Shown here one piece after another: positions 1-64,000 of a stretch of DNA of 64,000 nucleotides. The notes beneath the pieces are model-generated. The model saw nothing but the letters and a program-made list of their open reading frames with translations, ran no database searches and had not been told where the DNA came from. Origin of the DNA: Crateriforma conspicua (GTDB lineage: Bacteria > Planctomycetota > Planctomycetia > Pirellulales > Pirellulaceae). The stretch covers positions 868,001-932,000 of the forward strand of contig NZ_CP036319.1 of assembly GCF_007752935.1 (NCBI RefSeq), written 5' to 3'. How positions within the stretch are numbered: the first letter of the stretch is position 1; each line of letters begins with the position of its first letter. The position numbers were made by a program, and so were the translations under genes.

Positions 1-894
1 TTCTGGATCTATGGTGTGCAGGCCTGCTGTCGCACGCCGATCTTTTTCGTCCCCAAGTCGCTTTCGTGTCGATGGGAGTTGTCGGGGTTGCTGTTTCGGC
101 AAGCTCAGTTGTCCGAATCGTCACGTTCACAGATCAGTGCCGCCGTATCGGTGGGCGAAAACGTGATCGCTTATGCGACCGGACGTGAATTGCAAGACAA
201 ACTACAGCAACGTTTTTTGCTGACTGGATCCACCGAAACGTCGCGGCAACGGGGCCAGTGGCAATTGGCCGAACTGGCGTTGGGGGCCGGTGGCGAAGAC
301 GCACGCCGGGCATTGCCCAACGCTGTCGGACTGCTGTCGCAAACGCTTCCTGTCGCGGTCGCCCCGGTCGGCGATCCCATCACGTTGGATGATCGATCCC
401 TGAGCGACGTCACCGCACTGTGGGTGCACGGCAGAACCGATTTTCAGTGGACAGCGGCACAGCGAAAGGCGGTTCAAACTTACTTGGATCGCGGCGGTTA
501 CTTGATCGCCAATGCGGTTTGCGGTGCGGAAGAATTCGTGAAAGCCTTTCGTCGCGAAATCGACAAATTGGATTTGGACGAACCCCTGGCGGCGATTGCC
601 CCGGATCATCCCGCGTTGACCAACCGATATGGCGGATTCGATGTGCGGCGTGTGACGATTCGACGTCCGAAACGAGATGCGAATCAGTTTGCGGTGCAGA
701 CCCGAACGACATTTCCGATGATCGAAGCGGCGCGGGTGGGGCCCGCCGACAACGTCTTCTTTTCACCGTTGGATCTGAGCTGTGCGTTGGAAAGCCAGAA
801 CTCGATTCAGTGTGCCGGCTATGGCACCGAAGATGCGACACGCATCATTGCCAATTTGTTGCTGTATGCGATGCAACAGCCGCCGGCCGATTGA
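1..894 (+). CDS. DUF4159 domain-containing protein, C-terminal part (5' end outside window)
   Basis: The frame is open from base 1 and ends with TGA at 892-894, so the first codons seen (Phe-Trp-Ile-Tyr-Gly) are internal and the gene begins before the window. The last ~200 residues look like the DUF4159 fold: a conserved Trp-Val-His-Gly stretch, then a glycine-rich 'DRGGYLIANAVCG' segment followed by a helical part and a late block on natural ligands/valued residues. DUF4159 proteins in planctomycetes are membrane-anchored or secreted and have no established reaction. The gene converges on the acyltransferase gene with only three bases between stop codons and no visible terminator. A GTG at position 16 is in frame but has no reason to be the true start. 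Confidence 0.75.
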   Translation, partial: FWIYGVQACCRTPIFFVPKSLSCRWELSGLLFRQAQLSESSRSQISAAVSVGENVIAYATGRELQDKLQQRFLLTGSTETSRQRGQWQLAELALGAGGEDARRALPNAVGLLSQTLPVAVAPVGDPITLDDRSLSDVTALWVHGRTDFQWTAAQRKAVQTYLDRGGYLIANAVCGAEEFVKAFRREIDKLDLDEPLAAIAPDHPALTNRYGGFDVRRVTIRRPKRDANQFAVQTRTTFPMIEAARVGPADNVFFSPLDLSCALESQNSIQCAGYGTEDATRIIANLLLYAMQQPPAD

Positions 895-897
895 TCT

Positions 898-2223
898 TTA
901 TGCGGCCCGGCGTCGTGGTGTGGCCGCGGTCTCCAGGTGTTTCAAGATCACCGGGTCGGCATTGTCGGTGCCGGATGTTTCTGTTTTTGGCGACCAAGTC
1001 ATGCCCAGCCAACGTCCCAGTGCGGACTGTCGGACCACCGCTTCGTAGGTCAGCAGGGAAACCGACAATGCGGCCAGGAAACAGAAGACTCCCTTCACCA
1101 GCGAAGGAACTTGCGGCAACAGAAATTTGGTGTCGATGTGCATCAGGCCCAACAAGGGGTGGTGGACCAGGTAGATCCAGAACGACGCGGCTGCCACGTA
1201 CTGTGTTTTTTTCGATATCGGACGTTCTTGTGCCTGAAAGAAGCCGATCGCTGCCAAGCTAACGGCCCATGCGGCCAGCGTGGTGGTGGTCCCCAGCAAG
1301 ATGCCCGATGCCTGGGACATCGCCGTGTCGGGCTGGTGTCCGGCCAGATGCCAGCGGCCGACGGCCACCGCGGCACCAAGCGACATCACGGCGGTAATCA
1401 CCAGCGGCCGCGTCAACGTCTGAATCCGGTGCAAGCGTTTGTCTTGACTGACAATCCACATGCCGCCCAAGAAGAACGTTCCGCTGTAAATCCATTTACT
1501 GGGGACCGGCAAGAAATCATGTTGAAAGCCCCAGACCACTTCCGGACGAAAACACAGCGTGCAGATTCCGATTCCCGCCAAAAGAATCAATGCGACACGT
1601 GAGCCAAACGGTTGTTGGATGAATCGATACCGCTTTTCGGCGGGGTTTCGCTGCATCCACGTTGCGATGCCGGCAACGATGCCGACGTAAGACAACACGT
1701 ACAGCAAGAACCAAAGGTGACTGGTGCCCCACAGGCTGTTGCCCAGTGCACCATCAATCTTCAGGCTTTTCAGTTTGACCGCATCGACCCAGCCCTCGTA
1801 CACCCAGCCGCCGACCCAGATATAAAGCTCCGCCGGCAGAATCACCATCATCCCGAACAGGAACGGCTTGCCCAATCGCGACAAACGCGTCCGCATTAAG
1901 TCGGCGGCACCGCGTCGCTGCAGTGTCTGCCACGCGAACATGCCGGTCATCACCAGGAACACCGGCATGATGAAGACTTCGATGGCCCAAAACGTGACGT
2001 CCAGCCACTCGCTTGGAGTGTCGCGAACGGGCCAGGCCAGTCCCGGCATCGGGTGCTTCAGATAGGGAACGCATGCGTGAAGCAGGACCACGCCCAGCGT
2101 TGCCATGACGCGCAAACGCTCCAATCCTCCGTGTCGTGGTTTTCCGGCAACCGTGCCAGGATCCGCGGACCGGAAGGGGACGGAATCGACGTTTCGAGAC
2201 GCATCGATGGATAGGACCTTCAT
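898..2223 (-). CDS. Acyltransferase family 3 membrane protein
   Basis: Predicted integral membrane O-acyltransferase of the acyltransferase-3 family (441 aa), which transfers acetyl or similar groups to surface polysaccharides or lipids. The N-terminal block 'LERLRVMATLGVVLLHA' is the family signature (Arg and an early His in the first membrane helix). About ten hydrophobic helices follow, including 'PVFLVMTGMFAW' and the late 'FWIYLVHHPLLG' helix with the His-His pair typical of the family. The first ~30 residues are charged and soluble. Substrate cannot be told from sequence. It lies downstream of the ExoD-like gene on the same strand with 119 bases between. A second family member with an ankyrin insert lies at 28383-30002. 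Confidence 0.85.
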   Translation of the reverse strand: MKVLSIDASRNVDSVPFRSADPGTVAGKPRHGGLERLRVMATLGVVLLHACVPYLKHPMPGLAWPVRDTPSEWLDVTFWAIEVFIMPVFLVMTGMFAWQTLQRRGAADLMRTRLSRLGKPFLFGMMVILPAELYIWVGGWVYEGWVDAVKLKSLKIDGALGNSLWGTSHLWFLLYVLSYVGIVAGIATWMQRNPAEKRYRFIQQPFGSRVALILLAGIGICTLCFRPEVVWGFQHDFLPVPSKWIYSGTFFLGGMWIVSQDKRLHRIQTLTRPLVITAVMSLGAAVAVGRWHLAGHQPDTAMSQASGILLGTTTTLAAWAVSLAAIGFFQAQERPISKKTQYVAAASFWIYLVHHPLLGLMHIDTKFLLPQVPSLVKGVFCFLAALSVSLLTYEAVVRQSALGRWLGMTWSPKTETSGTDNADPVILKHLETAATPRRRAA

Positions 2224-2342
2224 GCGGGTGCCAGTACCAAACGACCCGCCCGAAAATCAAGACCAAGCCATCGGCGGTCCGCGTTGGGGACGCGTCCCGA
2301 TGCGGTCGTATTAGGTTCGCCGTTGTGCCCCCCCCCGATGAA

Positions 2343-3110
2343 TCAGCCCATCGCGCTGAATCCGATCACCCCGACGGTGGCGATTGAAAAAGCAAATGCG
2401 ACCAACGCGATCACGCCGTCGCGGGCCAGTAAGGCCAAGCCAAACGCAGCGAACGCTGCACCGGCCAAACTGCTGCTCATCGGAATCAACGACAGGATCG
2501 GCGTGGTTAGCGAAATCAAGATGCAAATCGCCGCCGTGGCGTATTGGCCTCCGCGTGTGACCAGGAACTCCAGCCGTGGCTGGGAATATTGATCCATGAA
2601 ATGTGCCGGCTTTCTCAGCCAGCCGACGGCTTTTGATACTCCGTCGGACCCGACATTGCGGTTCTCCAACCAGTCTGGGATCCAAAAATGATCTCGGTTC
2701 ATTAACAGTTGTGCCGAGATGATGATGATAAAGATCGCCAGCAGAATCGGGACGCCTGGGATGTCGGCCGGTCCCGGCGGTATCAACAACAGCCCTGGCA
2801 CCAACAACAGCGGCCCGAAGGATTTGGAGCCCAGTGAATCCATCACGTCGCCGATCGAAACGTGTGATTGATCCTCAGCCAAATCATCAATTCGGTCCAA
2901 CAGTTCGTCCAGGGATTGCACCGCTTGCTCATCATCGCCACCCTGATCGTCTTGGGCGGCCCCGGCGTCGCCGTTGGGGCGTCCACCCGTCGACGAATCT
3001 TCAGGTGGCACCGCACCGACATCAATGCGTCCCATGGGTGTGATTTCACCCATCCGACCCACTTCGGGAGCAAGCTTGGGCGCGTGGTCTTGGTGCGAAA
3101 CGACGGTCAT
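2343..3110 (-). CDS. ExoD-family (exopolysaccharide synthesis) membrane protein
   Basis: Matches the ExoD family: a short soluble helix ('LDELLDRIDDLAED') followed by the family block 'FGPLLLVPGLLLIPPGPADIPGVP' read across the first membrane segment (quoted here in part only), a conserved acidic/aromatic loop ('DHFWIPDW'), and four to five hydrophobic helices to the C-terminus. ExoD was named from rhizobial exopolysaccharide mutants; its biochemical role is unknown. I place the start at the ATG at 3110 (255 aa); the frame stays open to an ATG at 3275 but the extra 55 residues are low-complexity and precede an already disordered acidic Gly/Asp stretch. No SD is visible for either start. A run of nine C (2328-2336) directly follows the stop codon. 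Confidence 0.8.
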   Translation of the reverse strand: MTVVSHQDHAPKLAPEVGRMGEITPMGRIDVGAVPPEDSSTGGRPNGDAGAAQDDQGGDDEQAVQSLDELLDRIDDLAEDQSHVSIGDVMDSLGSKSFGPLLLVPGLLLIPPGPADIPGVPILLAIFIIIISAQLLMNRDHFWIPDWLENRNVGSDGVSKAVGWLRKPAHFMDQYSQPRLEFLVTRGGQYATAAICILISLTTPILSLIPMSSSLAGAAFAAFGLALLARDGVIALVAFAFSIATVGVIGFSAMG

Positions 3111-3436
3111 GACGTGCAACGGGCGTGGGAAGGCCACCGTTTCGACCATCAATAGGAATGGCGTCGAAGCGGCAAAGTGCAGATGCAGCCGTCGGGACTG
3201 ATGGGGCGGCAACCACCGGCGGACCTGGAAAGGGGACTTGGCGTTCGGCCCTAACCCGCTGATGTGTATTCGCACAGCGCGATCGACAATCGATCATCGC
3301 GATCACCAACGACGGCAAACACGCGGGACGTCCGCGTGCAGCGGAATGGATTAGCAACCGCTATGCCGCAAATCGCTCGGGCCGCTTCACCCATCAAACG
3401 ATTTGGATTGTCGACCGCCACGCAACTGAATCGCCG

Positions 3437-4915
3437 TCACGTCAAGATTTCGTCCACAACGCGCGATGGTTCCACGCCGGTCAGTCGCTGGTCCAGCCCT
3501 TGGAAGGGGAACGTGAATCGTTCGTGGTCGATGCCCATTTGATTCAAAATCGTCGCGTTCAAGTCACGGATGTGAACCGGGTCTTTGACGACGTTGTAGC
3601 TGAATTCGTCAGTTTCACCGTGAACCGCACCGGGCTGGATGCCCGCGCCGGCCAACCAGACGGTGAAGCATTTGGGGTGATGGTCACGACCGTACGTTTC
3701 GTTGGTCAGTTTGCCCTGACAATAGATCGTCCTGCCGAATTCGCCGCCCCAGACGACCAGCGTGTCGTCCAGCAAGCCACGTTGCTTTAGATCGGTCAGC
3801 AAACCCGCCGACGGTTGGTCGGTGTCACGACACTGGTTCGGCAAGTCCTTGGGCAGATTGCCGTGTTGGTCCCATCCGCGATGGAAAATCTGTGTGAACC
3901 GGACGCCACGTTCGGCCATCCGGCGGGCCATCAAACAGCAATTGGCATAGGTGCCTGGTTTGGTGACTTCGGGGCCATACAAGTCCAGAACGTGTTGGGG
4001 TTCGTCGCTCAGGTCGGCCAATTCCGGAACGCTGGTTTGCATTCGGAAGGCCATTTCGTATTGCGCGATTCTGGCACGGGTTTCTGGGTCGCCCCATTGC
4101 TGTGCGGTGTGTTGGTTCAAGCGGCCCAGCGAATCAAGCATTCGTCGACGAACCACCGGATCAATGCCGTCGGGGTTGCTTAGATACAGAACCGGGTCAC
4201 CTTGGCTGCGTAGTGCGACCCCCTGGTACTTGCTGGGCAGAAAACCGCTGCCCCACAATCGGTTGTAAAGGGCTTGGGCTTCTTTACGACCGGTCCACGA
4301 TGCCGTCATCACCAAGAACGCGGGCAAGTTTTCGTTCTCGGTTCCCAGTCCATAACTAAGCCATGAACCCAAGCTGGCTTTGCCGGGCAACTGGTCTCCG
4401 GTGCAAATGTACGTAATTGCCGGGTCGTGATTGATCGCTTCGGTGTGCATCGATTTGATCAACGCGATGTCATCGACCTTCTTGGACATGTGCGGCAACA
4501 ATTCGCTGACCATCGTGCCGTTTTGGCCCTGCGGCGCGAATTTGTAGATGCTGGGTGCGATCGGAAACCGGGCTTGGCCACTGGTCATCGTGGTCAAACG
4601 TTGCCCCTGGCGGATGGATTCGGGCAAGTCTTTGTCGAACCATTCGGCCATCTTGGGTTTGTGGTCCCACATGTCCATTTGACTGGGGGCACCAGACATG
4701 AACAGATAGATCGCACGCTTGGCTTTGGGCGCATGGTGTGGCAATTCGGGCAACCCACCGATCCGTCCACTCGATGCATGGGGATTGGTGCCGCTAGACG
4801 ACGGGTTCGGTGTCGCCGCGTTGGCTTCCAACGTTGCAAGTGCCGCGGCACCCAGCCCGACGGATCCGCGACGCAAAAAGGCGCGACGTGACAGTTCGTT
4901 GATCAGATCGTTCAT
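3437..4915 (-). CDS. DUF1501 secreted protein (sulfatase-like fold) with Tat signal
   Basis: 492 aa. The N-terminus carries a twin-arginine motif ('SRRAFLRRG') followed by a hydrophobic Gly/Ala stretch, so it is exported folded by Tat. The body matches the DUF1501 family, which has an alkaline-phosphatase/sulfatase-like fold: '[16 protein letters not shown]' near the start, 'GWDQHGNLP' in the middle and 'WGGEFGRT' plus 'GRDHHPKCF' late, which hold the putative metal-binding Asp/His residues. No substrate is established. It follows the DUF1549/DUF1553 gene (3' end 5016) by 100 bases on the same strand; these two families are nearly always paired in planctomycetes, so they are probably co-transcribed and act on the same periplasmic substrate. 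Confidence 0.93.
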
Positions 4916-5015
4916 GAAGGATTGATCGCCAAGTGAAGCCGGCGGTAACAGTCCGGCAGGAAAGTGGAGGTATCGTGGTGTGGCGGCCGACGTTCGGGAA
5001 TCTTGCCGTCGACGC

Positions 5016-8000
5016 CTATTTGCAAACGACTTGGTCCAGGTTCATCACGGTGCTACAGACAACCGTCCATGCGGCATGCTGGGCGGACGAATCGCCGGAC
5101 AATTTTGCGGCGGTTGTCGGATTTTCGGCGTAGTAGTTTCGCAGATCATTCAGCAAGACCACCAGTTCATCGACCTGCGATTCGGACGGTTGTCGCAAGG
5201 AGACATGTCGCATCAGCCAAGCGGCACGTTCGGCATCGTCGGACAATTCGGGGTGTTCGATCACGCGTGTGGCCAGCGTCTTGGCAGATTCCAGGTACTG
5301 AGGCTCGTTCATCATCAGCAACGCTTGCAAGGGCGTGTTGGTCCGTTCCCGGCGAACGGTGCACGATTCGCGACTGGGGGCATCAAACGTCGACATTTGC
5401 GGCGGCGGACTGGTCCGCTTCCAAAACGTATAGATGCTTCGCCGGTACACGTCCGGTCCGCTGTCGGCTTTGAAGTTTGCGGTGTTGCTGCGGGTGTAGC
5501 CCACCGCGTACCACAGTCCGGACGGTTGCGGTGGCTTCACGCTGGGGCCGCCCATGGTCGTGTTCAACATTCCGGCCAGGTGCAACGCTTGGTCGCGTAA
5601 GACTTCCGCATCCAAACGGAACCGCGGACCGCGTGCGAAGAACCGGTTGTTCGGATCGACGTCCAAGTGTTCCGGCTGTGCTTTGGCGGATCGACGATAA
5701 GTTTCTGTCATGACCAATCGCTTCATCAGTCGCTTGACTTGCCAACCAGATTGGACGAAATCGGCGGCCAAGTGGTCCAGCAATTTCGGGTGGCTGGGCG
5801 GTTCACCCTGGCTGCCAAAGTCTTCGCTGGTTTTGACCAGTCCGGTCCCGAACAGTTGTTGCCAAAAACGGTTCACCGCGACGCGAGCGGTCAGCGGATG
5901 ATCGGGGCGGGTCAACCAGCGAGCCAACCCCAGGCGATCGTTGTTTGCGCCGTCGGGGATGATGGGCAACCAATCGGGCACTGCGCGATCGACTTTTTCA
6001 CCGGGCGAATCGTACTGTCCGCGATTCAATACGTGCGCCTGACGCGGTTGCTTCGTTTCTTTCCAAACCAGTGTCGTCGGGATCGCTTCGTTTAAATCCG
6101 TCTGGGCTTTTTGGATCGCCCGTTCTTGCATCGTGATGGCGATCCAGTCGGGATGCTGACAGAAACCGCTGCGGAAGTATCGCTGCATCGCTTTGGTCAA
6201 TTCCGCCGACCGCTGTGCCGGGTCGGTCGCTGCGATTTGGTGGACATGATCCGGGACCGAGACGCTGGGGCCGGCGAAGGCGTAGTTCCAACGCAGCGGG
6301 CGATCATGCTGTACCAAACGGAACAGCAAGTGGTTTTCACCTTTGCGGAGGTTCAGTTCCCACTGGTCACCCAGCGGGTCCAGTTTGCGATCTTGACGAC
6401 GTGACGCGACTTCTTTGTTGTTCAGGTAGACAAGGAAGCCGCCGTCAACGCCCAACATCAACCGGACCTTTTGGGCCTTGGGTGATTGAATCGACTGGTG
6501 GATGAACAGAACACCGGGTGAAGCAGTCGATTCGGCCGGCGGGTTGATGGCGATCGCCGGCAGGTCGCCGCGGTGCTGCCAACGATACGTGCGTCCGCCG
6601 TAGTTGACGTCACGGTCGGCATCAAACGCTTTGCGGTCGATCGGGAAATTATCTTGATATCCCTGATCGGCACGCTGCAGCTGAAACGGCCCGACGGTAT
6701 GCGTCGGGCCGACGACGACACGATCGTCTTCAGGGATGGTCGCGCCACGATCTGACAGCGCTAATCGAATCGTTTGAAATTGGTGTTTTTCGTATTGCGA
6801 CAGAAAGCTCAGGCGAACCTTCAGTTGCACCGGAGTCTTGTCCTGGCCGGTGCGAATGGGCGAAAATGTAAACCAAGCATTGCGATCGCCGACGCTTTGA
6901 TGACCACCGACCGCCCAGCCGGCATTGCCGGTGTTGATATCGCCGTCGATGGCATAGCTGACCGCAAACTTACCGTCGGCCTGTTCGACATCCGCGGTCG
7001 CCGATTGGATTTTCAGTGGTTCCCAATTCCCGTCGCCACGGCGAATCTGCAAATCGATTTCGCTAAGAACGACGTTTCCGTTGGGCGACGCACCCACGCG
7101 ATTCGTCGTTGCGTCGGCGATCGAGTGCAGATGCAGCGTTTGCCAGTCCGCGTCGGCGGGAACCGTCGCAGTGATCGTGACCACGTCGGTATCGGCGGCG
7201 GCTTCGTCCAGCGAAATGGTGCCATCGTCGTCGACCGTCATCGCGACGCCGGACTTCGAATGAACGTTATTGATCGTTGGGGCTGCAATCACGGGATCGG
7301 ATTGCAGCGACCGTTCCCAACGTCGTTGGTCCGCATCGACCGACGCGATGGGGCCGTCCATTTCTTGTCGAACTTGGCGCAGGTCACGAGCCAATTGTTG
7401 CTGTTCGGCTTTCTGTTCTTCGCTGGGGACCTGGATGGTCGGTGCCGGATCCTTGACGTTCTTGTCCATCGCCGACCCGTCCAGACTGTTGAAATACGCC
7501 GACAGGCTGTAGAAGTCTTTACTGGTAATCGGATCGAACTTGTGGTCGTGACAGACCGCACAACCGGTGGTCAGCCCCAAGAAGACCGTTCCGAACGCGT
7601 CGGTCCGATCAATCACGTTGCGTGCGAAAACTTCGTCATAAATCGAACCGCCTTCGTTCGTGGTCACGTTCAAGCGGTTGAATCCGCTGGCGATCAATTG
7701 ATCCATGCTGGGATCGGGCAACAGATCGCCGGCCAATTGTTCGGTGATGAAGGTGTCGAAGCGTTTGTCGTCGTTGAACGCTTGAATGACCCAGTCGCGA
7801 TAAGGCCACATTTCGCGATAGTTGTCCAAGTGCAGGCCGTGAGTGTCGGCAAATCGAACGACGTCCAACCAGTACCGGGCCATGTGTTCGCCATACGCGG
7901 GCGAATCGATCAGGCGATCGACCAGTCGTTGATAGCCTTCGAGGGATGGATCCGCTAAATACTCCGCGGCGATCGTTTCGTCGGGCGGCAGACCGGTCAA

Positions 8001-8648
8001 ATCCAAGCTGACGCGACGCAACAGGCTTTCTGGGTCGGCTTGGTCATTGGATGACAAACCGATGCGCCGGAGCGATGCTTCGACAAAGGCGTCGATGATC
8101 GAAAGGTCTTTGGCGTCGGCAATCTTTTGGACGTTCGCGGGGACTGTGTCGTCGATCGGTCGAAAGGACCAGTGCTGTTCAAATGTAGCGCCCTGGGCGA
8201 TCCAACGCTCGATCGTGTCTTTCTGTTTAGCCGACAATGGTTTGTGGTAATCCGGCGGTGGCATCACCAGATCGGGATCACTTTCGCGAATCCTTTCCAA
8301 CATCAGGCTGTCGGCCGGTTCGTCGGTGTCGACCACATCGAAGATGCCATCGGCGGTGTCCAAGCGAATGCCGGCTTGGCGATCATGTTCGTCCGGGCCG
8401 TGGCAGGCGAAACAGTGATCGGACAGGATCGGTTTGATATCGCGGGCGAAATCGACATCATCGGCATCGCTGGTCTTTCCGTCCGGGCCGTCGGCGAACC
8501 CAGGCCCTGGGACCGCCAGCGAAGCGATGACTGAGGCCATCAGTATTCCTGTCCAAGCCGCCAGCCTTCTGCGACTTCGTGCGAACGGTGGACGTTCGGC
8601 TGCAGGGTTTGCGGCAGTGGCGGCGAGGCGCGCGCGTGGATTCAGCAT
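5016..8648 (-). CDS. PSCyt1-DUF1549-DUF1553 secreted cytochrome c-like protein
   Basis: About 1210 aa. After a long basic leader and a hydrophobic signal segment, a planctomycete cytochrome C domain (PSCyt1) carries one haem-binding CxxCH site ('HCFACHGPD', near residue 78) and a distal 'MPPPDY' methionine region. DUF1549 (PSCyt2) follows ('LTGLPPDE', '[18 protein letters not shown]', '[11 protein letters not shown]'), giving another CxxCH, then a beta-rich middle region resembling a galactose-binding or concanavalin-like insert, and DUF1553 (PSD1) at the C-terminus ('[17 protein letters not shown]', '[16 protein letters not shown]'). Function is unproven; redox chemistry on a polysaccharide or other periplasmic compound is the usual proposal. 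I chose the ATG at 8648 because it sits nearer the signal peptide; 8729 is an alternative. It is upstream of the DUF1501 gene and divergent from DUF4404. Confidence 0.92.
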
Positions 8649-8889
8649 GGTGTCGACGAACCGTCGGAAAGGGGCGGGCAGAAAGGCGGGGCGGTGCGAT
8701 GCAACCGCGTTCGCGTCATTGTACCGCACCCGCGGCCCGAATCGAACTGCTTTGCTAACAACTAACGCTTACCAAGTCGCGACGCGGCGGTTCGTGGATG
8801 GTATTTTGAGGATTCAGAGACTGTTGATTCGTGTTATTTCGCGATACAGCAGGCTCGCCTCTCCCTTCACCCCCATCGGCAGCCCCAAG

Positions 8890-9147
8890 ATGCGGACCGA
8901 ACTGGAAAAAACACTCGACGACCTGCACCACCAATTGGAGTCCGCCGCGACGTTGGATCAGGACCAGCGGGCAAGATTGCGGCAGGCGGTGACCGAAATC
9001 CGCCAAAGCCTGGATCGGGAGGACGTCAGTTCCCAGACCCTGGCGTCAAGGTTGCGAGAGGCGACCGAGCAGTTTCAGGTCGAGCACCCGTCGCTGACCA
9101 ACAGTGTCGGTCGCGTCGCCGACATCCTGTCGCAAATGGGCATCTAG
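8890..9147 (+). CDS. DUF4404 family small protein
   Basis: 85 aa, almost wholly helical and charged, with two heptad-like helices and a conserved end 'HPSLTNSVGRVADILSQMGI'. That matches DUF4404, a small cytoplasmic family of unknown function. The frame is open far upstream, but family length and the ATG at 8890 fix the start; everything before it overlaps the divergent PSD1 gene and its leader. It has no signal peptide. Nothing around it suggests a partner: the next gene downstream is 450 bases away. Confidence 0.8.
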   Translation: MRTELEKTLDDLHHQLESAATLDQDQRARLRQAVTEIRQSLDREDVSSQTLASRLREATEQFQVEHPSLTNSVGRVADILSQMGI

Positions 9148-9260
9148 CCTCTCAGGTGACCATCGCGGTCCGGCGGTGCACATCGCCCGGCGGACCGATC
9201 GCATTCCGATCGCTTCTTTCGTCCGATCTTGCCTGCGATTCCCGAAGGCGATGGTGCGAC

Positions 9261-9290
9261 GGGTGAAGGTGGGACGGGTGAAGGTGGGAC
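9261..9290. repeat. Tandem direct repeat, two 15-base copies
   Basis: The unit GGGTGAAGGTGGGAC occurs at 9261-9275 and again at 9276-9290 without a gap, and a related partial copy (GGTGCGAC) precedes it. It lies in the leader region of the NtrC-type regulator. It could be a repeated protein-binding site or a slippage product. Confidence 0.7.
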
Positions 9291-9367
9291 AGTTTGTCCG
9301 CTTTTTCAAGCGTCCTGTGTCATAATGTCCCGATCGTCGAATGCGACGTTTCTAAACGCGATTTTCG

Positions 9368-9396
9368 GGCACAAATTCGTAGAATGCATTTGTGCC
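9368..9396. promoter_or_regulatory. Perfect 9-base inverted repeat, candidate operator or hairpin
   Basis: GGCACAAAT (9368-9376) and ATTTGTGCC (9388-9396) are exact reverse complements separated by 11 bases. The centre-to-centre distance of 20 bases is close to two helical turns, as for a dimeric regulator; there is no T-run, so it is unlikely to be a terminator. It is 200 bases upstream of the NtrC-type regulator start. Confidence 0.5.
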
Positions 9397-9598
9397 ATTG
9401 TCGCGCACCGGAGCGCATCAAAGCGGACCGAAATTGCATCGTCGTACGAAAGGCGGTTGTGTCGTCGGTCGCCCTATGATCGATCTCCACGCGGGTTCGT
9501 ATCCCGTCGCTCGCGGTGTGACAGCAGGGCACCGGCCGCGGGACCGGTCCCAGGATCGCCCGTGAATGCCTGGACCATCCCCATGTGTGATCGGAACC

Positions 9599-11011
9599 AT
9601 GGACAACCGACTAATGAAGCTGCTGCTGGTCGACCACGACGATGACTTTCGCCAAGGCTGTGCACGTTGGATGCAGCACAAGGGACATCGCGTAACTCAG
9701 GCCACGTGTGGTGTCGAAGCGCTGCAGTTGTGCGAACGCCACGGATACGACGTGGTCGTGATCGACATCGATATGCCGGGTGTGACCGGGTTGGAGTTCC
9801 TGCAACGGGTCCGGCAAGACGATCTGGATTTGGAAGTCGTCATCTTGACGGGCCAGGGATCGATTTCGTCTGCCGTGGCGGCGATGCAAATGGGGGCCTG
9901 TGATTATCTGACCAAGCCCTGTGCGTTAGGTGAATTGGAACACCACTGCCATGTTGCCCACGACCGAGCTGTTTTGCGACGCGAAAACCAGAACTTGAAA
10001 GCCGTGATGTCACGACAACGACCGGCGGCGCGTTTGGTCGGCCATTCGGCCCCGATCGCCTCAGTGAAACGGATGATTGAAAAGGTCGCTCCAACCGATA
10101 AACCGGTGCTGATCGAAGGTGAAAGTGGCACCGGCAAGGAAGTCGTCGCCCGCTTGATTCAAAAGCACAGTCACGTCGCCGAACGGCCGTTCGTCACCAT
10201 CAACTGCGCCGCCCTTCCCGAACAGTTGGTCGAAAGCGAATTGTTCGGTCACTTGAAGGGATCGTTTACCGGTGCGACAGCCGATAAGCCTGGCCTGTTT
10301 GAAATCGCCGACGGCGGGACGCTGTTCATCGATGAAATCGGCGAATTGCCGCCATCGTTGCAACCCAAGCTGTTGCGTGTCTTGGAAGACGGTTCGATGC
10401 GGCGGATCGGTTGCCATAAAGAACGCGTCGTCAATGTCCGCGTGATTGCCGCCACCAATCGTGATTTGGAAGACGAAGTCGAACAGGGACGATTCCGGCG
10501 TGATCTTTATTATCGAATCAACGTGTTGTCGCTGCGATTGCCACCGCTGCGTGATCGCGTCGGCGATATCGATGTGTTGATCGATCATCTGTTGCCCGAT
10601 GACTGGCACGTCGACGTCTTGGCCCGACAAGCCATGAACGCCTATCACTGGCCGGGTAACATTCGGCAACTGATCAACGTGTTGGAACGGGCGATGATCC
10701 TGGCCAACGGGCAAGAAATCACGCTGGATGATCTGACCCACGATGTCGCCGACTGTACCGGTGACGCCGAATGCCAAGTCGTTACGGCCACCCCACGTTC
10801 AATCCTGGACCAAGCCGGCATGCAAGAAGGTCGAACGCCGCTGACGATCGATGAACTGACCAAGACGCATGTGTTGGACGTGCTGTCGGCGTGCAACGGC
10901 AACAAGGCGAAAACGGCACGCATGCTGGGCATCCACCGACGAAAACTGTATCGCTTGTTGCACCGTTATGAAGGCGATGCCGTTCCGGCAACCGATGACG
11001 TTGTTCAGTGA
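9599..11011 (+). CDS. NtrC-type sigma-54-dependent response regulator
   Basis: About 470 aa. The N-terminal receiver domain has the acidic pocket ('DHDDD'), a phospho-acceptor Asp near residue 56 ('VVIDIDMPG') and the 'TKP' lysine. A sigma-54 AAA+ domain follows with Walker A 'GESGTGKE' (~residue 175), the sigma-54 contact loop as GSFTGA rather than GAFTGA, Walker B '[11 protein letters not shown]', and an arginine finger region. The C-terminus is a Fis-type helix-turn-helix ('[20 protein letters not shown]'). It would activate RpoN promoters when phosphorylated. No histidine kinase is near, so its sensor is elsewhere. I chose the ATG at 9599; 9614 is also possible and 9566 adds unrelated residues. 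Its stop overlaps the GTG of the methyltransferase gene by four bases, so the two are translationally coupled. Confidence 0.93.
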
Positions 11012-11505
11012 ATCCGCCGCTGGATCCGTCTGAAGTCATCAAGACGGCTCGTGCGGGATGGGTGTTGGTCACCGCCCAGATGGTCTTGGCTGCGGCGTTG
11101 GTTCTGTCATCACGGTGGTCACCACCGGACGCGTGGATGTTGATTTTGATGGTGCCAGGAATCGTCGTCGCCATCACTGCTTGGCTGGCGATTGGACTTC
11201 GGCGTCTTCGGATTCACCCCACGCCCGGGCAACAGACGGTTTTAACGATGGCTGGGCCTTATCGTTGGGTACGGCATCCGATGTATGCCGGTTTGCTGTT
11301 GTTCACGCTGGCACAACTGCCATTTGATTGGCAGCCCTGGCGATTCGTGTCGTGGGTGTGTTTGCTGGGCGTCCTCTGGAGCAAGTCGTCGATCGAAGAA
11401 AATGCTCTGATGCAACGATTTGAAACCTATCGCGACTATCGGTCACGCACCGGGCGTTTCTTGCCAAGGATAATTCCAGCGACGGGTTCGGCATTCAGAC
11501 GCTGA
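11008..11505 (+). CDS. Isoprenylcysteine carboxyl methyltransferase-like membrane protein
   Basis: 165 aa with four hydrophobic segments and the family motif 'GPYRWVRHPMYAG', which in ICMT/PEMT-type enzymes lines the S-adenosylmethionine site, followed by a late 'ENALMQRFETYRDYRSRTGRFLP' helix (quoted in full length of the family signature region; Glu, Tyr and Arg are conserved). Bacterial members methylate lipids or small molecules; the substrate here is unknown. It starts at GTG 11008, overlapping the regulator's stop codon by four bases (GTGA), so both are one operon. Confidence 0.85.
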   Translation: MNPPLDPSEVIKTARAGWVLVTAQMVLAAALVLSSRWSPPDAWMLILMVPGIVVAITAWLAIGLRRLRIHPTPGQQTVLTMAGPYRWVRHPMYAGLLLFTLAQLPFDWQPWRFVSWVCLLGVLWSKSSIEENALMQRFETYRDYRSRTGRFLPRIIPATGSAFRR

Positions 11506-11530
11506 TCACGGCGGATGCGATGTCGAAAAA

Positions 11531-13159
11531 TCAGCCGGTAAGGCATTCTGCACAGCCCGATCGTCGGTCATCGGGAACTTGAACCACGTGGTACAGTTCC
11601 GATTCGTCCAATGGGTCGTGATGACGCTGTTGATGATCCAACACCGACAGGTCCGCATCGGATGCGCCCGACGATGAATGCGCTGATCGGCGTTGCAAAC
11701 GTTGCCGTAAACTTTCATCGTCCACTTGGCAGTCCAGGATGCCGAAGTGCGCACCGGTGCGTTCAGCCAATTCCAGGAATCGCATTCGGCACGCTCGTCG
11801 CAGGAACGTGGCATCGACGACCACCGAATCTCCATGATTCAAGATGGTTTCCGCCAATTGGAATAGTGCATTGTAGGTGATGCGATCACCCTGAGCGCTA
11901 TACATGCGACGGGCGACTTCGTCGGACGGTCGGTCTTCGGCTTGCAATCCAAAGTGCCGTTTTCGTTCCACGTCGCTGCGAATTCGAATCGCGCCACACC
12001 GCTTGACGACGTTACGGCTGAGCGTCGACTTGCCGCTGCCGCTGAAACCGTGGGTGATCCAAAGCCGACGGTCGGTGGGACGAGAAAACTGTTCGGCCAA
12101 GTCGATGTGATTCACACAGTCGTTCAGCGCCTCGTGTCTCTCGCTGTCGGTGACCCGTTGTTGGCGACTGCGGATCCAGGCGACTTTTGCTCGTACCAAC
12201 GCCCGGTCAATCAAGTACCAGCGCAACAGGTGCAGCGATTCATGATCGCCGGTGCGGTCCAGATAATCGTTAGCAAACGCGCGACAGAAGTCCATTCGCC
12301 CGCGTGCGGCGAAATCCATGGCCACAAATGCGGCGTCACACAACACATCGATGCAGCGAAACGCTTTGCAGAATTCGATGCCGTCAAACGGCGTCAGTTG
12401 TCCACGCCAGTGAATCAAGTTGGCCAAGTGTAAATCGCCGTGACATTCACGCACGAAGCCCTGACGGAATCGTTCCGCAAAGACATCCCCGTGCAAATCA
12501 ACGAAGCGGTGCATCCACGATACCAGAGCGTCCAGATTCTGTTGTGCCCTGTCGTGCGGGACTTCCGCCAGTGCATCCAAGTTTCGTTCAAAAGTCGACA
12601 AGACCTGATTCGGCGGGCTGCCGGCAAATTCGGCGGTTACCCGTTGGGCGGACCGGTGAAACTGGGCGATCACCTTGGCCAGTGCTTGTACCGTCGCATC
12701 GTGAACCAAACCGCGGGCAAGTTGCGCATTCAGAAGTGAATTGTCGGGAAAACGGACCATGCGAACGGCATAATCAACGACTTCACCGACGGTGGGATCG
12801 CCTCGGTTCGCGGTGGACGCCCGGTGCGGAGTTTCCACCCGTAGGGACGTTCCGTGGCGTCGGATGGGTACGACATCCAGATACAGTTGCGGGGCGAAGC
12901 GACGGTTCAGCCGTAGTTCTTCCTCGCAGAAAAACTTTCGCTTGGCCAGCGTTGTGTAGTCCAAGAAATCGGTGCGTATCGGTTTCTTGACTTTGTAGGC
13001 ATGGCTGCCGACCAGGAAGACCCAAGAAATATGGGTCTCGTGAACCTCCACCGGCCCGTCGGCGTGGTCTGGAAAAGCCGACGGGTCGCGAAGTGCACGC
13101 TGCAAGGGCTGGTGACCGCGCAGGGGCAGAGACGAGTTGCTATTAGCGATATCGGGCAT
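11531..13159 (-). CDS. Bifunctional APH-like phosphotransferase / P-loop (AAA_33) kinase
   Basis: 542 aa with two domains. Residues ~20-350 look like an aminoglycoside-phosphotransferase/choline-kinase fold: 'GSHAYKVKKP' as the nucleotide-binding strand, 'ECHGDLHLANLI' as the catalytic Brenner-type loop (HGDLHxxN) and 'FDGIEF' as the metal-binding Asp segment. Residues ~370-530 are a zeta-toxin/gluconate-kinase-like P-loop domain with Walker A 'GFSGSGKST', then 'IRSDVERKR' and 'VVVDATFL'. This architecture is widespread in bacteria and the substrate is not known; it is not a reason to predict antibiotic resistance. The gene converges on the methyltransferase gene (25 bases between). Confidence 0.88.
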   Translation of the reverse strand: MPDIANSNSSLPLRGHQPLQRALRDPSAFPDHADGPVEVHETHISWVFLVGSHAYKVKKPIRTDFLDYTTLAKRKFFCEEELRLNRRFAPQLYLDVVPIRRHGTSLRVETPHRASTANRGDPTVGEVVDYAVRMVRFPDNSLLNAQLARGLVHDATVQALAKVIAQFHRSAQRVTAEFAGSPPNQVLSTFERNLDALAEVPHDRAQQNLDALVSWMHRFVDLHGDVFAERFRQGFVRECHGDLHLANLIHWRGQLTPFDGIEFCKAFRCIDVLCDAAFVAMDFAARGRMDFCRAFANDYLDRTGDHESLHLLRWYLIDRALVRAKVAWIRSRQQRVTDSERHEALNDCVNHIDLAEQFSRPTDRRLWITHGFSGSGKSTLSRNVVKRCGAIRIRSDVERKRHFGLQAEDRPSDEVARRMYSAQGDRITYNALFQLAETILNHGDSVVVDATFLRRACRMRFLELAERTGAHFGILDCQVDDESLRQRLQRRSAHSSSGASDADLSVLDHQQRHHDPLDESELYHVVQVPDDRRSGCAECLTG

Positions 13160-13195
13160 GATGAGGACCGATGATTCGGGCGGATGCCGGATGAA

Positions 13196-14104
13196 TCATT
13201 CGCTATTGCTGGACGATGACTTCAAGCCTTCGATCATCCGGTTGCGAGTGATCCAAACGCTGCACGGGGCGTGCCGCAAGACATAGCGTGACACGCTGCC
13301 CATCAGCAAACGCCCCAACAGACCGCGCGGGGTTTCCCCGGCGACTACCAGGTCGGATCGCTCGTCTTCGGCAAAACGCACCAAAGCTTCGCCGATGTGT
13401 TGGCCTTCGATCACGTGACAGGACGCTTTGGCGACATGGGGTGCCAGTTCCGACGCCAGTTCGGTCAGGTGCTCGGTCGCTCTGCCGGAAAGTTCTGGAT
13501 CGGGTTCCAATTCGCCATACATTCCCGGCCAGTAAGGCACCACACTGACCAACGAGACGTCGGCTGCTTTGCCCCAGTGGGTGTCACGCAGTTCTTCGAT
13601 CGCGGCGCAGGCCGGCCCGCTGTCTTCGTAACCCACCGTGATGCGGACTTGGCGTGGTTGCTTTGCCAGCCCCGTGGGACGGACAACCAGGACGCTGCAG
13701 GGCGCATGAGTGGCCACGTAATCGCTGGTGCTGCCCAGCATGATTCGGCTGACCGTGCTGTGGCCTCGCGCGCCGATGACCACCAAGTCGGCATTGGTTT
13801 GCTCGGCGATGCGGACGATTTCCGGACCCGCCGAACCTCGCGGTGCGACATGGTCGATCGATACGTTGGCGCCCTCGAACATGTCTCGAATACGAGCCGC
13901 CGATTGTTCGGCCGCGTCGCGTTCACGCTTCAACAGGTCCTCCAGCCAGCTTTCGACCGGTTGGGCGCGATAGCTGTAGCTTGGCGGATGAATCACGGTG
14001 GCAATCGTGATTTCCAAACGGTCACGGTGGGGCAGATGCGACAGCAGCCAGGCCGCTTCTTCGGCGTTGGCCGATCCGTCGGTGGCGATCACGATGCGCT
14101 TCAT
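13196..14104 (-). CDS. Tandem UspA universal stress protein
   Basis: 302 aa with two universal-stress domains. The first starts 'MKRIVIATDGSANAEEAAW' and ends with the ATP-binding G-x2-G-x9-G-S/T pattern in 'GARGHSTVSRIMLGSTSDYV'. The second ends with 'GETPRGLLGRLLMGSVSRYV', which keeps glycines of the same loop in altered spacing. I moved the start to the ATG at 14104 because the upstream ATG (14134) adds residues before the conserved first strand. Such tandem proteins are cytoplasmic stress or nucleotide sensors. The gene is divergent from the ArsR-CoADR operon across 342 bases, so the two could share control. Confidence 0.9.
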   Translation of the reverse strand: MKRIVIATDGSANAEEAAWLLSHLPHRDRLEITIATVIHPPSYSYRAQPVESWLEDLLKRERDAAEQSAARIRDMFEGANVSIDHVAPRGSAGPEIVRIAEQTNADLVVIGARGHSTVSRIMLGSTSDYVATHAPCSVLVVRPTGLAKQPRQVRITVGYEDSGPACAAIEELRDTHWGKAADVSLVSVVPYWPGMYGELEPDPELSGRATEHLTELASELAPHVAKASCHVIEGQHIGEALVRFAEDERSDLVVAGETPRGLLGRLLMGSVSRYVLRHAPCSVWITRNRMIEGLKSSSSNSE

Positions 14105-14446
14105 GACTGGGGCCTTTCCAATGGTGTGGAACACGTTCGACCGTGGGACGCGCTGCCGCTAAGCCGTCGGTCGTGGCACAGCGACACCGCAGCGAAACAA
14201 TGGGCAATCGGGATGCCGATCCCTCGAAAACCCAAACAGGCGATCTTTTGTGTCCTTTCAGCTCGTCTGCATGGCTCATTATCGCACACCCAAGGTCGCC
14301 GCGCGCGTTTGGGATCAGCCCGGCGGGTGCGTCCGACCGCCGCAGCGGAAGACCGTTGGCGGATCGCGGGAGCAAAAAGGACATTCATAATGTCGTAAGC
14401 TGACGATACTTTGGAGGTATCCACACAAGACACCGAGAGCACGCTG
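14105..14446. other. Divergent intergenic region between UspA and ArsR genes
   Basis: 342 bases without a convincing gene. Just upstream of the ArsR start there is a CATAAT -10-like box at 14385-14390 and a small inverted repeat TCGT-N6-ACGA at 14393-14406, a plausible but weak operator for the ArsR protein. A TTG at 14411 preceded by no SD is an alternative ArsR start. Confidence 0.4.
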
Positions 14447-14818
14447 ATGACCACACGTACAGCCAAGCCGAAGACGGGACAAGCAAAAGCCGGCGCGGCA
14501 AAAAACGCCAAACCGAAGAACAGCGGCAAGCCCAAGGGCAGCGTCGAAATGCTGACCGAGGCGGCGGAATGCCTGAAGACTTTGGCCCATCCGGTGCGTC
14601 TGCGCATCGTCCAGTTGTTGCTGCACGGCAGATTCACCGTCGGCGAATTGGCCGCCGATTGCCAGATTCCCGACAATGTCGCAAGCGAACATTTGCGGCT
14701 GCTGCAGCGATGCGGCTTTTTGACCAGCCAACGCGAAGGCCGCCGAGTCTATTACCAAGTGGCCGAACCCCATCTGGAACAATTGATGGCGTGCATCGAA
14801 GGACGATTCATTCGCTAA
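14447..14818 (+). CDS. ArsR-family winged-helix repressor
   Basis: 123 aa. A flexible Lys/Ala/Pro-rich tail of about 33 residues precedes an ArsR domain: 'AECLKTLAHPVRLRIVQLLL' (helices 1-2), 'FTVGELAADCQIP' and 'ASEHLRLLQRCGFL' (recognition helix), 'REGRRVYYQV' (wing). Cysteines sit in the second helix of the HTH region (AADC), in the recognition helix (QRC) and in the last helix (MAC), without the CxC pair of arsenic sensors. It is followed 178 bases later by a CoA-disulfide/polysulfide reductase-rhodanese fusion, which fits a reactive-sulfur sensor such as BigR/SqrR more than a metal sensor; that is inference from context and Cys placement. Confidence 0.85.
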   Translation: MTTRTAKPKTGQAKAGAAKNAKPKNSGKPKGSVEMLTEAAECLKTLAHPVRLRIVQLLLHGRFTVGELAADCQIPDNVASEHLRLLQRCGFLTSQREGRRVYYQVAEPHLEQLMACIEGRFIR

Positions 14819-14980
14819 ATGTGTCGCGGTCGGACCCACCGGCGTGTGGGCGATCTTCGGGCAACGACCATTCGTCACCTTACGAGCTGACGTGAGATGC
14901 CCACAGCATGACGGCCGGAACGTGGGTGATGTTCGGGCCGCCGCCGCGACGACGCTTTCCATCACCAATGGTTTGAATAC

Positions 14981-14986
14981 AGGAGA
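14981..14986 (+). promoter_or_regulatory. Shine-Dalgarno AGGAGA fixing the CoADR start
   Basis: AGGAGA ends ten bases before the ATG at 14997. It decides this start over an in-frame upstream ATG at 14844 whose extra 51 residues precede the FAD-binding glycine motif. Confidence 0.75.
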
Positions 14987-14996
14987 AATCGGATCC

Positions 14997-16655
14997 ATGA
15001 AGATCGTCATCATCGGCGGTGTCGCCGGCGGCGCCTCGGCCGCCGCACGGGCACGACGCCTTAGCGAAGACAGCGAAATCGTCATCATCGAACGTGGCGA
15101 AGCACCGTCGTTTGCCAATTGCGGACTGCCATACTACGTGGGCGGCGAAATTCAATCGCGTGACAAGTTGTTGGTCGCCCCGATCGAACGTTTGCACGGA
15201 CGCTACCGATTGGATGTTCGGGTTCGCAGCGAAGTCACGAAAATCGATCGTGCGAACAAGACGGTGGATGTGAAAGATCTGCGTGACGGAACGACGTATC
15301 AAGAAAGTTATGACAAGCTGATCGTTTCGACCGGCGCGGCTCCCTTCCGCCCTGACTTGGACGGCATTGATCACCCACGCGTGATGGAATTACGTGACCT
15401 CAAGGATGCCGACGCGATGCATGCCGCCGCGATCGGACAATCCGGAAAAGCGGTCGTTGTGGGGGCGGGGTTCATCGGCATCGAAGTCGCCGAAAACTTG
15501 GTCCGCCGCGGTTGGGACGTCACCGTCGTCGAACTCGGCGACCAGATATTGCCGCCCTGGGACAAGGAAATGGTCAATGGCCTGCACGATCATTTGCGCG
15601 GTCACGGTGTCACGTTGCAGTTGAACGATTCGGCCGATCGGTTCCAGGACCGCGACGGCGGCGTGACGGTCCACTTGAAATCCGGCGGATCCATTGACGC
15701 CAGTTTCGTCGTTTTGGCGATCGGCGTGCGTCCGGAAAGTCGGTTGGCGGCCGATGCCGGTATCGAATGTGGCCCCCGTGGCGGCATCGTTACCAACGCG
15801 CAAATGCAAACCAATGATCCCGATGTCTATGCCGTCGGGGATGTCGCCCAAGTGACCGACGTGGTGACCGGTTTGCCGACCCAAATTCCGTTGGCCGGCC
15901 CCGCCAATCGGCAAGGCCGAATCGCCGCCGATCACATCTTCGGTCGGGCGTCGACGTTTCGTGGAACGCAGGGAACCGCCGTCGTGGGTGTGTTCGACCG
16001 AACCGCCGCCATGACGGGGCAAAGCGAAAAGCTTCTGAAACGTGCGGGCACTCCGTATCAAAAGATCTATGTTCATCCGACTGACCATGCCGGGTACTAT
16101 CCGGGCGCCCAGGGGATGACGTTGAAGTTGTTGTTCGATCCCGATTCGGGGCTGGTTTTGGGGGCTCAGGCCGTCGGCGGTGCGGGCGTCGATAAACGGA
16201 TCGATGTGATCGCGACCGCCATCCAAGCCGGTTGGACGGTGGAGGATCTGGAGGAAGTTGAACTCTGTTACGCCCCCCAGTACGGGCACGCAAAGGATCC
16301 GGTCAATATGGCCGGCTTTGTCGCATCCGGCGTTGTGCGAGGGGATCACCCCGTCGTGCACGTCGAATCGATCGCCGACGCGATGCCGGTCGAAGAATTC
16401 CGGATCGATGTCCGCACACCCGGCGAATTTGCCAAGGGGCATCTGCCCGACGCGGTCAATGTTCCGCTGGAAGAACTGCGGGACCGGCTGGATGAAATCC
16501 CGCGAGATCGACGTGTCGTCACGTATTGCCAAGTCGGGCTGCGTGGCTACATGGCCAGTCGCATTTTGATGCAGCGTGGTTTCGACGTGAAGAATCTGAG
16601 CGGTGGATACAAGACATGGGTCCAGCACCACGGTGAACAAGTGCCGGTCGCCTAA
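14997..16655 (+). CDS. CoA-disulfide (polysulfide) reductase with C-terminal rhodanese domain
   Basis: 552 aa. The start is 'MKIVIIGGVAGGASAAARARR', the FAD-binding GxGxxG-type loop of pyridine nucleotide-disulfide oxidoreductases. The single redox Cys is in 'FANCGLPYYVG' (~residue 42), diagnostic of CoA-disulfide reductase/Npsr. The NAD(P)H-binding loop 'VVGAGFIGIEVAENL' and the second FAD contact 'DVYAVGDVAQ' follow, then the dimerization domain. Residues ~455-552 are a rhodanese domain with active-site Cys in 'TYCQVGLRGY' (~511). Known fusions of this type reduce CoA-disulfide, CoA-persulfide or polysulfide in the cytoplasm. The gene follows the ArsR gene and is closed by a strong terminator at 16691. 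Confidence 0.92.
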   Translation: MKIVIIGGVAGGASAAARARRLSEDSEIVIIERGEAPSFANCGLPYYVGGEIQSRDKLLVAPIERLHGRYRLDVRVRSEVTKIDRANKTVDVKDLRDGTTYQESYDKLIVSTGAAPFRPDLDGIDHPRVMELRDLKDADAMHAAAIGQSGKAVVVGAGFIGIEVAENLVRRGWDVTVVELGDQILPPWDKEMVNGLHDHLRGHGVTLQLNDSADRFQDRDGGVTVHLKSGGSIDASFVVLAIGVRPESRLAADAGIECGPRGGIVTNAQMQTNDPDVYAVGDVAQVTDVVTGLPTQIPLAGPANRQGRIAADHIFGRASTFRGTQGTAVVGVFDRTAAMTGQSEKLLKRAGTPYQKIYVHPTDHAGYYPGAQGMTLKLLFDPDSGLVLGAQAVGGAGVDKRIDVIATAIQAGWTVEDLEEVELCYAPQYGHAKDPVNMAGFVASGVVRGDHPVVHVESIADAMPVEEFRIDVRTPGEFAKGHLPDAVNVPLEELRDRLDEIPRDRRVVTYCQVGLRGYMASRILMQRGFDVKNLSGGYKTWVQHHGEQVPVA

Positions 16656-16690
16656 GCCGTCCAAGTCATATCGCCAGTTGTATAACGACA

Positions 16691-16726
16691 AAACGATGCA
16701 TCGGAGTTGATCCGGTGCATCGTTTT
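16691..16726. terminator. Bidirectional Rho-independent terminator
   Basis: AAACGATGCATCGGA (16691-16705), a five-base loop GTTGA, then TCCGGTGCATCGTTTT form a 15-pair stem with one G-T pair. T-runs follow on both strands (CGTTTT on plus; TCGTTTT on minus). It separates the convergent CoADR gene and the 281-residue secreted-protein gene. Confidence 0.85.
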
Positions 16727-16766
16727 GCGCGTTTCAGGTGACTGTTTCTTGACGAATTTTTGGAAA

Positions 16767-17612
16767 CTATCGCATCAACGTCGCCGCTGGCATGGTGGCG
16801 ATGCCGACACCGGCGGCCGGCGGAGCCGCCAGGCCGTATCCGCTGGTGCGTGGTGCCAAGGTGGTGGCCGGTTGGCCGGCTTGGCTGATCGATCGGTTGT
16901 CAGCAGTCGATCCGACCGGCGTGGTACCGGCGACCGTGGTTGATGACAAACGCGGTGCGTTGGTGGATCGGGCCAAGTTGGCGGATGCCGATCCGAACGG
17001 AACGATCCGCTCGCCCGAACCCAGCGGTCGCAATCGTGCGGCCAAGTCCGAACTGGTTGTCGACGCGGCTGGACGGGTGACTTGACCCACCGGTTCATAA
17101 TCGACGCGTTCTTCGCGAACGATTCGGTGAACGGTTTCGGGAACCTGGACGGTCTTGGTTTCCGCAACGTACTCGGTCCGGGTCGTTGTTTGATTGACAA
17201 CGTCGGTTTGCGTCTGCCAGTGAACCTGAGGCTTGAATCGATAGGCCAGCGACGGCTTGGCGAAAGGATTCCAACGGTTGGCGTAGTAGGGTTCCAGGAC
17301 GGTTCGCGTCACCGGATACAGAGTGGTCCGAGTGGTCGGTCGCGTCTCGGTGACCGTCCGAGGCGCATAGGTGGTTTGCTGGCGTGAAACCATGCGAGTT
17401 TCTTGGACCGGTCGTTCGATCGTCTTCTTGACCGGGGCATAGCCGATTCCGGTGGTCGGGTCGGTGTACAGCCCCGATGACGCTTGCTGGGCGGTGGCGT
17501 TGCTTGCGACCCCACACAGGATGCCTGCGGTCAACAAGGTTCGTGGCAGCAGAGCCGGGCAATGACGACCGCTGGCGACCGTCGAAACGCGGGATAGAAT
17601 CCGATGCTTCAT
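16767..17612 (-). CDS. Secreted protein with Thr/Arg-rich repeats, unknown function
   Basis: 281 aa with a clear signal peptide (basic start 'MKHRILSR', hydrophobic 'LLTAGILCGVASNATAQ'). After a short 'YTDPTTGIGYAPVKKTIERP' section the protein has alternating Thr/Arg/Val blocks ('TYAPRTVTETRPTTRTT', 'YPVTRTVLEPYYANRWNPF', 'TTTRTEYVAETKTVQVPETV'), a beta-prone, basic-and-threonine repeat style seen in planctomycete envelope proteins. The C-terminal third is low-complexity Ser/Thr/Pro. I do not recognise a named domain. The start at 17612 was chosen for the signal peptide; an upstream ATG at 17690 adds 26 residues before it. It is divergent from the Trm112-like gene. Confidence 0.75.
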   Translation of the reverse strand: MKHRILSRVSTVASGRHCPALLPRTLLTAGILCGVASNATAQQASSGLYTDPTTGIGYAPVKKTIERPVQETRMVSRQQTTYAPRTVTETRPTTRTTLYPVTRTVLEPYYANRWNPFAKPSLAYRFKPQVHWQTQTDVVNQTTTRTEYVAETKTVQVPETVHRIVREERVDYEPVGQVTRPAASTTSSDLAARLRPLGSGERIVPFGSASANLARSTNAPRLSSTTVAGTTPVGSTADNRSISQAGQPATTLAPRTSGYGLAAPPAAGVGIATMPAATLMR

Positions 17613-17749
17613 GGCTGGTCCTCGCCGTGTTCGATGTGTTTGAAAAGACAGCGGTGTTTCACGATTGTGACCTGACCGTAACCGGATCAAACCGGCACCG
17701 CTCGGATTGAAGCATCGGCCGAGATCAGACTCTCAACGCAGTAAAAAAA

Positions 17750-18025
17750 ATGATTGATGCGGATTTCGTCGCAATGTTGCGGTGCCCCGTCGACGGCAGC
17801 CAGCTCGAATTGGTGCCCCCCGATTTGTTGGGGCAGATCAATCAATGGATCGAAGAAAAACGGCTTTTTAACACCGCCGATCAAGCCGTCAGCGAACCAA
17901 TCGAGGCTGGGTTGCGACCGACCGGAAGACCGGTGATCTATCCGGTCCGCGACGGCATTCCCGCCCTGGTGCCCGATGAGGCGATTCGATTGCCCGACGA
18001 AGGTGGGGCCGACTTGGGAAACTGA
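17750..18025 (+). CDS. Trm112/UPF0434-family small protein
   Basis: 91 aa. The order 'FVAMLRCPVDGSQLEL' at the N-terminus and 'VIYPVRDGIPALVPDEAI' near the C-terminus is the Trm112/UPF0434 pattern. Only the first Cys of the usual zinc-binding CPxC is present (CPVD), so metal binding is probably lost. Members with complete sites activate methyltransferases; others have no known role. The ATG at 17750 directly follows eight A residues. Confidence 0.8.
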   Translation: MIDADFVAMLRCPVDGSQLELVPPDLLGQINQWIEEKRLFNTADQAVSEPIEAGLRPTGRPVIYPVRDGIPALVPDEAIRLPDEGGADLGN

Positions 18026-18100
18026 CACAGGGGATCACTAGCACTGGCACGAAGCCCGCCGCGACTCAATCGGTCGGATGGCGGTCGCCGCGAAAGCCGT

Positions 18101-18343
18101 CTATGACCAGTCCGGACCTTCGTCGCTGCCCGGATCGCCGCACCAAGCGGCCAATGCGGCGATAACTTGATCGCGACCGGATGCATTGGTCCACAACGAA
18201 TCGTCGACGTCCAGACGGATTTCGTATTCGCCTTCACGGGTACAGTCGTCTTCGCCGCAAAAGTGTGGCACGTCGCTGACCCAAACGATCCGGTACAGGG
18301 GGACGTGCTTGTCATCGATAACGATGAGCGGCGATTGCGACAT
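18101..18343 (-). CDS. Small acidic protein, unknown function
   Basis: 80 aa, acidic, beginning 'MSQSPLIVIDDKHVPLYRIVWVSD'. It has three Cys, two as 'CGEDDC', and a single Trp-rich acidic tail. The even charge pattern and codon-position G/C bias suggest a real coding frame. I recognise no domain. It stands between the Trm112-like gene and a rhodanese gene on the minus strand with short gaps. Confidence 0.55.
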   Translation of the reverse strand: MSQSPLIVIDDKHVPLYRIVWVSDVPHFCGEDDCTREGEYEIRLDVDDSLWTNASGRDQVIAALAAWCGDPGSDEGPDWS

Positions 18344-18562
18344 GTCGTGACCTCATTCATCGGATGAATCAGTATCGCGGAAAAGGGTCCCGCGTGTCGG
18401 CGGATGAACTCCCGGGGCTTCCTCTTTTTCCGCGTTCCAGTGCTCGTCCGCTACGTTCTGCAGTTTACAAGAAGTCGTCGAGATCGTAGCCGGGACTTTC
18501 GCGAATTTCGCTCGATCTCCGGAGCATCCGGCGACGCATTTCGGCACGCATCCGACCTGGCG

Positions 18563-18904
18563 TCAGTACCGTGGCACCTCAGCATCGATTTGTTGACTCC
18601 ACAAGTCGATCCCGCCGGACATGCTGCTTGAATTCAAAAAACCACTATGTCGCAATACAAACACCGCGTGCAGGCTTCGCACCCCGTGGTGGCAATAAAC
18701 GATGATGGGACGATCGCGAAAAGGTTCCAGTTCACCGATTCGACTCGGAAACTCGCTTAGCGGAATCAGTTTGGCGCCCTGAATCCGTGCCAGTTCAAAT
18801 TCGTCCTGCTCTCGGACGTCGATCAGCACCACGTCCGGGTTTTCCTTGATTGCGGTTTGTGATTGGATAACGGTGATTTCCAAGGGAACATCAGAATCAG
18901 GCAA
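18563..18904 (-). CDS. Single-domain rhodanese-like protein
   Basis: 113 aa, one rhodanese domain: 'VVLIDVREQDEFELARIQGAKLIPLSEF' is the typical N-terminal half (split here by description: Asp-Val-Arg-Glu then Ile-x-Gly-Ala), and the active-site loop is 'YCHHGVRS' with Cys at about residue 71. It probably handles sulfane sulfur in the cytoplasm. It is 2 kb from the CoADR-rhodanese operon but on the other strand, so not in the same transcript. Confidence 0.9.
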   Translation of the reverse strand: MPDSDVPLEITVIQSQTAIKENPDVVLIDVREQDEFELARIQGAKLIPLSEFPSRIGELEPFRDRPIIVYCHHGVRSLHAVFVLRHSGFLNSSSMSGGIDLWSQQIDAEVPRY

Positions 18905-18971
18905 AGCAAAATCTCTGTCGGGCGAACTGCGAGGCAGAACGAGCGTTTGGTCAAGTCGACAAAACGATCGC

Positions 18972-19892
18972 CTATTGAGACGGCGGTTGGTTGGGGGGCG
19001 AAATGGACGCCATGATCCGCGTGTGGAAGACGATTTGATCTGGGTACATGGAAAATACCATGTCCGGATAGAAGGTCGAAATCAATCGCTCCAGGGAGAC
19101 CATGTCACGCCGTGTCGAACTGTACGAATTGATCATTGATTCGGACAAGCTGATGCGATGATCGGATTGATTCAATCCGGCCAGTTCCCTGGCTCGCTGT
19201 TCCGCCGCTTTCATCGCTTGTTGCACCATCGCCAAGCGTTTCTGGGTGGTCACGTTGGCGGCAAACAATGCGATCGGATGTGAAATTTGGCTGGATGATG
19301 GTGAATAGATCACCGATCGCGAAGACGACGATGATTCCACCAAGTCCTCCGGTGGAAGGACTTGTAAAAGGTTTTGAAGTTGTTGTTGCCCTTCGACCAA
19401 GTTTGATTCTTGGTCGAGTGCTCGGTCGTCGAGTTCGTCCAAGATCAGCATGATACAGCGGGCGATCGTTTTCGGTTCGCTGGTGACGCCGTTGCGAGCC
19501 CGAAGAGCAATGGAGCTGACGGACTGCGATTCCGGACCGGCCGAAAAGAACGCGGAGTGGATGTGAGCTTGGTCACAACCCATTTCTGCTGCGGCACGTT
19601 CAATGACCAACCGGCGTCGACGCAAACCTTCGATCGCGTCCTGAGAATCGGAGGCGCTGCTGGATAAGGGAATCACCAGTGCAATGTGCGTGGGGGCCAA
19701 CGCGGTCTGGCTGGCATGCTGGATTGAAAAACGATGTGCCGTGTCGGAATGATCTGCCGCGTTTGCACCGGCCGGATTTACTTTCGCGGGTTTTGTATCG
19801 TCGGCGCTGACCAATCGATGTTGGCCGGTCAACAACAAACAAATGACCACCATTGTGGCGGCGACACGCCGGTGAACGTTTGCGAAAGACAT
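18972..19892 (-). CDS. Secreted protein, possibly SIMPL (DUF541)-like
   Basis: 306 aa from the ATG at 19892 (an upstream ATG at 19919 is less likely). A signal peptide spans 'MVVICLLLTGQHRLVSAD'. The layout of a mid-region helix 'VIERAAAEMGCDQAHIHSAFF' and a later 'AMKAAEQRARELAGL' helix with flanking strands resembles SIMPL/DUF541 proteins, which are periplasmic and of unclear role. The resemblance is by eye and weak. A Ser-rich stretch ('VESSSSSRSVIYSPSSS') separates the two parts. It stands alone between the rhodanese gene and the efflux operon. Confidence 0.55.
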   Translation of the reverse strand: MSFANVHRRVAATMVVICLLLTGQHRLVSADDTKPAKVNPAGANAADHSDTAHRFSIQHASQTALAPTHIALVIPLSSSASDSQDAIEGLRRRRLVIERAAAEMGCDQAHIHSAFFSAGPESQSVSSIALRARNGVTSEPKTIARCIMLILDELDDRALDQESNLVEGQQQLQNLLQVLPPEDLVESSSSSRSVIYSPSSSQISHPIALFAANVTTQKRLAMVQQAMKAAEQRARELAGLNQSDHRISLSESMINSYSSTRRDMVSLERLISTFYPDMVFSMYPDQIVFHTRIMASISPPNQPPSQ

Positions 19893-19975
19893 GACCATGA
19901 CCCCTTGTGAATAGACCAAAAAAATCAGCTGACATACCCCAGGGACATGATAGCCGATCCATCAATCTGATACGC

Positions 19976-20002
19976 AAAACGACCACCGGGAAGCGGTGGT
20001 CG
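19976..20002 (-). terminator. Rho-independent terminator of the RND efflux operon
   Basis: CGACCACCG (19980-19988) and CGGTGGTCG (19994-20002) form a perfect nine-pair stem with a five-base loop, followed on the minus strand by TTTT. It lies 48 bases past the lipoprotein stop codon. Confidence 0.65.
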
Positions 20003-20049
20003 CGTCATTCGGGGCACGATCGCGATTTGCGTGGTCAAACGCTGGAACG

Positions 20050-20418
20050 CTACATGCTCGGGGCCGGCGGACGTTCGCCAAACTTGGCTTCGTAGCGTGC
20101 GGCGAAGGACTCAAAGTTCTCCGGATGGCATTGGAAACACTGCGAATCTGGTCGGTTGTGTTCATCGCACCAGTCACCCTTGGCCTGGAATTCGGCCAGC
20201 AACGATGTGTCGCATAGCGGGCATTCGGATTCGGGAACGCCATGTTCACGACACCACCAACCACTGTGATCATCCGCCATCGCGACGACTTCATCACCGC
20301 CTTGGCCATCGGTTTGACGTGTGGACAACGAGTCGTCGGGTTCGCTTTGGCAGCCGGTCAACAGGCAGGCTCCGGTGCAAAGAAGTGCAGTCATGAATTG
20401 GTTTGCAAAACGCATCAA
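20050..20418 (-). CDS. Lipoprotein with two Cys/His modules, last gene of the efflux operon
   Basis: 122 aa. A type II signal peptide ends at the lipobox LLTGC (lipidated Cys23). The mature part holds two copies of C-x2-H-x6-C-x2-C: 'WCREHGVPESECPLC' (Cys56, His59, Cys66, Cys69) and 'WCDEHNRPDSQCFQC' (Cys84, His87, Cys94, Cys97). This is a likely soft-metal site. The same module is at the N-terminus of the adaptor protein encoded upstream. The ATG overlaps the pump stop codon by four bases (ATGA), so the three are translationally coupled. It may feed or buffer metal ions for the pump. Confidence 0.8.
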   Translation of the reverse strand: MMRFANQFMTALLCTGACLLTGCQSEPDDSLSTRQTDGQGGDEVVAMADDHSGWWCREHGVPESECPLCDTSLLAEFQAKGDWCDEHNRPDSQCFQCHPENFESFAARYEAKFGERPPAPSM

Positions 20419-23400
20419 TATTCTCGCTCAGAAGACAACAGGGAATGGCCGGCGTCCGCGGATGCAGAACTTGGGCCTGAAGGAAGGGACGTGGGATTCG
20501 TGCTGAAACCGTCAGCACCTGTTCGTGCCGATGAACTCAACGGAAGGTCATCGTTGGTGGTTCGATCGGTGGTCCCGCGAACGACCACATACAAGACTCG
20601 CAACACCAACAACGACATCACGGTCGCACTGATGACGCCACCGATGACTACGGTGGCCAACGGACGCTGGACTTCGGCACCTGTGCCTTCGCTGAATGCC
20701 ATGGGCACAAAGCCCAGCGCGGCGACCAGAGTCGTCATCAGCACCGGACGCAAACGTGTCATTGCCGCTTGATGGACCGCTTGCTGAAGCGGCACGCCTT
20801 GGCGACGCAGTGCACCGATGGTCGACACCAACAGCATGTCGTCCAACACGGCGACGCCCGATAGTGCGACGAATCCGATCGCCGCACTGATCGAAAACGG
20901 CATGTCGCGAATCCACAGGGCGAAGATGCCGCCGGTCCAAGCGAACGGGATGCCGGTGAAAACGCGGACCGTGTCAATCAGATTGCCATACGTGATGTAA
21001 AGCAGGCCCAGGATCAACGCGAGCGCGATCGGTACGACGATCATCAGACGCTGTCGCCCGCGAATCATGTGTTCGAACTGGCCACCGAATTCGACGTAGT
21101 ACCGGGACGACGGCATGACGATGTTTCGAGCGATTGCGGCTTGGGCTTCTCGGACAAAGCTGCCGACATCACGCCCACGCACATTGACCGAAACGGTGAC
21201 GCGGCGTTGCCCCCATTCGCGTGCGATCTGTGACGGCCCGGTGGTTACCGTGACGTCGGCCAAGCGTTCCAGTGGGATTTGTTGGCCGTCGGGTGTGGTT
21301 ACCGGAATCGATCGAATCGACGGAACATCGTGTCGCGCATCGTCGATCAAGGTCACGGTCAGCGGGAATCGCAATTGGCCTTCGAAAACGTCACCGACCG
21401 GCCGGTTTCCGATGGCCTGAACCAGGTCCAATACTTCCGATGCGGCGATCCCGTACCGGGCGATTTCGTCCTGGCGGATGCGTACTTGAAGCATCGGCTG
21501 GCCGGTCAACTGAGTCGCGCCGACGTCGGCGGCCCCATCAATTCGCAGCAACTGCGCTTCGATCTCTCCGGCCTTTTCCGCCAGCGTCTCCAGGTCATCA
21601 CCGTAAAGCTTGACGGCAATGTCAGATCGTGAACCGGTGCCCATTTCATCCAGCCGCAACTTGATCGGCTGGGTATAGGCCAGACGCTGTCCCGGCAGAT
21701 CACGCAGCACCTGTTCGATCAATGCGGTCAATTCACCTTGTGTGCCGGCTTTGACCCATTGGTCGCGAGGGCGGAGCGTGATGAAGACATCGGTCAGCTC
21801 CAATCCCATCGGATCGGTGGCGATCTCCGCTGATCCGATGCGGCTCCAGACGTGCGCGACCTCATCGGGAAACGATTCCAAGATGGCGCGTTCCATTTGG
21901 GTGTTGAACCGAATGGAATCTTCCAGTTCCGTTCCCGCCAATCGGACCACATTGATTGCAACGGCGCCTTCGGAAAGCTGGGGCATGAACTCAGTCCCCA
22001 GATTCGGGGCGATCATCCCAAACGCCACGACCAGCACGCCCGCCGCTAAGCCGATCACCGCCAGCTTCTGGTTCATCGTGAACCGCAACACTGGTTCGTA
22101 AAGCCGTTGCAGTACGCGGACAAGCCATGGTTCGCGCTGGATCGGGCGTTTGGGCAGCAATAGACTGGCCAACACTGGCATCAGAGTCATTGACATCAGC
22201 ATCGATCCGGCCAGAGCAAAAATGACGGTCATCGCCATCGGCCGAAACATTTTGCCTTCGATGCCTTCCAGCGTCAGAATCGGCAGGTACACGATCATGA
22301 TGATCAGTTCGCCGAACAACGTCGGGCCTCGGACTTCCATGGCCGCATCGCGGATGATTTCCAACCTTGATTTGCGCTGTCGTTCACCGGCGATTCCCAG
22401 GTGACGGACGCAGTTTTCAATCATCACCACCGAACTGTCGACGACCAGGCCGAAGTCGATGGCGCCCAGGCTTAACAGGCTGGCCGCGATGCCGAATCGC
22501 CACATGCCGGTGAACGCGAATAGCATCGACAAAGGAATCGCCATCGCGACGATCAGACCGGCACGCAGGCTGCCCAGAAAGACAAACAAGATGGCCACCA
22601 CCAACAGACCACCTTCGAAGAGGTTACGGCGGACCGTTTCAATCACCGAATCGACCAATTCGGTGCGGTCATACATCGTGACCAATTGCATGCCGCTTGG
22701 CAGATTGTCACGGATTTCTTCGATCTTGATCTTCAGTTCGTGGGTGTAGTGATGGGTGTTTTCGCCCATCAGCATGAATCCCAAACCCATCACCGCTTCG
22801 CCACGTCCGTCGGCCGATACCGCGCCACGTCGAATTTCGTGACCGATGTCGACGTTTGCAACATCGCGGATGCGAATCGGCGTTCCCTCGGATGCTTTGA
22901 CGACGATGTCGCCGATCTGTTCGACGTTGGTGGTTCGGCCGATTCCTTGGACCAGCAACATTTCGCCCAGTCGATCGATCTTGCCGCCACCGACGTTTCG
23001 ATTGTTCTGTTGCAATGCGACGATGACATCGGTGAACGTCAGCTGACGGGCGATCAGCCGTGCCGGGTCAACACGCACTTGGAACTGTTTCTCAAAACCG
23101 CCCCAACTGTTGATCTCTGCTGTGCCGGCGACGGTTCGAAGCTGTGGTTTGACGATCCAGTCTTGGGCGGTTCGCAACTCGGTCAACAAACGTTGTCGCT
23201 GTTGCGGTGACAGTTCTGTGAAATCGACGTCTGGATACGTCAGGACGTAATGAAAGACCTCTCCCAAACCCGTTGCGACCGGCCCCATCGTGGGCGGTGA
23301 CACGCCAAAAGGTAGCGTGACGGTGGCCAAGCGTTCGGCGACGACTTGGCGTGCAAAGTAGATATCGGTGTCGTCATCGAATGTGACGACGACTTGTGAA

Positions 23401-23672
23401 AACCCGAACTTGGAAACCGAACGAATATTCTGAAGCGACGGCATGCCGCTGAGCGCTTGCTCGATCCGGTAGGTGATCTGGCGTTCGATCTCCTCCGGTC
23501 CCAGGGCCGGCGCGGTCGTGTTGATCTGCACCATCACCGGCGTCGTGTCGGGGAACGCGTCAATGTCCAATTGGGACAGCGCGTAAGCCCCGGTGCCAAA
23601 CAATGCGACCAGGCTTAGCAACACCGCCGCACGATGTCGCAGGGACAATTCAATCAGAAGCTTCAGCATCAT
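20415..23672 (-). CDS. CzcA/CusA-type heavy-metal efflux RND transporter
   Basis: 1085 aa, full length for the HME-RND family. The start 'LIELSLRHRAAVLLSLVALFGTGAYALSQL' region is the first membrane helix (described, not quoted further); 'DIDAFPDTTPVMVQINT' follows. The proton-relay motif 'DFGLVVDSSVVMIEN' in helix 4 (~residue 405) holds the Asp/Asp/Glu of the CzcA group, with Ser-Ser where CzcA has Gly-Ala. Two repeats of six helices with two periplasmic loops are visible. The family exports divalent or monovalent metals from the periplasm; which metal is not determined here. It lies directly after the adaptor gene (7 bases) and overlaps the lipoprotein gene. No outer-membrane TolC/CzcC gene is in the window. 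Confidence 0.95.
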   Translation of the reverse strand: MMLKLLIELSLRHRAAVLLSLVALFGTGAYALSQLDIDAFPDTTPVMVQINTTAPALGPEEIERQITYRIEQALSGMPSLQNIRSVSKFGFSQVVVTFDDDTDIYFARQVVAERLATVTLPFGVSPPTMGPVATGLGEVFHYVLTYPDVDFTELSPQQRQRLLTELRTAQDWIVKPQLRTVAGTAEINSWGGFEKQFQVRVDPARLIARQLTFTDVIVALQQNNRNVGGGKIDRLGEMLLVQGIGRTTNVEQIGDIVVKASEGTPIRIRDVANVDIGHEIRRGAVSADGRGEAVMGLGFMLMGENTHHYTHELKIKIEEIRDNLPSGMQLVTMYDRTELVDSVIETVRRNLFEGGLLVVAILFVFLGSLRAGLIVAMAIPLSMLFAFTGMWRFGIAASLLSLGAIDFGLVVDSSVVMIENCVRHLGIAGERQRKSRLEIIRDAAMEVRGPTLFGELIIMIVYLPILTLEGIEGKMFRPMAMTVIFALAGSMLMSMTLMPVLASLLLPKRPIQREPWLVRVLQRLYEPVLRFTMNQKLAVIGLAAGVLVVAFGMIAPNLGTEFMPQLSEGAVAINVVRLAGTELEDSIRFNTQMERAILESFPDEVAHVWSRIGSAEIATDPMGLELTDVFITLRPRDQWVKAGTQGELTALIEQVLRDLPGQRLAYTQPIKLRLDEMGTGSRSDIAVKLYGDDLETLAEKAGEIEAQLLRIDGAADVGATQLTGQPMLQVRIRQDEIARYGIAASEVLDLVQAIGNRPVGDVFEGQLRFPLTVTLIDDARHDVPSIRSIPVTTPDGQQIPLERLADVTVTTGPSQIAREWGQRRVTVSVNVRGRDVGSFVREAQAAIARNIVMPSSRYYVEFGGQFEHMIRGRQRLMIVVPIALALILGLLYITYGNLIDTVRVFTGIPFAWTGGIFALWIRDMPFSISAAIGFVALSGVAVLDDMLLVSTIGALRRQGVPLQQAVHQAAMTRLRPVLMTTLVAALGFVPMAFSEGTGAEVQRPLATVVIGGVISATVMSLLVLRVLYVVVRGTTDRTTNDDLPLSSSARTGADGFSTNPTSLPSGPSSASADAGHSLLSSEREY

Positions 23673-23679
23673 GATGGAC

Positions 23680-25302
23680 TCAGCGGCCGCACGTGCATCC
23701 GGCGCCCAAATTGCCTCGCAGCAATTGCGCTCTCAGGACGTCACTGCCCTTGGTGGCCACCACTTCGCCAGGCAGAACGCCGGCGATGATTTCGACAAAA
23801 CCGTCCTGCTTCGAACCCGGGCGAACGGACCGGGTAACAAAGAACTTTGGTCGGTCCTCTTCAAAGAATCTTGCGTCACGCACAAAGACCACGTGGCCGT
23901 CACCGTCCCACTGCAATGCGGTTTCGGGAACGACGATCGAATCGGGCTCCTGTCGCAAGATGATTTGGCCCAATCCGAACGACTCGTTGCGCAAACTTTG
24001 GTCCGGGTTTTTCAGTACCGCACGGACCGCGACGGTGCGTGTGGTGGGATCCACGTCGGTACTGATCCAGGTCAATTGTCCTTCATGCGTCTTGTTTTGA
24101 CCGTCGGGGCGATAGCGAACGGTTTGGCCCAGATGAACCCATTCGGCCTGTTCAGCGGGAACTCGCAAATCCAGCCAAACTTGACGAGTGTCGACGACGC
24201 GGAAAAGTTCATTGCCACGATTGACCACTTCGCCGACATTGGTGCGAAGGTGCGTGACAATGCCTTGCAGCGGAGCGGTGACGGCGATCAGATTGGCCCC
24301 GGATAGGTCTTGCGACGAGGCATCATCGGATTCCGGGCGTCCCAGACGGCGGACGGCCATTTTTGCCGCTTCTAATTCAAGCGTTCGAAAATGATCGATA
24401 TCAACGGCCAAGCCCAAATTGGCCAAACGCCCCGCCGCGTCGTCGACATCGGCACGGGCTTGCTGGAGTTGATTTTCACCATCCAGAATTCGCTTGCCTG
24501 AAACGGCGCTGCCGGCCAACGGACGCAAGCGACGAAGGTTGTCGCGACAGAAATGTTCGTGGGATAGCGCCGCTTGCAATTCGGCCTTGATTCGTCCGGC
24601 TTCCGCACAGTCGATAATCCCCAGCGTCTGGCCTTGTTCGACCCACTGCCCGATTTGGACAAAGATGCGACGGACCGTGCCGTCGGCCGGTGGCGACACC
24701 TGAGCCAACTTGGTTGCGTCGTACCGAATGACTCCTGACGCATCGATGGATTCGACCACGGTGCGGCGGGTCACCGGTTCAACGTCCACGCCGGCTTTTT
24801 CCATTGCCTGCATCGAAGCGGATTGGATGCGGACACCGGCGGTCTTGCTGATCGGCAGGTTCGTCGATCGTGGCAAGGACTGGAGCGCGCGATCGGCACG
24901 CCGCAGATCTTGATTGGTCACTTCGGCGGGCGGCGATAGTTCCGCCAGCGTCGGATTTTCGAAAACGCAACCGTGGACGCCGTGCGTTGTGCAATACGCT
25001 AATGACGGTGCGTCGTCCAGCAAGTTTGGCCGACAAACAATACAGATGTCTTCCGGGACACCGTGACTGGCGCACCAATTGGCCATTGCATCGGGCTTCT
25101 CATTTGCCGTCAGCGTTGAAAAACTTGGCAACGTCCATCCGGTGGAATGTCCGTACCAGCCCAAGACGCCCAGCGCTGCGAAGACGCATGCCGTGGGGAT
25201 CCAGTTGGTGGCTTTCCAAACAATCGCGCGGATCGATGTCGCGGGACGTTCCAGCGAATCGGACGGCTTGGGATCGGACACAAAAACGGTGGGCGGCATC
25301 AC
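23680..25302 (-). CDS. RND periplasmic adaptor subunit with N-terminal Cys/His module
   Basis: 540 aa. A membrane anchor is at ~34-51. A C-x2-H-x6-C-x2-C module is at Cys77-His80-Cys87-Cys90 ('WCASHGVPEDICIVC') and a degenerate second at Cys104-His107-Cys112. The rest is a membrane-fusion protein of the CusB/CzcB type: barrel-sandwich hybrid ('GTVRRIFVQIGQWVEQGQTLG'-type lipoyl half), an alpha-hairpin, second lipoyl half ('LQGIVTHLRTNVGEVV') and beta-barrel ('VWLDLRVPAEQAEWVHLG'). The extreme C-terminus has Cys-Thr-Cys, another potential metal ligand. Like CusB it should bridge pump and outer-membrane channel and may pass on metal. It is preceded by the Cys-rich gene and followed by the pump gene. 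Confidence 0.93.
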   Translation of the reverse strand: MMPPTVFVSDPKPSDSLERPATSIRAIVWKATNWIPTACVFAALGVLGWYGHSTGWTLPSFSTLTANEKPDAMANWCASHGVPEDICIVCRPNLLDDAPSLAYCTTHGVHGCVFENPTLAELSPPAEVTNQDLRRADRALQSLPRSTNLPISKTAGVRIQSASMQAMEKAGVDVEPVTRRTVVESIDASGVIRYDATKLAQVSPPADGTVRRIFVQIGQWVEQGQTLGIIDCAEAGRIKAELQAALSHEHFCRDNLRRLRPLAGSAVSGKRILDGENQLQQARADVDDAAGRLANLGLAVDIDHFRTLELEAAKMAVRRLGRPESDDASSQDLSGANLIAVTAPLQGIVTHLRTNVGEVVNRGNELFRVVDTRQVWLDLRVPAEQAEWVHLGQTVRYRPDGQNKTHEGQLTWISTDVDPTTRTVAVRAVLKNPDQSLRNESFGLGQIILRQEPDSIVVPETALQWDGDGHVVFVRDARFFEEDRPKFFVTRSVRPGSKQDGFVEIIAGVLPGEVVATKGSDVLRAQLLRGNLGAGCTCGR

Positions 25303-25464
25303 GTTGTCTCCGTGAGCGGTACGTCAGAAATCGCCGGAACGTGACATTCCGGCGCTGCGTGCATGTCCGAATTGACGTGACGTCTTCCTTGGTCACCGTG
25401 GGACCAGACGCCAGGGACAGACACGAGTAGGAATCGACAAAACCAAAACAGGTTTGATCGATCG

Positions 25465-25911
25465 CTACAAACGCAATGTGCACTGAAGTAGCAAGCGGTC
25501 TTTCCCGCCGATCGACGGGCCCACATCATCCATCGAACGTCGAAGGCGTCGCTTGCAAGGCATGATCGGATGGCCCAAAACATCGTTGCCGACGATGAAT
25601 TGGAACAGGTCCGTCGGACGTGTCGATGCCACCACCGCGTCGGGCAGCAGAGCCCCATGACAGATGCAGTCGTGACAATCACCCGGGCAATCCAACGGTT
25701 GCGGATCGCCGGTCTTGTCGACCAATTCAACAGCCGGGGCGGCGTCACAACCACAGCAACGGTTGCAAGCGAACGCGGCACCGGCGGGTGCGTCGGATCC
25801 GATACCGAATGCCAAAGCACCATCCACCGTCGCGGCACAACAGCACCGATCCAATGCCGGACAAGCCAGCACGATCAGGATCAGGCACAGATGCAGAAGA
25901 CGTTCGATCAA
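25465..25911 (-). CDS. Cys-rich secreted protein, first gene of the efflux operon
   Basis: 148 aa. A signal segment 'LLHLCLILIVLACPALDRCCC' begins the protein and the mature part has a dense Cys block ('CNRCCGCD', 'CPGDCHDCICHG'). I do not recognise a named domain; the composition suggests metal binding. It precedes the adaptor gene by 162 bases on the same strand and has the same unusual Cys use as other members, so I assign it to the same operon. A competing frame (25299-25838) lacks a signal peptide and is a shadow. Confidence 0.6.
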   Translation of the reverse strand: MIERLLHLCLILIVLACPALDRCCCAATVDGALAFGIGSDAPAGAAFACNRCCGCDAAPAVELVDKTGDPQPLDCPGDCHDCICHGALLPDAVVASTRPTDLFQFIVGNDVLGHPIMPCKRRLRRSMDDVGPSIGGKDRLLLQCTLRL

Positions 25912-26132
25912 GTTGCGAGAATTCGGTGCGGGGAAACGGGAGATTCGGAGCGGGGGGCGATGCGTCCGCTGGACTGGAGGCTACTGACCGGGCGAGGCCG
26001 GGCACCGGTGCTGTACAAAAATTCGCCAAGCAAATCGTTGCACAACGAGCCGCAGCGAAACGATCGTCGTCGCCTATCGCGCCCATTGTTGAAGCCGTTC
26101 CCGGCCAGGTCAACTTCGAAATTCATGACGGA

Positions 26133-28223
26133 TCACTCCGGCAACGGCGGGTCGGTGAATTCCGCAAGCGTTTCATCCTGCGTTTCATCCACCAACGAAC
26201 CAATGATCGGAGTGCTTTCGATTCCGTCATCACTTTGGTTGACCGTCGAAGCCAATTCAAGCGATTCGACGTGCGTCGACAACGACGGGTAGGTGTATTG
26301 CTCGAAAGTCTGCAGAAAGTTTTCTCGTAACTCCTGTCCGTGTTCCCGGTCGATCACGTTCTGTTCGATGGCTTCATCAATCGCGACGCTCAGCCGATCG
26401 CTCAGGTCCGCGACGTCGTACTGCATGTACTCCAAAACGCGTCCCACGGTGTCACCACCGATCGCGGCACAGATCACCGGGCCACCGTCTTGGAACTCGA
26501 CATGGACCGCGTTGGTGTCGCCGAACAGATTGTGAAGATCTCCCAAGATTTCTTGATATGCTCCCACCAAAAAAACGCCCAGGCGATACGGATTGCCGGG
26601 AATCAAACTGTGCAACCGCAGCGTCTGGCACCGCTTGCCCCCGCACACGAATTCATCAATCTTTCCGTCGCTGTCGCACGTGATATCCCCCAGAACCGCG
26701 TGACGCGTCGGTTCTTCCTGTAAACGATGGATCGGCATGATGGGAAACAGATGCTCGATCGCCCAAGCATCGGGAACCGATTGGAACAACGAAAAGTTTG
26801 CAAAGTAGGTGTCCGACAGCATCCGGTTCAGCGATTTCAACTCCTCCGGCATCTCGGGCAATTCACTGGCCAAGTCCCGCACCTTGTGGCAAAGTGCGAA
26901 GTAGACGTTTTCGGCCGCGACGCGTTGTTCCAGCGGCAAGTAACCGCCGCTAAACAGGTTCATGCAAAGGTCCAGCGAAACCTGCGCGTCGTGGAACGAT
27001 TCCATCAAATTGTCCGCATTCAGGTGGCTGAACGCCCACCACAAATCATGAACCGGCTGTTCATACGACTGGGGTGGTGATGTGCCTTCGCCATCGGGTG
27101 CGGCCGTTGCGCTGGCCCAGTCCGGCAGTTCCGGTGAACCTTGCGCAGCAACGCCCAACGTGTCAAAGACAAGCACGCTGTGTTGGGCAGCCACCGACCG
27201 CCCGCTTTCGGAAAACAGTTCCGGATGCGGGACGTCCGATTCATCGCACACCGTTTGGATTTGGTACACGATGTCGTTGGCGTATTCCTGCATCGAATAA
27301 TTCATGCTGGATTGTGAATCCGATTTGGATCCGTCGTAATCGATTCCCAAACCGCCGCCGACGTCCAGGTGACCGAGTGCCGCTCCGCGTCGGTACAGAT
27401 CGGCGTAAATCCTGGCGGCTTCCAAGATCGCGGACTTCAATTGGCGGATGTTGCCTATCTGGCTGCCCACGTGGAAATGCAACAACTGAAAACAGTCGCC
27501 CATTCCCATTTCCAACAAGTGATCCAAACACTGGGTGACCTCCGCGACGGTCAAGCCGAACTTGCTGCGGTATCCGCCGCTGGCTTGCCAACGCCCGGAA
27601 CCACGGGTCGCCAGTTTGACCCGGATACCAATCCGCGGACGCACGCCGGCAGCATTCGCCAGACGCAGCAGGACGTCCAACTCGCTTCGTTTTTCGATCA
27701 CCGGAAAGACTTTGCGGCCCAGTCGCTGGGCGGACAATGCCAGGTCGAGAACCGCTTCGTCCTTCACCCCGTTGCAAACGATCGGTGAATCCGGCGGTGA
27801 CATTGCGATGGCCGCCAACAGTTCCGCTTTGCTGCCGGCCTCGATTCCGAATCCCAGTTTGGCGCCGGTTTCGACGATTTCCGCGACGACGTCTTTTTGT
27901 TGATTGACCTTGATCGGAAAGACGCAGCGATAGCGATTTTGGTACTGGTGGTCGTCGATCGCCTGGCGAAAACACTGGTCCAAGCGGTGCAAGCGATCAC
28001 GCAGGATGCCGCCGAAGCGAACCAGGATCGGCAGCCTCATTCCGTCGGCCACCAGCGATTCGATCAATGCGTGCAGATCGACCGAAGCCTCAGGGTTGCG
28101 ATCGGGCGATATCAATACCGTGCCGTCGGGCGATACGTGAAAATAGTCGTCGCCCCATCGAGCGATCCCATATTCGTCCACTGCGTTTTGAATCGACCAT
28201 GCGGTACCGATGGATTGCGTCAA
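26133..28223 (-). CDS. speA: Biosynthetic arginine decarboxylase
   Basis: 696 aa, normal for SpeA is ~630-660. It decarboxylates arginine to agmatine for polyamine synthesis with PLP. The PLP lysine is in 'FPIKVNQQ' (~residue 104); 'LLHFHVGSQIGNI', 'LDVGGGLGIDYDGS', 'SESGRSVAA' and 'CDSDGKIDEFV' are the TIM-barrel and active-site motifs of the large ODC/DapDC/ArgDC group in SpeA form. The N-terminal 'NAVDEYGIARWGDDYF' is also typical. The gene is single and not near other polyamine genes (no agmatinase or agmatine deiminase in the window). Confidence 0.96.
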   Translation of the reverse strand: MTQSIGTAWSIQNAVDEYGIARWGDDYFHVSPDGTVLISPDRNPEASVDLHALIESLVADGMRLPILVRFGGILRDRLHRLDQCFRQAIDDHQYQNRYRCVFPIKVNQQKDVVAEIVETGAKLGFGIEAGSKAELLAAIAMSPPDSPIVCNGVKDEAVLDLALSAQRLGRKVFPVIEKRSELDVLLRLANAAGVRPRIGIRVKLATRGSGRWQASGGYRSKFGLTVAEVTQCLDHLLEMGMGDCFQLLHFHVGSQIGNIRQLKSAILEAARIYADLYRRGAALGHLDVGGGLGIDYDGSKSDSQSSMNYSMQEYANDIVYQIQTVCDESDVPHPELFSESGRSVAAQHSVLVFDTLGVAAQGSPELPDWASATAAPDGEGTSPPQSYEQPVHDLWWAFSHLNADNLMESFHDAQVSLDLCMNLFSGGYLPLEQRVAAENVYFALCHKVRDLASELPEMPEELKSLNRMLSDTYFANFSLFQSVPDAWAIEHLFPIMPIHRLQEEPTRHAVLGDITCDSDGKIDEFVCGGKRCQTLRLHSLIPGNPYRLGVFLVGAYQEILGDLHNLFGDTNAVHVEFQDGGPVICAAIGGDTVGRVLEYMQYDVADLSDRLSVAIDEAIEQNVIDREHGQELRENFLQTFEQYTYPSLSTHVESLELASTVNQSDDGIESTPIIGSLVDETQDETLAEFTDPPLPE

Positions 28224-28382
28224 TGCACCAAAGCCTTTGGGGAATAACGGCGGCGGTCATCCAAAAGATGGGACGACCCAAAGCGCGCACAGTATCCAAA
28301 CGACATTTGATTTGGTCTAGCAGCGATTCACCAGAATTTTGAGGTCTTTTGGGGGATCCATCCGTGTTCCACCCCCATCTCG

Positions 28383-30002
28383 CTAGGACGAGCCTGACGA
28401 CGCAATCTTTGCTTCCACCACCGCATCCGTTTCCGGTGCTGTGTCGATCAAGATCGCATCAGTGTGATCGTGCGTAGGCCGGTGTCGTCCCGGTCGCACC
28501 CGTTTGCCGTTTAGCAGTGTTCCGATGGGTGTGTACCGAACCAGGTGCTGGTAACTGATCAGCAAGACCGCGGAAGTCACGACGCAAATGATCGGCAGTT
28601 TGATGTAGGGCGATAAGTCCCAATCGCGGACCCACGCCTGGACCAACAAGATGACCGGCATGTGGGCGACGTACAGCCAATACGATGAATCGGACAGATA
28701 TCGCATCGCGGGGCTGTGGGTGTCGCAATAGCGACGAAACAGTCCCATCATTCCGATCGACATCAACCAAGCATATCCGGCTTGGCATAACAGACCGACC
28801 ATGCGATGCGTCTGGTTTCCGGATCCGCCCCAGGTTAGCCCGACAGGAAACAAAATGGCTAACGAAACCAGCAACATCGCCGGCCAGTGCCGCGACAATC
28901 GGCCCGGCGTGTCATTGACGCGGTAATAAAACGCGCCGAAGAAAAAGAACACGGCGTAATAGGCAAGCACGACCGGCAATGGCAGCAAGCCGATCGACGT
29001 GTCGGGACCGAATTGGCCCGCATTGCTTTTCATGGACGCTTGCAGGAGCGCGGTGACCGGCACCACCAGCGCGATCACCCAAAACGCTGATGCCGCCCAC
29101 GTCGTCGGCAACTTCAATGGCAGATGTCGATAGACCCACACACTGATCACAAATCCGACGACTAGAAAACACAGGAACCACAAAAACCATAGATGCAGAA
29201 ACACGGGTACGAAAAACAAGGCGGCCAACAATGCTTGCCATGTCTCCTTTGCTTGGTCGGCTGATCCCGCTGGCGTTGCTATGTCGTCAGACTTTTCGGG
29301 AATCCACTGGGCGATTTTCTCGCGCCCGGCTTGCACAGCTTCCTGCTTCACAGGTGCTTTGACAAAGCCGGCGATCATTTTGGTCAGTGACCAAGGTGCC
29401 TGCATCACATTCGCCGGAGTCTCTCCCTTGTAGTTCGCCAAGGTCGGGTCGGCACCATTGCGGATCAAGACCTCCGCGACATCGTCACGCCCCAGGAATG
29501 CGGCCAACAGAAAGGGTGTCGCGCCGTCATCGGACCGTGCGTTAACGTCATGGCCGTCGTCGATCAACGCCTGGACGCGGTCGGGCTGGTCCATGATCAC
29601 GGCCGCCCAAAGGTTGTCGGCGCTGGCGTTGGCATCGGCGGGTTGCTGGACAAACGCCGAGACGATCCACACCGACGGGATGATGGTGATTAAACCCAAA
29701 ACCAAAGGTAGAAAAATCCGCCGGAATCGATGCCACAACAACGCCGGGATGCCGCGTCGTCGAAGCAACATCATTGTGAAAAAACCGCTGATCAGAAAAA
29801 ACAGCGGCATGCGAAAGCCATGAATCATCGACAGAACGACGCCGAATCCGTCGGCCTGCCGACTGTCTTGCACCGCCCAGCCCGAGGCCACCGGCAAGAA
29901 TGAAATCATGCCGTGCAACACAATGCCCAGCAGCATCGCAACGGCTCGCAAAGCATCCAGATCATGTCGCCGCGGATCGGAAAGGACGGTGGCTTTCGAC
30001 AT
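28383..30002 (-). CDS. Acyltransferase family 3 protein with internal ankyrin-repeat insert
   Basis: 539 aa from the ATG at 30002 (an upstream in-frame ATG at 30146 adds residues before the family start). 'DLDALRAVAMLLGIVLHG' at ~14-31 is the acyltransferase-3 signature, and about ten membrane helices follow. Between the third and fourth helix regions (~128-200; plus-strand positions 29403-29621) there are two ankyrin-type repeats ('QALIDDGHDVNARSDDGATP', 'VLIRNGADPTLANYKGETP'), then an Ala/Lys-rich linker. Both parts are uninterrupted in one frame. The enzyme part acylates envelope sugars or lipids; the ankyrin part may bind a partner on the side where this loop lies. Confidence 0.85.
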   Translation of the reverse strand: MSKATVLSDPRRHDLDALRAVAMLLGIVLHGMISFLPVASGWAVQDSRQADGFGVVLSMIHGFRMPLFFLISGFFTMMLLRRRGIPALLWHRFRRIFLPLVLGLITIIPSVWIVSAFVQQPADANASADNLWAAVIMDQPDRVQALIDDGHDVNARSDDGATPFLLAAFLGRDDVAEVLIRNGADPTLANYKGETPANVMQAPWSLTKMIAGFVKAPVKQEAVQAGREKIAQWIPEKSDDIATPAGSADQAKETWQALLAALFFVPVFLHLWFLWFLCFLVVGFVISVWVYRHLPLKLPTTWAASAFWVIALVVPVTALLQASMKSNAGQFGPDTSIGLLPLPVVLAYYAVFFFFGAFYYRVNDTPGRLSRHWPAMLLVSLAILFPVGLTWGGSGNQTHRMVGLLCQAGYAWLMSIGMMGLFRRYCDTHSPAMRYLSDSSYWLYVAHMPVILLVQAWVRDWDLSPYIKLPIICVVTSAVLLISYQHLVRYTPIGTLLNGKRVRPGRHRPTHDHTDAILIDTAPETDAVVEAKIASSGSS

Positions 30003-30224
30003 GGCACTGATGATGATTGATTGGGCGGGGCGACGGCGGGGAATGGCCGGATCAGGATCCGGTTGTGACCCGACCCGGACAAGTGTGGCCCCAAACGTTA
30101 CCGCTTTCGCCGGGACCGAATGAATCTTGGCAATCCGGCCGATCAAAATTTGCCCAGCGTTGATCCGACAGGCTTCGGATGCGAATCCGTCAACGCAAAT
30201 TTGTGATCGATCTGGACCCGACGG

Positions 30225-31025
30225 CTATTTTCCGCCTTTCAGTTCATCATGCAGGTATTTCGGCAACGGGCTGGTGGTCGACCATCCGCCGTCGACGACG
30301 ATGTTTTCGCCGGTGATTTGGCCCGCCCGCTGGTCCGCCAAAAACAAAGTGGCATAGGCGACGTCACCCACGTTACCGACGCGGCCCGATGGGCACACGC
30401 TGGCCCAGCCGTCGGCGTATTCCTGGTCTTCGGACGTGCGCTCGTTCAACGTGGCGCCGGGCGAGACGACGTTGACGGTGATGCCGTGTGGCCCCAGTTC
30501 ATCGGCCAAGGAAATGGCTAGGTGGCGGATCGCCGCTTTGGTCATGCCATAGGAACTGGTGTGCGCATGGGACTGCATCCCGCAAACCGACGACATCAGT
30601 ACGATGCGTCCGGCGGTTTTGGCAGCAATCATCTGCTTGGCGGCTTCCTGCACGCTGAAATAGGTGCCGCGCATATTGACGTTCATCAAGTAGTCAAACT
30701 CGTCGGGCTGTACCTTCAAGAACGGGGCAAAGACGGTGATGCCCGCATTGGCAACCATCACATCCAGTCCGCCGTGTTGGTCACTGAAATCGCGCACATG
30801 GCCCTGGATCGCTTCGACATCGGCCACGTCGCATGGGTAACCAGTGATGGTCGCGTCGGGGTACTGGGTGCGAAGCGTTTCGACAGCTTGGGTCGTCGTT
30901 TCTTCGCGCCGTGCGTTCAGGCCAACGATGGCGCCTTGGTCTATGAACTGACGACAGATTTCGTAGCCGATGCCGACCGATGCGGCCGTGACAAAGACTC
31001 GTTTATTTTCAAAACGCAATGACAT
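30225..31025 (-). CDS. Short-chain dehydrogenase/reductase (SDR)
   Basis: 266 aa classical SDR. The nucleotide-binding loop is 'TAASVGIG', so the first Gly of the usual TGxxxGIG is Ala. 'NAG' is in 'VANAGITVF', the catalytic Ser in 'LMSSVCG' and Tyr-Lys in 'YGMTKAA'. The end 'ITGENIVVDGGW' is typical. Arg after the second strand ('NARREE') favours NADP(H). The substrate is unknown. It follows the GH5-like gene at 31161 on the same strand by 135 bases, so co-transcription is possible and a sugar or polyol substrate is a fair guess. Confidence 0.93.
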   Translation of the reverse strand: MSLRFENKRVFVTAASVGIGYEICRQFIDQGAIVGLNARREETTTQAVETLRTQYPDATITGYPCDVADVEAIQGHVRDFSDQHGGLDVMVANAGITVFAPFLKVQPDEFDYLMNVNMRGTYFSVQEAAKQMIAAKTAGRIVLMSSVCGMQSHAHTSSYGMTKAAIRHLAISLADELGPHGITVNVVSPGATLNERTSEDQEYADGWASVCPSGRVGNVGDVAYATLFLADQRAGQITGENIVVDGGWSTTSPLPKYLHDELKGGK

Positions 31026-31160
31026 CGTGGGCGTGAAAGGGGTGAAGCGATGAAGAAAGCAAGACCCGGCCGCGACCGACCGCCGACGTCATGATCTTAG
31101 CGACGATCGACCGGCCTTGCCCACGCCCTTGACGTTTACCGTGTTCCAGTGAATCCAGTT

Positions 31161-33791
31161 TTAAGGACGCTGGACCAGGTACCACAGCGTCTTGTATTTC
31201 GGACCCAGCTTGATCCCCGATCGATCGCCGGCCAAGCGAACCGGTACTTCGGTTTGCGGTTCGCCCGACGCCGAAAGCGATGTCACGTTGACCTTTCCAG
31301 GAATCACCACCGACGCGCTGATGCCCTCGGCGATCGTTGGTGCGTCGCCCCAGTCGGTGCCCACACTGGTGCGAGATTCATTCCACCGCATGCCGGTGTT
31401 TTCAACGCGGCCGACCAGAACCAGCAACATGCGTTTGGAGGTTTCGATCGGCCGGTTGTCCAGCGACGCTAGTCCGAACGACGCATATTTTTTGTCCAGG
31501 CCCCGAACGATCAGCGAAACGTCACCAAGCTGGATCGTGCGATCGGCCAACTGTCCGACAGCAGCACGCACCGTGGGGGCATTGACGACAAAGGTCGCCG
31601 GGCGGGCGACGTTGTTGTCACCCGTTTGCCAACGGACTTGATTCGTCGCTGCTGCGGCGTCGGTGACGGTTGTCCGGTGGATCACGGGCGCGTCGGTGTC
31701 GCCCACTTTGACTTGCAGTCGGTGATTCATCAGCCCATCGTCTTGCGCCCCCGCGGCGGACCAGTGATCGCTAATCGATTCATCGGCGTGCGCCGCATCG
31801 GTCGGGATCTGCAATGTCATGGATGTCGCTAACGGGCGGACTCCGCCCTGACGGAAAATCTGCTTTGCGATGGGCAACCACACCAAGTGCCCGGGGTGAT
31901 TGGCCAATTCGAAGTACGAATCAATGCGTGGGACTTCCGGCGTCTCCGATGAATTCATGTATGAAAACTGATAGATCGCATCCCAATCCTGCATCGCCGC
32001 GACCGACGACAGGATCGGAAACATTTCGACCGCCGATTCGTTCGGCGCCGGATGATTGTATTCACTGACGCTGAACGGCATCGCCGCGACACGATGTCGG
32101 GCGATCAGGCCGATCCGGCCGCCGTCGGGCTCGCCGATCATGGATGTGTTTTCGATCGTCCAATTGGACGGGTCCCAAGGCCGTCCCGGAAATCGTGGGT
32201 GCTGCCAATACCCGTGCATGTCGATGAAGTCGGACCAGCGCGATTCACGCAGGATTCCGGCAGTTCTGCCGTAACTGGCTTGGGTGTTGATCACCATCGC
32301 CTGAAGTCCAAGATCGAGCTTCAGGAAGTCATGCATCATGACGTGATAACGCTGTTCGGTATCCATCAGGAATCGCAGATAGTCCTGCTGTCGTTGCACG
32401 GTATCGACACGTCGTGTCAGCCGGACATTGCCCTTGGCGATGCTTTGCGATTTCGCGGTTCCCAAGACTCCGCCGGGACGAAGTGATGCACCGGAGACCC
32501 AAACCGATCCGACGTCATTGCCCATCACCCAACCGACACGACAAACGTCTTGATGACTTTCGGTCGCACGAAACGGCAAATCAAAACGCTGCCATCGCGG
32601 CGTCAGTTGCACGGCCGTTTCCAGGCCCAGATGATCCCAGGGATCGATCGCCAGCCGGGCTTCGGGACGGATGGTTCGCGGTCGATCACTCTTTGCCCAA
32701 AAACTGAAAGTGTACAGACGCCCGGCTTCCAAGCTGATTCCGCGTTGATTCAGCTGGAAATGCCATTCTTCGCTGCCGGGCCGGGTGAGTTCACAGTGAA
32801 TGCTGAAAGATTCGCCCTCTGGCGCGTCTTGGCTGGTTTGAATGGTCGCTTCGGCCGGCGCGGGGGCCTGCAAATTCCAAGCGTCTAATTCGCGGCCGGC
32901 AACCGGTTGGGCAAGCATCGGTGCACCCAGCGGTTCGTCGACTTCGCCCCAAGCCCGACGTGCCTGGTCGATGTCGTCGTATCTCGCCGCCAACCATCGA
33001 TTCCATTGCTTTTGAAGTTCCGGGCCCCACGGTTCGCCCTGATCCGCCAGGGAATCCCAGGGGGCGGTCGTCAGGCTGTTTTCGTTGTTGATCTCCACGC
33101 ACAGGATCGCCGGTTCTTTCGTATAGGTTGTTCCCGTGTAGGGGTTGCGATGCGTCAACAGGTCCTTGGCATACTGTTTTTGAAGTTGGATATAGGGGCC
33201 ATAAAAGTTGTCCAGGGCTTTGCCGTACCGAAAGGCCCGTTCGGTGTTCCGATTGATGCCGGGGTAATCGCGAGATACGTGCAAGTTCAGATTGCTGTAG
33301 ATCCCGTTCTGTTTCAGTTGGGCAATCAGCCAATCCAGTCGGTCCAACTGATCGTCGTCCAGTTGTTTGTGACCGCGATCCCAAATGCCACGAGGTGCAC
33401 TGGCGTTGTCCATGTGATGGAATCGAACCACGTTCACGCCCAATTGCCCCAGACGTTTAGCGATTGCCGTCGCATCGTTCTTGTCGGGGAATGCGCCGCC
33501 AAAACAAAGGTTGGTACCGATGAAGCGAATGCGTTCACCGTTGCCGTCGACGAAGTGTCCATCGGCGACCGTCACCCGCCCCGGCTGTCCGGCCGGGACG
33601 ATCGAATCATCGTTGACCAGGAAGTCAAGCTGGTCATCGACGGCCGACATGCCAAATTCAAACCAGCCTTTGGGTTCTTGGGCGGAACCCGGCATCCAGC
33701 TGCCCAGGAAGACCAACGCCATCATCAGAAGTATTCGCAGTGACGCGATATACCAAACCAACGGATGCAAGAATGAACGAAAGGGTGACAT
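31161..33791 (-). CDS. Secreted GH5-like (clan GH-A) glycoside hydrolase with CBM-like domain
   Basis: 876 aa from the ATG at 33791 with a signal peptide ('LRILLMMALVFLGSWMPGSAQ'). A catalytic (beta/alpha)8 barrel spans the N-terminal half: 'RFIGTNLCFGGAFP' near the start, acid/base Glu in 'CVEINNENSL' and a later 'FSVSEYNHP' with the likely nucleophile Glu. The middle has a jelly-roll CBM4/9-like domain ('LEAGRLYTFSFWAKSDRPRT') inserted between the two halves of the barrel region, and the C-terminus a beta-sandwich. The linkage cleaved is not predictable. It is upstream of the SDR gene and close to the dCache-kinase gene. Confidence 0.85.
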   Translation of the reverse strand: MSPFRSFLHPLVWYIASLRILLMMALVFLGSWMPGSAQEPKGWFEFGMSAVDDQLDFLVNDDSIVPAGQPGRVTVADGHFVDGNGERIRFIGTNLCFGGAFPDKNDATAIAKRLGQLGVNVVRFHHMDNASAPRGIWDRGHKQLDDDQLDRLDWLIAQLKQNGIYSNLNLHVSRDYPGINRNTERAFRYGKALDNFYGPYIQLQKQYAKDLLTHRNPYTGTTYTKEPAILCVEINNENSLTTAPWDSLADQGEPWGPELQKQWNRWLAARYDDIDQARRAWGEVDEPLGAPMLAQPVAGRELDAWNLQAPAPAEATIQTSQDAPEGESFSIHCELTRPGSEEWHFQLNQRGISLEAGRLYTFSFWAKSDRPRTIRPEARLAIDPWDHLGLETAVQLTPRWQRFDLPFRATESHQDVCRVGWVMGNDVGSVWVSGASLRPGGVLGTAKSQSIAKGNVRLTRRVDTVQRQQDYLRFLMDTEQRYHVMMHDFLKLDLGLQAMVINTQASYGRTAGILRESRWSDFIDMHGYWQHPRFPGRPWDPSNWTIENTSMIGEPDGGRIGLIARHRVAAMPFSVSEYNHPAPNESAVEMFPILSSVAAMQDWDAIYQFSYMNSSETPEVPRIDSYFELANHPGHLVWLPIAKQIFRQGGVRPLATSMTLQIPTDAAHADESISDHWSAAGAQDDGLMNHRLQVKVGDTDAPVIHRTTVTDAAAATNQVRWQTGDNNVARPATFVVNAPTVRAAVGQLADRTIQLGDVSLIVRGLDKKYASFGLASLDNRPIETSKRMLLVLVGRVENTGMRWNESRTSVGTDWGDAPTIAEGISASVVIPGKVNVTSLSASGEPQTEVPVRLAGDRSGIKLGPKYKTLWYLVQRP

Positions 33792-33953
33792 GTGATTGCA
33801 CCGGAGAGTCGGCTGGAGGGAATGGGGTGGGCATGCGGCCGGATCATCCGATGTCGTCGGATGCGATCCGCCGGCGTTCGACATGATCAAGCCAAATGAT
33901 TTTCGGCCGCGATCATGCTGGGGCCCATTTATGATGCGTCACCGAGACCTTGA

Positions 33954-36173
33954 TTAGGAGGTCGGCGGCGAAAAATTGGGGCCGACTGCGACGGTTTGTT
34001 CGATCGTCGCGTCCACATCGGTGCTCTGATCGATGAAGCGGTGCCACCATTCTTTCGCGGCATACTTGTCCCAGCGTGACGCGTCGCCGCACTGGGCCAG
34101 TGCTTGGTCCAATTCGTCGGCGTTTTTGGGGCGACCGTCCGGCGATTTTTCCAGGCACCACATCAGGGCACGCTCCAAGCCGTCGTCGACGGGGCGCCCC
34201 ATTCGTTGTGAGGGTGATTCGGGGCTCTCACGGACGTGTTGTTGGCACAGTTCGACGATGCTTTGACCGCGGAACACATTCGTGCCGGTCAGCATGTAGT
34301 ATCCGACCGCACCGACGGCATACAGGTCGCTGCGGTGATCCAAAGGTTGGTGTTGAATTGCTTCGGGTGACATGTACAGCGGCGTGCCGGTCAGCGATCC
34401 GGCCTGAGTCATTTCGCGGTCGGAATCTTGTGGCTTGACCAATCCGAAATCCAACAACTTGACGAAATCCGCCATGCCGCCACAGCGGGTCAGCATGATG
34501 TTGGCTGGTTTGACATCACGGTGGATCAGCTTTTGTTCGTGGGCTTCGGCCAAAGATCCACACAGTTGACGCAGCAGATAGATGACTCGCCCGGCCGATT
34601 GTGGGCCGAACCGACGGATCAAATCATCCAAGCTCAGCCCGTCCAGATATTCCATCGCGTAATAGAAAATGCCTTCGGGCGTTCGACCGTAATCAAAGAT
34701 CGCGATCGTGTTGGGATGCGTCAGGCGGCACGTCATTTGAACTTCGCGTTCAAACCGTGCGATGGCCTGTTCGTCATGACGATCGACGTTCAGCAGCTTG
34801 ACTGCGGTCGGACGGTGCAGCATTTGATGGTGGGCACGATAGACTTCGCCCATCGCACCGGCACCCAGTTTTTCATCCAGTGAATATTGCCCTAGGCGTC
34901 GTGCTTCGACCGCCGCTTCGCGACCCTGACGTTCCAGTTTGGATGCGTAAAAGGTCAGCCCGAACAGTCCGGCGGTGACCAGCACAAGTAACGCCGTCAA
35001 ACCCAGGAAAGCAATCCGAAGTGATTGCAGCGACTGGAATGCTTCGGAGGTATCGAATTCCGTTCCCACGCCGATGTCGAATTCGTCCAACCACGTCCAC
35101 GCGCCGATGACACGGACGCCACGGTAATCGCGATATCCACCGACGTTCAGCCCTGATTCCCCGGTAGTCGCCGACTGGGCAAGCGCGGTTAACGGTTGCT
35201 CGTTTCGTCGAAGCTTGGGGCGATTGCCCACGGTCATGTCGACGCCGGGATCACGCAATTCGATGTTCAGCAACGACCGAACGTGAGGGCTGTCTTCCAG
35301 CAAGCCGATTTCCTTCAACGTTTCATCAAAGCGGCTGGCGGTGACCATCAGACCGTCACGATTGAACGCGTAGGTTTCCCCGGTTCGCCCTGACCGTGCG
35401 ACTTGCAAGATCTTCGAAAACTCATCTTCCGGACGAATCCGCAGGCACAGCGCGGCCAAGATTTCGCCGTCATCTTGTTGAACGGGCGCATTGATGAACA
35501 TCACTGGAACACCCGCACGGATTTCACCATCGATATCGGGCATGGCCAGGATGCTTTTCATCGGCGGCAGGTAGTGCGTTTCGCCGGCGAAGATGGGGTC
35601 AAATTGGGGCAAGGACTTCTGTAGCAACTCCGTATTGCCCACGGCCCCCTCAGTGTCGCTGGCCAACACCAAACCTGTGCGATCGACCACCATGTAGCCC
35701 TGGACGTTTTGGGTTTCCAGCCAATCGTCCAACAAATCGCTTAACGTGCGTTGTTCGGCCGCGGACAACAACGCTGCGGTACGCTGCTGTGGCGCAGCAG
35801 CATCGGCGACCTGCTTCAAGCCACTCACCAGGTCCAATACCCGTTCGTCATGGCCCAAAGATTCCGCGTCTGCTTCACGGACGTCCAGCCAGATTTTCAG
35901 CGCCGCCACATCGGCGTTCAACAAGGCTTGTAATTGCTGGGCCAGCGTGTGTTCGACTTGGCGTTCGACGTGACGATGGGTGAACCAGCCGACCAGGAAC
36001 AAAACCACGGCGGCGACCAGGGGCCATGTCCACAGACGGCGTCGGGTGAACACCAAGTTGGAAAGCGCCGATGTCGCCACGTTCTTGATGCGTGAAGCAC
36101 GAGATCCCCAGACGGATTGCTTGGATTGGGAGACATCGCTGGCGAAGGAGGCAGAGTTTTTTGGGCCGCTCAT
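33954..36173 (-). CDS. Membrane Hanks-type Ser/Thr kinase with N-terminal dCache-like sensor
   Basis: 739 aa. A membrane segment at ~47-66 is followed by a periplasmic domain of about 325 residues with double-Cache features ('MVVDRTGLVLASDTEGAVG', 'GETYAFNRDGLMVTASRF'), a second membrane segment at ~394-416, then a kinase domain (~430-700): glycine loop 'LGAGAMGEVYRA', Lys in 'TAVKLL', 'HRDVKPANIM' (~548), 'DFGL' (~574) and 'GTPLYMSPEA'. The sensor is outside and the kinase inside, as in chemoreceptors and histidine kinases, the reverse of most bacterial Hanks kinases, which have the kinase at the N-terminus. Cache domains bind small organic ligands. Confidence 0.93.
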   Translation of the reverse strand: MSGPKNSASFASDVSQSKQSVWGSRASRIKNVATSALSNLVFTRRRLWTWPLVAAVVLFLVGWFTHRHVERQVEHTLAQQLQALLNADVAALKIWLDVREADAESLGHDERVLDLVSGLKQVADAAAPQQRTAALLSAAEQRTLSDLLDDWLETQNVQGYMVVDRTGLVLASDTEGAVGNTELLQKSLPQFDPIFAGETHYLPPMKSILAMPDIDGEIRAGVPVMFINAPVQQDDGEILAALCLRIRPEDEFSKILQVARSGRTGETYAFNRDGLMVTASRFDETLKEIGLLEDSPHVRSLLNIELRDPGVDMTVGNRPKLRRNEQPLTALAQSATTGESGLNVGGYRDYRGVRVIGAWTWLDEFDIGVGTEFDTSEAFQSLQSLRIAFLGLTALLVLVTAGLFGLTFYASKLERQGREAAVEARRLGQYSLDEKLGAGAMGEVYRAHHQMLHRPTAVKLLNVDRHDEQAIARFEREVQMTCRLTHPNTIAIFDYGRTPEGIFYYAMEYLDGLSLDDLIRRFGPQSAGRVIYLLRQLCGSLAEAHEQKLIHRDVKPANIMLTRCGGMADFVKLLDFGLVKPQDSDREMTQAGSLTGTPLYMSPEAIQHQPLDHRSDLYAVGAVGYYMLTGTNVFRGQSIVELCQQHVRESPESPSQRMGRPVDDGLERALMWCLEKSPDGRPKNADELDQALAQCGDASRWDKYAAKEWWHRFIDQSTDVDATIEQTVAVGPNFSPPTS

Positions 36174-36351
36174 GATTCATTCTGGCAGCGTCCGAGGGCG
36201 AACCGTGCGAAACGCTTTGGCAAGGCTGTTGGGGCTGTTCAATTTTTGGCGGGGGAAAAGCCCCAGATTCGGCTGACAAGGCATGCCAATCGTTGGCACG
36301 TGCGATGGACTTGCTGGGTATTTTGAGCCGAATCCGCGGAAAACGCCATGC

Positions 36352-36831
36352 TCAAGAACAAGCTGTGCCAGCGGTACCCGCGTGACGCAATTGGAAAAGC
36401 GCGTCGTCGGCCACTCTTAACCGGCGACTGACTTCACGTCCCAGGTTCATCATGATCATCGCGTACTGTTCGACGTCGTTGCGCAACAGGATACCCAAGG
36501 ATCGGGTCGGAATTTGGATCGTTTGGCAATCCGATTCCGCGTAAACGCTGGCCGAACGTGGACAAAAATCAATCAACGCCATTTCGCCAAAGCAATCGCC
36601 GGGACCCAGGTGGCCCAGAACAAACGTTTGGTCGTGCCAGATCCTTTGAACGGTGACGGATCCCGATTCCAGGATATAGACACAGTCGCCGCGGTCACCT
36701 TCGTGGAAAAAATAATCACCCGCGGCAGTGTGTAATTGGGTGGATTCACTTAGCAAAAGTTGCAGCGATTCCGGTTTCAATCCTCCAAACGCGGGCATTT
36801 GGCGAAGCAGTTCGACGCGGTCATCAGACAT
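36352..36831 (-). CDS. Cyclic-nucleotide-binding domain protein
   Basis: 159 aa, one cNMP-binding (Crp-like) domain: 'FFHEGDRGDCVYILESGSVTV', then 'LGPGDCFGEMALIDFCPRSASVYAES', where the phosphate-binding cassette Gly-Glu-Met-Ala-Leu and the Arg-Ser-Ala are conserved. There is no DNA-binding helix-turn-helix; the last ~40 residues are helical. It may sense cAMP/cGMP and act with a partner. I chose the ATG at 36831 (GGTGAG eight bases upstream) over 36849. It is 178 bases upstream of the dCache-kinase gene on the same strand; the pair may be co-regulated. Confidence 0.88.
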   Translation of the reverse strand: MSDDRVELLRQMPAFGGLKPESLQLLLSESTQLHTAAGDYFFHEGDRGDCVYILESGSVTVQRIWHDQTFVLGHLGPGDCFGEMALIDFCPRSASVYAESDCQTIQIPTRSLGILLRNDVEQYAMIMMNLGREVSRRLRVADDALFQLRHAGTAGTACS

Positions 36832-37097
36832 GGCTCGACTCACCTTCAAATCGTTGGAATCAAGACGCGATCGTATCGGGCGGAACCGTTCATCGTACCG
36901 AGCCGATTCATCGCAGTGGTTGTCAAAATCGACGATCTATGTCGGCTCGCTGGGTCACAACCGATTTTGTGGTGCCTATTCTGACGTACAGATTGGGGCA
37001 CCTTCGTCGTATTGCCAGCGAATCACCAACGATCGGTTGAAAACGTCGACCGAATCGTCAGCACGCCAATGGCACTTGCAATCGTGGGCAGTTTGAT

Positions 37098-37102
37098 GGA
37101 GG
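37098..37102 (+). promoter_or_regulatory. Shine-Dalgarno GGAGG favouring the 37108 start
   Basis: GGAGG ends five bases before an ATG at 37108. It favours that start over in-frame starts at 37012, 37069 and 37096. Confidence 0.55.
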
Positions 37103-37107
37103 ACGCG

Positions 37108-38910
37108 ATGGTTCCGCAGCTCAACCGACGGTCGACGGCGACCAAACGTGTCGCCAGCGCAAAGATCGATTCGCCAAAGCTTTTTTACAGGGGGACGACC
37201 GATAGCCAGGTCCGCGTGGCGTCGCGGTCATCACCTGTGGTGCTCGGTCTGGTTGCCATCGTGGTGTCGTGCGTTTCCGCAGGTCGACCGATGGCGGCAC
37301 AGCGTCCCGAGCCGCACCAAGACGTATCGGTCATTCAAGACGAACCATGGGCCGTCTTTCGAACGCCAGGTTTAAGTGATTCCCAGCGGTCACCTTTCTA
37401 TCGGGTCGAGGTCCAAGGACAAACGGCGGATGTCTATGTCACGCGACCGCCGGCGGGCGACGGGCGAACCGACGGCGCGGCCTTTGATCGTGCCGATCGG
37501 CGATCGTTCAGTTTTGCGACTTTCCAATGCGGCAAAGCTGTGGATGTGAGGGTGCAGAAGGTGAACGGGACGTTTCAGAAGGTTCGGTTGCGTCCAAGTC
37601 GAAAGGTTGGCGTCGACTTCGACATTCTTCAGCAAGATGCCCAGGCCGGATGGGTCAAGATTCGCGTGCACAAGCCCGGTGCGAAATTTTCGGTGGAGTT
37701 CATTGATCAGCACTTTCGCCAGCGCCGGGATATACCACGCGATGCATTGTTGTTGTTTGCCGACCCGATGGATGACGAACGCCAGCAATTCGTCGGCGGT
37801 CCGGAAACCAACGACGGCGATATCGGGGTTGTGATGCCCGGGGCCAGTCTTGCTTCTGTTGAAAACAAGCCAGTGGTCGTCTTTCAGCCCGGCGTTCACC
37901 GGATCGGCGATTGGAAGGTGCCCCGAAGCGTTCAGCGGATTCATCTCCAAGGCGGCGCTTATGTGATGGGGGCCATCGATGCAAGATCCGTGGATGGTTT
38001 AACGCTGACGGGATCCGGGATCTTGTCCGGCGAAGACTTTCCATGGCGCGCACAGCACGGTTCAAACGAACCGGTGATGCATGACCCGTGGAAGACGTCC
38101 ATCAAATTGGTCGACGTGGGACCCAATTTCACGATCCAGGGAGTCACTCTGGTCAACGCACCCCACTTTGTTTGCAATACGTTTGACCATGGCGGCACAA
38201 TTCGGAACGTCAAAATCCTTGGCAGTTGGCGATGGAACAACGATGGTTTCGACGTGCCACGAAACGGCATCGTCGAGGATTGTTTCGTGTCAGCCTTTGA
38301 CGATGCATTCAAGCTGTATCACGACCATGCGATGGTTCGAAACTGTGTCGTGTGGCAAATGAACAACGGCGCCGTTTTTCAGTTGGGGTGGTTCGGGAAA
38401 ACCGTTTCCGATGTGCGTGTCAGTCACATCGATGTGATTCATACCGAGTACACCGGCACCAATGAAAACTGGGGCTTGGTCAGCATGGCCCGTCACGACG
38501 GAGCCGGTGTGATCGAAGACTTTGTGTTCGAAGACATCGTGATGGAAGGTCCCGTTGCCCGGATGATGGGACTGCACTTGCACGAATCACCAAGGCAGAA
38601 AGTTCGCGACATGCGATTTCGCGATATCACCGTTGACCGGTGGTTGGACCCGAGCGATTACCACAACATCGCGGAAACCGGCAACGTGCCTTCGCAAGCG
38701 GATCCGTCGGGGGAGACGAATGTCGTCGGTGGTGACGTGCAAGGTTTGACTTTCGAACGTCTGCGGGTGGCTGGCGAGTTCATCAACCAGCAAAACTCTC
38801 AAACGACGGGACGATTCACTGTGATCGGATCGCCAGAGATCAGCTTTGCATCGGGTGGGGCTTCCGACGATCATTCGAAGTCGGGAAGTCGCGATGCGCG
38901 GCAGCATTGA
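37108..38910 (+). CDS. Secreted right-handed beta-helix glycosidase (GH28/GH49-like)
   Basis: 600 aa. A signal peptide lies at ~37-65 ('VLGLVAIVVSCVSAGRPMAA'). After an N-terminal beta-sandwich, a parallel beta-helix starts at ~'PGVHRIGDWKVPRSVQRIHLQGG' (partly quoted) with repeated 'VDGLTLTGSGILSG' and 'TIRNVKILG' rungs. Catalytic acids of the GH28/GH49 group are visible as 'NNDGFDVP' (N-x-D) and 'AFDDAFKLY' (Asp-Asp), but the classic GHG and RIK of polygalacturonase are not evident, so it may act on another polymer. The next gene, 184 bases downstream, is a DapA-family enzyme of the type that cleaves keto-deoxy sugar acids. Confidence 0.82.
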   Translation: MVPQLNRRSTATKRVASAKIDSPKLFYRGTTDSQVRVASRSSPVVLGLVAIVVSCVSAGRPMAAQRPEPHQDVSVIQDEPWAVFRTPGLSDSQRSPFYRVEVQGQTADVYVTRPPAGDGRTDGAAFDRADRRSFSFATFQCGKAVDVRVQKVNGTFQKVRLRPSRKVGVDFDILQQDAQAGWVKIRVHKPGAKFSVEFIDQHFRQRRDIPRDALLLFADPMDDERQQFVGGPETNDGDIGVVMPGASLASVENKPVVVFQPGVHRIGDWKVPRSVQRIHLQGGAYVMGAIDARSVDGLTLTGSGILSGEDFPWRAQHGSNEPVMHDPWKTSIKLVDVGPNFTIQGVTLVNAPHFVCNTFDHGGTIRNVKILGSWRWNNDGFDVPRNGIVEDCFVSAFDDAFKLYHDHAMVRNCVVWQMNNGAVFQLGWFGKTVSDVRVSHIDVIHTEYTGTNENWGLVSMARHDGAGVIEDFVFEDIVMEGPVARMMGLHLHESPRQKVRDMRFRDITVDRWLDPSDYHNIAETGNVPSQADPSGETNVVGGDVQGLTFERLRVAGEFINQQNSQTTGRFTVIGSPEISFASGGASDDHSKSGSRDARQH

Positions 38911-39094
38911 AATCCAATGTTGATGTCCCGCTGTGTTCAGCGGGTTTGGCACGCGGGATGGACCCGGGATCGCCAAACGATATGATCGGCGGCCAGGACT
39001 TGGCTTGCTGCACAAGGCATCGTGCCGACGGCGCGGCTCCGGCTTTCGCAGCAAGCGTCAGACTTTTTGTTAACGATCGTCAGCAGGCAATCGG

Positions 39095-40042
39095 ATGAGT
39101 GATGGCTCGGTTTTTCGTGGATGCATTCCCGCTCTGATGACGCCCTGTGATGAACAGGGCAAGCCAAATTTCGATGCTTTGGTCGGTCACGGCAAGCGGA
39201 TGATCGATGCCGGAATGTCGGGGGTCGTTTACTGTGGATCGATGGGTGAATGGCCCTTGTTATCGGATGCACAGCGGCAAGACGGTGTCAAAGCACTGGT
39301 CGATGCCGGAGTTCCCGTAGTGGTCGGGACCGGCGCGATCAGTCCCGCGGTGGCCGCGGATCACGCACGTCATGCCCAACGTGTTGGTGCAGCCGGGCTG
39401 ATGGTCATCCCGCGTGTGCTTTCGCGCGGGACATCGGCGGCCGCACAACGGAGTCACTTTGCCGCTGTACTCGCTGCAGCACCCGATTTGCCCTCGGTCA
39501 TCTACAACAGCCCCTACTACGGCTATGAAACGAAAGCGGACTTGTTCTTTGAGCTCCGTGATCGTTTCGCGAACTTGGTGGGATTCAAGGAATTCGGCGG
39601 TGCCGATTCACTTAGTTATGCCGCCGAACAAATCACCAGCGGCGACGACGGTTTGTTGTTGATGGCAGGCGTGGATACCCAGGTCTTTCATGGGTTCGTC
39701 CGTTGTGGTGCCGACGGTGCAATCACGGGAATCGGAAACTGTTTGCCCGATGCGGTGTTGCGGTTGGTCGATCTGTGTCGAAAGGCGGCCGCCGGTGACG
39801 TCCGGGCTCGTCGCTATGCCAAAGAACTGGATGATGCCTTGGCCGTCCTTTCACGCTATGACGAAGGACCCGATTTAGTGATGTACTACAAGTACTTGCT
39901 GTATCTGCAAGGATTTCAGGAATACCGAAATCATCTTGAGCCCACCGATGGATTGTCGCCCAGGCAAGCCGCGTTTGCCGAGTCTCAGTTGCAGTTGTTC
40001 CGGGCATGGTGGGATCAATGGGTCCCGCAATGCGACGCTTGA
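39095..40042 (+). CDS. DapA/NanA-family aldolase or dehydratase
   Basis: 315 aa (beta/alpha)8 class I aldolase-family protein. The Schiff-base lysine is in 'LVGFKEFGG', the catalytic Tyr in 'SVIYNSPYYG' and the phosphate/carboxylate-binding Gly-Ser in 'YCGSMGEWPLL' (usual GTTGE, here GSMGE). The start 'MSDGSVFRGCIPALMTPCDEQG' fits. Members include dihydrodipicolinate synthase, N-acetylneuraminate lyase and KDG/2-keto-3-deoxy acid aldolases or dehydratases; the GSMGE variant and the glycosidase neighbour favour a sugar-acid catabolic role over lysine synthesis. Specificity cannot be settled from sequence. Confidence 0.87.
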   Translation: MSDGSVFRGCIPALMTPCDEQGKPNFDALVGHGKRMIDAGMSGVVYCGSMGEWPLLSDAQRQDGVKALVDAGVPVVVGTGAISPAVAADHARHAQRVGAAGLMVIPRVLSRGTSAAAQRSHFAAVLAAAPDLPSVIYNSPYYGYETKADLFFELRDRFANLVGFKEFGGADSLSYAAEQITSGDDGLLLMAGVDTQVFHGFVRCGADGAITGIGNCLPDAVLRLVDLCRKAAAGDVRARRYAKELDDALAVLSRYDEGPDLVMYYKYLLYLQGFQEYRNHLEPTDGLSPRQAAFAESQLQLFRAWWDQWVPQCDA

Positions 40043-40291
40043 TTTTGCGGACGCCATCGCCGCGGGGGGGCGGGGCCTTCGGCGGCGTGAGAATGATTGT
40101 GCAAAAATCAGCTCCCGCATGTTCGACTTTGGTGTTTCGATGGACCATCATGGGGCGGGGCCTTTGATTGGCTCTGCGGGGTGCTATCGTTTCTAAATCT
40201 GATGGGGGTCCGTGCCGAGTCGCTGGATGATCGGGTGTAGCCGGCGATGGATTCCTAGTCAGGCAAACGGACATGACATTGCAGGGCTGGC

Positions 40292-43200
40292 ATGACCCGA
40301 TCGGAAAACAAGACGCTGGACGAGGTGATTGCTGCGTATCTGCAGCGGCTGGAATCGGGGCATCATTTGGACCCCGAGGAATTCGTCCGTCCCTGGCCTC
40401 GCCATCGTGATGCGTTTCTGGGATTCATTCGAAGGGCGAATCCGGCGAACAGTGCGGGCGATACCGAGGCCGGTGACTGGTCCCATACCGGTACGGAACC
40501 GAGTCTTGGTGGGGATGCCAAAGACCTGACCGCTCACGATAACGCCGCGGAACCGCCGTCCGATCCATTGTTAGTGTCGGACGAATCCCGTTCATCGTCG
40601 CTGACCGGTGATGCATCGACAGAGATCCACGTCCGGTCCGGACGTCCAGACGTGGTGGGCGAATACCGGCTGGAACGTTTGATCGGCCGGGGCGGAATGG
40701 CCCGGGTTTATCTGGGACGCCGCCAATCGGATCAGCATCCCGCCGCGGTCAAGGTGCTGGACGCCGTCGCGGCCGCGGATGAAGTGTTGGTACAGCGATT
40801 TCGGCGTGAAGCGTCGGCGATCCGATCACTGGATCACCCACACATTGTGCCACTGCTGGACTTCGGATCCGACGATGATGCGTCGTATCTGGCGTTGAAG
40901 CTGATCGATGGTTGCACGCTTGCTGATTTGGTATCGGCGATGCGAATCGCTGATCCACGATTGCAGAATGAACCCGATTCGGAAATCCAGTCTGGCGGTT
41001 TGTCGACGGTCGGGACGATGTCTGTGGAGATGCCATCCACGTCCGACGGACGCGACCAAGGAACTGGCGAAGCATCCATTCACTCGGGTGCAATGGATGG
41101 TTTTCGTTCGGACGCCATGGCATGTTTTACTGCGTCAGCGAAACACGGTGACCGTTTCCAGGACATCGCGGAAATGATCGCGGTGGCGGCCGATGCGTTA
41201 CAGGCGGCCCATGATCAGGGAATGGTACACCGCGATGTCAAACCATCCAACTTAATGTTGGACTCCACCGGGCACCTGTGGTTGACGGATTTCGGACTGG
41301 CGTCGCTGGGGGAAGCGCACACGGTCGTGACGCAGACGGGGCAAGTGATCGGGACGCCGCACTACATGAGTCCCGAGCAGGCAGTGGCCGATCAGGGTCA
41401 GGTCGATCACCGAAGTGATGTCTATTCACTGGGGGCGACGTTGTACGAATTGGTCACCGGTCGGCGTCCCCATCATGGCGATCGGTTTCGCATCTTGATG
41501 GAGATCAGCGCCGGTCGGTTTCCGCCACCGTCGAAGGTGTTGCCCGACGTTCCCCGGCCGTTGGAAGCGATCATTTTGAAGGCGATGCAGCGAATGCCGT
41601 CGGATCGCTACCAGGCCGCCGCGGACATGGCCGCTGATTTGCGACGATTTGCGGCGGGAACGGCGACCGTCGCGCGGACGCCCGGCCCTGCCGATCATGC
41701 GATTCGCTGGGTGGTGTCCAATCCGAAAGCCGCGCTTGCCGTTGCGACTCTTACCGCGACCATCGTGCTGGCCGTGATTGCGGCTCAGTACCTGATGGGC
41801 CAACGCCTGGCGAGGTTCAACCGCGAACTGGGGACGGCCAACGAGACGCTCGAACGCACCAATGCCGCGCTGGCCAAAAGCAATTTGGATTTGGATCAGA
41901 GCCAGCGGCGGTTGCGGCGGCAGTTGTATGTCGCCGATGTCGCGGCCGCCTATCGCGCCTACGATCGTGGCGATTTCGATGCCGTGGAGCAACTGTTGGA
42001 TCGTCACGACCCGGATCGTGTCGGGATGGCACCGGGGACCTATGATCCGCGCGGATTTGAATGGCGGTTGTTGCGGACCATCACGCATCGCCCGGCACCG
42101 TTGCGGATCGAAGCCGATCCAAAGGGGGTGACCGAGATCGCGGTCACCAGTGATGGGCGTCAACTGGTATCGGTCGGGAATTCCGGGGACGTGGCGATTT
42201 GGAGTCTGGCCGATGGGCCCTCGTATGGGCAACTGATTCGCCGACATCCGATCGGCGGGCGTCTGGATGCCATCGCTGTTTCGCCGGATGCGAAGTGGTT
42301 TGTTACTGGACGCAATGTGCCGTTAGGAATCAACTCGGTTCAGGTGCATCGCATGGACGATGGCGAATTGATTCGCCGACTGGAAGGCCATGGCTATTCC
42401 GTCGAATCGGTTGCGATCTCGGCCGATGGGCAGTTTGTTTCGACCGCGGGACGCTATCACAAGGTGAAAGTGCACGACGCCGAAGGCAACGTTATCGGCA
42501 GCGGAATGGCCGAATCCCGTAACGAATCAATGGCCTTTGCACCGGACGGTGAAACACTTTTAACGGCCTTTCGCGAAACCGATGAAACCACCGGTGATTT
42601 GGTCGGATACAGCATCAAGATGTGGCCGGTGTCGGACATGGATGCGGCGACGAAGTGGCGAACCGAGTTGGACAGTACCTCATTTGCGTTTTCAGGCGAT
42701 GGCCGAAGGATCGTTGTGGCGAACAACAATGACTTTGCTGTCTATGGCTGGCCCGACCGTAAGCAGTGGAAACACCATCGCGGCATTCGCGGACGACTGC
42801 GTTGCATCGCGCTGGACCATGCGGGGCAACACGTCGCGGCGGGCTGTGACAACGGCCTGGTTTATGTGTGGGACCTGAATCGTCCGCTGGATCGTCCGGA
42901 AGTGATCACGGCCAGCGATCGCCGGATCACCAGCATCAAATTCATTGACGCCAATACGTTGGCCGAAGGTGGCGAAGACGGCGTGATCCGTATCCACCGT
43001 TTGAATTTGTCTCGCCAACCGTTCCGGTCCATTGGGGACCCGATGATCAATATTGCGGCGGTGAACCCGGCGGCGACGCAAGTCTATACAAGGCTGCAAG
43101 AAGGCGGTGTCCAGAAGTATGACTTGTCGACCTTGGAGGTCACCGAGGTGGCGACCGATGACGACACACAGCGGAATTCGATCGATGTGTCCAGCGATGG

Positions 43201-43954
43201 CCAATGGATGGCGGTGGGCTGTCAGGGACGCGTCGTCGTCCAATCCGTCGACGATCAAAGCGTGATCGCTCGGTTGCCGATCGTTGGTCAGCCCCAGGAG
43301 CCGGATGCCGTCCGGTTCACCAATGACAATCGGTACCTGTTGTTGTTATTCGACGACCATCTGCGGCGTTACCGAACATCCGATTGGACCGAACAGGAAC
43401 GGGTGACGGGGCCATCGCCTGGTGCCAGTCGGGTGATCACGCTTGATCGACAAGATCGGTACTTGGTCGTATCCCAAGAATTGTTGTGGTGGATCGATTC
43501 GGAAACGATGCGTTTGGTCGATCAACGTCCCAGCCAGTACGGCAACTACTGCAGCGCGGCGCTTTCGGCTTCACAAGAACTGCTGGCCGTTGGGCATCAT
43601 GACGGCACCATCGAACTGCTGCGGACATCCGATGGTTCCCAGCGTCGCTTGATGCGTGGGCATCGTGACAGCGTTGACGGACTGTGTTTCATCGAAGACG
43701 ACCAGACGTTGGTTTCCGCCTGTTCCGGCGGAACGCTTCACTTTTGGGATGTGCGCAGTGGTCGCGACCTAGGCTTTCTGAAATTCGAACATCGCCAATC
43801 CGATCGCTTGTTTTTCAATGAACCGTTACAGCGTCTGATGGTTTTTGGCTTCAACTATCCGTGTAAAGTGCTGGCCGTCGATCCCTTGTTCGCCGGCGAT
43901 TCATTCACCGCGAAGGCGGCCCCAAAAACCGCGATGACACCCGCACCGCGTTGA
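40292..43954 (+). CDS. Ser/Thr protein kinase with C-terminal WD40 repeats
   Basis: 1220 aa. A planctomycete N-terminal box ('LDEVIAAYLQRLESG', 'DPEEFVRPWPRH') precedes a Hanks-type kinase (~125-440): 'LIGRGGMARVYLG', 'HRDVKPSNLM' (~313), 'DFGLASLG' and 'GTPHYMSPEQA'. The kinase carries an insertion of about 65 residues (~215-280), Ser/Thr/Gly-rich, between its lobes. A membrane helix at ~483-503 follows ('AVATLTATIVLAVIAAQYL'), then a helical linker and from ~610 a WD40 beta-propeller region to the end, with repeats such as 'LISVGNSGDVAIWSL'-style blades and 'LVSACSGGTLHFWDV'. It is the largest regulator of the window; the polysaccharide cluster begins 400 bases downstream on the same strand. 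Confidence 0.93.
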   Translation: MTRSENKTLDEVIAAYLQRLESGHHLDPEEFVRPWPRHRDAFLGFIRRANPANSAGDTEAGDWSHTGTEPSLGGDAKDLTAHDNAAEPPSDPLLVSDESRSSSLTGDASTEIHVRSGRPDVVGEYRLERLIGRGGMARVYLGRRQSDQHPAAVKVLDAVAAADEVLVQRFRREASAIRSLDHPHIVPLLDFGSDDDASYLALKLIDGCTLADLVSAMRIADPRLQNEPDSEIQSGGLSTVGTMSVEMPSTSDGRDQGTGEASIHSGAMDGFRSDAMACFTASAKHGDRFQDIAEMIAVAADALQAAHDQGMVHRDVKPSNLMLDSTGHLWLTDFGLASLGEAHTVVTQTGQVIGTPHYMSPEQAVADQGQVDHRSDVYSLGATLYELVTGRRPHHGDRFRILMEISAGRFPPPSKVLPDVPRPLEAIILKAMQRMPSDRYQAAADMAADLRRFAAGTATVARTPGPADHAIRWVVSNPKAALAVATLTATIVLAVIAAQYLMGQRLARFNRELGTANETLERTNAALAKSNLDLDQSQRRLRRQLYVADVAAAYRAYDRGDFDAVEQLLDRHDPDRVGMAPGTYDPRGFEWRLLRTITHRPAPLRIEADPKGVTEIAVTSDGRQLVSVGNSGDVAIWSLADGPSYGQLIRRHPIGGRLDAIAVSPDAKWFVTGRNVPLGINSVQVHRMDDGELIRRLEGHGYSVESVAISADGQFVSTAGRYHKVKVHDAEGNVIGSGMAESRNESMAFAPDGETLLTAFRETDETTGDLVGYSIKMWPVSDMDAATKWRTELDSTSFAFSGDGRRIVVANNNDFAVYGWPDRKQWKHHRGIRGRLRCIALDHAGQHVAAGCDNGLVYVWDLNRPLDRPEVITASDRRITSIKFIDANTLAEGGEDGVIRIHRLNLSRQPFRSIGDPMINIAAVNPAATQVYTRLQEGGVQKYDLSTLEVTEVATDDDTQRNSIDVSSDGQWMAVGCQGRVVVQSVDDQSVIARLPIVGQPQEPDAVRFTNDNRYLLLLFDDHLRRYRTSDWTEQERVTGPSPGASRVITLDRQDRYLVVSQELLWWIDSETMRLVDQRPSQYGNYCSAALSASQELLAVGHHDGTIELLRTSDGSQRRLMRGHRDSVDGLCFIEDDQTLVSACSGGTLHFWDVRSGRDLGFLKFEHRQSDRLFFNEPLQRLMVFGFNYPCKVLAVDPLFAGDSFTAKAAPKTAMTPAPR

Positions 43955-44354
43955 TCCCGATGACGGCTCACTGACGCCTTCGTGGCTTATCTACGAATAA
44001 CCGGCCACTTACAGAGGTTCCGTTACAATCGAAGGCTCCGGCGACCTAACCGCGAAGTTTTCCCTTCCTGCGGATGCGGATGCGGATGCGGATGCGGATG
44101 CGGATGCGGATGGATAAAGCATTCACGCCGTTTTAGAGTTCCCCAACGACGGCGAACCCTATTTCTACGCATATCGACGAATGATTCTGAACGTCAACGC
44201 GTCGGATGCCGTGACCGAACCACGCAAAAACCAGCGATCGCGAGGTGTTATGATGTCGGACTTTCCGTCGATCGCAGTCGTTTTTGCCAAATGATCGTGG
44301 ATGAAACAATAATCGGGGCAGTGCTGAACTTCATTGAGAATCGGAATCATCCGT
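43955..44354. other. Intergenic region with hexanucleotide microsatellite
   Basis: No convincing gene. It holds the TGCGGA microsatellite (annotated separately). I see no terminator after the kinase gene and no clear -35/-10 for the pectate lyase gene. Confidence 0.5.
44070..44112. repeat. CGGATG hexanucleotide microsatellite, seven copies
   Basis: Seven uninterrupted copies of CGGATG occupy 44071-44112, preceded by a partial G. The unit length is a multiple of three, so copy number could vary without shifting any overlapping frame. It lies 240 bases upstream of the pectate lyase start, where length changes could tune transcription. Confidence 0.85.
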
Positions 44355-46700
44355 ATGCTTCACCGTCGACATCTTCACGTCCTGCAATGGTGTTTGTCCG
44401 CGATCCTCATTTTGATTGTTGCAGGAAAGAGTGCCGACGCACAAATTCGCTTCGACAAGAACTTGCTTAGGAATGATGACGCGTGGTTTCAATCCGATGT
44501 CGCTCGGGAAGTCGCCGACAATGTGATCCAATATCAGTCGCCGCAAGGCGGTTGGCCGAAAAGTACGGATTTGGCGAAGCCACCGCGTTCTCCCGATGAC
44601 ATTCCACGGCCCGGCGACGGTCGTGCAAACAGTCTTGATAACGATGCCACCACCGTGCCGATGCAGTTTCTGGCTCGGATGGCGCATGAAACCGGCGACA
44701 TTCGGTACCGAGATTCATTTCTAAAGGGTGTCGACTATCTGCTTGCCGCTCAGTACCCGGGCGGCGGCTGGCCTCAGTTCTGGCCGCTGAGGAAAGGATA
44801 CTACTCACACATCACATTTAATGACGGGGCCATGATTCGCGTCATGCATTTGCTTCGTGATGTGGCGGATGGAGAAGCTCCCTATGGATTTGTGGATGGG
44901 ATGCGACGACGCAAGGCAGCAGAAGCTGTTCGGATTGGCATCGAATGTATTTTGAAGTGCCAGGTGGTTTTCGATGGTGTTCCCACGGTGTGGTGCGCCC
45001 AGCATGATGTCAAGACGCTGGCCCCGGCGCAGGCCCGCAGCTACGAACATCCATCGCTCAGTGGTAGTGAAAGTGCCGGCGTGTTGATATTTCTGATGAG
45101 CGTCAGCGACCCAACGCCCGAGATGATGCGGGCGGTCCAGGCCGGCGTCGAGTGGTTCGACTCGGTAAAGATCGAAGGCTACCGCTACAACAAAAGCCAA
45201 ACGGGTCTTGCACTCACCAAAGATCAACAGGCCGGGCCACTGTGGGCCCGTTTCTACGAGATCAAATCGAATCGTCCGATCTTCAGTGATCGCGATGGAG
45301 TGATCAAGTATGACATTCAGGAAATTGGAGACGAGCGGCGCGGCGGATACTCATGGTACGGAAACTGGGGCCAGAAGGTCGCACAGAAGTATGCCCAATG
45401 GCCTCATCGCGAGGGTGCGAAAAAACGATTGCGATCGCGATCCAGGCGTATCCCAGAGCACAGCGGTGCCAGCGGCTATCGTTGTCGCGTGATCGTATCG
45501 ACCGACATCGGTGGCACGGATCCGGACGACTTTCAGTCCATGGTTCACCTACTTGTCTATTCCGATTTGCTTGATCTTGAAGGGCTGGTTTCGTCGCCAT
45601 ACGGCGAAGGCCGGATGAAGGACATTCTTGATGTGATCGATTGCTACGAACAGGATTACGAATGCCTTTCAAGCTATTCGGACAAATACCCCAATCCGGA
45701 CATCCTGCGTGCGATCACAAAGCAGGGAGAAATCGAGCGTGCTCCCTATGCGGGCGTAAGACGGCCAACCGAAGGGTCTCGCTGGATCATCGATTGTGCC
45801 CATCGAGATGATCCTCGGCCGCTTTATCTCCTGGTCTGGGGTGGGCTAGAGGATGTCGCCCAAGCGTTAAACGATGCGCCGGAAATTTTGCCAAAGTTGC
45901 GTGTTTACTGGATCGGCGGCCCCAACAAAAAGTGGTCTCCAGATGCTTATCAATACGTCGTTGATCATCACCCGACGCTATGGATGATCGAATCCAATGC
46001 AACGTATCGCGGCTGGTATACCGGCGGCGATCAATCGGGTGTCTGGGGCAACGAACAATTTGTGTCCGAGCACATCAAGGGCATCGGCGCGCTCGGGAAC
46101 TTCTTCGTTCGGCAGAAAGCCGACATCAAGATGGGCGACACACCGTCGGTCGGCTGGTTGCTTAACGGTCGTCTCGAAGACCCAAGTCACCCCGGCTGGG
46201 GAGGCAGGTACGTTCGGGCATGGAAGCGGCCCAATCTGAAATTGAATCGTCTGCCGAAGGAGTCTGATCGATTCCAAGTCTTCGGGATTCTCGAATTAGT
46301 GATACCCGCTGGAGATGCGCCGCCAGACGCAAAGGCGACTTTGATAGTCGAGAATCAGCGTCTGATTGGGCATTTGGCTGACGACAGGACGATGCGGTTT
46401 CGGTTCTGTCCAAAAGCCGCGAAACAATACTCGTTCCAGCTCGAAAGCACCGTGGCATCACTGGACGGTTTAAGAGGGGCAATTACGGCCTGTGCACCCG
46501 AGCCCTCGGTTGCCGCACGTCCTGATACCAGGCTGCCAAATTGGTGGACGGACGATCTGGCACCATCTCTGGCGGAAGGCCCGCACAGTGGGGCAAAGAC
46601 CGTCAGCCGTTGGCGAGAGTCCTATCTCAGCGACTTTGCCGGCCGCATTCTTCGCTGTCAGCGACCAGTCCCAGTAAACTCCGCCGAGCTTGCGCCATGA
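44355..46700 (+). CDS. Pectate lyase (PL10) fused to DUF1593 nucleoside-hydrolase-like domain
   Basis: 781 aa from the ATG at 44355 (a TTG at 44334 is also in frame) with a signal peptide ('LSAILILIVAGKSADAQ'). Residues ~30-365 are a PL10 pectate lyase, an alpha/alpha-toroid: 'QSPQGGWPKSTDLA', 'LDNDATTVPMQFLA', 'YPGGGWPQFWPLRKGYYSHITFNDGAM' (partly quoted) and 'GYSWYGNWGQK' near its end. After an Arg/Ser-rich linker (~366-382), residues ~383-745 are DUF1593, a nucleoside-hydrolase-like fold: 'STDIGGTDPDDFQSMVHLL' with the Asp cluster, 'GGPNKKWSPDAYQYV', 'KMGDTPSVGWLL'. It starts a five-element cluster; its TGA overlaps the GH2 ATG by four bases. PL10 cleaves homogalacturonan by beta-elimination; DUF1593 has no proven reaction. 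Confidence 0.9.
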   Translation: MLHRRHLHVLQWCLSAILILIVAGKSADAQIRFDKNLLRNDDAWFQSDVAREVADNVIQYQSPQGGWPKSTDLAKPPRSPDDIPRPGDGRANSLDNDATTVPMQFLARMAHETGDIRYRDSFLKGVDYLLAAQYPGGGWPQFWPLRKGYYSHITFNDGAMIRVMHLLRDVADGEAPYGFVDGMRRRKAAEAVRIGIECILKCQVVFDGVPTVWCAQHDVKTLAPAQARSYEHPSLSGSESAGVLIFLMSVSDPTPEMMRAVQAGVEWFDSVKIEGYRYNKSQTGLALTKDQQAGPLWARFYEIKSNRPIFSDRDGVIKYDIQEIGDERRGGYSWYGNWGQKVAQKYAQWPHREGAKKRLRSRSRRIPEHSGASGYRCRVIVSTDIGGTDPDDFQSMVHLLVYSDLLDLEGLVSSPYGEGRMKDILDVIDCYEQDYECLSSYSDKYPNPDILRAITKQGEIERAPYAGVRRPTEGSRWIIDCAHRDDPRPLYLLVWGGLEDVAQALNDAPEILPKLRVYWIGGPNKKWSPDAYQYVVDHHPTLWMIESNATYRGWYTGGDQSGVWGNEQFVSEHIKGIGALGNFFVRQKADIKMGDTPSVGWLLNGRLEDPSHPGWGGRYVRAWKRPNLKLNRLPKESDRFQVFGILELVIPAGDAPPDAKATLIVENQRLIGHLADDRTMRFRFCPKAAKQYSFQLESTVASLDGLRGAITACAPEPSVAARPDTRLPNWWTDDLAPSLAEGPHSGAKTVSRWRESYLSDFAGRILRCQRPVPVNSAELAP

Positions 46701-49462
46701 ATATACGAAAACTTACGATTCTGATTGCACTTGTTGTATGCCTTCCAGGCGTCCATTGGGACAATTTCGTTTCCGCTCAGGACTCGCCATCTGCCGATCG
46801 CCCGATGTCTTTTGGTCGAACGCGTGTCTCGATCAACGATGGGTGGCGTTTTTTTAAGTACGCCGATGCAGAAGATGCCGACGCTCTGATCTATGACGTT
46901 CGGCCAGAAGTCACCGACAAAAAGGACGACCGGCCGGCTGACACGGAACCAACCGAAGCAGAAAAAGTCGCGGCAAGTGATCAAACGCTGAAGCCGTGGA
47001 TTCTTCCGTCGGGAAACGCATTTGTTTCCAGCCCTGCAAAACGAACGCAGCGCCCGAACGGAAACCCGGGCGGTGGTTTTCCGTTCGTCCAGAATTCGTT
47101 CGACGACAGCGGTTGGAAGTCCGTTGATTTGCCGCACGACTGGGCGATTGCCGGGCCGTTCATGAAAGGCTGGGATGTGCCAGTTACCGGCGGAATGGGC
47201 CGACTGCCCAGCCCCGGGGTCGCCTGGTACCGCCGAAAACTCAGTATCCCTGACGGTGATCGCGGGAAATCAGTCTTTCTGGATGTTGACGGTGCGATGT
47301 CGTACGCGATGGTCTGGGTGAACGGTCAGTTGGTCGGCGGTTGGCCATTCGGATACTCGTCTTGGCGGCTTGATCTGACGCCTTACCTTCAGCCGGGCGA
47401 CGACAATCAATTGGCGATTCGATTGGACAACCCACCCCATTCGTCGCGGTGGTATCCGGGCGGCGGGCTATATCGCAACGTCTGGCTAACAACAACTCAG
47501 CCGGTCCATGTCGGTCATTGGGGAACTTTTGTTCGGACCCCGGAGGTCACCGAAAACGCTGCGAAGATCGATCTGAAAATTGCCATCGACAACGACGGTC
47601 GGCAGGCCCAACAGGTGGATGTGTCAACGCAGTTGTTTGAACTTTCGGTCGATGGCAACAAGGCAGCATCCCCAATCGCGGAGTTTGAAAAGTCGAGGAC
47701 CAACGTTGCTGCGGGAAGCTCGGTCAATGTTGAATCTTCCGTGGCGTTGCCAAATCCAAAGCTGTGGGGACCGCCACCAACTCAAACTCCACACCGATAC
47801 GTTGCCGTCACCACGCTGTCGGCCGATGGCCGACTGGTGGATACGTACGAAACACGTTTTGGAATTCGCAACCTTGAATTCGATGCTAACAAAGGCGTGC
47901 TCGTTAACGGCGAACACATTCCCATTCGGGGAGCGAATCAGCATCACGACCTCGGGGCACTCGGGGCCGCCTTCAATGTTCGTGCTGCGGAGCGACAATT
48001 GGAATTGCTGCGGGAGATGGGCTGCAACGCGATCCGCATGGCTCACAACCCGCCGGCGCCGGAACTGTTGGAACTGACAGATCGCATGGGCTTTCTTGTT
48101 GTCGACGAATTGTACGACGTGTTCGCTCGCAAAAAGACGCCGCTGGACTTTCATCTGATTTTTTCCGATTGGCACGAACAGGACTTGCGGTCGTTGATTC
48201 AACGAGATCGAAACCATCCGTCGGTCATTCTGTGGAGCACCGGAAACGAACTCGGCGAACAGTACACGGGCGCCGCTGGGGCAAAATTGGCCGCCAGGAT
48301 GCGCGATATCACCCGGGAAGAAGATCCCACTCGGCCGATGACGGCGTCGATGAACTTCGCCAAGCCGGATATGGCGTTTTCAGAACCGATGGACGTGATC
48401 AGCCTGAACTATCAGGGCGAAGGCATTCGCAACGCGCCCGCGTATTCGCACCTCAAGGGGATCAACACGCCGCCCCTCTATCCGGCTTTCCATGAAAAGT
48501 ATCCCGACAGGCTGATCATTAGCAGTGAAAACGCAGCCGCAGTCAGTTCGCGAGGTACCTACCTGTTTCCGGTCGCGGAAGGAAACAGCGCACCGGTTGC
48601 AGACGGAGTCGGCGGCGATCCGAAACGACAGTACGTGAGTTCCTATGAGTTGTACACGGCACCCTTTGGGTCATCGGCTGACAAGGTCTTTGCGTCTCTT
48701 GAAAAACATCCCTACGTTGGTGGCGGGTTTGTCTGGAGCGGTTGGGATTACCTCGGGGAACCAACCCCATACTACGAGGCTCGGAGCTCGTACTTTGGCG
48801 TGATCGATCTGGCCGGGTTCAAGAAAGATCGGTTCTACCTGTATCAGTCTCACTGGCGACAGGATTACCCAATGGTGCATGTTCTGCCACACTGGACGTG
48901 GCCCGATCGCAAGGGCCAAAAGACGCCGGTTCACATTTTCACGTCCGGCGATGAAGTAGAGCTTTTCCTGAACGGCTCGTCACTCGGCAGGAAGAAAAAG
49001 CAGCGGTACGAATACCGCCTTCGGTGGGACGACGTCGTCTACGAACCCGGCGAACTTAGAGCCGTCGCCTACAAGAACGAAAAGGCATGGGCATCCACGG
49101 TCGTCAGGACCGCAGGCGAGCCCGCAGGAGTGAAGATCACTGCTGATCGCAAACGTGTTCACGCGGACGGTCGGGACCTTAGTTTCATTACGGCAAGGAT
49201 TGTCGACGCGCACGGCACGACTGTTCCCCAGGCGAACCACCAATTGACATTCCGCGTCGAAGGCCCCGGACACATTGCCGCCACCGACAATGGTGATCCC
49301 ACGTGTTTCGTCGCCTTCCCGTCAGCCACGCGGCCCGCCTTCAACGGTTTGTGCCTTGCCATTGTTCGCACAAAGAATGGTGAACCTGGTGAGATTCGCG
49401 TGACGGCGACCACCAAGGGTCTGCCCCTTGCCTCGGTCACGATTGCTGCTGGGACAAAATAA
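46697..49462 (+). CDS. Secreted GH2 glycoside hydrolase (beta-galactosidase-like)
   Basis: 921 aa with a signal peptide ('LTILIALVVCLPGVHWD'). The order is GH2 sugar-binding sandwich ('WKSVDLPHDWAIAGPF', 'WYPGGGLYRNVWL'), immunoglobulin-like domain, TIM barrel and a C-terminal sandwich (DUF4982/big-like). Acid/base Glu is in 'WSTGNELGEQ' (~518) and the nucleophile Glu in 'IISSENAA' (~609). GH2 in this layout is mostly beta-galactosidase or beta-glucuronidase; the exact sugar is undetermined. The ATG at 46697 overlaps the preceding stop (ATGA); the longer frame from 46541 has no signal peptide. Confidence 0.92.
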   Translation: MNIRKLTILIALVVCLPGVHWDNFVSAQDSPSADRPMSFGRTRVSINDGWRFFKYADAEDADALIYDVRPEVTDKKDDRPADTEPTEAEKVAASDQTLKPWILPSGNAFVSSPAKRTQRPNGNPGGGFPFVQNSFDDSGWKSVDLPHDWAIAGPFMKGWDVPVTGGMGRLPSPGVAWYRRKLSIPDGDRGKSVFLDVDGAMSYAMVWVNGQLVGGWPFGYSSWRLDLTPYLQPGDDNQLAIRLDNPPHSSRWYPGGGLYRNVWLTTTQPVHVGHWGTFVRTPEVTENAAKIDLKIAIDNDGRQAQQVDVSTQLFELSVDGNKAASPIAEFEKSRTNVAAGSSVNVESSVALPNPKLWGPPPTQTPHRYVAVTTLSADGRLVDTYETRFGIRNLEFDANKGVLVNGEHIPIRGANQHHDLGALGAAFNVRAAERQLELLREMGCNAIRMAHNPPAPELLELTDRMGFLVVDELYDVFARKKTPLDFHLIFSDWHEQDLRSLIQRDRNHPSVILWSTGNELGEQYTGAAGAKLAARMRDITREEDPTRPMTASMNFAKPDMAFSEPMDVISLNYQGEGIRNAPAYSHLKGINTPPLYPAFHEKYPDRLIISSENAAAVSSRGTYLFPVAEGNSAPVADGVGGDPKRQYVSSYELYTAPFGSSADKVFASLEKHPYVGGGFVWSGWDYLGEPTPYYEARSSYFGVIDLAGFKKDRFYLYQSHWRQDYPMVHVLPHWTWPDRKGQKTPVHIFTSGDEVELFLNGSSLGRKKKQRYEYRLRWDDVVYEPGELRAVAYKNEKAWASTVVRTAGEPAGVKITADRKRVHADGRDLSFITARIVDAHGTTVPQANHQLTFRVEGPGHIAATDNGDPTCFVAFPSATRPAFNGLCLAIVRTKNGEPGEIRVTATTKGLPLASVTIAAGTK

Positions 49463-49591
49463 GAAGCAAAGATGCTTCATGCGAATCAACCCTCGTCGAA
49501 TTGAACAACCGACTCATCCTCTCACGGCGAGGATGGACGACACACTTTGCAAATCTTCCCGACAAACGACAGTCGCACTCAGGAAGCGAGT

Positions 49592-51271
49592 ATGAGAATC
49601 CATATCACACTGGCGTTTGTTTTATTGGCGTCGGTAAGACTGTTCGCCCAGGACGTGCCGCTGGTTTATGACGTTGAACACACGGGGACAAAGTTCGACG
49701 CGCCCGTTTTGCCCGACTATGAAAAACTGCCAATCGTCCGCCCGTTGCCTGATCCTTTCGCCTGGTCGGATGGAAGCGGTCGTTCGACGGACTTCCGAGA
49801 CTGGAGTCGACGTCGGTCTGAGATCAAAGCCGAGATTGAACATTACGGAATCGGACAGAGACCGCCTCGCCCAAAAAACATCACAGCGGATTTCAAAGAC
49901 AGCACTCTGACGGTCAACGTCGCGGAGAATGGTGAAACACTGGTCCTGACGGCGCGTGTTCGTCTGCCCGAAGGTGACGGACCGTTTCCAGCAGTCATTG
50001 GAATCGGGTTCGGCGGTGGCAGTGGAAGTCTTCCTTCCGACATTTTTGCCGATCGGAACGTTGCGATGATTGGTTTTAATTTCAGCCAAGTGATGTCACA
50101 CACACAAAAGCGAGGTCACGAACCGATCAATCGGCTGTACCCTGATTTGAATCACATCGGCGCGTACAGCGCGTGGCCGTGGGGAATCAGCCGGATCATC
50201 GATGGCTTGGAACTTGTGGAAGGAGTACTTCCAATTGATCGCAAACATCTCGCGGTCACCGGCTGTTCCTTCGCCGGAAAGATGGCTCTGTTTGCCGGAG
50301 CCTTTGATGAAAGAATCGCACTGACCATCGCACAGGAATCCGGCGGAGGCGGCGCGGCAGCGTGGCGGGTTTCCGAAACGCTGGGGAACGTTGAAACGCT
50401 TGGGAAGACTAGTCGTGCCTGGTTCCTTGAAGACATGTTCCGCTTCGGGAATTCCGTTGAAAAACTCCCGTATGACCATCACGAACTGATGGCAATGGTG
50501 GCTCCACGTGCATTGCTCGTGCTTGGCAATCCCGACTATGAATGGCTGGCCGATGAATCCGGATACGTTTCCTGCCGCGCTGCTCACGAAGTGTGGAAGA
50601 AGTTTGGCATCGCCGATCGCTTTGGGTTCTCGATCGTCGCCGGACACCAGCACTGTCAACTTCCTGACAGTCAGCGTCCGGAAGTCGAAGCGTTCGTCGA
50701 CAGATTTCTTTTGGGAAAGAAAGGTGTCGACACGGTCGTCGCAAAGCATCCGTTCGGCGACTTTGAACACACGATGTGGTACGACGGATGGGCCACCGGC
50801 AAGTCGACATTCCCAACGCCCGATTCGACCAGCGTGGAAACGCTGTCTTTCGAGGCGGAAGACTTGAAACGCGGAACCGACTGGCTGGTTGCAAACGACG
50901 AAAAGGCGTCAGGTGGTAAATACGTGACCATCAAGTCCGGCAAGAACAGCCCCCAAGCGGCGCCTTCCGGCGTAGCCGCAACACTGATCGTTCCATTCAC
51001 GACGAACGAAAATTCAAAGTACCATTTATTTGCTCGAGTCAATTGCCCGTCGGCCGATGATGATTCGTTCTGGTTCAAAGTTGACGACGGGAAGTTTGAG
51101 ACGGCGAACGGATTGGGAACAATCGGCTGGGAATGGGTCAAGCTGGGCAGCATGACGCTGAAGCCCGGCGACCACACACTCACCCTGGCCTACCGCGAAG
51201 ACGGCGCGTTGCTCGACAAAATCGCATTCACGACCTACCCGTTTGGCCCGGCAGCGCTGGAATTAAAATAA
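49592..51271 (+). CDS. CE15-like esterase with C-terminal carbohydrate-binding domain
   Basis: 559 aa, signal peptide 'LAFVLLASVRLFAQ'. An alpha/beta-hydrolase with the CE15 glucuronoyl-esterase layout: nucleophile Ser in 'VTGCSFAGKMALFAGAFDERIAL' (described; Ser ~225), acidic region in 'ESGGGGAAAWRVSE', His in 'VAGHQHCQLP' (~351). Characterised CE15 enzymes have Arg after the Ser (GCSRxGK), where it contacts glucuronate; here it is Phe, so the substrate may differ. Residues ~418-559 are a CBM35/CBM6-like jelly roll ('LSFEAEDLKRG', 'LFARVNCPS', 'PGDHTLTLAYREDGALLDKI'). The role would be to cut ester links between glucuronoxylan and lignin or related esters. It is in the same direction as GH2 and GH51. 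Confidence 0.85.
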   Translation: MRIHITLAFVLLASVRLFAQDVPLVYDVEHTGTKFDAPVLPDYEKLPIVRPLPDPFAWSDGSGRSTDFRDWSRRRSEIKAEIEHYGIGQRPPRPKNITADFKDSTLTVNVAENGETLVLTARVRLPEGDGPFPAVIGIGFGGGSGSLPSDIFADRNVAMIGFNFSQVMSHTQKRGHEPINRLYPDLNHIGAYSAWPWGISRIIDGLELVEGVLPIDRKHLAVTGCSFAGKMALFAGAFDERIALTIAQESGGGGAAAWRVSETLGNVETLGKTSRAWFLEDMFRFGNSVEKLPYDHHELMAMVAPRALLVLGNPDYEWLADESGYVSCRAAHEVWKKFGIADRFGFSIVAGHQHCQLPDSQRPEVEAFVDRFLLGKKGVDTVVAKHPFGDFEHTMWYDGWATGKSTFPTPDSTSVETLSFEAEDLKRGTDWLVANDEKASGGKYVTIKSGKNSPQAAPSGVAATLIVPFTTNENSKYHLFARVNCPSADDDSFWFKVDDGKFETANGLGTIGWEWVKLGSMTLKPGDHTLTLAYREDGALLDKIAFTTYPFGPAALELK

Positions 51272-51289
51272 TGCGGCGCCAGGCGGTCT

Positions 51290-51645
51290 TTGAAGGAAGC
51301 GATCGGACTGCGTGTCAAGATCGGCGTCGGAGTCAGCCATCGCGTCATCCAAAACGCGGAAGACGCTATGATCATTACGAAGCGTTTCTGAAAATTGACT
51401 CCGGAAAACGTCATGAAGCCACAGGGCATTGATCCAAAAGAACTCCAATAGAATTCGAAGCAGCCGATGCCCTTGCCGACTTTGGCATTCACTTGGGGCA
51501 AGCCGGACATGAGGTCTGGCGAACGGCCTTGCAGCCCATCCTAGAGAAGAATCTGGGCGAGCCGGCTGAAATCGATCATGCCCCTTCACCAATGGGAAAC
51601 CCTGGACTCCGACCCCGAACCCACGATCACGGTACCTTTCAATGA
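51290..51645 (+). pseudogene. Decayed GH10 endo-beta-1,4-xylanase remnant
   Basis: In frame 51290, the text reads 'LKEAIGLRVKIGVGVSHRVI' ... 'ITKRF', TGA at 51389-51391, then 'KLTPENVMKPQGIDPKELQ' and TAG at 51449. In the next frame (from 51433) it continues 'IEFEAADALADFGIHLGQAGHEVW'. Together these copy the N-terminal order of GH10 xylanases: ...KIGVA..., ...F..ITPENEMKPE.I.PEEG.., ..FE.AD.IVDFA...G..., ...GHTLVW. An in-frame stop and a frameshift break it, and the catalytic Glu region is not present, so it is a truncated remnant. What follows (to 51645, overlapping the GH51 start) has no recognisable GH10 sequence. Recognition is by eye, so domain identity is good but not certain. Confidence 0.72.
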
Positions 51646-53258
51646 AGATCAGTTTTCAAATGCGAATTGGAGTTGCCCTTCTACTTCTGTGGGGTTGCAC
51701 TCATCTTAGCCACGCACAAACAAAGATCGTTGTCGACGCCACGAAGGCGGATTCCGTCATCGCTCCCGAAATCTATGGGCAATTCGCGGAACACCTGGGA
51801 GGCTGCGTCTACGGTGGACTGTGGGTTGGCCCCGATTCGCAGATTCCCAACGAGCAAGGCTATCGCAAGGATGTTCTGGACGCGCTTAAGCGGCTCAACG
51901 TTCCGGTTCTTCGTTGGCCGGGCGGTTGCTTCGCAGACGACTACCACTGGCGTGATGGTATCGGGCCTCGCGACGACAGGCCCCGGACGCTGAATATCTA
52001 CTGGGGCGGCGACGAGACGAATGCGTTTGGTACGCATGAGTTTCTCGATCTTTGCGAAATACTCGGTTGTGAAGCCTACGTGGCCGGAAACGTGGGTTCC
52101 GGCACGGTCGAAGAAATGCGTGAGTGGGTCGAGTACATGACAAGCGACTCGAACAGCACGCTCGCACAAATGCGGCGAATGAATGGGCGCGAGAAACCGT
52201 GGCGCGTCAAGTACTTCGGGGTCGGCAACGAGAACTGGGGCTGCGGAGGGAACATGACGGCCGAATATTACTCCGACCTCTATCGACGTTATGCCACATA
52301 CGTTCGAAACTTCAGCGGCAATCACATCACAAAAGTCGCGAACGGACCAAGTGGTCGTGATGTACCGTTCATGGATACGCTGGTCCGCAACGCCCACAAG
52401 CAAGCCGACGCCTTCAGCATGCACTATTACGTTCTGCCCGGGGCCGACTGGAACGCGAAAGGAGACGCATTGAACTTTCCGGAGTCGGAGTGGTTCTCCG
52501 TGATGCAGCAGACATATCAAGTCGAGGATCTCATCAAGGACTACATCGCGATCCTGGACGAAGTCGATCCTAATCGACGGCTTGACCTTTATGTCGACGA
52601 ATGGGGGACCTGGTACGACCAGGCCCCGGATGCACCATCCGCACTCTATCAGCAAAACACGATCCGGGACGCCGTTTCAGCTGCTCTGTTCTTCCACATC
52701 TTCCACGAACATGCCGACCGAATCACGATGGGAAACATCGCACAGGTCGTCAACGTGCTGCAAGCAATGATCCTGACTCGCGACGATCGAATGCTGCTGA
52801 CGCCGACGTATCACGTCTTCGAAATGTACAAGATTCATCAAGGCGCAAAGCATATTCCCCTGGACGTGAACAGTCCGGCCTACACGTGCACGACCGCGAA
52901 TGCACCACCAACCAATCCTTCCGCCAGTTTCAAAACTGACGCAAACCCCGACAAGTTGTGGAGCAGTCAGGTGGACGCCATCTCAGCGTCCGCGTCACTG
53001 ACAGCGGACGGAACGATCAACGTGTCGCTGGTGAACGCATCACCGACAGAGTCCTACCCGGTTGAGTTGGCTTTCGAGGGCTTGGAGCTGACCAAAGCGC
53101 ACGGCCGAGTGCTTAGTGCACAGCGGATCGATGCTCACAATACGTTTGACGATCCGGAAGCGGTGCAACCGCAAGTAATCCGAAACTTGAAGACCGTCGC
53201 AAACACGATCCAGATCACCATTCCGCCGGCAAGTGTCTCGGCAGTCACTGCTCACTAG
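51642..53258 (+). CDS. Secreted GH51 alpha-L-arabinofuranosidase
   Basis: 538 aa with a signal peptide ('IGVALLLLWGCTHLSHAQ'; a lipobox-like Cys is not at the right place). GH51 barrel: 'APEIYGQFAEHLGGCVYGGLW' start, 'LRWPGGCFADDYHWRDG', acid/base Glu in 'GVGNENWGCGG' (~196) and nucleophile Glu in 'LYVDEWGTWY' (~320). The C-terminal beta-sandwich ends at the stop. It releases terminal arabinofuranose from arabinan or arabinoxylan side chains. It closes the cluster. Its ATG overlaps the stop of the frame that carries the GH10 remnant. Confidence 0.95.
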   Translation: MKISFQMRIGVALLLLWGCTHLSHAQTKIVVDATKADSVIAPEIYGQFAEHLGGCVYGGLWVGPDSQIPNEQGYRKDVLDALKRLNVPVLRWPGGCFADDYHWRDGIGPRDDRPRTLNIYWGGDETNAFGTHEFLDLCEILGCEAYVAGNVGSGTVEEMREWVEYMTSDSNSTLAQMRRMNGREKPWRVKYFGVGNENWGCGGNMTAEYYSDLYRRYATYVRNFSGNHITKVANGPSGRDVPFMDTLVRNAHKQADAFSMHYYVLPGADWNAKGDALNFPESEWFSVMQQTYQVEDLIKDYIAILDEVDPNRRLDLYVDEWGTWYDQAPDAPSALYQQNTIRDAVSAALFFHIFHEHADRITMGNIAQVVNVLQAMILTRDDRMLLTPTYHVFEMYKIHQGAKHIPLDVNSPAYTCTTANAPPTNPSASFKTDANPDKLWSSQVDAISASASLTADGTINVSLVNASPTESYPVELAFEGLELTKAHGRVLSAQRIDAHNTFDDPEAVQPQVIRNLKTVANTIQITIPPASVSAVTAH

Positions 53259-53634
53259 CGGACAACGGTGACAAGGCGTCAACCATGCGTCGGTGAAGCA
53301 CACATGCCATGGACGGGCGCGGCGCTGCGGCCGTACCCCTGAGTTGCTGCGCAGATGGGTGCTGGCAGTAGTTCCTCGCAGCGAAGTGATATTCGGAGCG
53401 TCTTCGCCAATCACACTCCCATTCCTTCGAGCGTGTGTGCCAGCTTGCACATGTTTTGCGGATCAATCCGTGCAGGATCATCCTGGGTATCACGAGCCCG
53501 GGGGCCGTTGGCGCGAGCTTGCGATTTGTAGCTCGTGCTTGGTCTGCGGCGGACGCTGGTAGCGTTGTTTGCCGAAAGGAAAAGTGCCGTCGTTTCAACT
53601 ATGTCACCGGAAGGGCACTGATTCAGTTGAAACA
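53259..53634. other. Intergenic stretch between GH51 and the tRNA-Leu terminator
   Basis: 376 bases. All frames were read for glycosidase or transposase remnants and none was convincing. The stretch may be a remnant of rearrangement next to the cluster. Confidence 0.4.
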
Positions 53635-53636
53635 CG

Positions 53637-53671
53637 AAAAAAGGCCTCAAGCAACAACGTGCTTAAGGCCT
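53637..53671 (-). terminator. Rho-independent terminator of tRNA-Leu
   Basis: On the minus strand the arms AGGCCTTAAGCA and TGCTTGAGGCCT pair through a six-base loop (one mismatch T-G), followed by TTTTTT. A second small hairpin CTCGGTaaagACCGAG lies at 53678-53693, directly after the tRNA 3' end. Confidence 0.85.
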
Positions 53672-53693
53672 GTTGGGCTCGGTAAAGACCGAG

Positions 53694-53778
53694 TGCGGAT
53701 GAGAGGATTTGAACCTCCACGTCCTTATCGGACACTAGAACCTGAATCTAGCGCGTCTGCCAGTTCCGCCACATCCGC
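53694..53778 (-). tRNA. tRNA-Leu, anticodon CAG
   Basis: 85 bases on the minus strand. The acceptor arms GCGGATG and CATCCGC pair fully with discriminator A; the anticodon stem CTAGA/TCTAG encloses loop TTCAGGT, anticodon CAG (reads CUG). A long variable arm, the T-arm GGAGGTTCAAATCC and the D-arm GGCAGACGC fit class II Leu. CCA is not encoded, so it is added later. It is followed by a strong terminator. Confidence 0.95.
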
Positions 53779-53958
53779 TGAAATCGCCCCGAAGAAAATC
53801 TCGGGCGATTGAAAACTGCGGCCGCTAACAAACGACGAATCGATGTCGCGGCCGCGGCAGATTCAGGAAGATATCGCTTGGTCGGTTTGGTCGCAAGGGC
53901 AGCGAGCAGCCTGGCCGGTGCACGCCGCCGAGCACAACATTTCCCGATGGTCCGGCCC

Positions 53959-55569
53959 CTAGGGGCGGCTGCGTCCCGCGGCGATCAATTCGGCCAGTTC
54001 GGCCTTCATCCGCTGGGCGACATCAGGGTGCTGATCGATCACGTTGTTGGTTTCTCCCGGATCATCGGCCAAGTTGAACAACTGGAATTGCGGGATCGGA
54101 TCCCGGACCAATCGCAGGTGCATGTTGTTGGCCTTTTTGCTGTCCGCGCGGACCAGTTTCCAGTCGCCGACACGATAGCCGTAGTTGTCGCCTTTGCCGT
54201 TATCCTGCTGGACCAGCGATTGGCGGCCCTGAGCGTCGTCGGCACCCAGCAGTGCGTCCGAAACATCAAAGCTGTCCAAGCACCCGTCGTCGGGCAACGG
54301 CACGCCGGCCATCGCGGCACAGCTGGCCGCCAGGTCGACGGTGCAAACAATTTTTTCCGATACGCCGGGACGAATCGTGCCGGGCCACCACGTGATCAGC
54401 GGCGTCCGGGTGCCGCCTTCGTAAACGTTGTACTTGCCACCGGTGAAGGGACCGTTGGGATCATGGTCGCCAAGCTTTTCGATCGCGTCGTCTTTGTATC
54501 CGTCGTCCAACACCGGACCGTTGTCGCTGCAGAACACGACCATGGTTTTCTGGTCCAACTGCAAGTCTTTCAATGTCGAAATCAGTTCGCCGACGCACCA
54601 GTCCAGTTCGACAATGGCATCGCCACGAGGCCCCAGGCCGGATGAGCCTTGAAAGCGTTCGTGCACCGCACGGGGAACGTGCAGGTCGTGGCTGGCAAAG
54701 AACAGAAAGAACGGTTCGCTTTGGTGGTCCTTGATCCATTGCTTGGATTCACTGACCCAGCGGTCCGAGAGGTCTTCGTCACGAAAACGGGCCGCGTGGC
54801 CACCGGTGTAGAAACCGATTCGGCTGATGCCGTTGTGGATGGTCGAATTGTGGCCGTGCGACCAGTCCATCTTCAGCGTGTCACGATGGGAAATGCCGGT
54901 GGGATGATCGGGTGATGGCTTTTTCTGGCCCACCCACAACGGATCTGCTGGATCCAGGTTCAACACGTGGTGGTCTTGAACATAGACCTGCGGAACGCGG
55001 TCGTTGGTCGTCGGCAGCAAGAAGCAATGGTCAAATCCGATCTCCAGCGGTCCGGGGGAAAGCTTGCCGTTCCAATCAGGCCCGGCGTCTTTGGTGCCCA
55101 GTCCCAAGTGCCATTTGCCGATGACCGCGGTGTGGTATCCGGCTGACTTCAACAGCGAAGCAATGGTGGTGGTCCCGGCCGGGATCAACGCGGGGCTGTT
55201 GGGCGGCGCTATGCCGGTGCCGTCTTCGCGAAACGCATAAGTGCCGGTCAAAAACGAGTAACGCGTCGGCGTGCAGGTCGATGCGGAGCAATACCCGCTG
55301 GTAAAGCGAAGGCCTTCGGCGGCCAATTGATCGATGTGCGGCGTTTCCAGTGCGGCGTGGCCATAGCAGGAAACGTCACCGTATCCCAAGTCGTCGGCCA
55401 TGATCACGATGACATTGGGTGGATCCGCCGACTGGGCCGATGCCTGGGGACCGCCCAAGCCCAGGACCACAAGGCAGCACACCAGCGATACGACGCCCTG
55501 GCAAAACCGGATGTGCCGGTGCAAGGCGGTGGGGACAATGTTGTTGTCAAGTGATGCGGATGGTCTCAT
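53959..55569 (-). CDS. Type I sulfatase
   Basis: 536 aa. From the ATG at 55569 a signal segment ('VVSLVCCLVVLGLGGPQASAQ') is followed by 'PPNVIVIMADDLGYGDV' (metal Asp-Asp) and the sulfatase signature Cys in 'STCTPTRYSFLTG' (C-T-P-T-R, ~97), which is converted to formylglycine. 'AVIGKWHLG' and 'VFCSDNGPV' hold the other active-site residues. The frame is open back to 55824, but the upstream part has no family match. It hydrolyses sulfate esters of a polysaccharide or other compound; class cannot be told. It is single, not in the cluster. A weak hairpin AATCGCCC...GGGCGATT at ~53783-53811 separates it from the tRNA. Confidence 0.95.
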   Translation of the reverse strand: MRPSASLDNNIVPTALHRHIRFCQGVVSLVCCLVVLGLGGPQASAQSADPPNVIVIMADDLGYGDVSCYGHAALETPHIDQLAAEGLRFTSGYCSASTCTPTRYSFLTGTYAFREDGTGIAPPNSPALIPAGTTTIASLLKSAGYHTAVIGKWHLGLGTKDAGPDWNGKLSPGPLEIGFDHCFLLPTTNDRVPQVYVQDHHVLNLDPADPLWVGQKKPSPDHPTGISHRDTLKMDWSHGHNSTIHNGISRIGFYTGGHAARFRDEDLSDRWVSESKQWIKDHQSEPFFLFFASHDLHVPRAVHERFQGSSGLGPRGDAIVELDWCVGELISTLKDLQLDQKTMVVFCSDNGPVLDDGYKDDAIEKLGDHDPNGPFTGGKYNVYEGGTRTPLITWWPGTIRPGVSEKIVCTVDLAASCAAMAGVPLPDDGCLDSFDVSDALLGADDAQGRQSLVQQDNGKGDNYGYRVGDWKLVRADSKKANNMHLRLVRDPIPQFQLFNLADDPGETNNVIDQHPDVAQRMKAELAELIAAGRSRP

Positions 55570-55843
55570 CCGGCCGGTCTCCTGAAGATGCGTCGGGGTT
55601 GAATCGGGAACCACAGCATAGCACGGACACGTTTGGAATCGCGGGCGATTGGGCGGATTCGACATTCGGGCGGGACGCATAGGAAAGCCATCGAAGCGAC
55701 CCGATGTCCCGTCGGCTATCATCGAACATGTCCACCGGCGTGGCCCCGATGGTGCGATTTCCTGCGTCGCACAGTGATCGACGTCCCTGCGGTCGCGACG
55801 GGCAACCGATCGCCGGCAGACCACAATTCACTAGATCGAGGCA

Positions 55844-56950
55844 ATGCAAATGCGATTCGTTCAACGACGATCCGTCAGAGACATTCCGACACGGTTCGGG
55901 CATGGTCTGTGGTGGGCTGTCGGCGCTGCCTGGATGGGCAGCTTTGTTGCCGGAACCGCAGGCCGCGGAGACGCCGCTGATGAAGTTCCTGCGGCCGATG
56001 TCTTGGTCGTGTTCGGCGCGGCCGGGGCTGACGAATATGCCGAACCGCTACGTCAGTGGGCCGCCGAACTGGAAGCCTTGCAAGATCATTCTGACATCCG
56101 GATACAGGTGATCGGCAGCCCCGCGGCTTCGCCCGACGACGCAGCATCAGCCGAAGTATCGGACGAGCCCACAAGCGATCGCCAGCGATTGCGTCGGGCG
56201 TTGGCCGAACGTGCCAAACCGATGACCGCCACCGGCGATGGTGACGCCGAATCCAGCGGTGGGCCGACATTGTGGTTGATCCTGCTGGGCCACGGCACCT
56301 TTGCCGACGACGTGGCAAAATTCAATCTGGTCGGTCCCGATGTGTCCGCCGCCGAATTGGCCCAGTGGCTATCGGCGACTTCGTCACGCACGGTGATCGT
56401 CAATGCCGCGTCGTGCAGCGGACCTTTCGTCAATCGGCTTTCCGGGCCTGATCGAGTCGTGGTGGCGGCGACCCAAAGCGGTGACGAACGCGACTGGACA
56501 AGGTTCGGCGGTTACTTTGTTCAAGCGATCATTTCCGATGCCGCTGATTTGGACCATGACGATGAGACCTCGGTCTTGGAAGCCTTTGTGATGGCCGCCG
56601 GCAAGACCCGTCAGTTCTATCGGGATGCCGGACGCATCGCCAGCGAACACGCGTTGATCGACGACAACGGGGATGCCCAGGGAACACCTGCCGAGTGGTT
56701 CGATGGGCTTTCGGCGGACCAGAAGCATGCCGAAGCCGACGGAAATCTTGCCAAACGAATCACTCTGGTGGCGGCGTCCGACCTGCCCCGGCTGGACGAG
56801 GCCCAGCGTGCCGAACGGGATGTGATCGAGCGCGATTTGGAAACGCTGAAACGTCGGAAGCCGGAAATGAATTCGGCCGAATACTGGAGTGCATTAGAAG
56901 CATTGATGTTGCGGCAAGCCGAACTTTACCAGCGATCCGCGGAGCAGTAG
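55844..56950 (+). CDS. Secreted clan CD (legumain/caspase-like) peptidase-like protein
   Basis: 368 aa. A long basic leader and 'LWWAVGAAWMGSFVAGTAG' form the signal segment. The core has strand 'LWLILLGHGTF' with His150 followed by Gly, then 'VIVNAASCSGPFV' with Cys191, 41 residues apart. That His-Gly ... Ala-Ser-Cys-Ser-Gly order is the catalytic layout of clan CD (legumain C13, caspases, gingipains). The rest is helical and charged at the C-terminus. The exact family cannot be assigned; it may be a protease or a scaffold. It is divergent from the sulfatase gene. Confidence 0.6.
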   Translation: MQMRFVQRRSVRDIPTRFGHGLWWAVGAAWMGSFVAGTAGRGDAADEVPAADVLVVFGAAGADEYAEPLRQWAAELEALQDHSDIRIQVIGSPAASPDDAASAEVSDEPTSDRQRLRRALAERAKPMTATGDGDAESSGGPTLWLILLGHGTFADDVAKFNLVGPDVSAAELAQWLSATSSRTVIVNAASCSGPFVNRLSGPDRVVVAATQSGDERDWTRFGGYFVQAIISDAADLDHDDETSVLEAFVMAAGKTRQFYRDAGRIASEHALIDDNGDAQGTPAEWFDGLSADQKHAEADGNLAKRITLVAASDLPRLDEAQRAERDVIERDLETLKRRKPEMNSAEYWSALEALMLRQAELYQRSAEQ

Positions 56951-57229
56951 GCCGCACTCAAACGCATGGGGTGGCTCACCGAAGCGTCAATTCGGCGCAT
57001 CGTCCGAAATTTTCACAAAAACCTATGGCGGCATGCCTGCCGTAGTCGCGGCGCCAGTGCCGCATTGAAGATTCCTCTGAAAATTTGTCAACGAAAGCGA
57101 TACCCATCCGGAGCGAAAGGGTTCATTTTGAAGTCGGGTGCTCACTTTTGAAGTGCCGATTTGAAAACCAAACCCACTGCGGGAGTTTCTTTGAAACAGG
57201 CCCGCGAACGCTTTGACGGTGCAAGCAAG

Positions 57230-58324
57230 ATGTTGACGAGTCAAACATTTCGGTCGCCGCTGACCCCGACGCTGTTGATCAGTTTTGCCGCCCTGCTGGT
57301 TGCACCCACCGCCGATGCGGTGGAGGTTGCCTATCGCAGGGACGCCAAGACGGTGGCCAACTCGGGCCTCTTGTTTCTGGACGGCCAGTACATCGCACCG
57401 CCTTATGCGGTGGGTTGGGATCTTCAATCCGGCTTGATTGTCAATGGTCACGAACTGGGACGACAGTATCTGGGAAAGCCGGCGGAAGAGTCGTCGGCCG
57501 GCGATTCTGACGCAATGCCCCCGCGGCGTCGCTTTTTCGCCCGCATGCGCAGCAACCGCATTCAAACGTTGCAGCAGTTAAGCGAAACGATCAATGCCAC
57601 GTTGCTAGGCGATGCTCGGGCAGTCGTCGTCCTTGAAAAAGGCCGCCATCCGATCGTATTGGATTCCTATGAAGGTTCGCCGGAGTTGCTGTTGGCGATT
57701 CACACCCGCACGCTCGGTGCTTCCTTGGATGAGATGTTGGATTCGATCGTCTTGACCGATACGGATCGTTCGCAATTGGCACAATTTGTCACCGATTTGG
57801 AGATCACGCCCGCGTTGGAAGACCGGGTTCGTTACGCGCTGGACATCTCGGATCAAATCGTCTTGATGAACGAATCGAATACGGAAAAGGCGGCCGTGTT
57901 GGATCGATACACTTATCCGCTGACGATTTTTGCGATGATCTGTGTCGCCTGTGGGTTCGGGCACTTGTTGCAACACAAACCGGTGTTGGAATCCACTGGT
58001 GATCCGCAAACCGATTCGTCACGCCAGCGTACGATCGTCATGCGATCGCTGTTGATTTTCGTGTTTCTGTCAGCGGTTGATTTGATTTGGACGATGTTGG
58101 CGTCGCACACCGGTTCGATGCGTGAATTAAATCCGTTGGGCAATGGTTTGTTAAGCAACCCGACGCACTTGATCGCCTTCAAATCTGCCGTGGTGATGAT
58201 GTCGGCGGGAATCTTGTATGTGCTGCATCAACGATCGGTCGCACAGATGGCATCCTGGTGGGGATGTTTGGTGCTGACGTTGTTGACCGCTCGTTGGTTG
58301 ATCTTCAACTCGATGTTCATGTAG
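57230..58324 (+). CDS. Membrane protein with C-terminal DUF5658
   Basis: 364 aa from the ATG at 57230 (the frame is open to 57161). A signal segment ('LLISFAALLVAPTADA') precedes a soluble domain of about 200 residues ('VANSGLLFLDGQYIAPPYAVGWD' region, Arg-rich loop, 'LLLAIHTRTLGASLDEMLDS') without recognised identity. The C-terminal 140 residues have four membrane helices and match DUF5658 ('AVDLIWTMLASHTGSMRELNPLG', 'LTARWLIFNSM'), a small domain of unknown function. The combination of an external domain and DUF5658 is planctomycete-like. It converges on the ArgE-like gene. Confidence 0.75.
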   Translation: MLTSQTFRSPLTPTLLISFAALLVAPTADAVEVAYRRDAKTVANSGLLFLDGQYIAPPYAVGWDLQSGLIVNGHELGRQYLGKPAEESSAGDSDAMPPRRRFFARMRSNRIQTLQQLSETINATLLGDARAVVVLEKGRHPIVLDSYEGSPELLLAIHTRTLGASLDEMLDSIVLTDTDRSQLAQFVTDLEITPALEDRVRYALDISDQIVLMNESNTEKAAVLDRYTYPLTIFAMICVACGFGHLLQHKPVLESTGDPQTDSSRQRTIVMRSLLIFVFLSAVDLIWTMLASHTGSMRELNPLGNGLLSNPTHLIAFKSAVVMMSAGILYVLHQRSVAQMASWWGCLVLTLLTARWLIFNSMFM

Positions 58325-58439
58325 TCGCCCAGTTGCGGTGCGACGGCACGCCTGTGCGTGTGGTCCGGTGATCTTTTCACGCAAAGGACCGCCGGGGCAG
58401 TTGGTGACCCGTTTGAGTCTTGGTGGATGTTATTCAGCG

Positions 58440-59678
58440 TCAACACGTCCAGTGGCGGACGATCTGGTTAAACCGTTCGATGCCATCGGCGATTTGCCGA
58501 ATCGAAATCGATTCGTCACTGGTGTGTGCTTGGGCGATGTCGCCGGGGCCTAGAACAACACGTGATCGCAGTTCGGTCAGCACACCGCCGTCGGTCCCAT
58601 AGCAAACCGTCGCCGGTTGCGTGCCGGTGATCGATGCCAGTTGGCGAATGTGGGGCTGATCGGCTTCGCACCAAAACGGCGGACATCCCGGATGCCGTGT
58701 GAACTGCACGCCCTGTGCTTCGGCCAGTGTGCGAACTTCGTCGATCAAATCTTCGCCATCAATCCCCGGCATCGGCCGAAGCGAACACCAAGCCTTGCAC
58801 CGGGGCGGCGTGATGTTGACCACATTCATGGAATCGCTGACGCCGAAGTTCCAAGACAGCGTCGGCGGATCGAACTGATCGTTTTGGTACCGCGTGTCTG
58901 ATTCGGTGCGGTGATAGATTTCCAGCAGCTTGTCCAGCAATGGCACCATGGCGATGTTGGCGTTGATGCCGTCGCGCGTGCTGCTGTGCCCCGCCCTGCC
59001 CTGGCTGGTCAGTGTGAATCCGGTGATGCCTTTGTGAGCGTGATAGACCGCAAGGCCGGTCGGTTCGCCGATCACAGCCAGCGGTTGGGCTTCGACCAGT
59101 TGGCGGTACGCGCCGCTGTGCTGGACCAAGTGCTGGGCACCCTGGAAACCCACTTCTTCGTCCGCCGTGCAGACCACCCAGATCGGCGCCCGCTGTTCAT
59201 CCGCGGCAATCCCACGCAACGTTTGGATCATGACGGCCAATGATCCTTTCATGTCACAGGTCCCGCGGCCATACATCTGGCCGTCGGTGATGACGGGCGT
59301 GAACGGATCACCGCCGGGTCCGTCCCAGCCGTCGGCGGGGACCACATCGGTGTGACAGAAATACGCGAATCCCGATTCGGTGGGGAACGACGAATCAACG
59401 GGCGGCAAGGAGCCGTGGGATGGTCCCGCCGCGTCGGTCGTCGATGCGGGGACTGGCGGCCTGACCGCCACGAGGTTGGATTTAGTGACACCTTGTGCGT
59501 CGATATAGGTGCTGTTTTCAACACGAAACCCCAGTTCCGACAGGACGTCAGCGATGTGGCCGTGGATGTCCACGTTGCTGGTGTGGCTGATCGTCGGATA
59601 GCGAATCAGCGAATCCAACAATTCACAGCATTGGCCGACGGCGGCGGAACGGGCGGGCTGAAAAGGGGATGAGGTCAT
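58440..59678 (-). CDS. M20-family deacetylase, ArgE (acetylornithine deacetylase)-like
   Basis: 412 aa. Metal ligands: His in 'FCHTDVVPA' (~109), Asp in 'YGRGTCDMKGSLA', Glu-Glu in 'TADEEVGFQGA'. 'HKGITGFTLTSQGRAGHSSTRDGIN' is the dimer-domain substrate loop of ArgE/DapE. It hydrolyses N-acetylornithine (arginine synthesis) or a similar N-acyl amino acid. The start at 59678 overlaps the stop of the Pro-rich membrane-protein gene by four bases (ATGA), and the longer frame to 59816 lies inside that gene, so the short start is right. It is the last of three coupled genes. Confidence 0.92.
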   Translation of the reverse strand: MTSSPFQPARSAAVGQCCELLDSLIRYPTISHTSNVDIHGHIADVLSELGFRVENSTYIDAQGVTKSNLVAVRPPVPASTTDAAGPSHGSLPPVDSSFPTESGFAYFCHTDVVPADGWDGPGGDPFTPVITDGQMYGRGTCDMKGSLAVMIQTLRGIAADEQRAPIWVVCTADEEVGFQGAQHLVQHSGAYRQLVEAQPLAVIGEPTGLAVYHAHKGITGFTLTSQGRAGHSSTRDGINANIAMVPLLDKLLEIYHRTESDTRYQNDQFDPPTLSWNFGVSDSMNVVNITPPRCKAWCSLRPMPGIDGEDLIDEVRTLAEAQGVQFTRHPGCPPFWCEADQPHIRQLASITGTQPATVCYGTDGGVLTELRSRVVLGPGDIAQAHTSDESISIRQIADGIERFNQIVRHWTC

Positions 59679-61042
59679 GGATTCCATTGTTCCAAAACAC
59701 GAATCAGCGCGTCGCGATCGGCGCCGATCACTTCCGTTTGGATTGATTGCAGCCAGCCCAACGCTTGTCGCCGATCCGCATCGGTTCCGGCCGACGGGCT
59801 GACCGAATGAAAACACGCGCGGGCGGCCAACGCCGTGTCCCCAGCGTCGACGAGTGAATCGGCGGCCAAACGGTCGACCAGGGCGATGGGCATGCGGTCG
59901 CGGGCGAAGCGTTTGTTGCGGCCCGCGGTCCGAACGATGACCCGATCGGGCGACGATTCCACCAAAACAACTTTGACGGCGCTGGTCAAGTCGATCGAAT
60001 CACCCGGGGACAACCGGTTCAGTGATCGATCCACTGCCCCACGATAGTACTGGGCCAACTCGGCGAACTGACGAACGGCCTCCGCACGCCGATCTTGCTG
60101 GGAGTTGGCCGCGGCGGCAATGGCGGCTTTGGCTAAAACAATTGCCCGGTCCAGCTGGCCCGATCGCAACGCGTTCATGGCGTCTTGATAGGCATCATCG
60201 CCACGACGAATTTGGTCGTTGCTTACCGGAGGCGTTTTAACGAGCGGCTCTGTTGGTTCAGGGCCGGGCATCGTCGCGGGATCCGGTGATGTCGTGGATG
60301 AAGTATCGATCGGTGTGGATGGCTGGGGGATCGACGGCGGTGATAGCTCGTCTGGAGATGAATCACTCGGCGATACTGTATCGGACGAAGATGGTTCCTG
60401 GTCGAACCAGGATTCACCGAGATCCGCGGCAAGTGAAGACCGATCGCTGCGGCCGGGCGGTATCACCGGCGTCTGTTGGGAAGCACCGTTTTGCTGCTGC
60501 TCCGGTGCAACGTCTGGTCGGCCTTGGGCGTTCGGTGTGTCGATCGATGCCATTAGCGAATCGCCATTGCCAACTTCCGTAGAATCGCCGTCACCCGAAA
60601 GCAAGGTGACGCCTGCCCAGCCGACCAGGCTGACGACCGATGCGACGACCAGGGTGACAGCCAATCCACCGGGGCGACGTTTGGACGCCCGGCGATGGGG
60701 GCGATGAGCGTCGGGATCGGGTGTGATGAAAGGATCATCCCCGGTGTCCGGTGATGGTCGCGTGGCAACGGACGGGGCTGTGGCTTGAGGCGGGGCCTGC
60801 GCGAGGGCTGCGGCCGGAATTGCCAGGGGGATCGCTTCGGAATCCACTTCGCCGCCGGCGGGCTGCACCGTTGCGGTTGGTGGCTCGGCTTGCTCCGGTG
60901 CATGGAGTTGTTGTTTTGTCGCCGGCTCGGGCGTGGACGGCGGAGGCGGCGTGGTGACCGCAGGCTGCGTAGCGGTCTTCAGCGGTGCCAGCGGGTCACC
61001 GGTGGGCAACCACTTGGCCAATGGATCGGAGGGGCCGGCCAT
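59675..61042 (-). CDS. Pro-rich single-pass membrane protein, unknown function
   Basis: 455 aa. Residues ~1-120 are Pro/Ala/Gln-rich and disordered, a Lys/Arg-flanked membrane helix lies at ~126-149, then a Ser/Asp/Pro-rich spacer and from ~270 a helical C-terminal domain ('YQDAMNALRSGQLDRAIVLAKAAIA') of TPR-like appearance. No named domain is recognised. It sits four bases after the toroid-protein gene and overlaps argE-like by four, so all three are co-translated. The arrangement suggests a planctomycete envelope assembly with the toroid protein. Confidence 0.7.
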   Translation of the reverse strand: MAGPSDPLAKWLPTGDPLAPLKTATQPAVTTPPPPSTPEPATKQQLHAPEQAEPPTATVQPAGGEVDSEAIPLAIPAAALAQAPPQATAPSVATRPSPDTGDDPFITPDPDAHRPHRRASKRRPGGLAVTLVVASVVSLVGWAGVTLLSGDGDSTEVGNGDSLMASIDTPNAQGRPDVAPEQQQNGASQQTPVIPPGRSDRSSLAADLGESWFDQEPSSSDTVSPSDSSPDELSPPSIPQPSTPIDTSSTTSPDPATMPGPEPTEPLVKTPPVSNDQIRRGDDAYQDAMNALRSGQLDRAIVLAKAAIAAAANSQQDRRAEAVRQFAELAQYYRGAVDRSLNRLSPGDSIDLTSAVKVVLVESSPDRVIVRTAGRNKRFARDRMPIALVDRLAADSLVDAGDTALAARACFHSVSPSAGTDADRRQALGWLQSIQTEVIGADRDALIRVLEQWNP

Positions 61043-61045
61043 GGT

Positions 61046-62833
61046 CTAAGGCGTTTCTTCCCACATGTCGTAAAGCGGCATGTGACGGTAATAGACCTCC
61101 AGGCAATACAGGCTGAGGCAGGTCGTGTACAGTCGTCCGCCGGCACGGTCGCCCCACTTGTCGCCCTGTGGTGCCCAACTGCCTTTTTCTCGCCCGCGTT
61201 TGGTTTGCGCTTGAGGCAACGCTTCACGCATGCGGTTGTTCCACAGCGACCAAGCGGACGTGCCGTAGTGGTGCAATACCTGGGTCGCGTAGTACCAGTA
61301 ATAAACGTCCGACTGGTCGATGTCGAACATGTAGTTGTCCAACAAGTTTTTGACACCGCGTTGCATCGAACGGTGTTCGCGTTGCCAGCCGGTGTATTGC
61401 CGAATCAGCAACCCCTCGGCGTTCATCGATGGTGTTTCACCATAGCCGGGCAAGTAGCCGTAGGCTGATCCGGCGCCCAAGGACACCGTGTCCATGAACC
61501 GGTCGATGCCGTACCAGACCTTGTCGTCGATCGTCAAATCAGGTGCCGCGCGACCGCTTTGAAAAGCCATCACGTACCAACCGGTCACCGAAAGGTCGCC
61601 TTCGATGTCGCGGAAGCGGTAACGCCAACCGCCGGTCGCCGATTGGGCGTCGCTGCAGTAATCCAGCGACGCTTGAGCGTAGGGCTTCAGCCATGAATCG
61701 CCCGTCATCGCATAGGCTTCGCAAACCGCGATGGTTGCTTGGGCTTGGGCGTAGGCCTGTTCGTCATCACCGCTGACGACTTTCTGACAAAAGAACCCGT
61801 CACGACGCTGTTCCTTGGTCAAGAACTTCAAGCCCTTCAGGACTTCATCCGCATAGGTTCCTTCCCGGTGCGTGTTGCCGTCGCCCATGAAGGCCAGCAA
61901 CGCCATCGAAGTCGCCGCGATCTTGTTCTCGTTTCGCACGCCGTCGCGATAAGGCCCCCGCATGCTCCAGGCGCCGTTGTCCATTTGTTGACGTTTCAGC
62001 CAAGCCAAACCCGAGTCCACCGCTTCGGCGGTTTGCGGGGTTCCACCGTATCGTTTCATCAATTCCGCTTTGGTCGCCCCGCGGCGTCCACCGAACATCG
62101 GATTGGTGACCTGGACCATCGGGCCGACACCGATGTTTGCCTCGGTCGGATCCTTCGGTTGGTCGACTTTCAGTGAATCGAATTCCAGCGGCGTGTCAAA
62201 ATCGATGGGGGCGTCTTCGATGAATTCCGATTCGGCGTCACTGAGTGCGTCGACCGGATCGATCGAAAACTCTGCCAATGCATCGAACGAATCACCGGTG
62301 GAATCGCCCAGCACCATCATCACGGTGCCCAAGCCTTCGCCGACCGGTGTGCTGATCAAACCCAAGATGACCAGCAAGATCAGGTGCACGATCATGCTGA
62401 TCAGCCACGGCGGGGCTTTCTTGGACAGGTCTTCTTTGGGCTCTTCGGCTTCGCCGGACGGTTCAGCGGCGGCCGAATCGGCATCGGCATCCGGAGAGTC
62501 ACCTTTGGGTGGCGCGGCAGATGCCGATGGTGACGCCTTGGCTGCGGGGGTCGCCGGCGTATGAGGCTTCGCTTTCGTCGCGGCCGGATCGGGCAGTTCG
62601 TCGAGTTCGCCCCGCCAGCGGACGCCTTTGGCCGAACCGACACCGGTGGGCGGGGGCGGCAACGGTGGTTCGCCCGTCGTGGCGGATTGTTTGCGTCGGC
62701 CTTGATGGGATGTCGGCGGCGGCGGTGGGACCAGCGGCGGCGTTGGCGGCGACGCATCGGCGGGGGAGCCGTTGGGGACCGATGGTCCGGCCGACGATTT
62801 GGACGAGTCGATCGAAGGTTCGAGATTCGACAT
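61046..62833 (-). CDS. Membrane-anchored prenyltransferase/squalene-oxidase-repeat toroid protein
   Basis: 595 aa. The first ~140 residues are Pro/Ala/Glu-rich; a membrane helix is at ~143-165 ('WLISMIVHLILLVILGLI'). Residues ~265-590 are an alpha/alpha-toroid of prenyltransferase/squalene-cyclase type with QW-like repeats ('GLAWLKRQQMDNGAWSM', 'GLKFLTKEQRRDGFF', 'SATGGWRYRFRD', 'YYWYYATQVLHHYGTSAW'). Toroids of this kind in planctomycetes are not terpene cyclases; the DxDD acid motif is absent. It heads the operon with the Pro-rich protein and the ArgE-like enzyme. Confidence 0.82.
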   Translation of the reverse strand: MSNLEPSIDSSKSSAGPSVPNGSPADASPPTPPLVPPPPPTSHQGRRKQSATTGEPPLPPPPTGVGSAKGVRWRGELDELPDPAATKAKPHTPATPAAKASPSASAAPPKGDSPDADADSAAAEPSGEAEEPKEDLSKKAPPWLISMIVHLILLVILGLISTPVGEGLGTVMMVLGDSTGDSFDALAEFSIDPVDALSDAESEFIEDAPIDFDTPLEFDSLKVDQPKDPTEANIGVGPMVQVTNPMFGGRRGATKAELMKRYGGTPQTAEAVDSGLAWLKRQQMDNGAWSMRGPYRDGVRNENKIAATSMALLAFMGDGNTHREGTYADEVLKGLKFLTKEQRRDGFFCQKVVSGDDEQAYAQAQATIAVCEAYAMTGDSWLKPYAQASLDYCSDAQSATGGWRYRFRDIEGDLSVTGWYVMAFQSGRAAPDLTIDDKVWYGIDRFMDTVSLGAGSAYGYLPGYGETPSMNAEGLLIRQYTGWQREHRSMQRGVKNLLDNYMFDIDQSDVYYWYYATQVLHHYGTSAWSLWNNRMREALPQAQTKRGREKGSWAPQGDKWGDRAGGRLYTTCLSLYCLEVYYRHMPLYDMWEETP

Positions 62834-63244
62834 CCGCGCCCCCGTCGCAGCAGCGTCAAAAGATGATGGAAGATCAGAAAAGTTGCAGGCGGCGAACGGT
62901 CAACCGGATGGCCGGTGAGATTCCCCCGGGTTGCCCACTGCATGAGGACGATTACGTCGACGCGATCGTTCGGAAAAAGTCCCACTTTCCCCGGTGAGAC
63001 AGCTTCCAGTGGGCAACGATGCTTGACGGGATCGGCTTCGTGACGTTCCAGTCTAGCACGGTGATCCGTCGGATGACAAAACGATTTGGTGCGAAGACGA
63101 CGCCGCGGCGGATCGGCCCGTCTGCGGCACTGGATCGGTCCCGGGGTGTGACGTCGGCGCGTGATGTCGGTAACGATGAATCGGATGATGCAGGCTTTGC
63201 GGGATAGGATCGGTCAAAAGACACCCGTCAAAAGGACCCCGGCG
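62834..63244. other. Divergent intergenic region
   Basis: 411 bases between the toroid-protein gene and a plus-strand gene that runs off the window. No gene or hairpin was seen; the only clear signal is the Shine-Dalgarno at 63231-63236. Confidence 0.45.
63231..63236 (+). promoter_or_regulatory. Shine-Dalgarno AAAGGA before the last gene
   Basis: AAAGGA ends eight bases before the ATG at 63245. It favours that start over the internal in-frame ATG at 63383. Confidence 0.6.
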
Positions 63245-64000
63245 ATGCGAGATCACCAATCAAACGATTCCTTGGCGGTGTCGCGTGGATTCTCCAACGG
63301 ACGCCCGGTGCCACCGTTGTCTAGCCGCCGGTTGGATGTCGGCCACGCGGTCGCGGCGGTCCAGCGGAAACACTGTATACCCATGCCCACGCAGGCGTTC
63401 AGGGCCATCCTGGTCGTCGTGCTGCTGTGTTGTTCCGGCCCGGTCCGATCGCAAAGTGCGGTCCAATCGCAAAGCGGTCTGTCGCCGGGTTCGGGGTCGG
63501 CGGAAGCTGTCGGCGAACAACAGCCGAATCGGCCCGTCGGGACGGACGCGTGGGTCTGGATTCAGCCCTCGATGCCCAGTCGCTTTGCCGATGCAACACG
63601 ACCGGTGGACGCGGCGGTTGGCGGTACAGAGGACAACGGAGCGGGGGCCAGACTCGATGAGGCATTCCGTTGGTTTCCCGATCCGATTCGCCGGCTGAGA
63701 GTTCAGATCATTCGCTTTGATGCCCGGCGATTGGAATACGTCCAGACCGCCGATCAGCCGGAAGCCAGCGTGGTCGCCGCGGATCGAGTGGTGTGGGCGA
63801 TGCCGATTCGGTGGCAGCCCGGTCAGCGTCAGGCCATCGACGCTTTGGTTCGTGGCGATGACGACGCGGCGTTGCGAGCACTGTTGCAGCAAACCGAACA
63901 GAGGCCGGCGGTCTGGTTACAGCAGTGGTTGTCGATGGCTGCCGCCCAGGCCGCATCGCGCAGCGGACGTTCGGAGATCGCGTTGGAGATCGTCCGGCAA
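63245..64000 (+). CDS. Secreted protein, unknown function (3' end outside window)
   Basis: 252 codons without a stop, so the gene continues past the window. The 46 leading residues are basic; from ATG 63383 there is a signal-like segment ('FRAILVVVLLCCSGPVRSQ'), so the true start may be 63383, but an SD precedes 63245. The mature part opens with Gln/Ser/Gly-rich sequence and 'TDAWVWIQPSMPSR', then 'FRWFPDPIRRLRVQIIRFDARR' and a helical Gln/Ala/Arg-rich part ('ALRALLQQTEQRPAVWLQQWL'). No domain is recognised. Confidence 0.65.
   Translation, partial: MRDHQSNDSLAVSRGFSNGRPVPPLSSRRLDVGHAVAAVQRKHCIPMPTQAFRAILVVVLLCCSGPVRSQSAVQSQSGLSPGSGSAEAVGEQQPNRPVGTDAWVWIQPSMPSRFADATRPVDAAVGGTEDNGAGARLDEAFRWFPDPIRRLRVQIIRFDARRLEYVQTADQPEASVVAADRVVWAMPIRWQPGQRQAIDALVRGDDDAALRALLQQTEQRPAVWLQQWLSMAAAQAASRSGRSEIALEIVRQ

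What the first reader, a model, noticed from the sequence alone, without database searches (positions are those of the whole stretch)
29403..29621. Ankyrin repeats inside a membrane acyltransferase-3
Two ankyrin-like repeats interrupt the membrane helices of an acyltransferase-3 in a single frame, followed by a Lys/Ala/Ser linker. Acyltransferase-3 fusions usually add domains at the C-terminus (SGNH), not in a loop. The insert could bind a carrier protein or polysaccharide partner.
Basis: partly seen in the sequence, partly recalled or inferred. Interest (0 to 1): 0.65.

Follow-up and report, generated by a model that had tools for sequence, protein, structure and literature searches.

The report
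Ankyrin-loop acyltransferase-3 family of planctomycetes
A membrane enzyme that passes acyl groups out of the cell carries a protein-binding ankyrin domain in one of its outer loops, and the same layout recurs in many Planctomycetota bacteria, which suggests a new way for such enzymes to choose their targets.

Summary
Window 28383-30002 (minus strand) encodes one 539-aa acyltransferase-3 (AT3) protein whose TMH3-TMH4 loop (residues 118-261) holds ankyrin repeats. It is no frameshift: an ortholog 93% identical has the same layout, and 65 non-identical core rows from Planctomycetota carry Ank in this loop. Both folds form in an AlphaFold model (AT3 part like human HGSNAT, Z 15.3; insert like ankyrin/DARPins, Z 12-13). 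The 'Lys/Ala/Ser linker' is mostly a conserved helical cap of the Ank domain; only 237-261 behaves as free linker (dN/dS 0.98, against 0.06 for Ank+cap). The loop is predicted extracytoplasmic. In three genomes of one clade the Ank domain sits instead at the N-terminus, behind a signal-peptide-like sequence and ahead of three hydrophobic stretches, and the loop is short: the domain is kept, apparently outside, in another position. AT3 motifs are intact. Best reading: a transmembrane acyltransferase whose outer Ank domain docks a partner or acceptor protein over the acyl-CoA pore. Partner and substrate are unknown; OPG succinylation (the MdoC role) is not supported as the general function. The four AT3 papers searched do not contain 'ankyrin'. 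New variant of a known kind.

The parts
28383..30002 (-). whole gene, 539 aa: acyltransferase-3 with ankyrin domain in the TMH3-TMH4 loop
   Evidence: single ORF, ATG at 30002; Pfam AT3 + Ank; ortholog L018 93% identical
29652..29978 (-). AT3 core, N part (TMH1-TMH3, residues 9-117)
   Evidence: Pfam 13-125; dN/dS 0.027 against L018
29913..29957 (-). DxxR-x10-H motif, D16 R19 H30
   Evidence: invariant in 11 aligned members; motif defined in passages of PMC9833829 and PMC12423673
29718..29729 (-). RxxR motif, R92 and R95, cytoplasmic end of TMH3
   Evidence: both invariant in 11 aligned members; motif from a PMC9833829 passage
29220..29651 (-). loop insert, residues 118-261, predicted extracytoplasmic
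   Evidence: positive-inside count on helix limits set by me; loop TMH3-TMH4 is periplasmic in OafB
29409..29612 (-). ankyrin repeats, residues 131-198
   Evidence: Pfam; AlphaFold model and matches to ankyrin/DARPin structures, Z 12-13
29295..29408 (-). conserved C-terminal cap of the ankyrin domain, residues 199-236
   Evidence: cap HMM hit (E under 0.01) in 52 of 65 loop-Ank rows; helices 204-213 and 220-231; dN/dS of 131-236 is 0.061
29220..29294 (-). true linker, residues 237-261
   Evidence: pLDDT under 50 at 237-259; dN/dS 0.98 over 25 codons
28488..29219 (-). AT3 core, C part (TMH4-TMH10, residues 262-505)
   Evidence: second stretch of PF01757; fold match to HGSNAT over 9-499
28671..28685 (-). 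SxxxY motif of TMH9, S440 and Y444
   Evidence: Y444 invariant in 11 aligned members, S440 in 9 of 11; motif from a PMC12423673 passage

Best explanation
An integral-membrane AT3 enzyme takes acyl-CoA from the cytoplasm into its ten-helix pore and passes the acyl group to an acceptor outside. The ankyrin+cap domain, held in the extracytoplasmic TMH3-TMH4 loop beside the mouth of the pore, is a docking module that recruits a protein (the acceptor itself, or a protein that carries or presents the acceptor). In working it resembles the Ank domain of the eukaryotic zDHHC17 acyltransferase, which recruits protein substrates. Shown by sequence: one frame, both domains, intact AT3 motifs, selection on the Ank module. 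Inferred from a model and the positive-inside rule: the fold and the outside location. Inferred only: that it docks a protein. Unknown: acyl group, acceptor and partner.
For: Both folds predicted. D16, R19, H30, R92, R95, G356 and Y444 invariant in 11 of 11 aligned members. 65 non-identical rows with Ank in the same loop, insert 145-435 aa (median 193), against 26-46 aa in 19 Ank-less AT3 rows. Ank+cap dN/dS 0.061, lower than the C core (0.177), linker 0.98. Ank+cap duplicated as a unit in L024 and L037. In L155, L168 and L169 the Ank domain sits at the N-terminus behind a signal-peptide-like stretch, with three hydrophobic stretches before the AT3 core (an odd number, as needed to put the AT3 N-terminus inside), and 58-61 aa lie between the two AT3 core matches. 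Ank+cap relatives occur in other proteins that look exported: a PQQ-propeller-type neighbour in L150 and a small protein with signal- and TM-like ends, L106.
Against: No partner identified; neighbours are not conserved family-wide. Residues conserved in the repeats are largely those of any ankyrin repeat (as recalled); the less usual F169 (49 of 65) and R172 (41 of 65) recur in most of the seven sequences from non-AT3 or N-terminal-Ank proteins (F in 6, R in 4), so no AT3-specific binding face is evident. 13 of 65 rows lack a cap hit, and of the three N-terminal-Ank proteins only L155 has one. One member of the clade (L063, G486) has no Ank at all, so the AT3 core can do without it. The fold evidence is one model; the second (L012, single sequence) failed (pLDDT 48). 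The third hydrophobic stretch of the N-terminal type is long and may be two helices, which would spoil the parity.
Confidence: 0.5

Rival explanations
1. The Ank domain is a lid or clamp that itself holds the glycan acceptor over the pore, taking the place that the SGNH domain has in OafB, with no protein partner.
For: The insert sits in a loop that helps delimit the pore at its periplasmic side in OafB; the AT3 acceptors in the review passages read are glycans or sugar-bearing.
Against: Ankyrin repeats usually bind proteins (general knowledge); no SGNH match in the insert; paralogs in one genome carry inserts of very different length (e.g. G101: L033 and L077).
Confidence: 0.2
2. The Ank domain is an assembly or anchoring module (binding other repeat proteins or the envelope scaffold) that places the enzyme rather than selecting its substrate.
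For: Neighbour genes with Ank repeats in L139, L150 and L175; LRR genes just upstream in L155, L168 and L169; protein kinases just upstream in L146, L147, L148, L158 and L164 (Pfam run on L139, L175, L155 and L146, the rest by BLAST cluster or my HMMs).
Against: These neighbours occur in few of the 50 anchored stretches.
Confidence: 0.2
3. It is the osmoregulated-periplasmic-glucan succinyltransferase (MdoC/OpgC) of planctomycetes with a decorative insert.
For: The best NCBIfam match is MdoC (135.8 bits), and the window's own genome has MdoG/OpgG.
Against: The MdoC match is far under its cut-off of 338 bits. Of 39 Ank-AT3 genomes 4 have MdoG; of the 157 others 22 do (Fisher p 0.79): no association, and 35 genomes have Ank-AT3 with no MdoG found (some genomes are incomplete).
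Confidence: 0.08
4. Frameshift, assembly chimera or decaying gene.
For: None for the window gene. Among relatives L044 is split over two frames and some, such as L023, L028 and L035, have stops inside their match.
Against: Same layout in dozens of separate assemblies; dN/dS 0.146 for the whole gene.
Confidence: 0.02

Closest known systems
Acyltransferase-3 family / TmAT superfamily (PF01757; OafB, Oac, OatA)
   Same: Ten-helix core, DxxR-x10-H, RxxR, TMH6 Gly and TMH9 SxxxY; extracytoplasmic TMH3-TMH4 loop, long in OafB and Oac too
   Different: Loop filled by an Ank+cap domain; no SGNH domain and no eleventh helix
MdoC/OpgC glucan succinyltransferase
   Same: Nearest NCBIfam model (135.8 bits)
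   Different: Well under the cut-off (338 bits); has the Ank insert; presence does not follow MdoG
Human HGSNAT and CASD1 (TmAT with an extra outer domain)
   Same: HGSNAT is the closest solved fold for the membrane part (Z 15.3, 297 residues, 13% identity); both carry a second domain besides the TmAT core, luminal in HGSNAT and N-terminal SGNH in CASD1
   Different: Their extra domains are not ankyrin and lie outside the membrane core (that HGSNAT's is N-terminal is recalled)
zDHHC17/zDHHC13 (HIP14) S-acyltransferases
   Same: Membrane acyltransferase with an Ank domain that recruits protein substrates (PMC5655499, abstract); functional analogy only
   Different: Unrelated catalytic family, Ank N-terminal and cytosolic (both recalled); here it is in an outer loop

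Membership tests
Acyltransferase-3 (PF01757) | profile match over the curated cut-off | tested here: met
   114.7 bits against 31
Acyltransferase-3 (PF01757) | DxxR-x10-H in TMH1, RxxR at TMH3, SxxxY in TMH9 | tested here: met
   D16, R19, H30; R92, R95; S440, Y444 read from the sequence; all but S440 invariant in 11 members; motifs taken
Acyltransferase-3 (PF01757) | ten-helix TmAT fold | tested here: met
   model matches HGSNAT, Z 15.3, rmsd 5.1, 297 residues over 9-499; one model only
Acyltransferase-3 (PF01757) | acyl transfer to an extracytoplasmic acceptor | not testable with these tools
   needs biochemistry
Ankyrin repeat (PF00023 and relatives) | profile match and helix-pair fold | tested here: met
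   33.9 bits against 21.1; Z 12-13 to ankyrin/DARPin structures over about 126-245
AT3-SGNH fusion (OafA/OafB/OatA type) | C-terminal SGNH domain behind an eleventh helix | tested here: not met
   no SGNH match in Pfam at E up to 1; only 53 residues follow the last helix by my limits
MdoC/OpgC (NF003014) | score over the equivalog cut-off | tested here: not met
   135.8 bits against 338
MdoC/OpgC (NF003014) | occurs with OPG synthesis (MdoG, PF04349) | tested here: not met
   4 of 39 Ank-AT3 genomes have MdoG against 22 of 157 others; the own genome does have it

The most novel reading that the evidence does not exclude
These are protein-acylating AT3 enzymes: the extracytoplasmic Ank domain binds a short motif or domain in exported planctomycete proteins (as zDHHC17 does for its own clients), so that acyl-CoA-driven acylation of specific envelope proteins takes place outside the membrane, with the number of Ank modules setting the client range.
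Probability: 0.2. Interest if true: 0.8.

Novelty: new variant of a known kind. Interest (0 to 1): 0.52.

Why it matters
How an AT3 enzyme finds its acceptor outside the membrane is an open question; the passages I read discuss SGNH and alanine-racemase partners. A family spread over Planctomycetota that keeps a selected, apparently exported protein-binding domain at the pore mouth, and in one clade has it at another exported position, gives a handle on that question: the Ank+cap domain should be small and soluble, hence usable as bait.

Tried and rejected
Frameshift or chimera: rejected, since the same layout recurs in many assemblies. MdoC/OpgC function: not supported in general. Conserved operon: 51 stretches of up to 22.5 kb taken, 50 with an anchor; no partner common to the family. 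The commonest other gene clusters, in 14 and 12 of the 51 stretches, look like DUF1501 and PSCyt-type exported proteins (names recalled, not run); they are abundant in this phylum (recalled) and I saw no fixed place.

Single origin of the Ank insert: the clade of 65 loop-Ank, 3 N-terminal-Ank and 1 Ank-less (L063) rows has support 100/99, and L063 sits inside it (98/82), but AU tests do not reject the trees that hold the 68 Ank rows together without L063 (p 0.219) or the 65 loop rows apart from the N-terminal ones (p 0.205). So one gain, one relocation and one loss is the simplest reading, not a proven one; the place of the N-terminal clade is weak (55/89). The first, quick tree was replaced by the careful one. 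Rows left out: identical cores, L044 (split frame), L067 and L086 (C part too short), loci without both core parts. L081 and L082 were first labelled Ank-less because those stretches were cut; the longer L168 and L169 show the N-terminal Ank.

Counts: one search scored at most 7 and at most 3 candidates of a genome, so I repeated both with the C core alone (residues 262-505), where every listed genome had all its candidates scored. Relatives: 43 of 196 match at 1e-18: the same 39 Ank-AT3 genomes (36 loop type, 3 N-terminal type; 38 checked in fetched sequence, G153 only from the match table), fragments in G057 and G125 that were not counted, and G025 and G067 with short frames (463 and 420 aa) that I read as Ank-less. 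Phylum sample: 23 of 392 at 1e-20; 17 hold loop Ank, G486 is Ank-less inside the clade, and G298, G471, G527, G530 and G565 show no Ank hit (G471 was cut and is not in the tree); one search gives 19 of 392 at 1e-18: the same 17, G486 and G298.

Other phyla could not be searched by genome. A peptide-pattern scan of the 84,980-species collection gave 11 loci, all Planctomycetota by title, but finds close relatives only. Plasmids gave 31 records, none with 80% of the query in one place; viral contigs gave one weak hit. Foldseek's 50 rows shown are all ankyrin/DARPin-type or DARPin complexes and fusions, none at E under 0.001. The structure of L012 from its single sequence failed. Literature: searches for the combination showed no paper on Ank in AT3; only the listings were seen apart from the papers named in this report, and one search returned nothing, the family name having been read without its underscores. 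Searches were on OpgC topology and a periplasmic AnkB, listings only. Most subscription journals are not in that library.

Full report
What is there. The window carries on its minus strand, 28383-30002, one ORF of 539 codons from an ATG. Pfam finds Acyl_transf_3 (6e-33, two stretches) and ankyrin repeats over their cut-offs between them. The reported span 29403-29621 is residues 128-200. The insert proper runs from the end of TMH3 to the start of TMH4, residues 118-261 (29220-29651).

Fold. An AlphaFold2 model from 11 family members has mean pLDDT 76 and pTM 0.68; ten-residue blocks over 131-230 lie at 72-95, and 237-259 is under 50. A second look at Foldseek's candidates aligns the membrane part with human HGSNAT (8vkj, Z 15.3, rmsd 5.1, 297 residues over 9-499) and about 126-245 with ankyrin and DARPin structures (Z 12.3-13.0, rmsd mostly 2 to 3). 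That tool warns that Z under about 13 can be chance for helical repeats; here sequence profiles say the same. Foldseek by itself gave only weak matches, all of the ankyrin/DARPin kind in the 50 rows shown (E over 0.001). A second model, of L012 from one sequence, failed.

Catalytic core. The residues that the AT3 and TmAT papers name (DxxR-x10-H, RxxR, a TMH6 Gly, SxxxY; passages of PMC9833829 and of PMC12423673) are present as D16, R19, H30, R92, R95, G356, S440 and Y444; all but S440 (9 of 11) are invariant across 11 members. So the enzyme is probably active.

Side of the membrane. With ten helices, putative cytoplasmic segments hold 3, 6, 2, 2, 3 and 7 Lys/Arg, and the outer ones 1, 1, 0 and 1 apart from the 143-residue insert, which holds 12 Lys/Arg and 21 Asp/Glu (helix limits set by me from hydropathy and the model). 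TMH3-TMH4 is a long periplasmic loop in OafB and Oac. The insert is therefore predicted to be extracytoplasmic, beside the acceptor end of the pore.

The family. Of 196 relatives, 39 have an Ank-AT3 (the same 39 when all candidates were scored with the C core alone; 38 checked in sequence). In a sample of 392 genomes of the phylum, 17 hold loop Ank, the window's own genome among them. Among 65 non-identical core rows the loop is 145-435 aa long (median 193), against 26-46 aa in 19 Ank-less AT3 rows; a strict single-repeat HMM counts 1 repeat in 14 rows, 2 in 39, 3 in 5, 4 in 5 and 5 in 2. Presence is patchy, as of an accessory gene. Eight of the 196 hold two paralogs (G003, G006, G068, G069, G071, G101, G174, G183); in all but G071 both members were read in sequence and have Ank.

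The 'linker' is mostly a cap. After the repeats comes a conserved stretch (cap HMM in 52 of 65 rows; T207 in 39, A211 in 53, R227 in 55 of 65), mostly helical in the model. In L024 and L037 repeats and cap are duplicated together, which marks Ank+cap as the unit. Against the ortholog L018 dN/dS is 0.027 (N core), 0.061 (131-236), 0.98 (linker 237-261, 25 codons) and 0.177 (C core): the Ank module is under strong selection, the linker is not seen to be.

A natural experiment. In L155, L168 and L169 (genomes G109, G033, G084; one clade, support 100/100) the AT3 loop has no Ank (58-61 aa between the core matches). Instead the protein begins with a signal-peptide-like stretch, then Ank repeats and a cap-like stretch (a cap HMM hit in L155 only), then three hydrophobic stretches, then AT3 (signal peptides judged by eye and hydropathy, no dedicated program). 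Export of the N-terminus plus three helices puts the AT3 N-terminus in the cytoplasm as usual and the Ank domain outside. That the domain is kept outside in a different position is the strongest sign that an exported Ank domain matters to the enzyme. The third stretch is long and could be two helices, which would spoil the parity. The tree nests this clade among the loop-Ank rows, but weakly (55/89), and an AU test does not reject the alternative (p 0.205). A precedent for an outer domain at either end: SGNH is C-terminal in OafB and N-terminal in CASD1.

Relatives of the module. The same Ank+cap type occurs in L107 (two modules), L108 (weak cap hit), L150 (PQQ-propeller-type neighbour of an Ank-AT3; its relative L139 has Ank without a cap hit) and L106, a 219-aa frame with signal- and TM-like ends. 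It looks like a module of exported planctomycete proteins that was taken into an AT3 loop; the direction is inference.

Function. MdoC is the nearest NCBIfam model but the score is far under its cut-off. The own genome has MdoG, but across 196 relatives Ank-AT3 and MdoG are not associated: 4 of 39 against 22 of 157, Fisher p 0.79. Neighbourhoods show partners in a few stretches only: a protein kinase upstream in five, an LRR gene upstream in three, a PQQ-type gene beside it in three (two of them with Ank). I therefore favour a docking role for a protein partner or acceptor, by analogy with zDHHC17, whose Ank domain recruits substrates (PMC5655499, outline and abstract). That analogy concerns working, not descent.

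Known or new. PMC9558356, PMC7448272, PMC12423673 and PMC9833829 hold no occurrence of 'ankyrin' in the main text (passages read, not the whole texts). They name AT3-only, AT3-SGNH and AT3-alanine racemase forms, and PMC9833829 says that fusions to other domains exist in Eukarya. Library searches showed no paper on the combination. Automatic domain databases may well list it; I could not check. Hence a new variant of a known kind.

Noticed in passing
window 898-2223, minus strand (L001): A second AT3 gene in the window, 441 aa, without Ank; its PF01757 match (91.9 bits) is better than either piece of the Ank-AT3 (65.9 and 55.3) in the genome search.
   Followed up: partly
L085, L086, L087, L088: Another set of planctomycete AT3 proteins in which the match to the C core is broken by 123-148 residues, apparently around the TMH7-TMH8 loop.
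   Followed up: no
L106 (G024:C295): A 219-aa frame with a signal-like start, Ank repeats, the same cap and a C-terminal hydrophobic stretch: a free-standing version of the module.
   Followed up: partly
L139 5981-7822, L150 10606-12465: A PQQ/BamB-like propeller gene with C-terminal Ank repeats lies directly beside the Ank-AT3 gene; L151 has the same kind of neighbour without Ank.
   Followed up: partly
G000:C1:6668876-6670372 (L176, L182): MdoG/OpgG, the periplasmic-glucan gene, is in the window's genome and in 26 of 196 genomes searched (its own included), of interest for planctomycete osmoadaptation.
   Followed up: partly
L181 4278-5435 (G486): An Ank-less AT3 that falls inside the Ank-AT3 clade, a possible loss of the insert.
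   Followed up: partly
G000:C1:242531 and 283245; 304492 and 7115951: Two pairs of Ank genes in the own genome with equal scores and frame lengths within each pair, probably recent duplicates.
   Followed up: no
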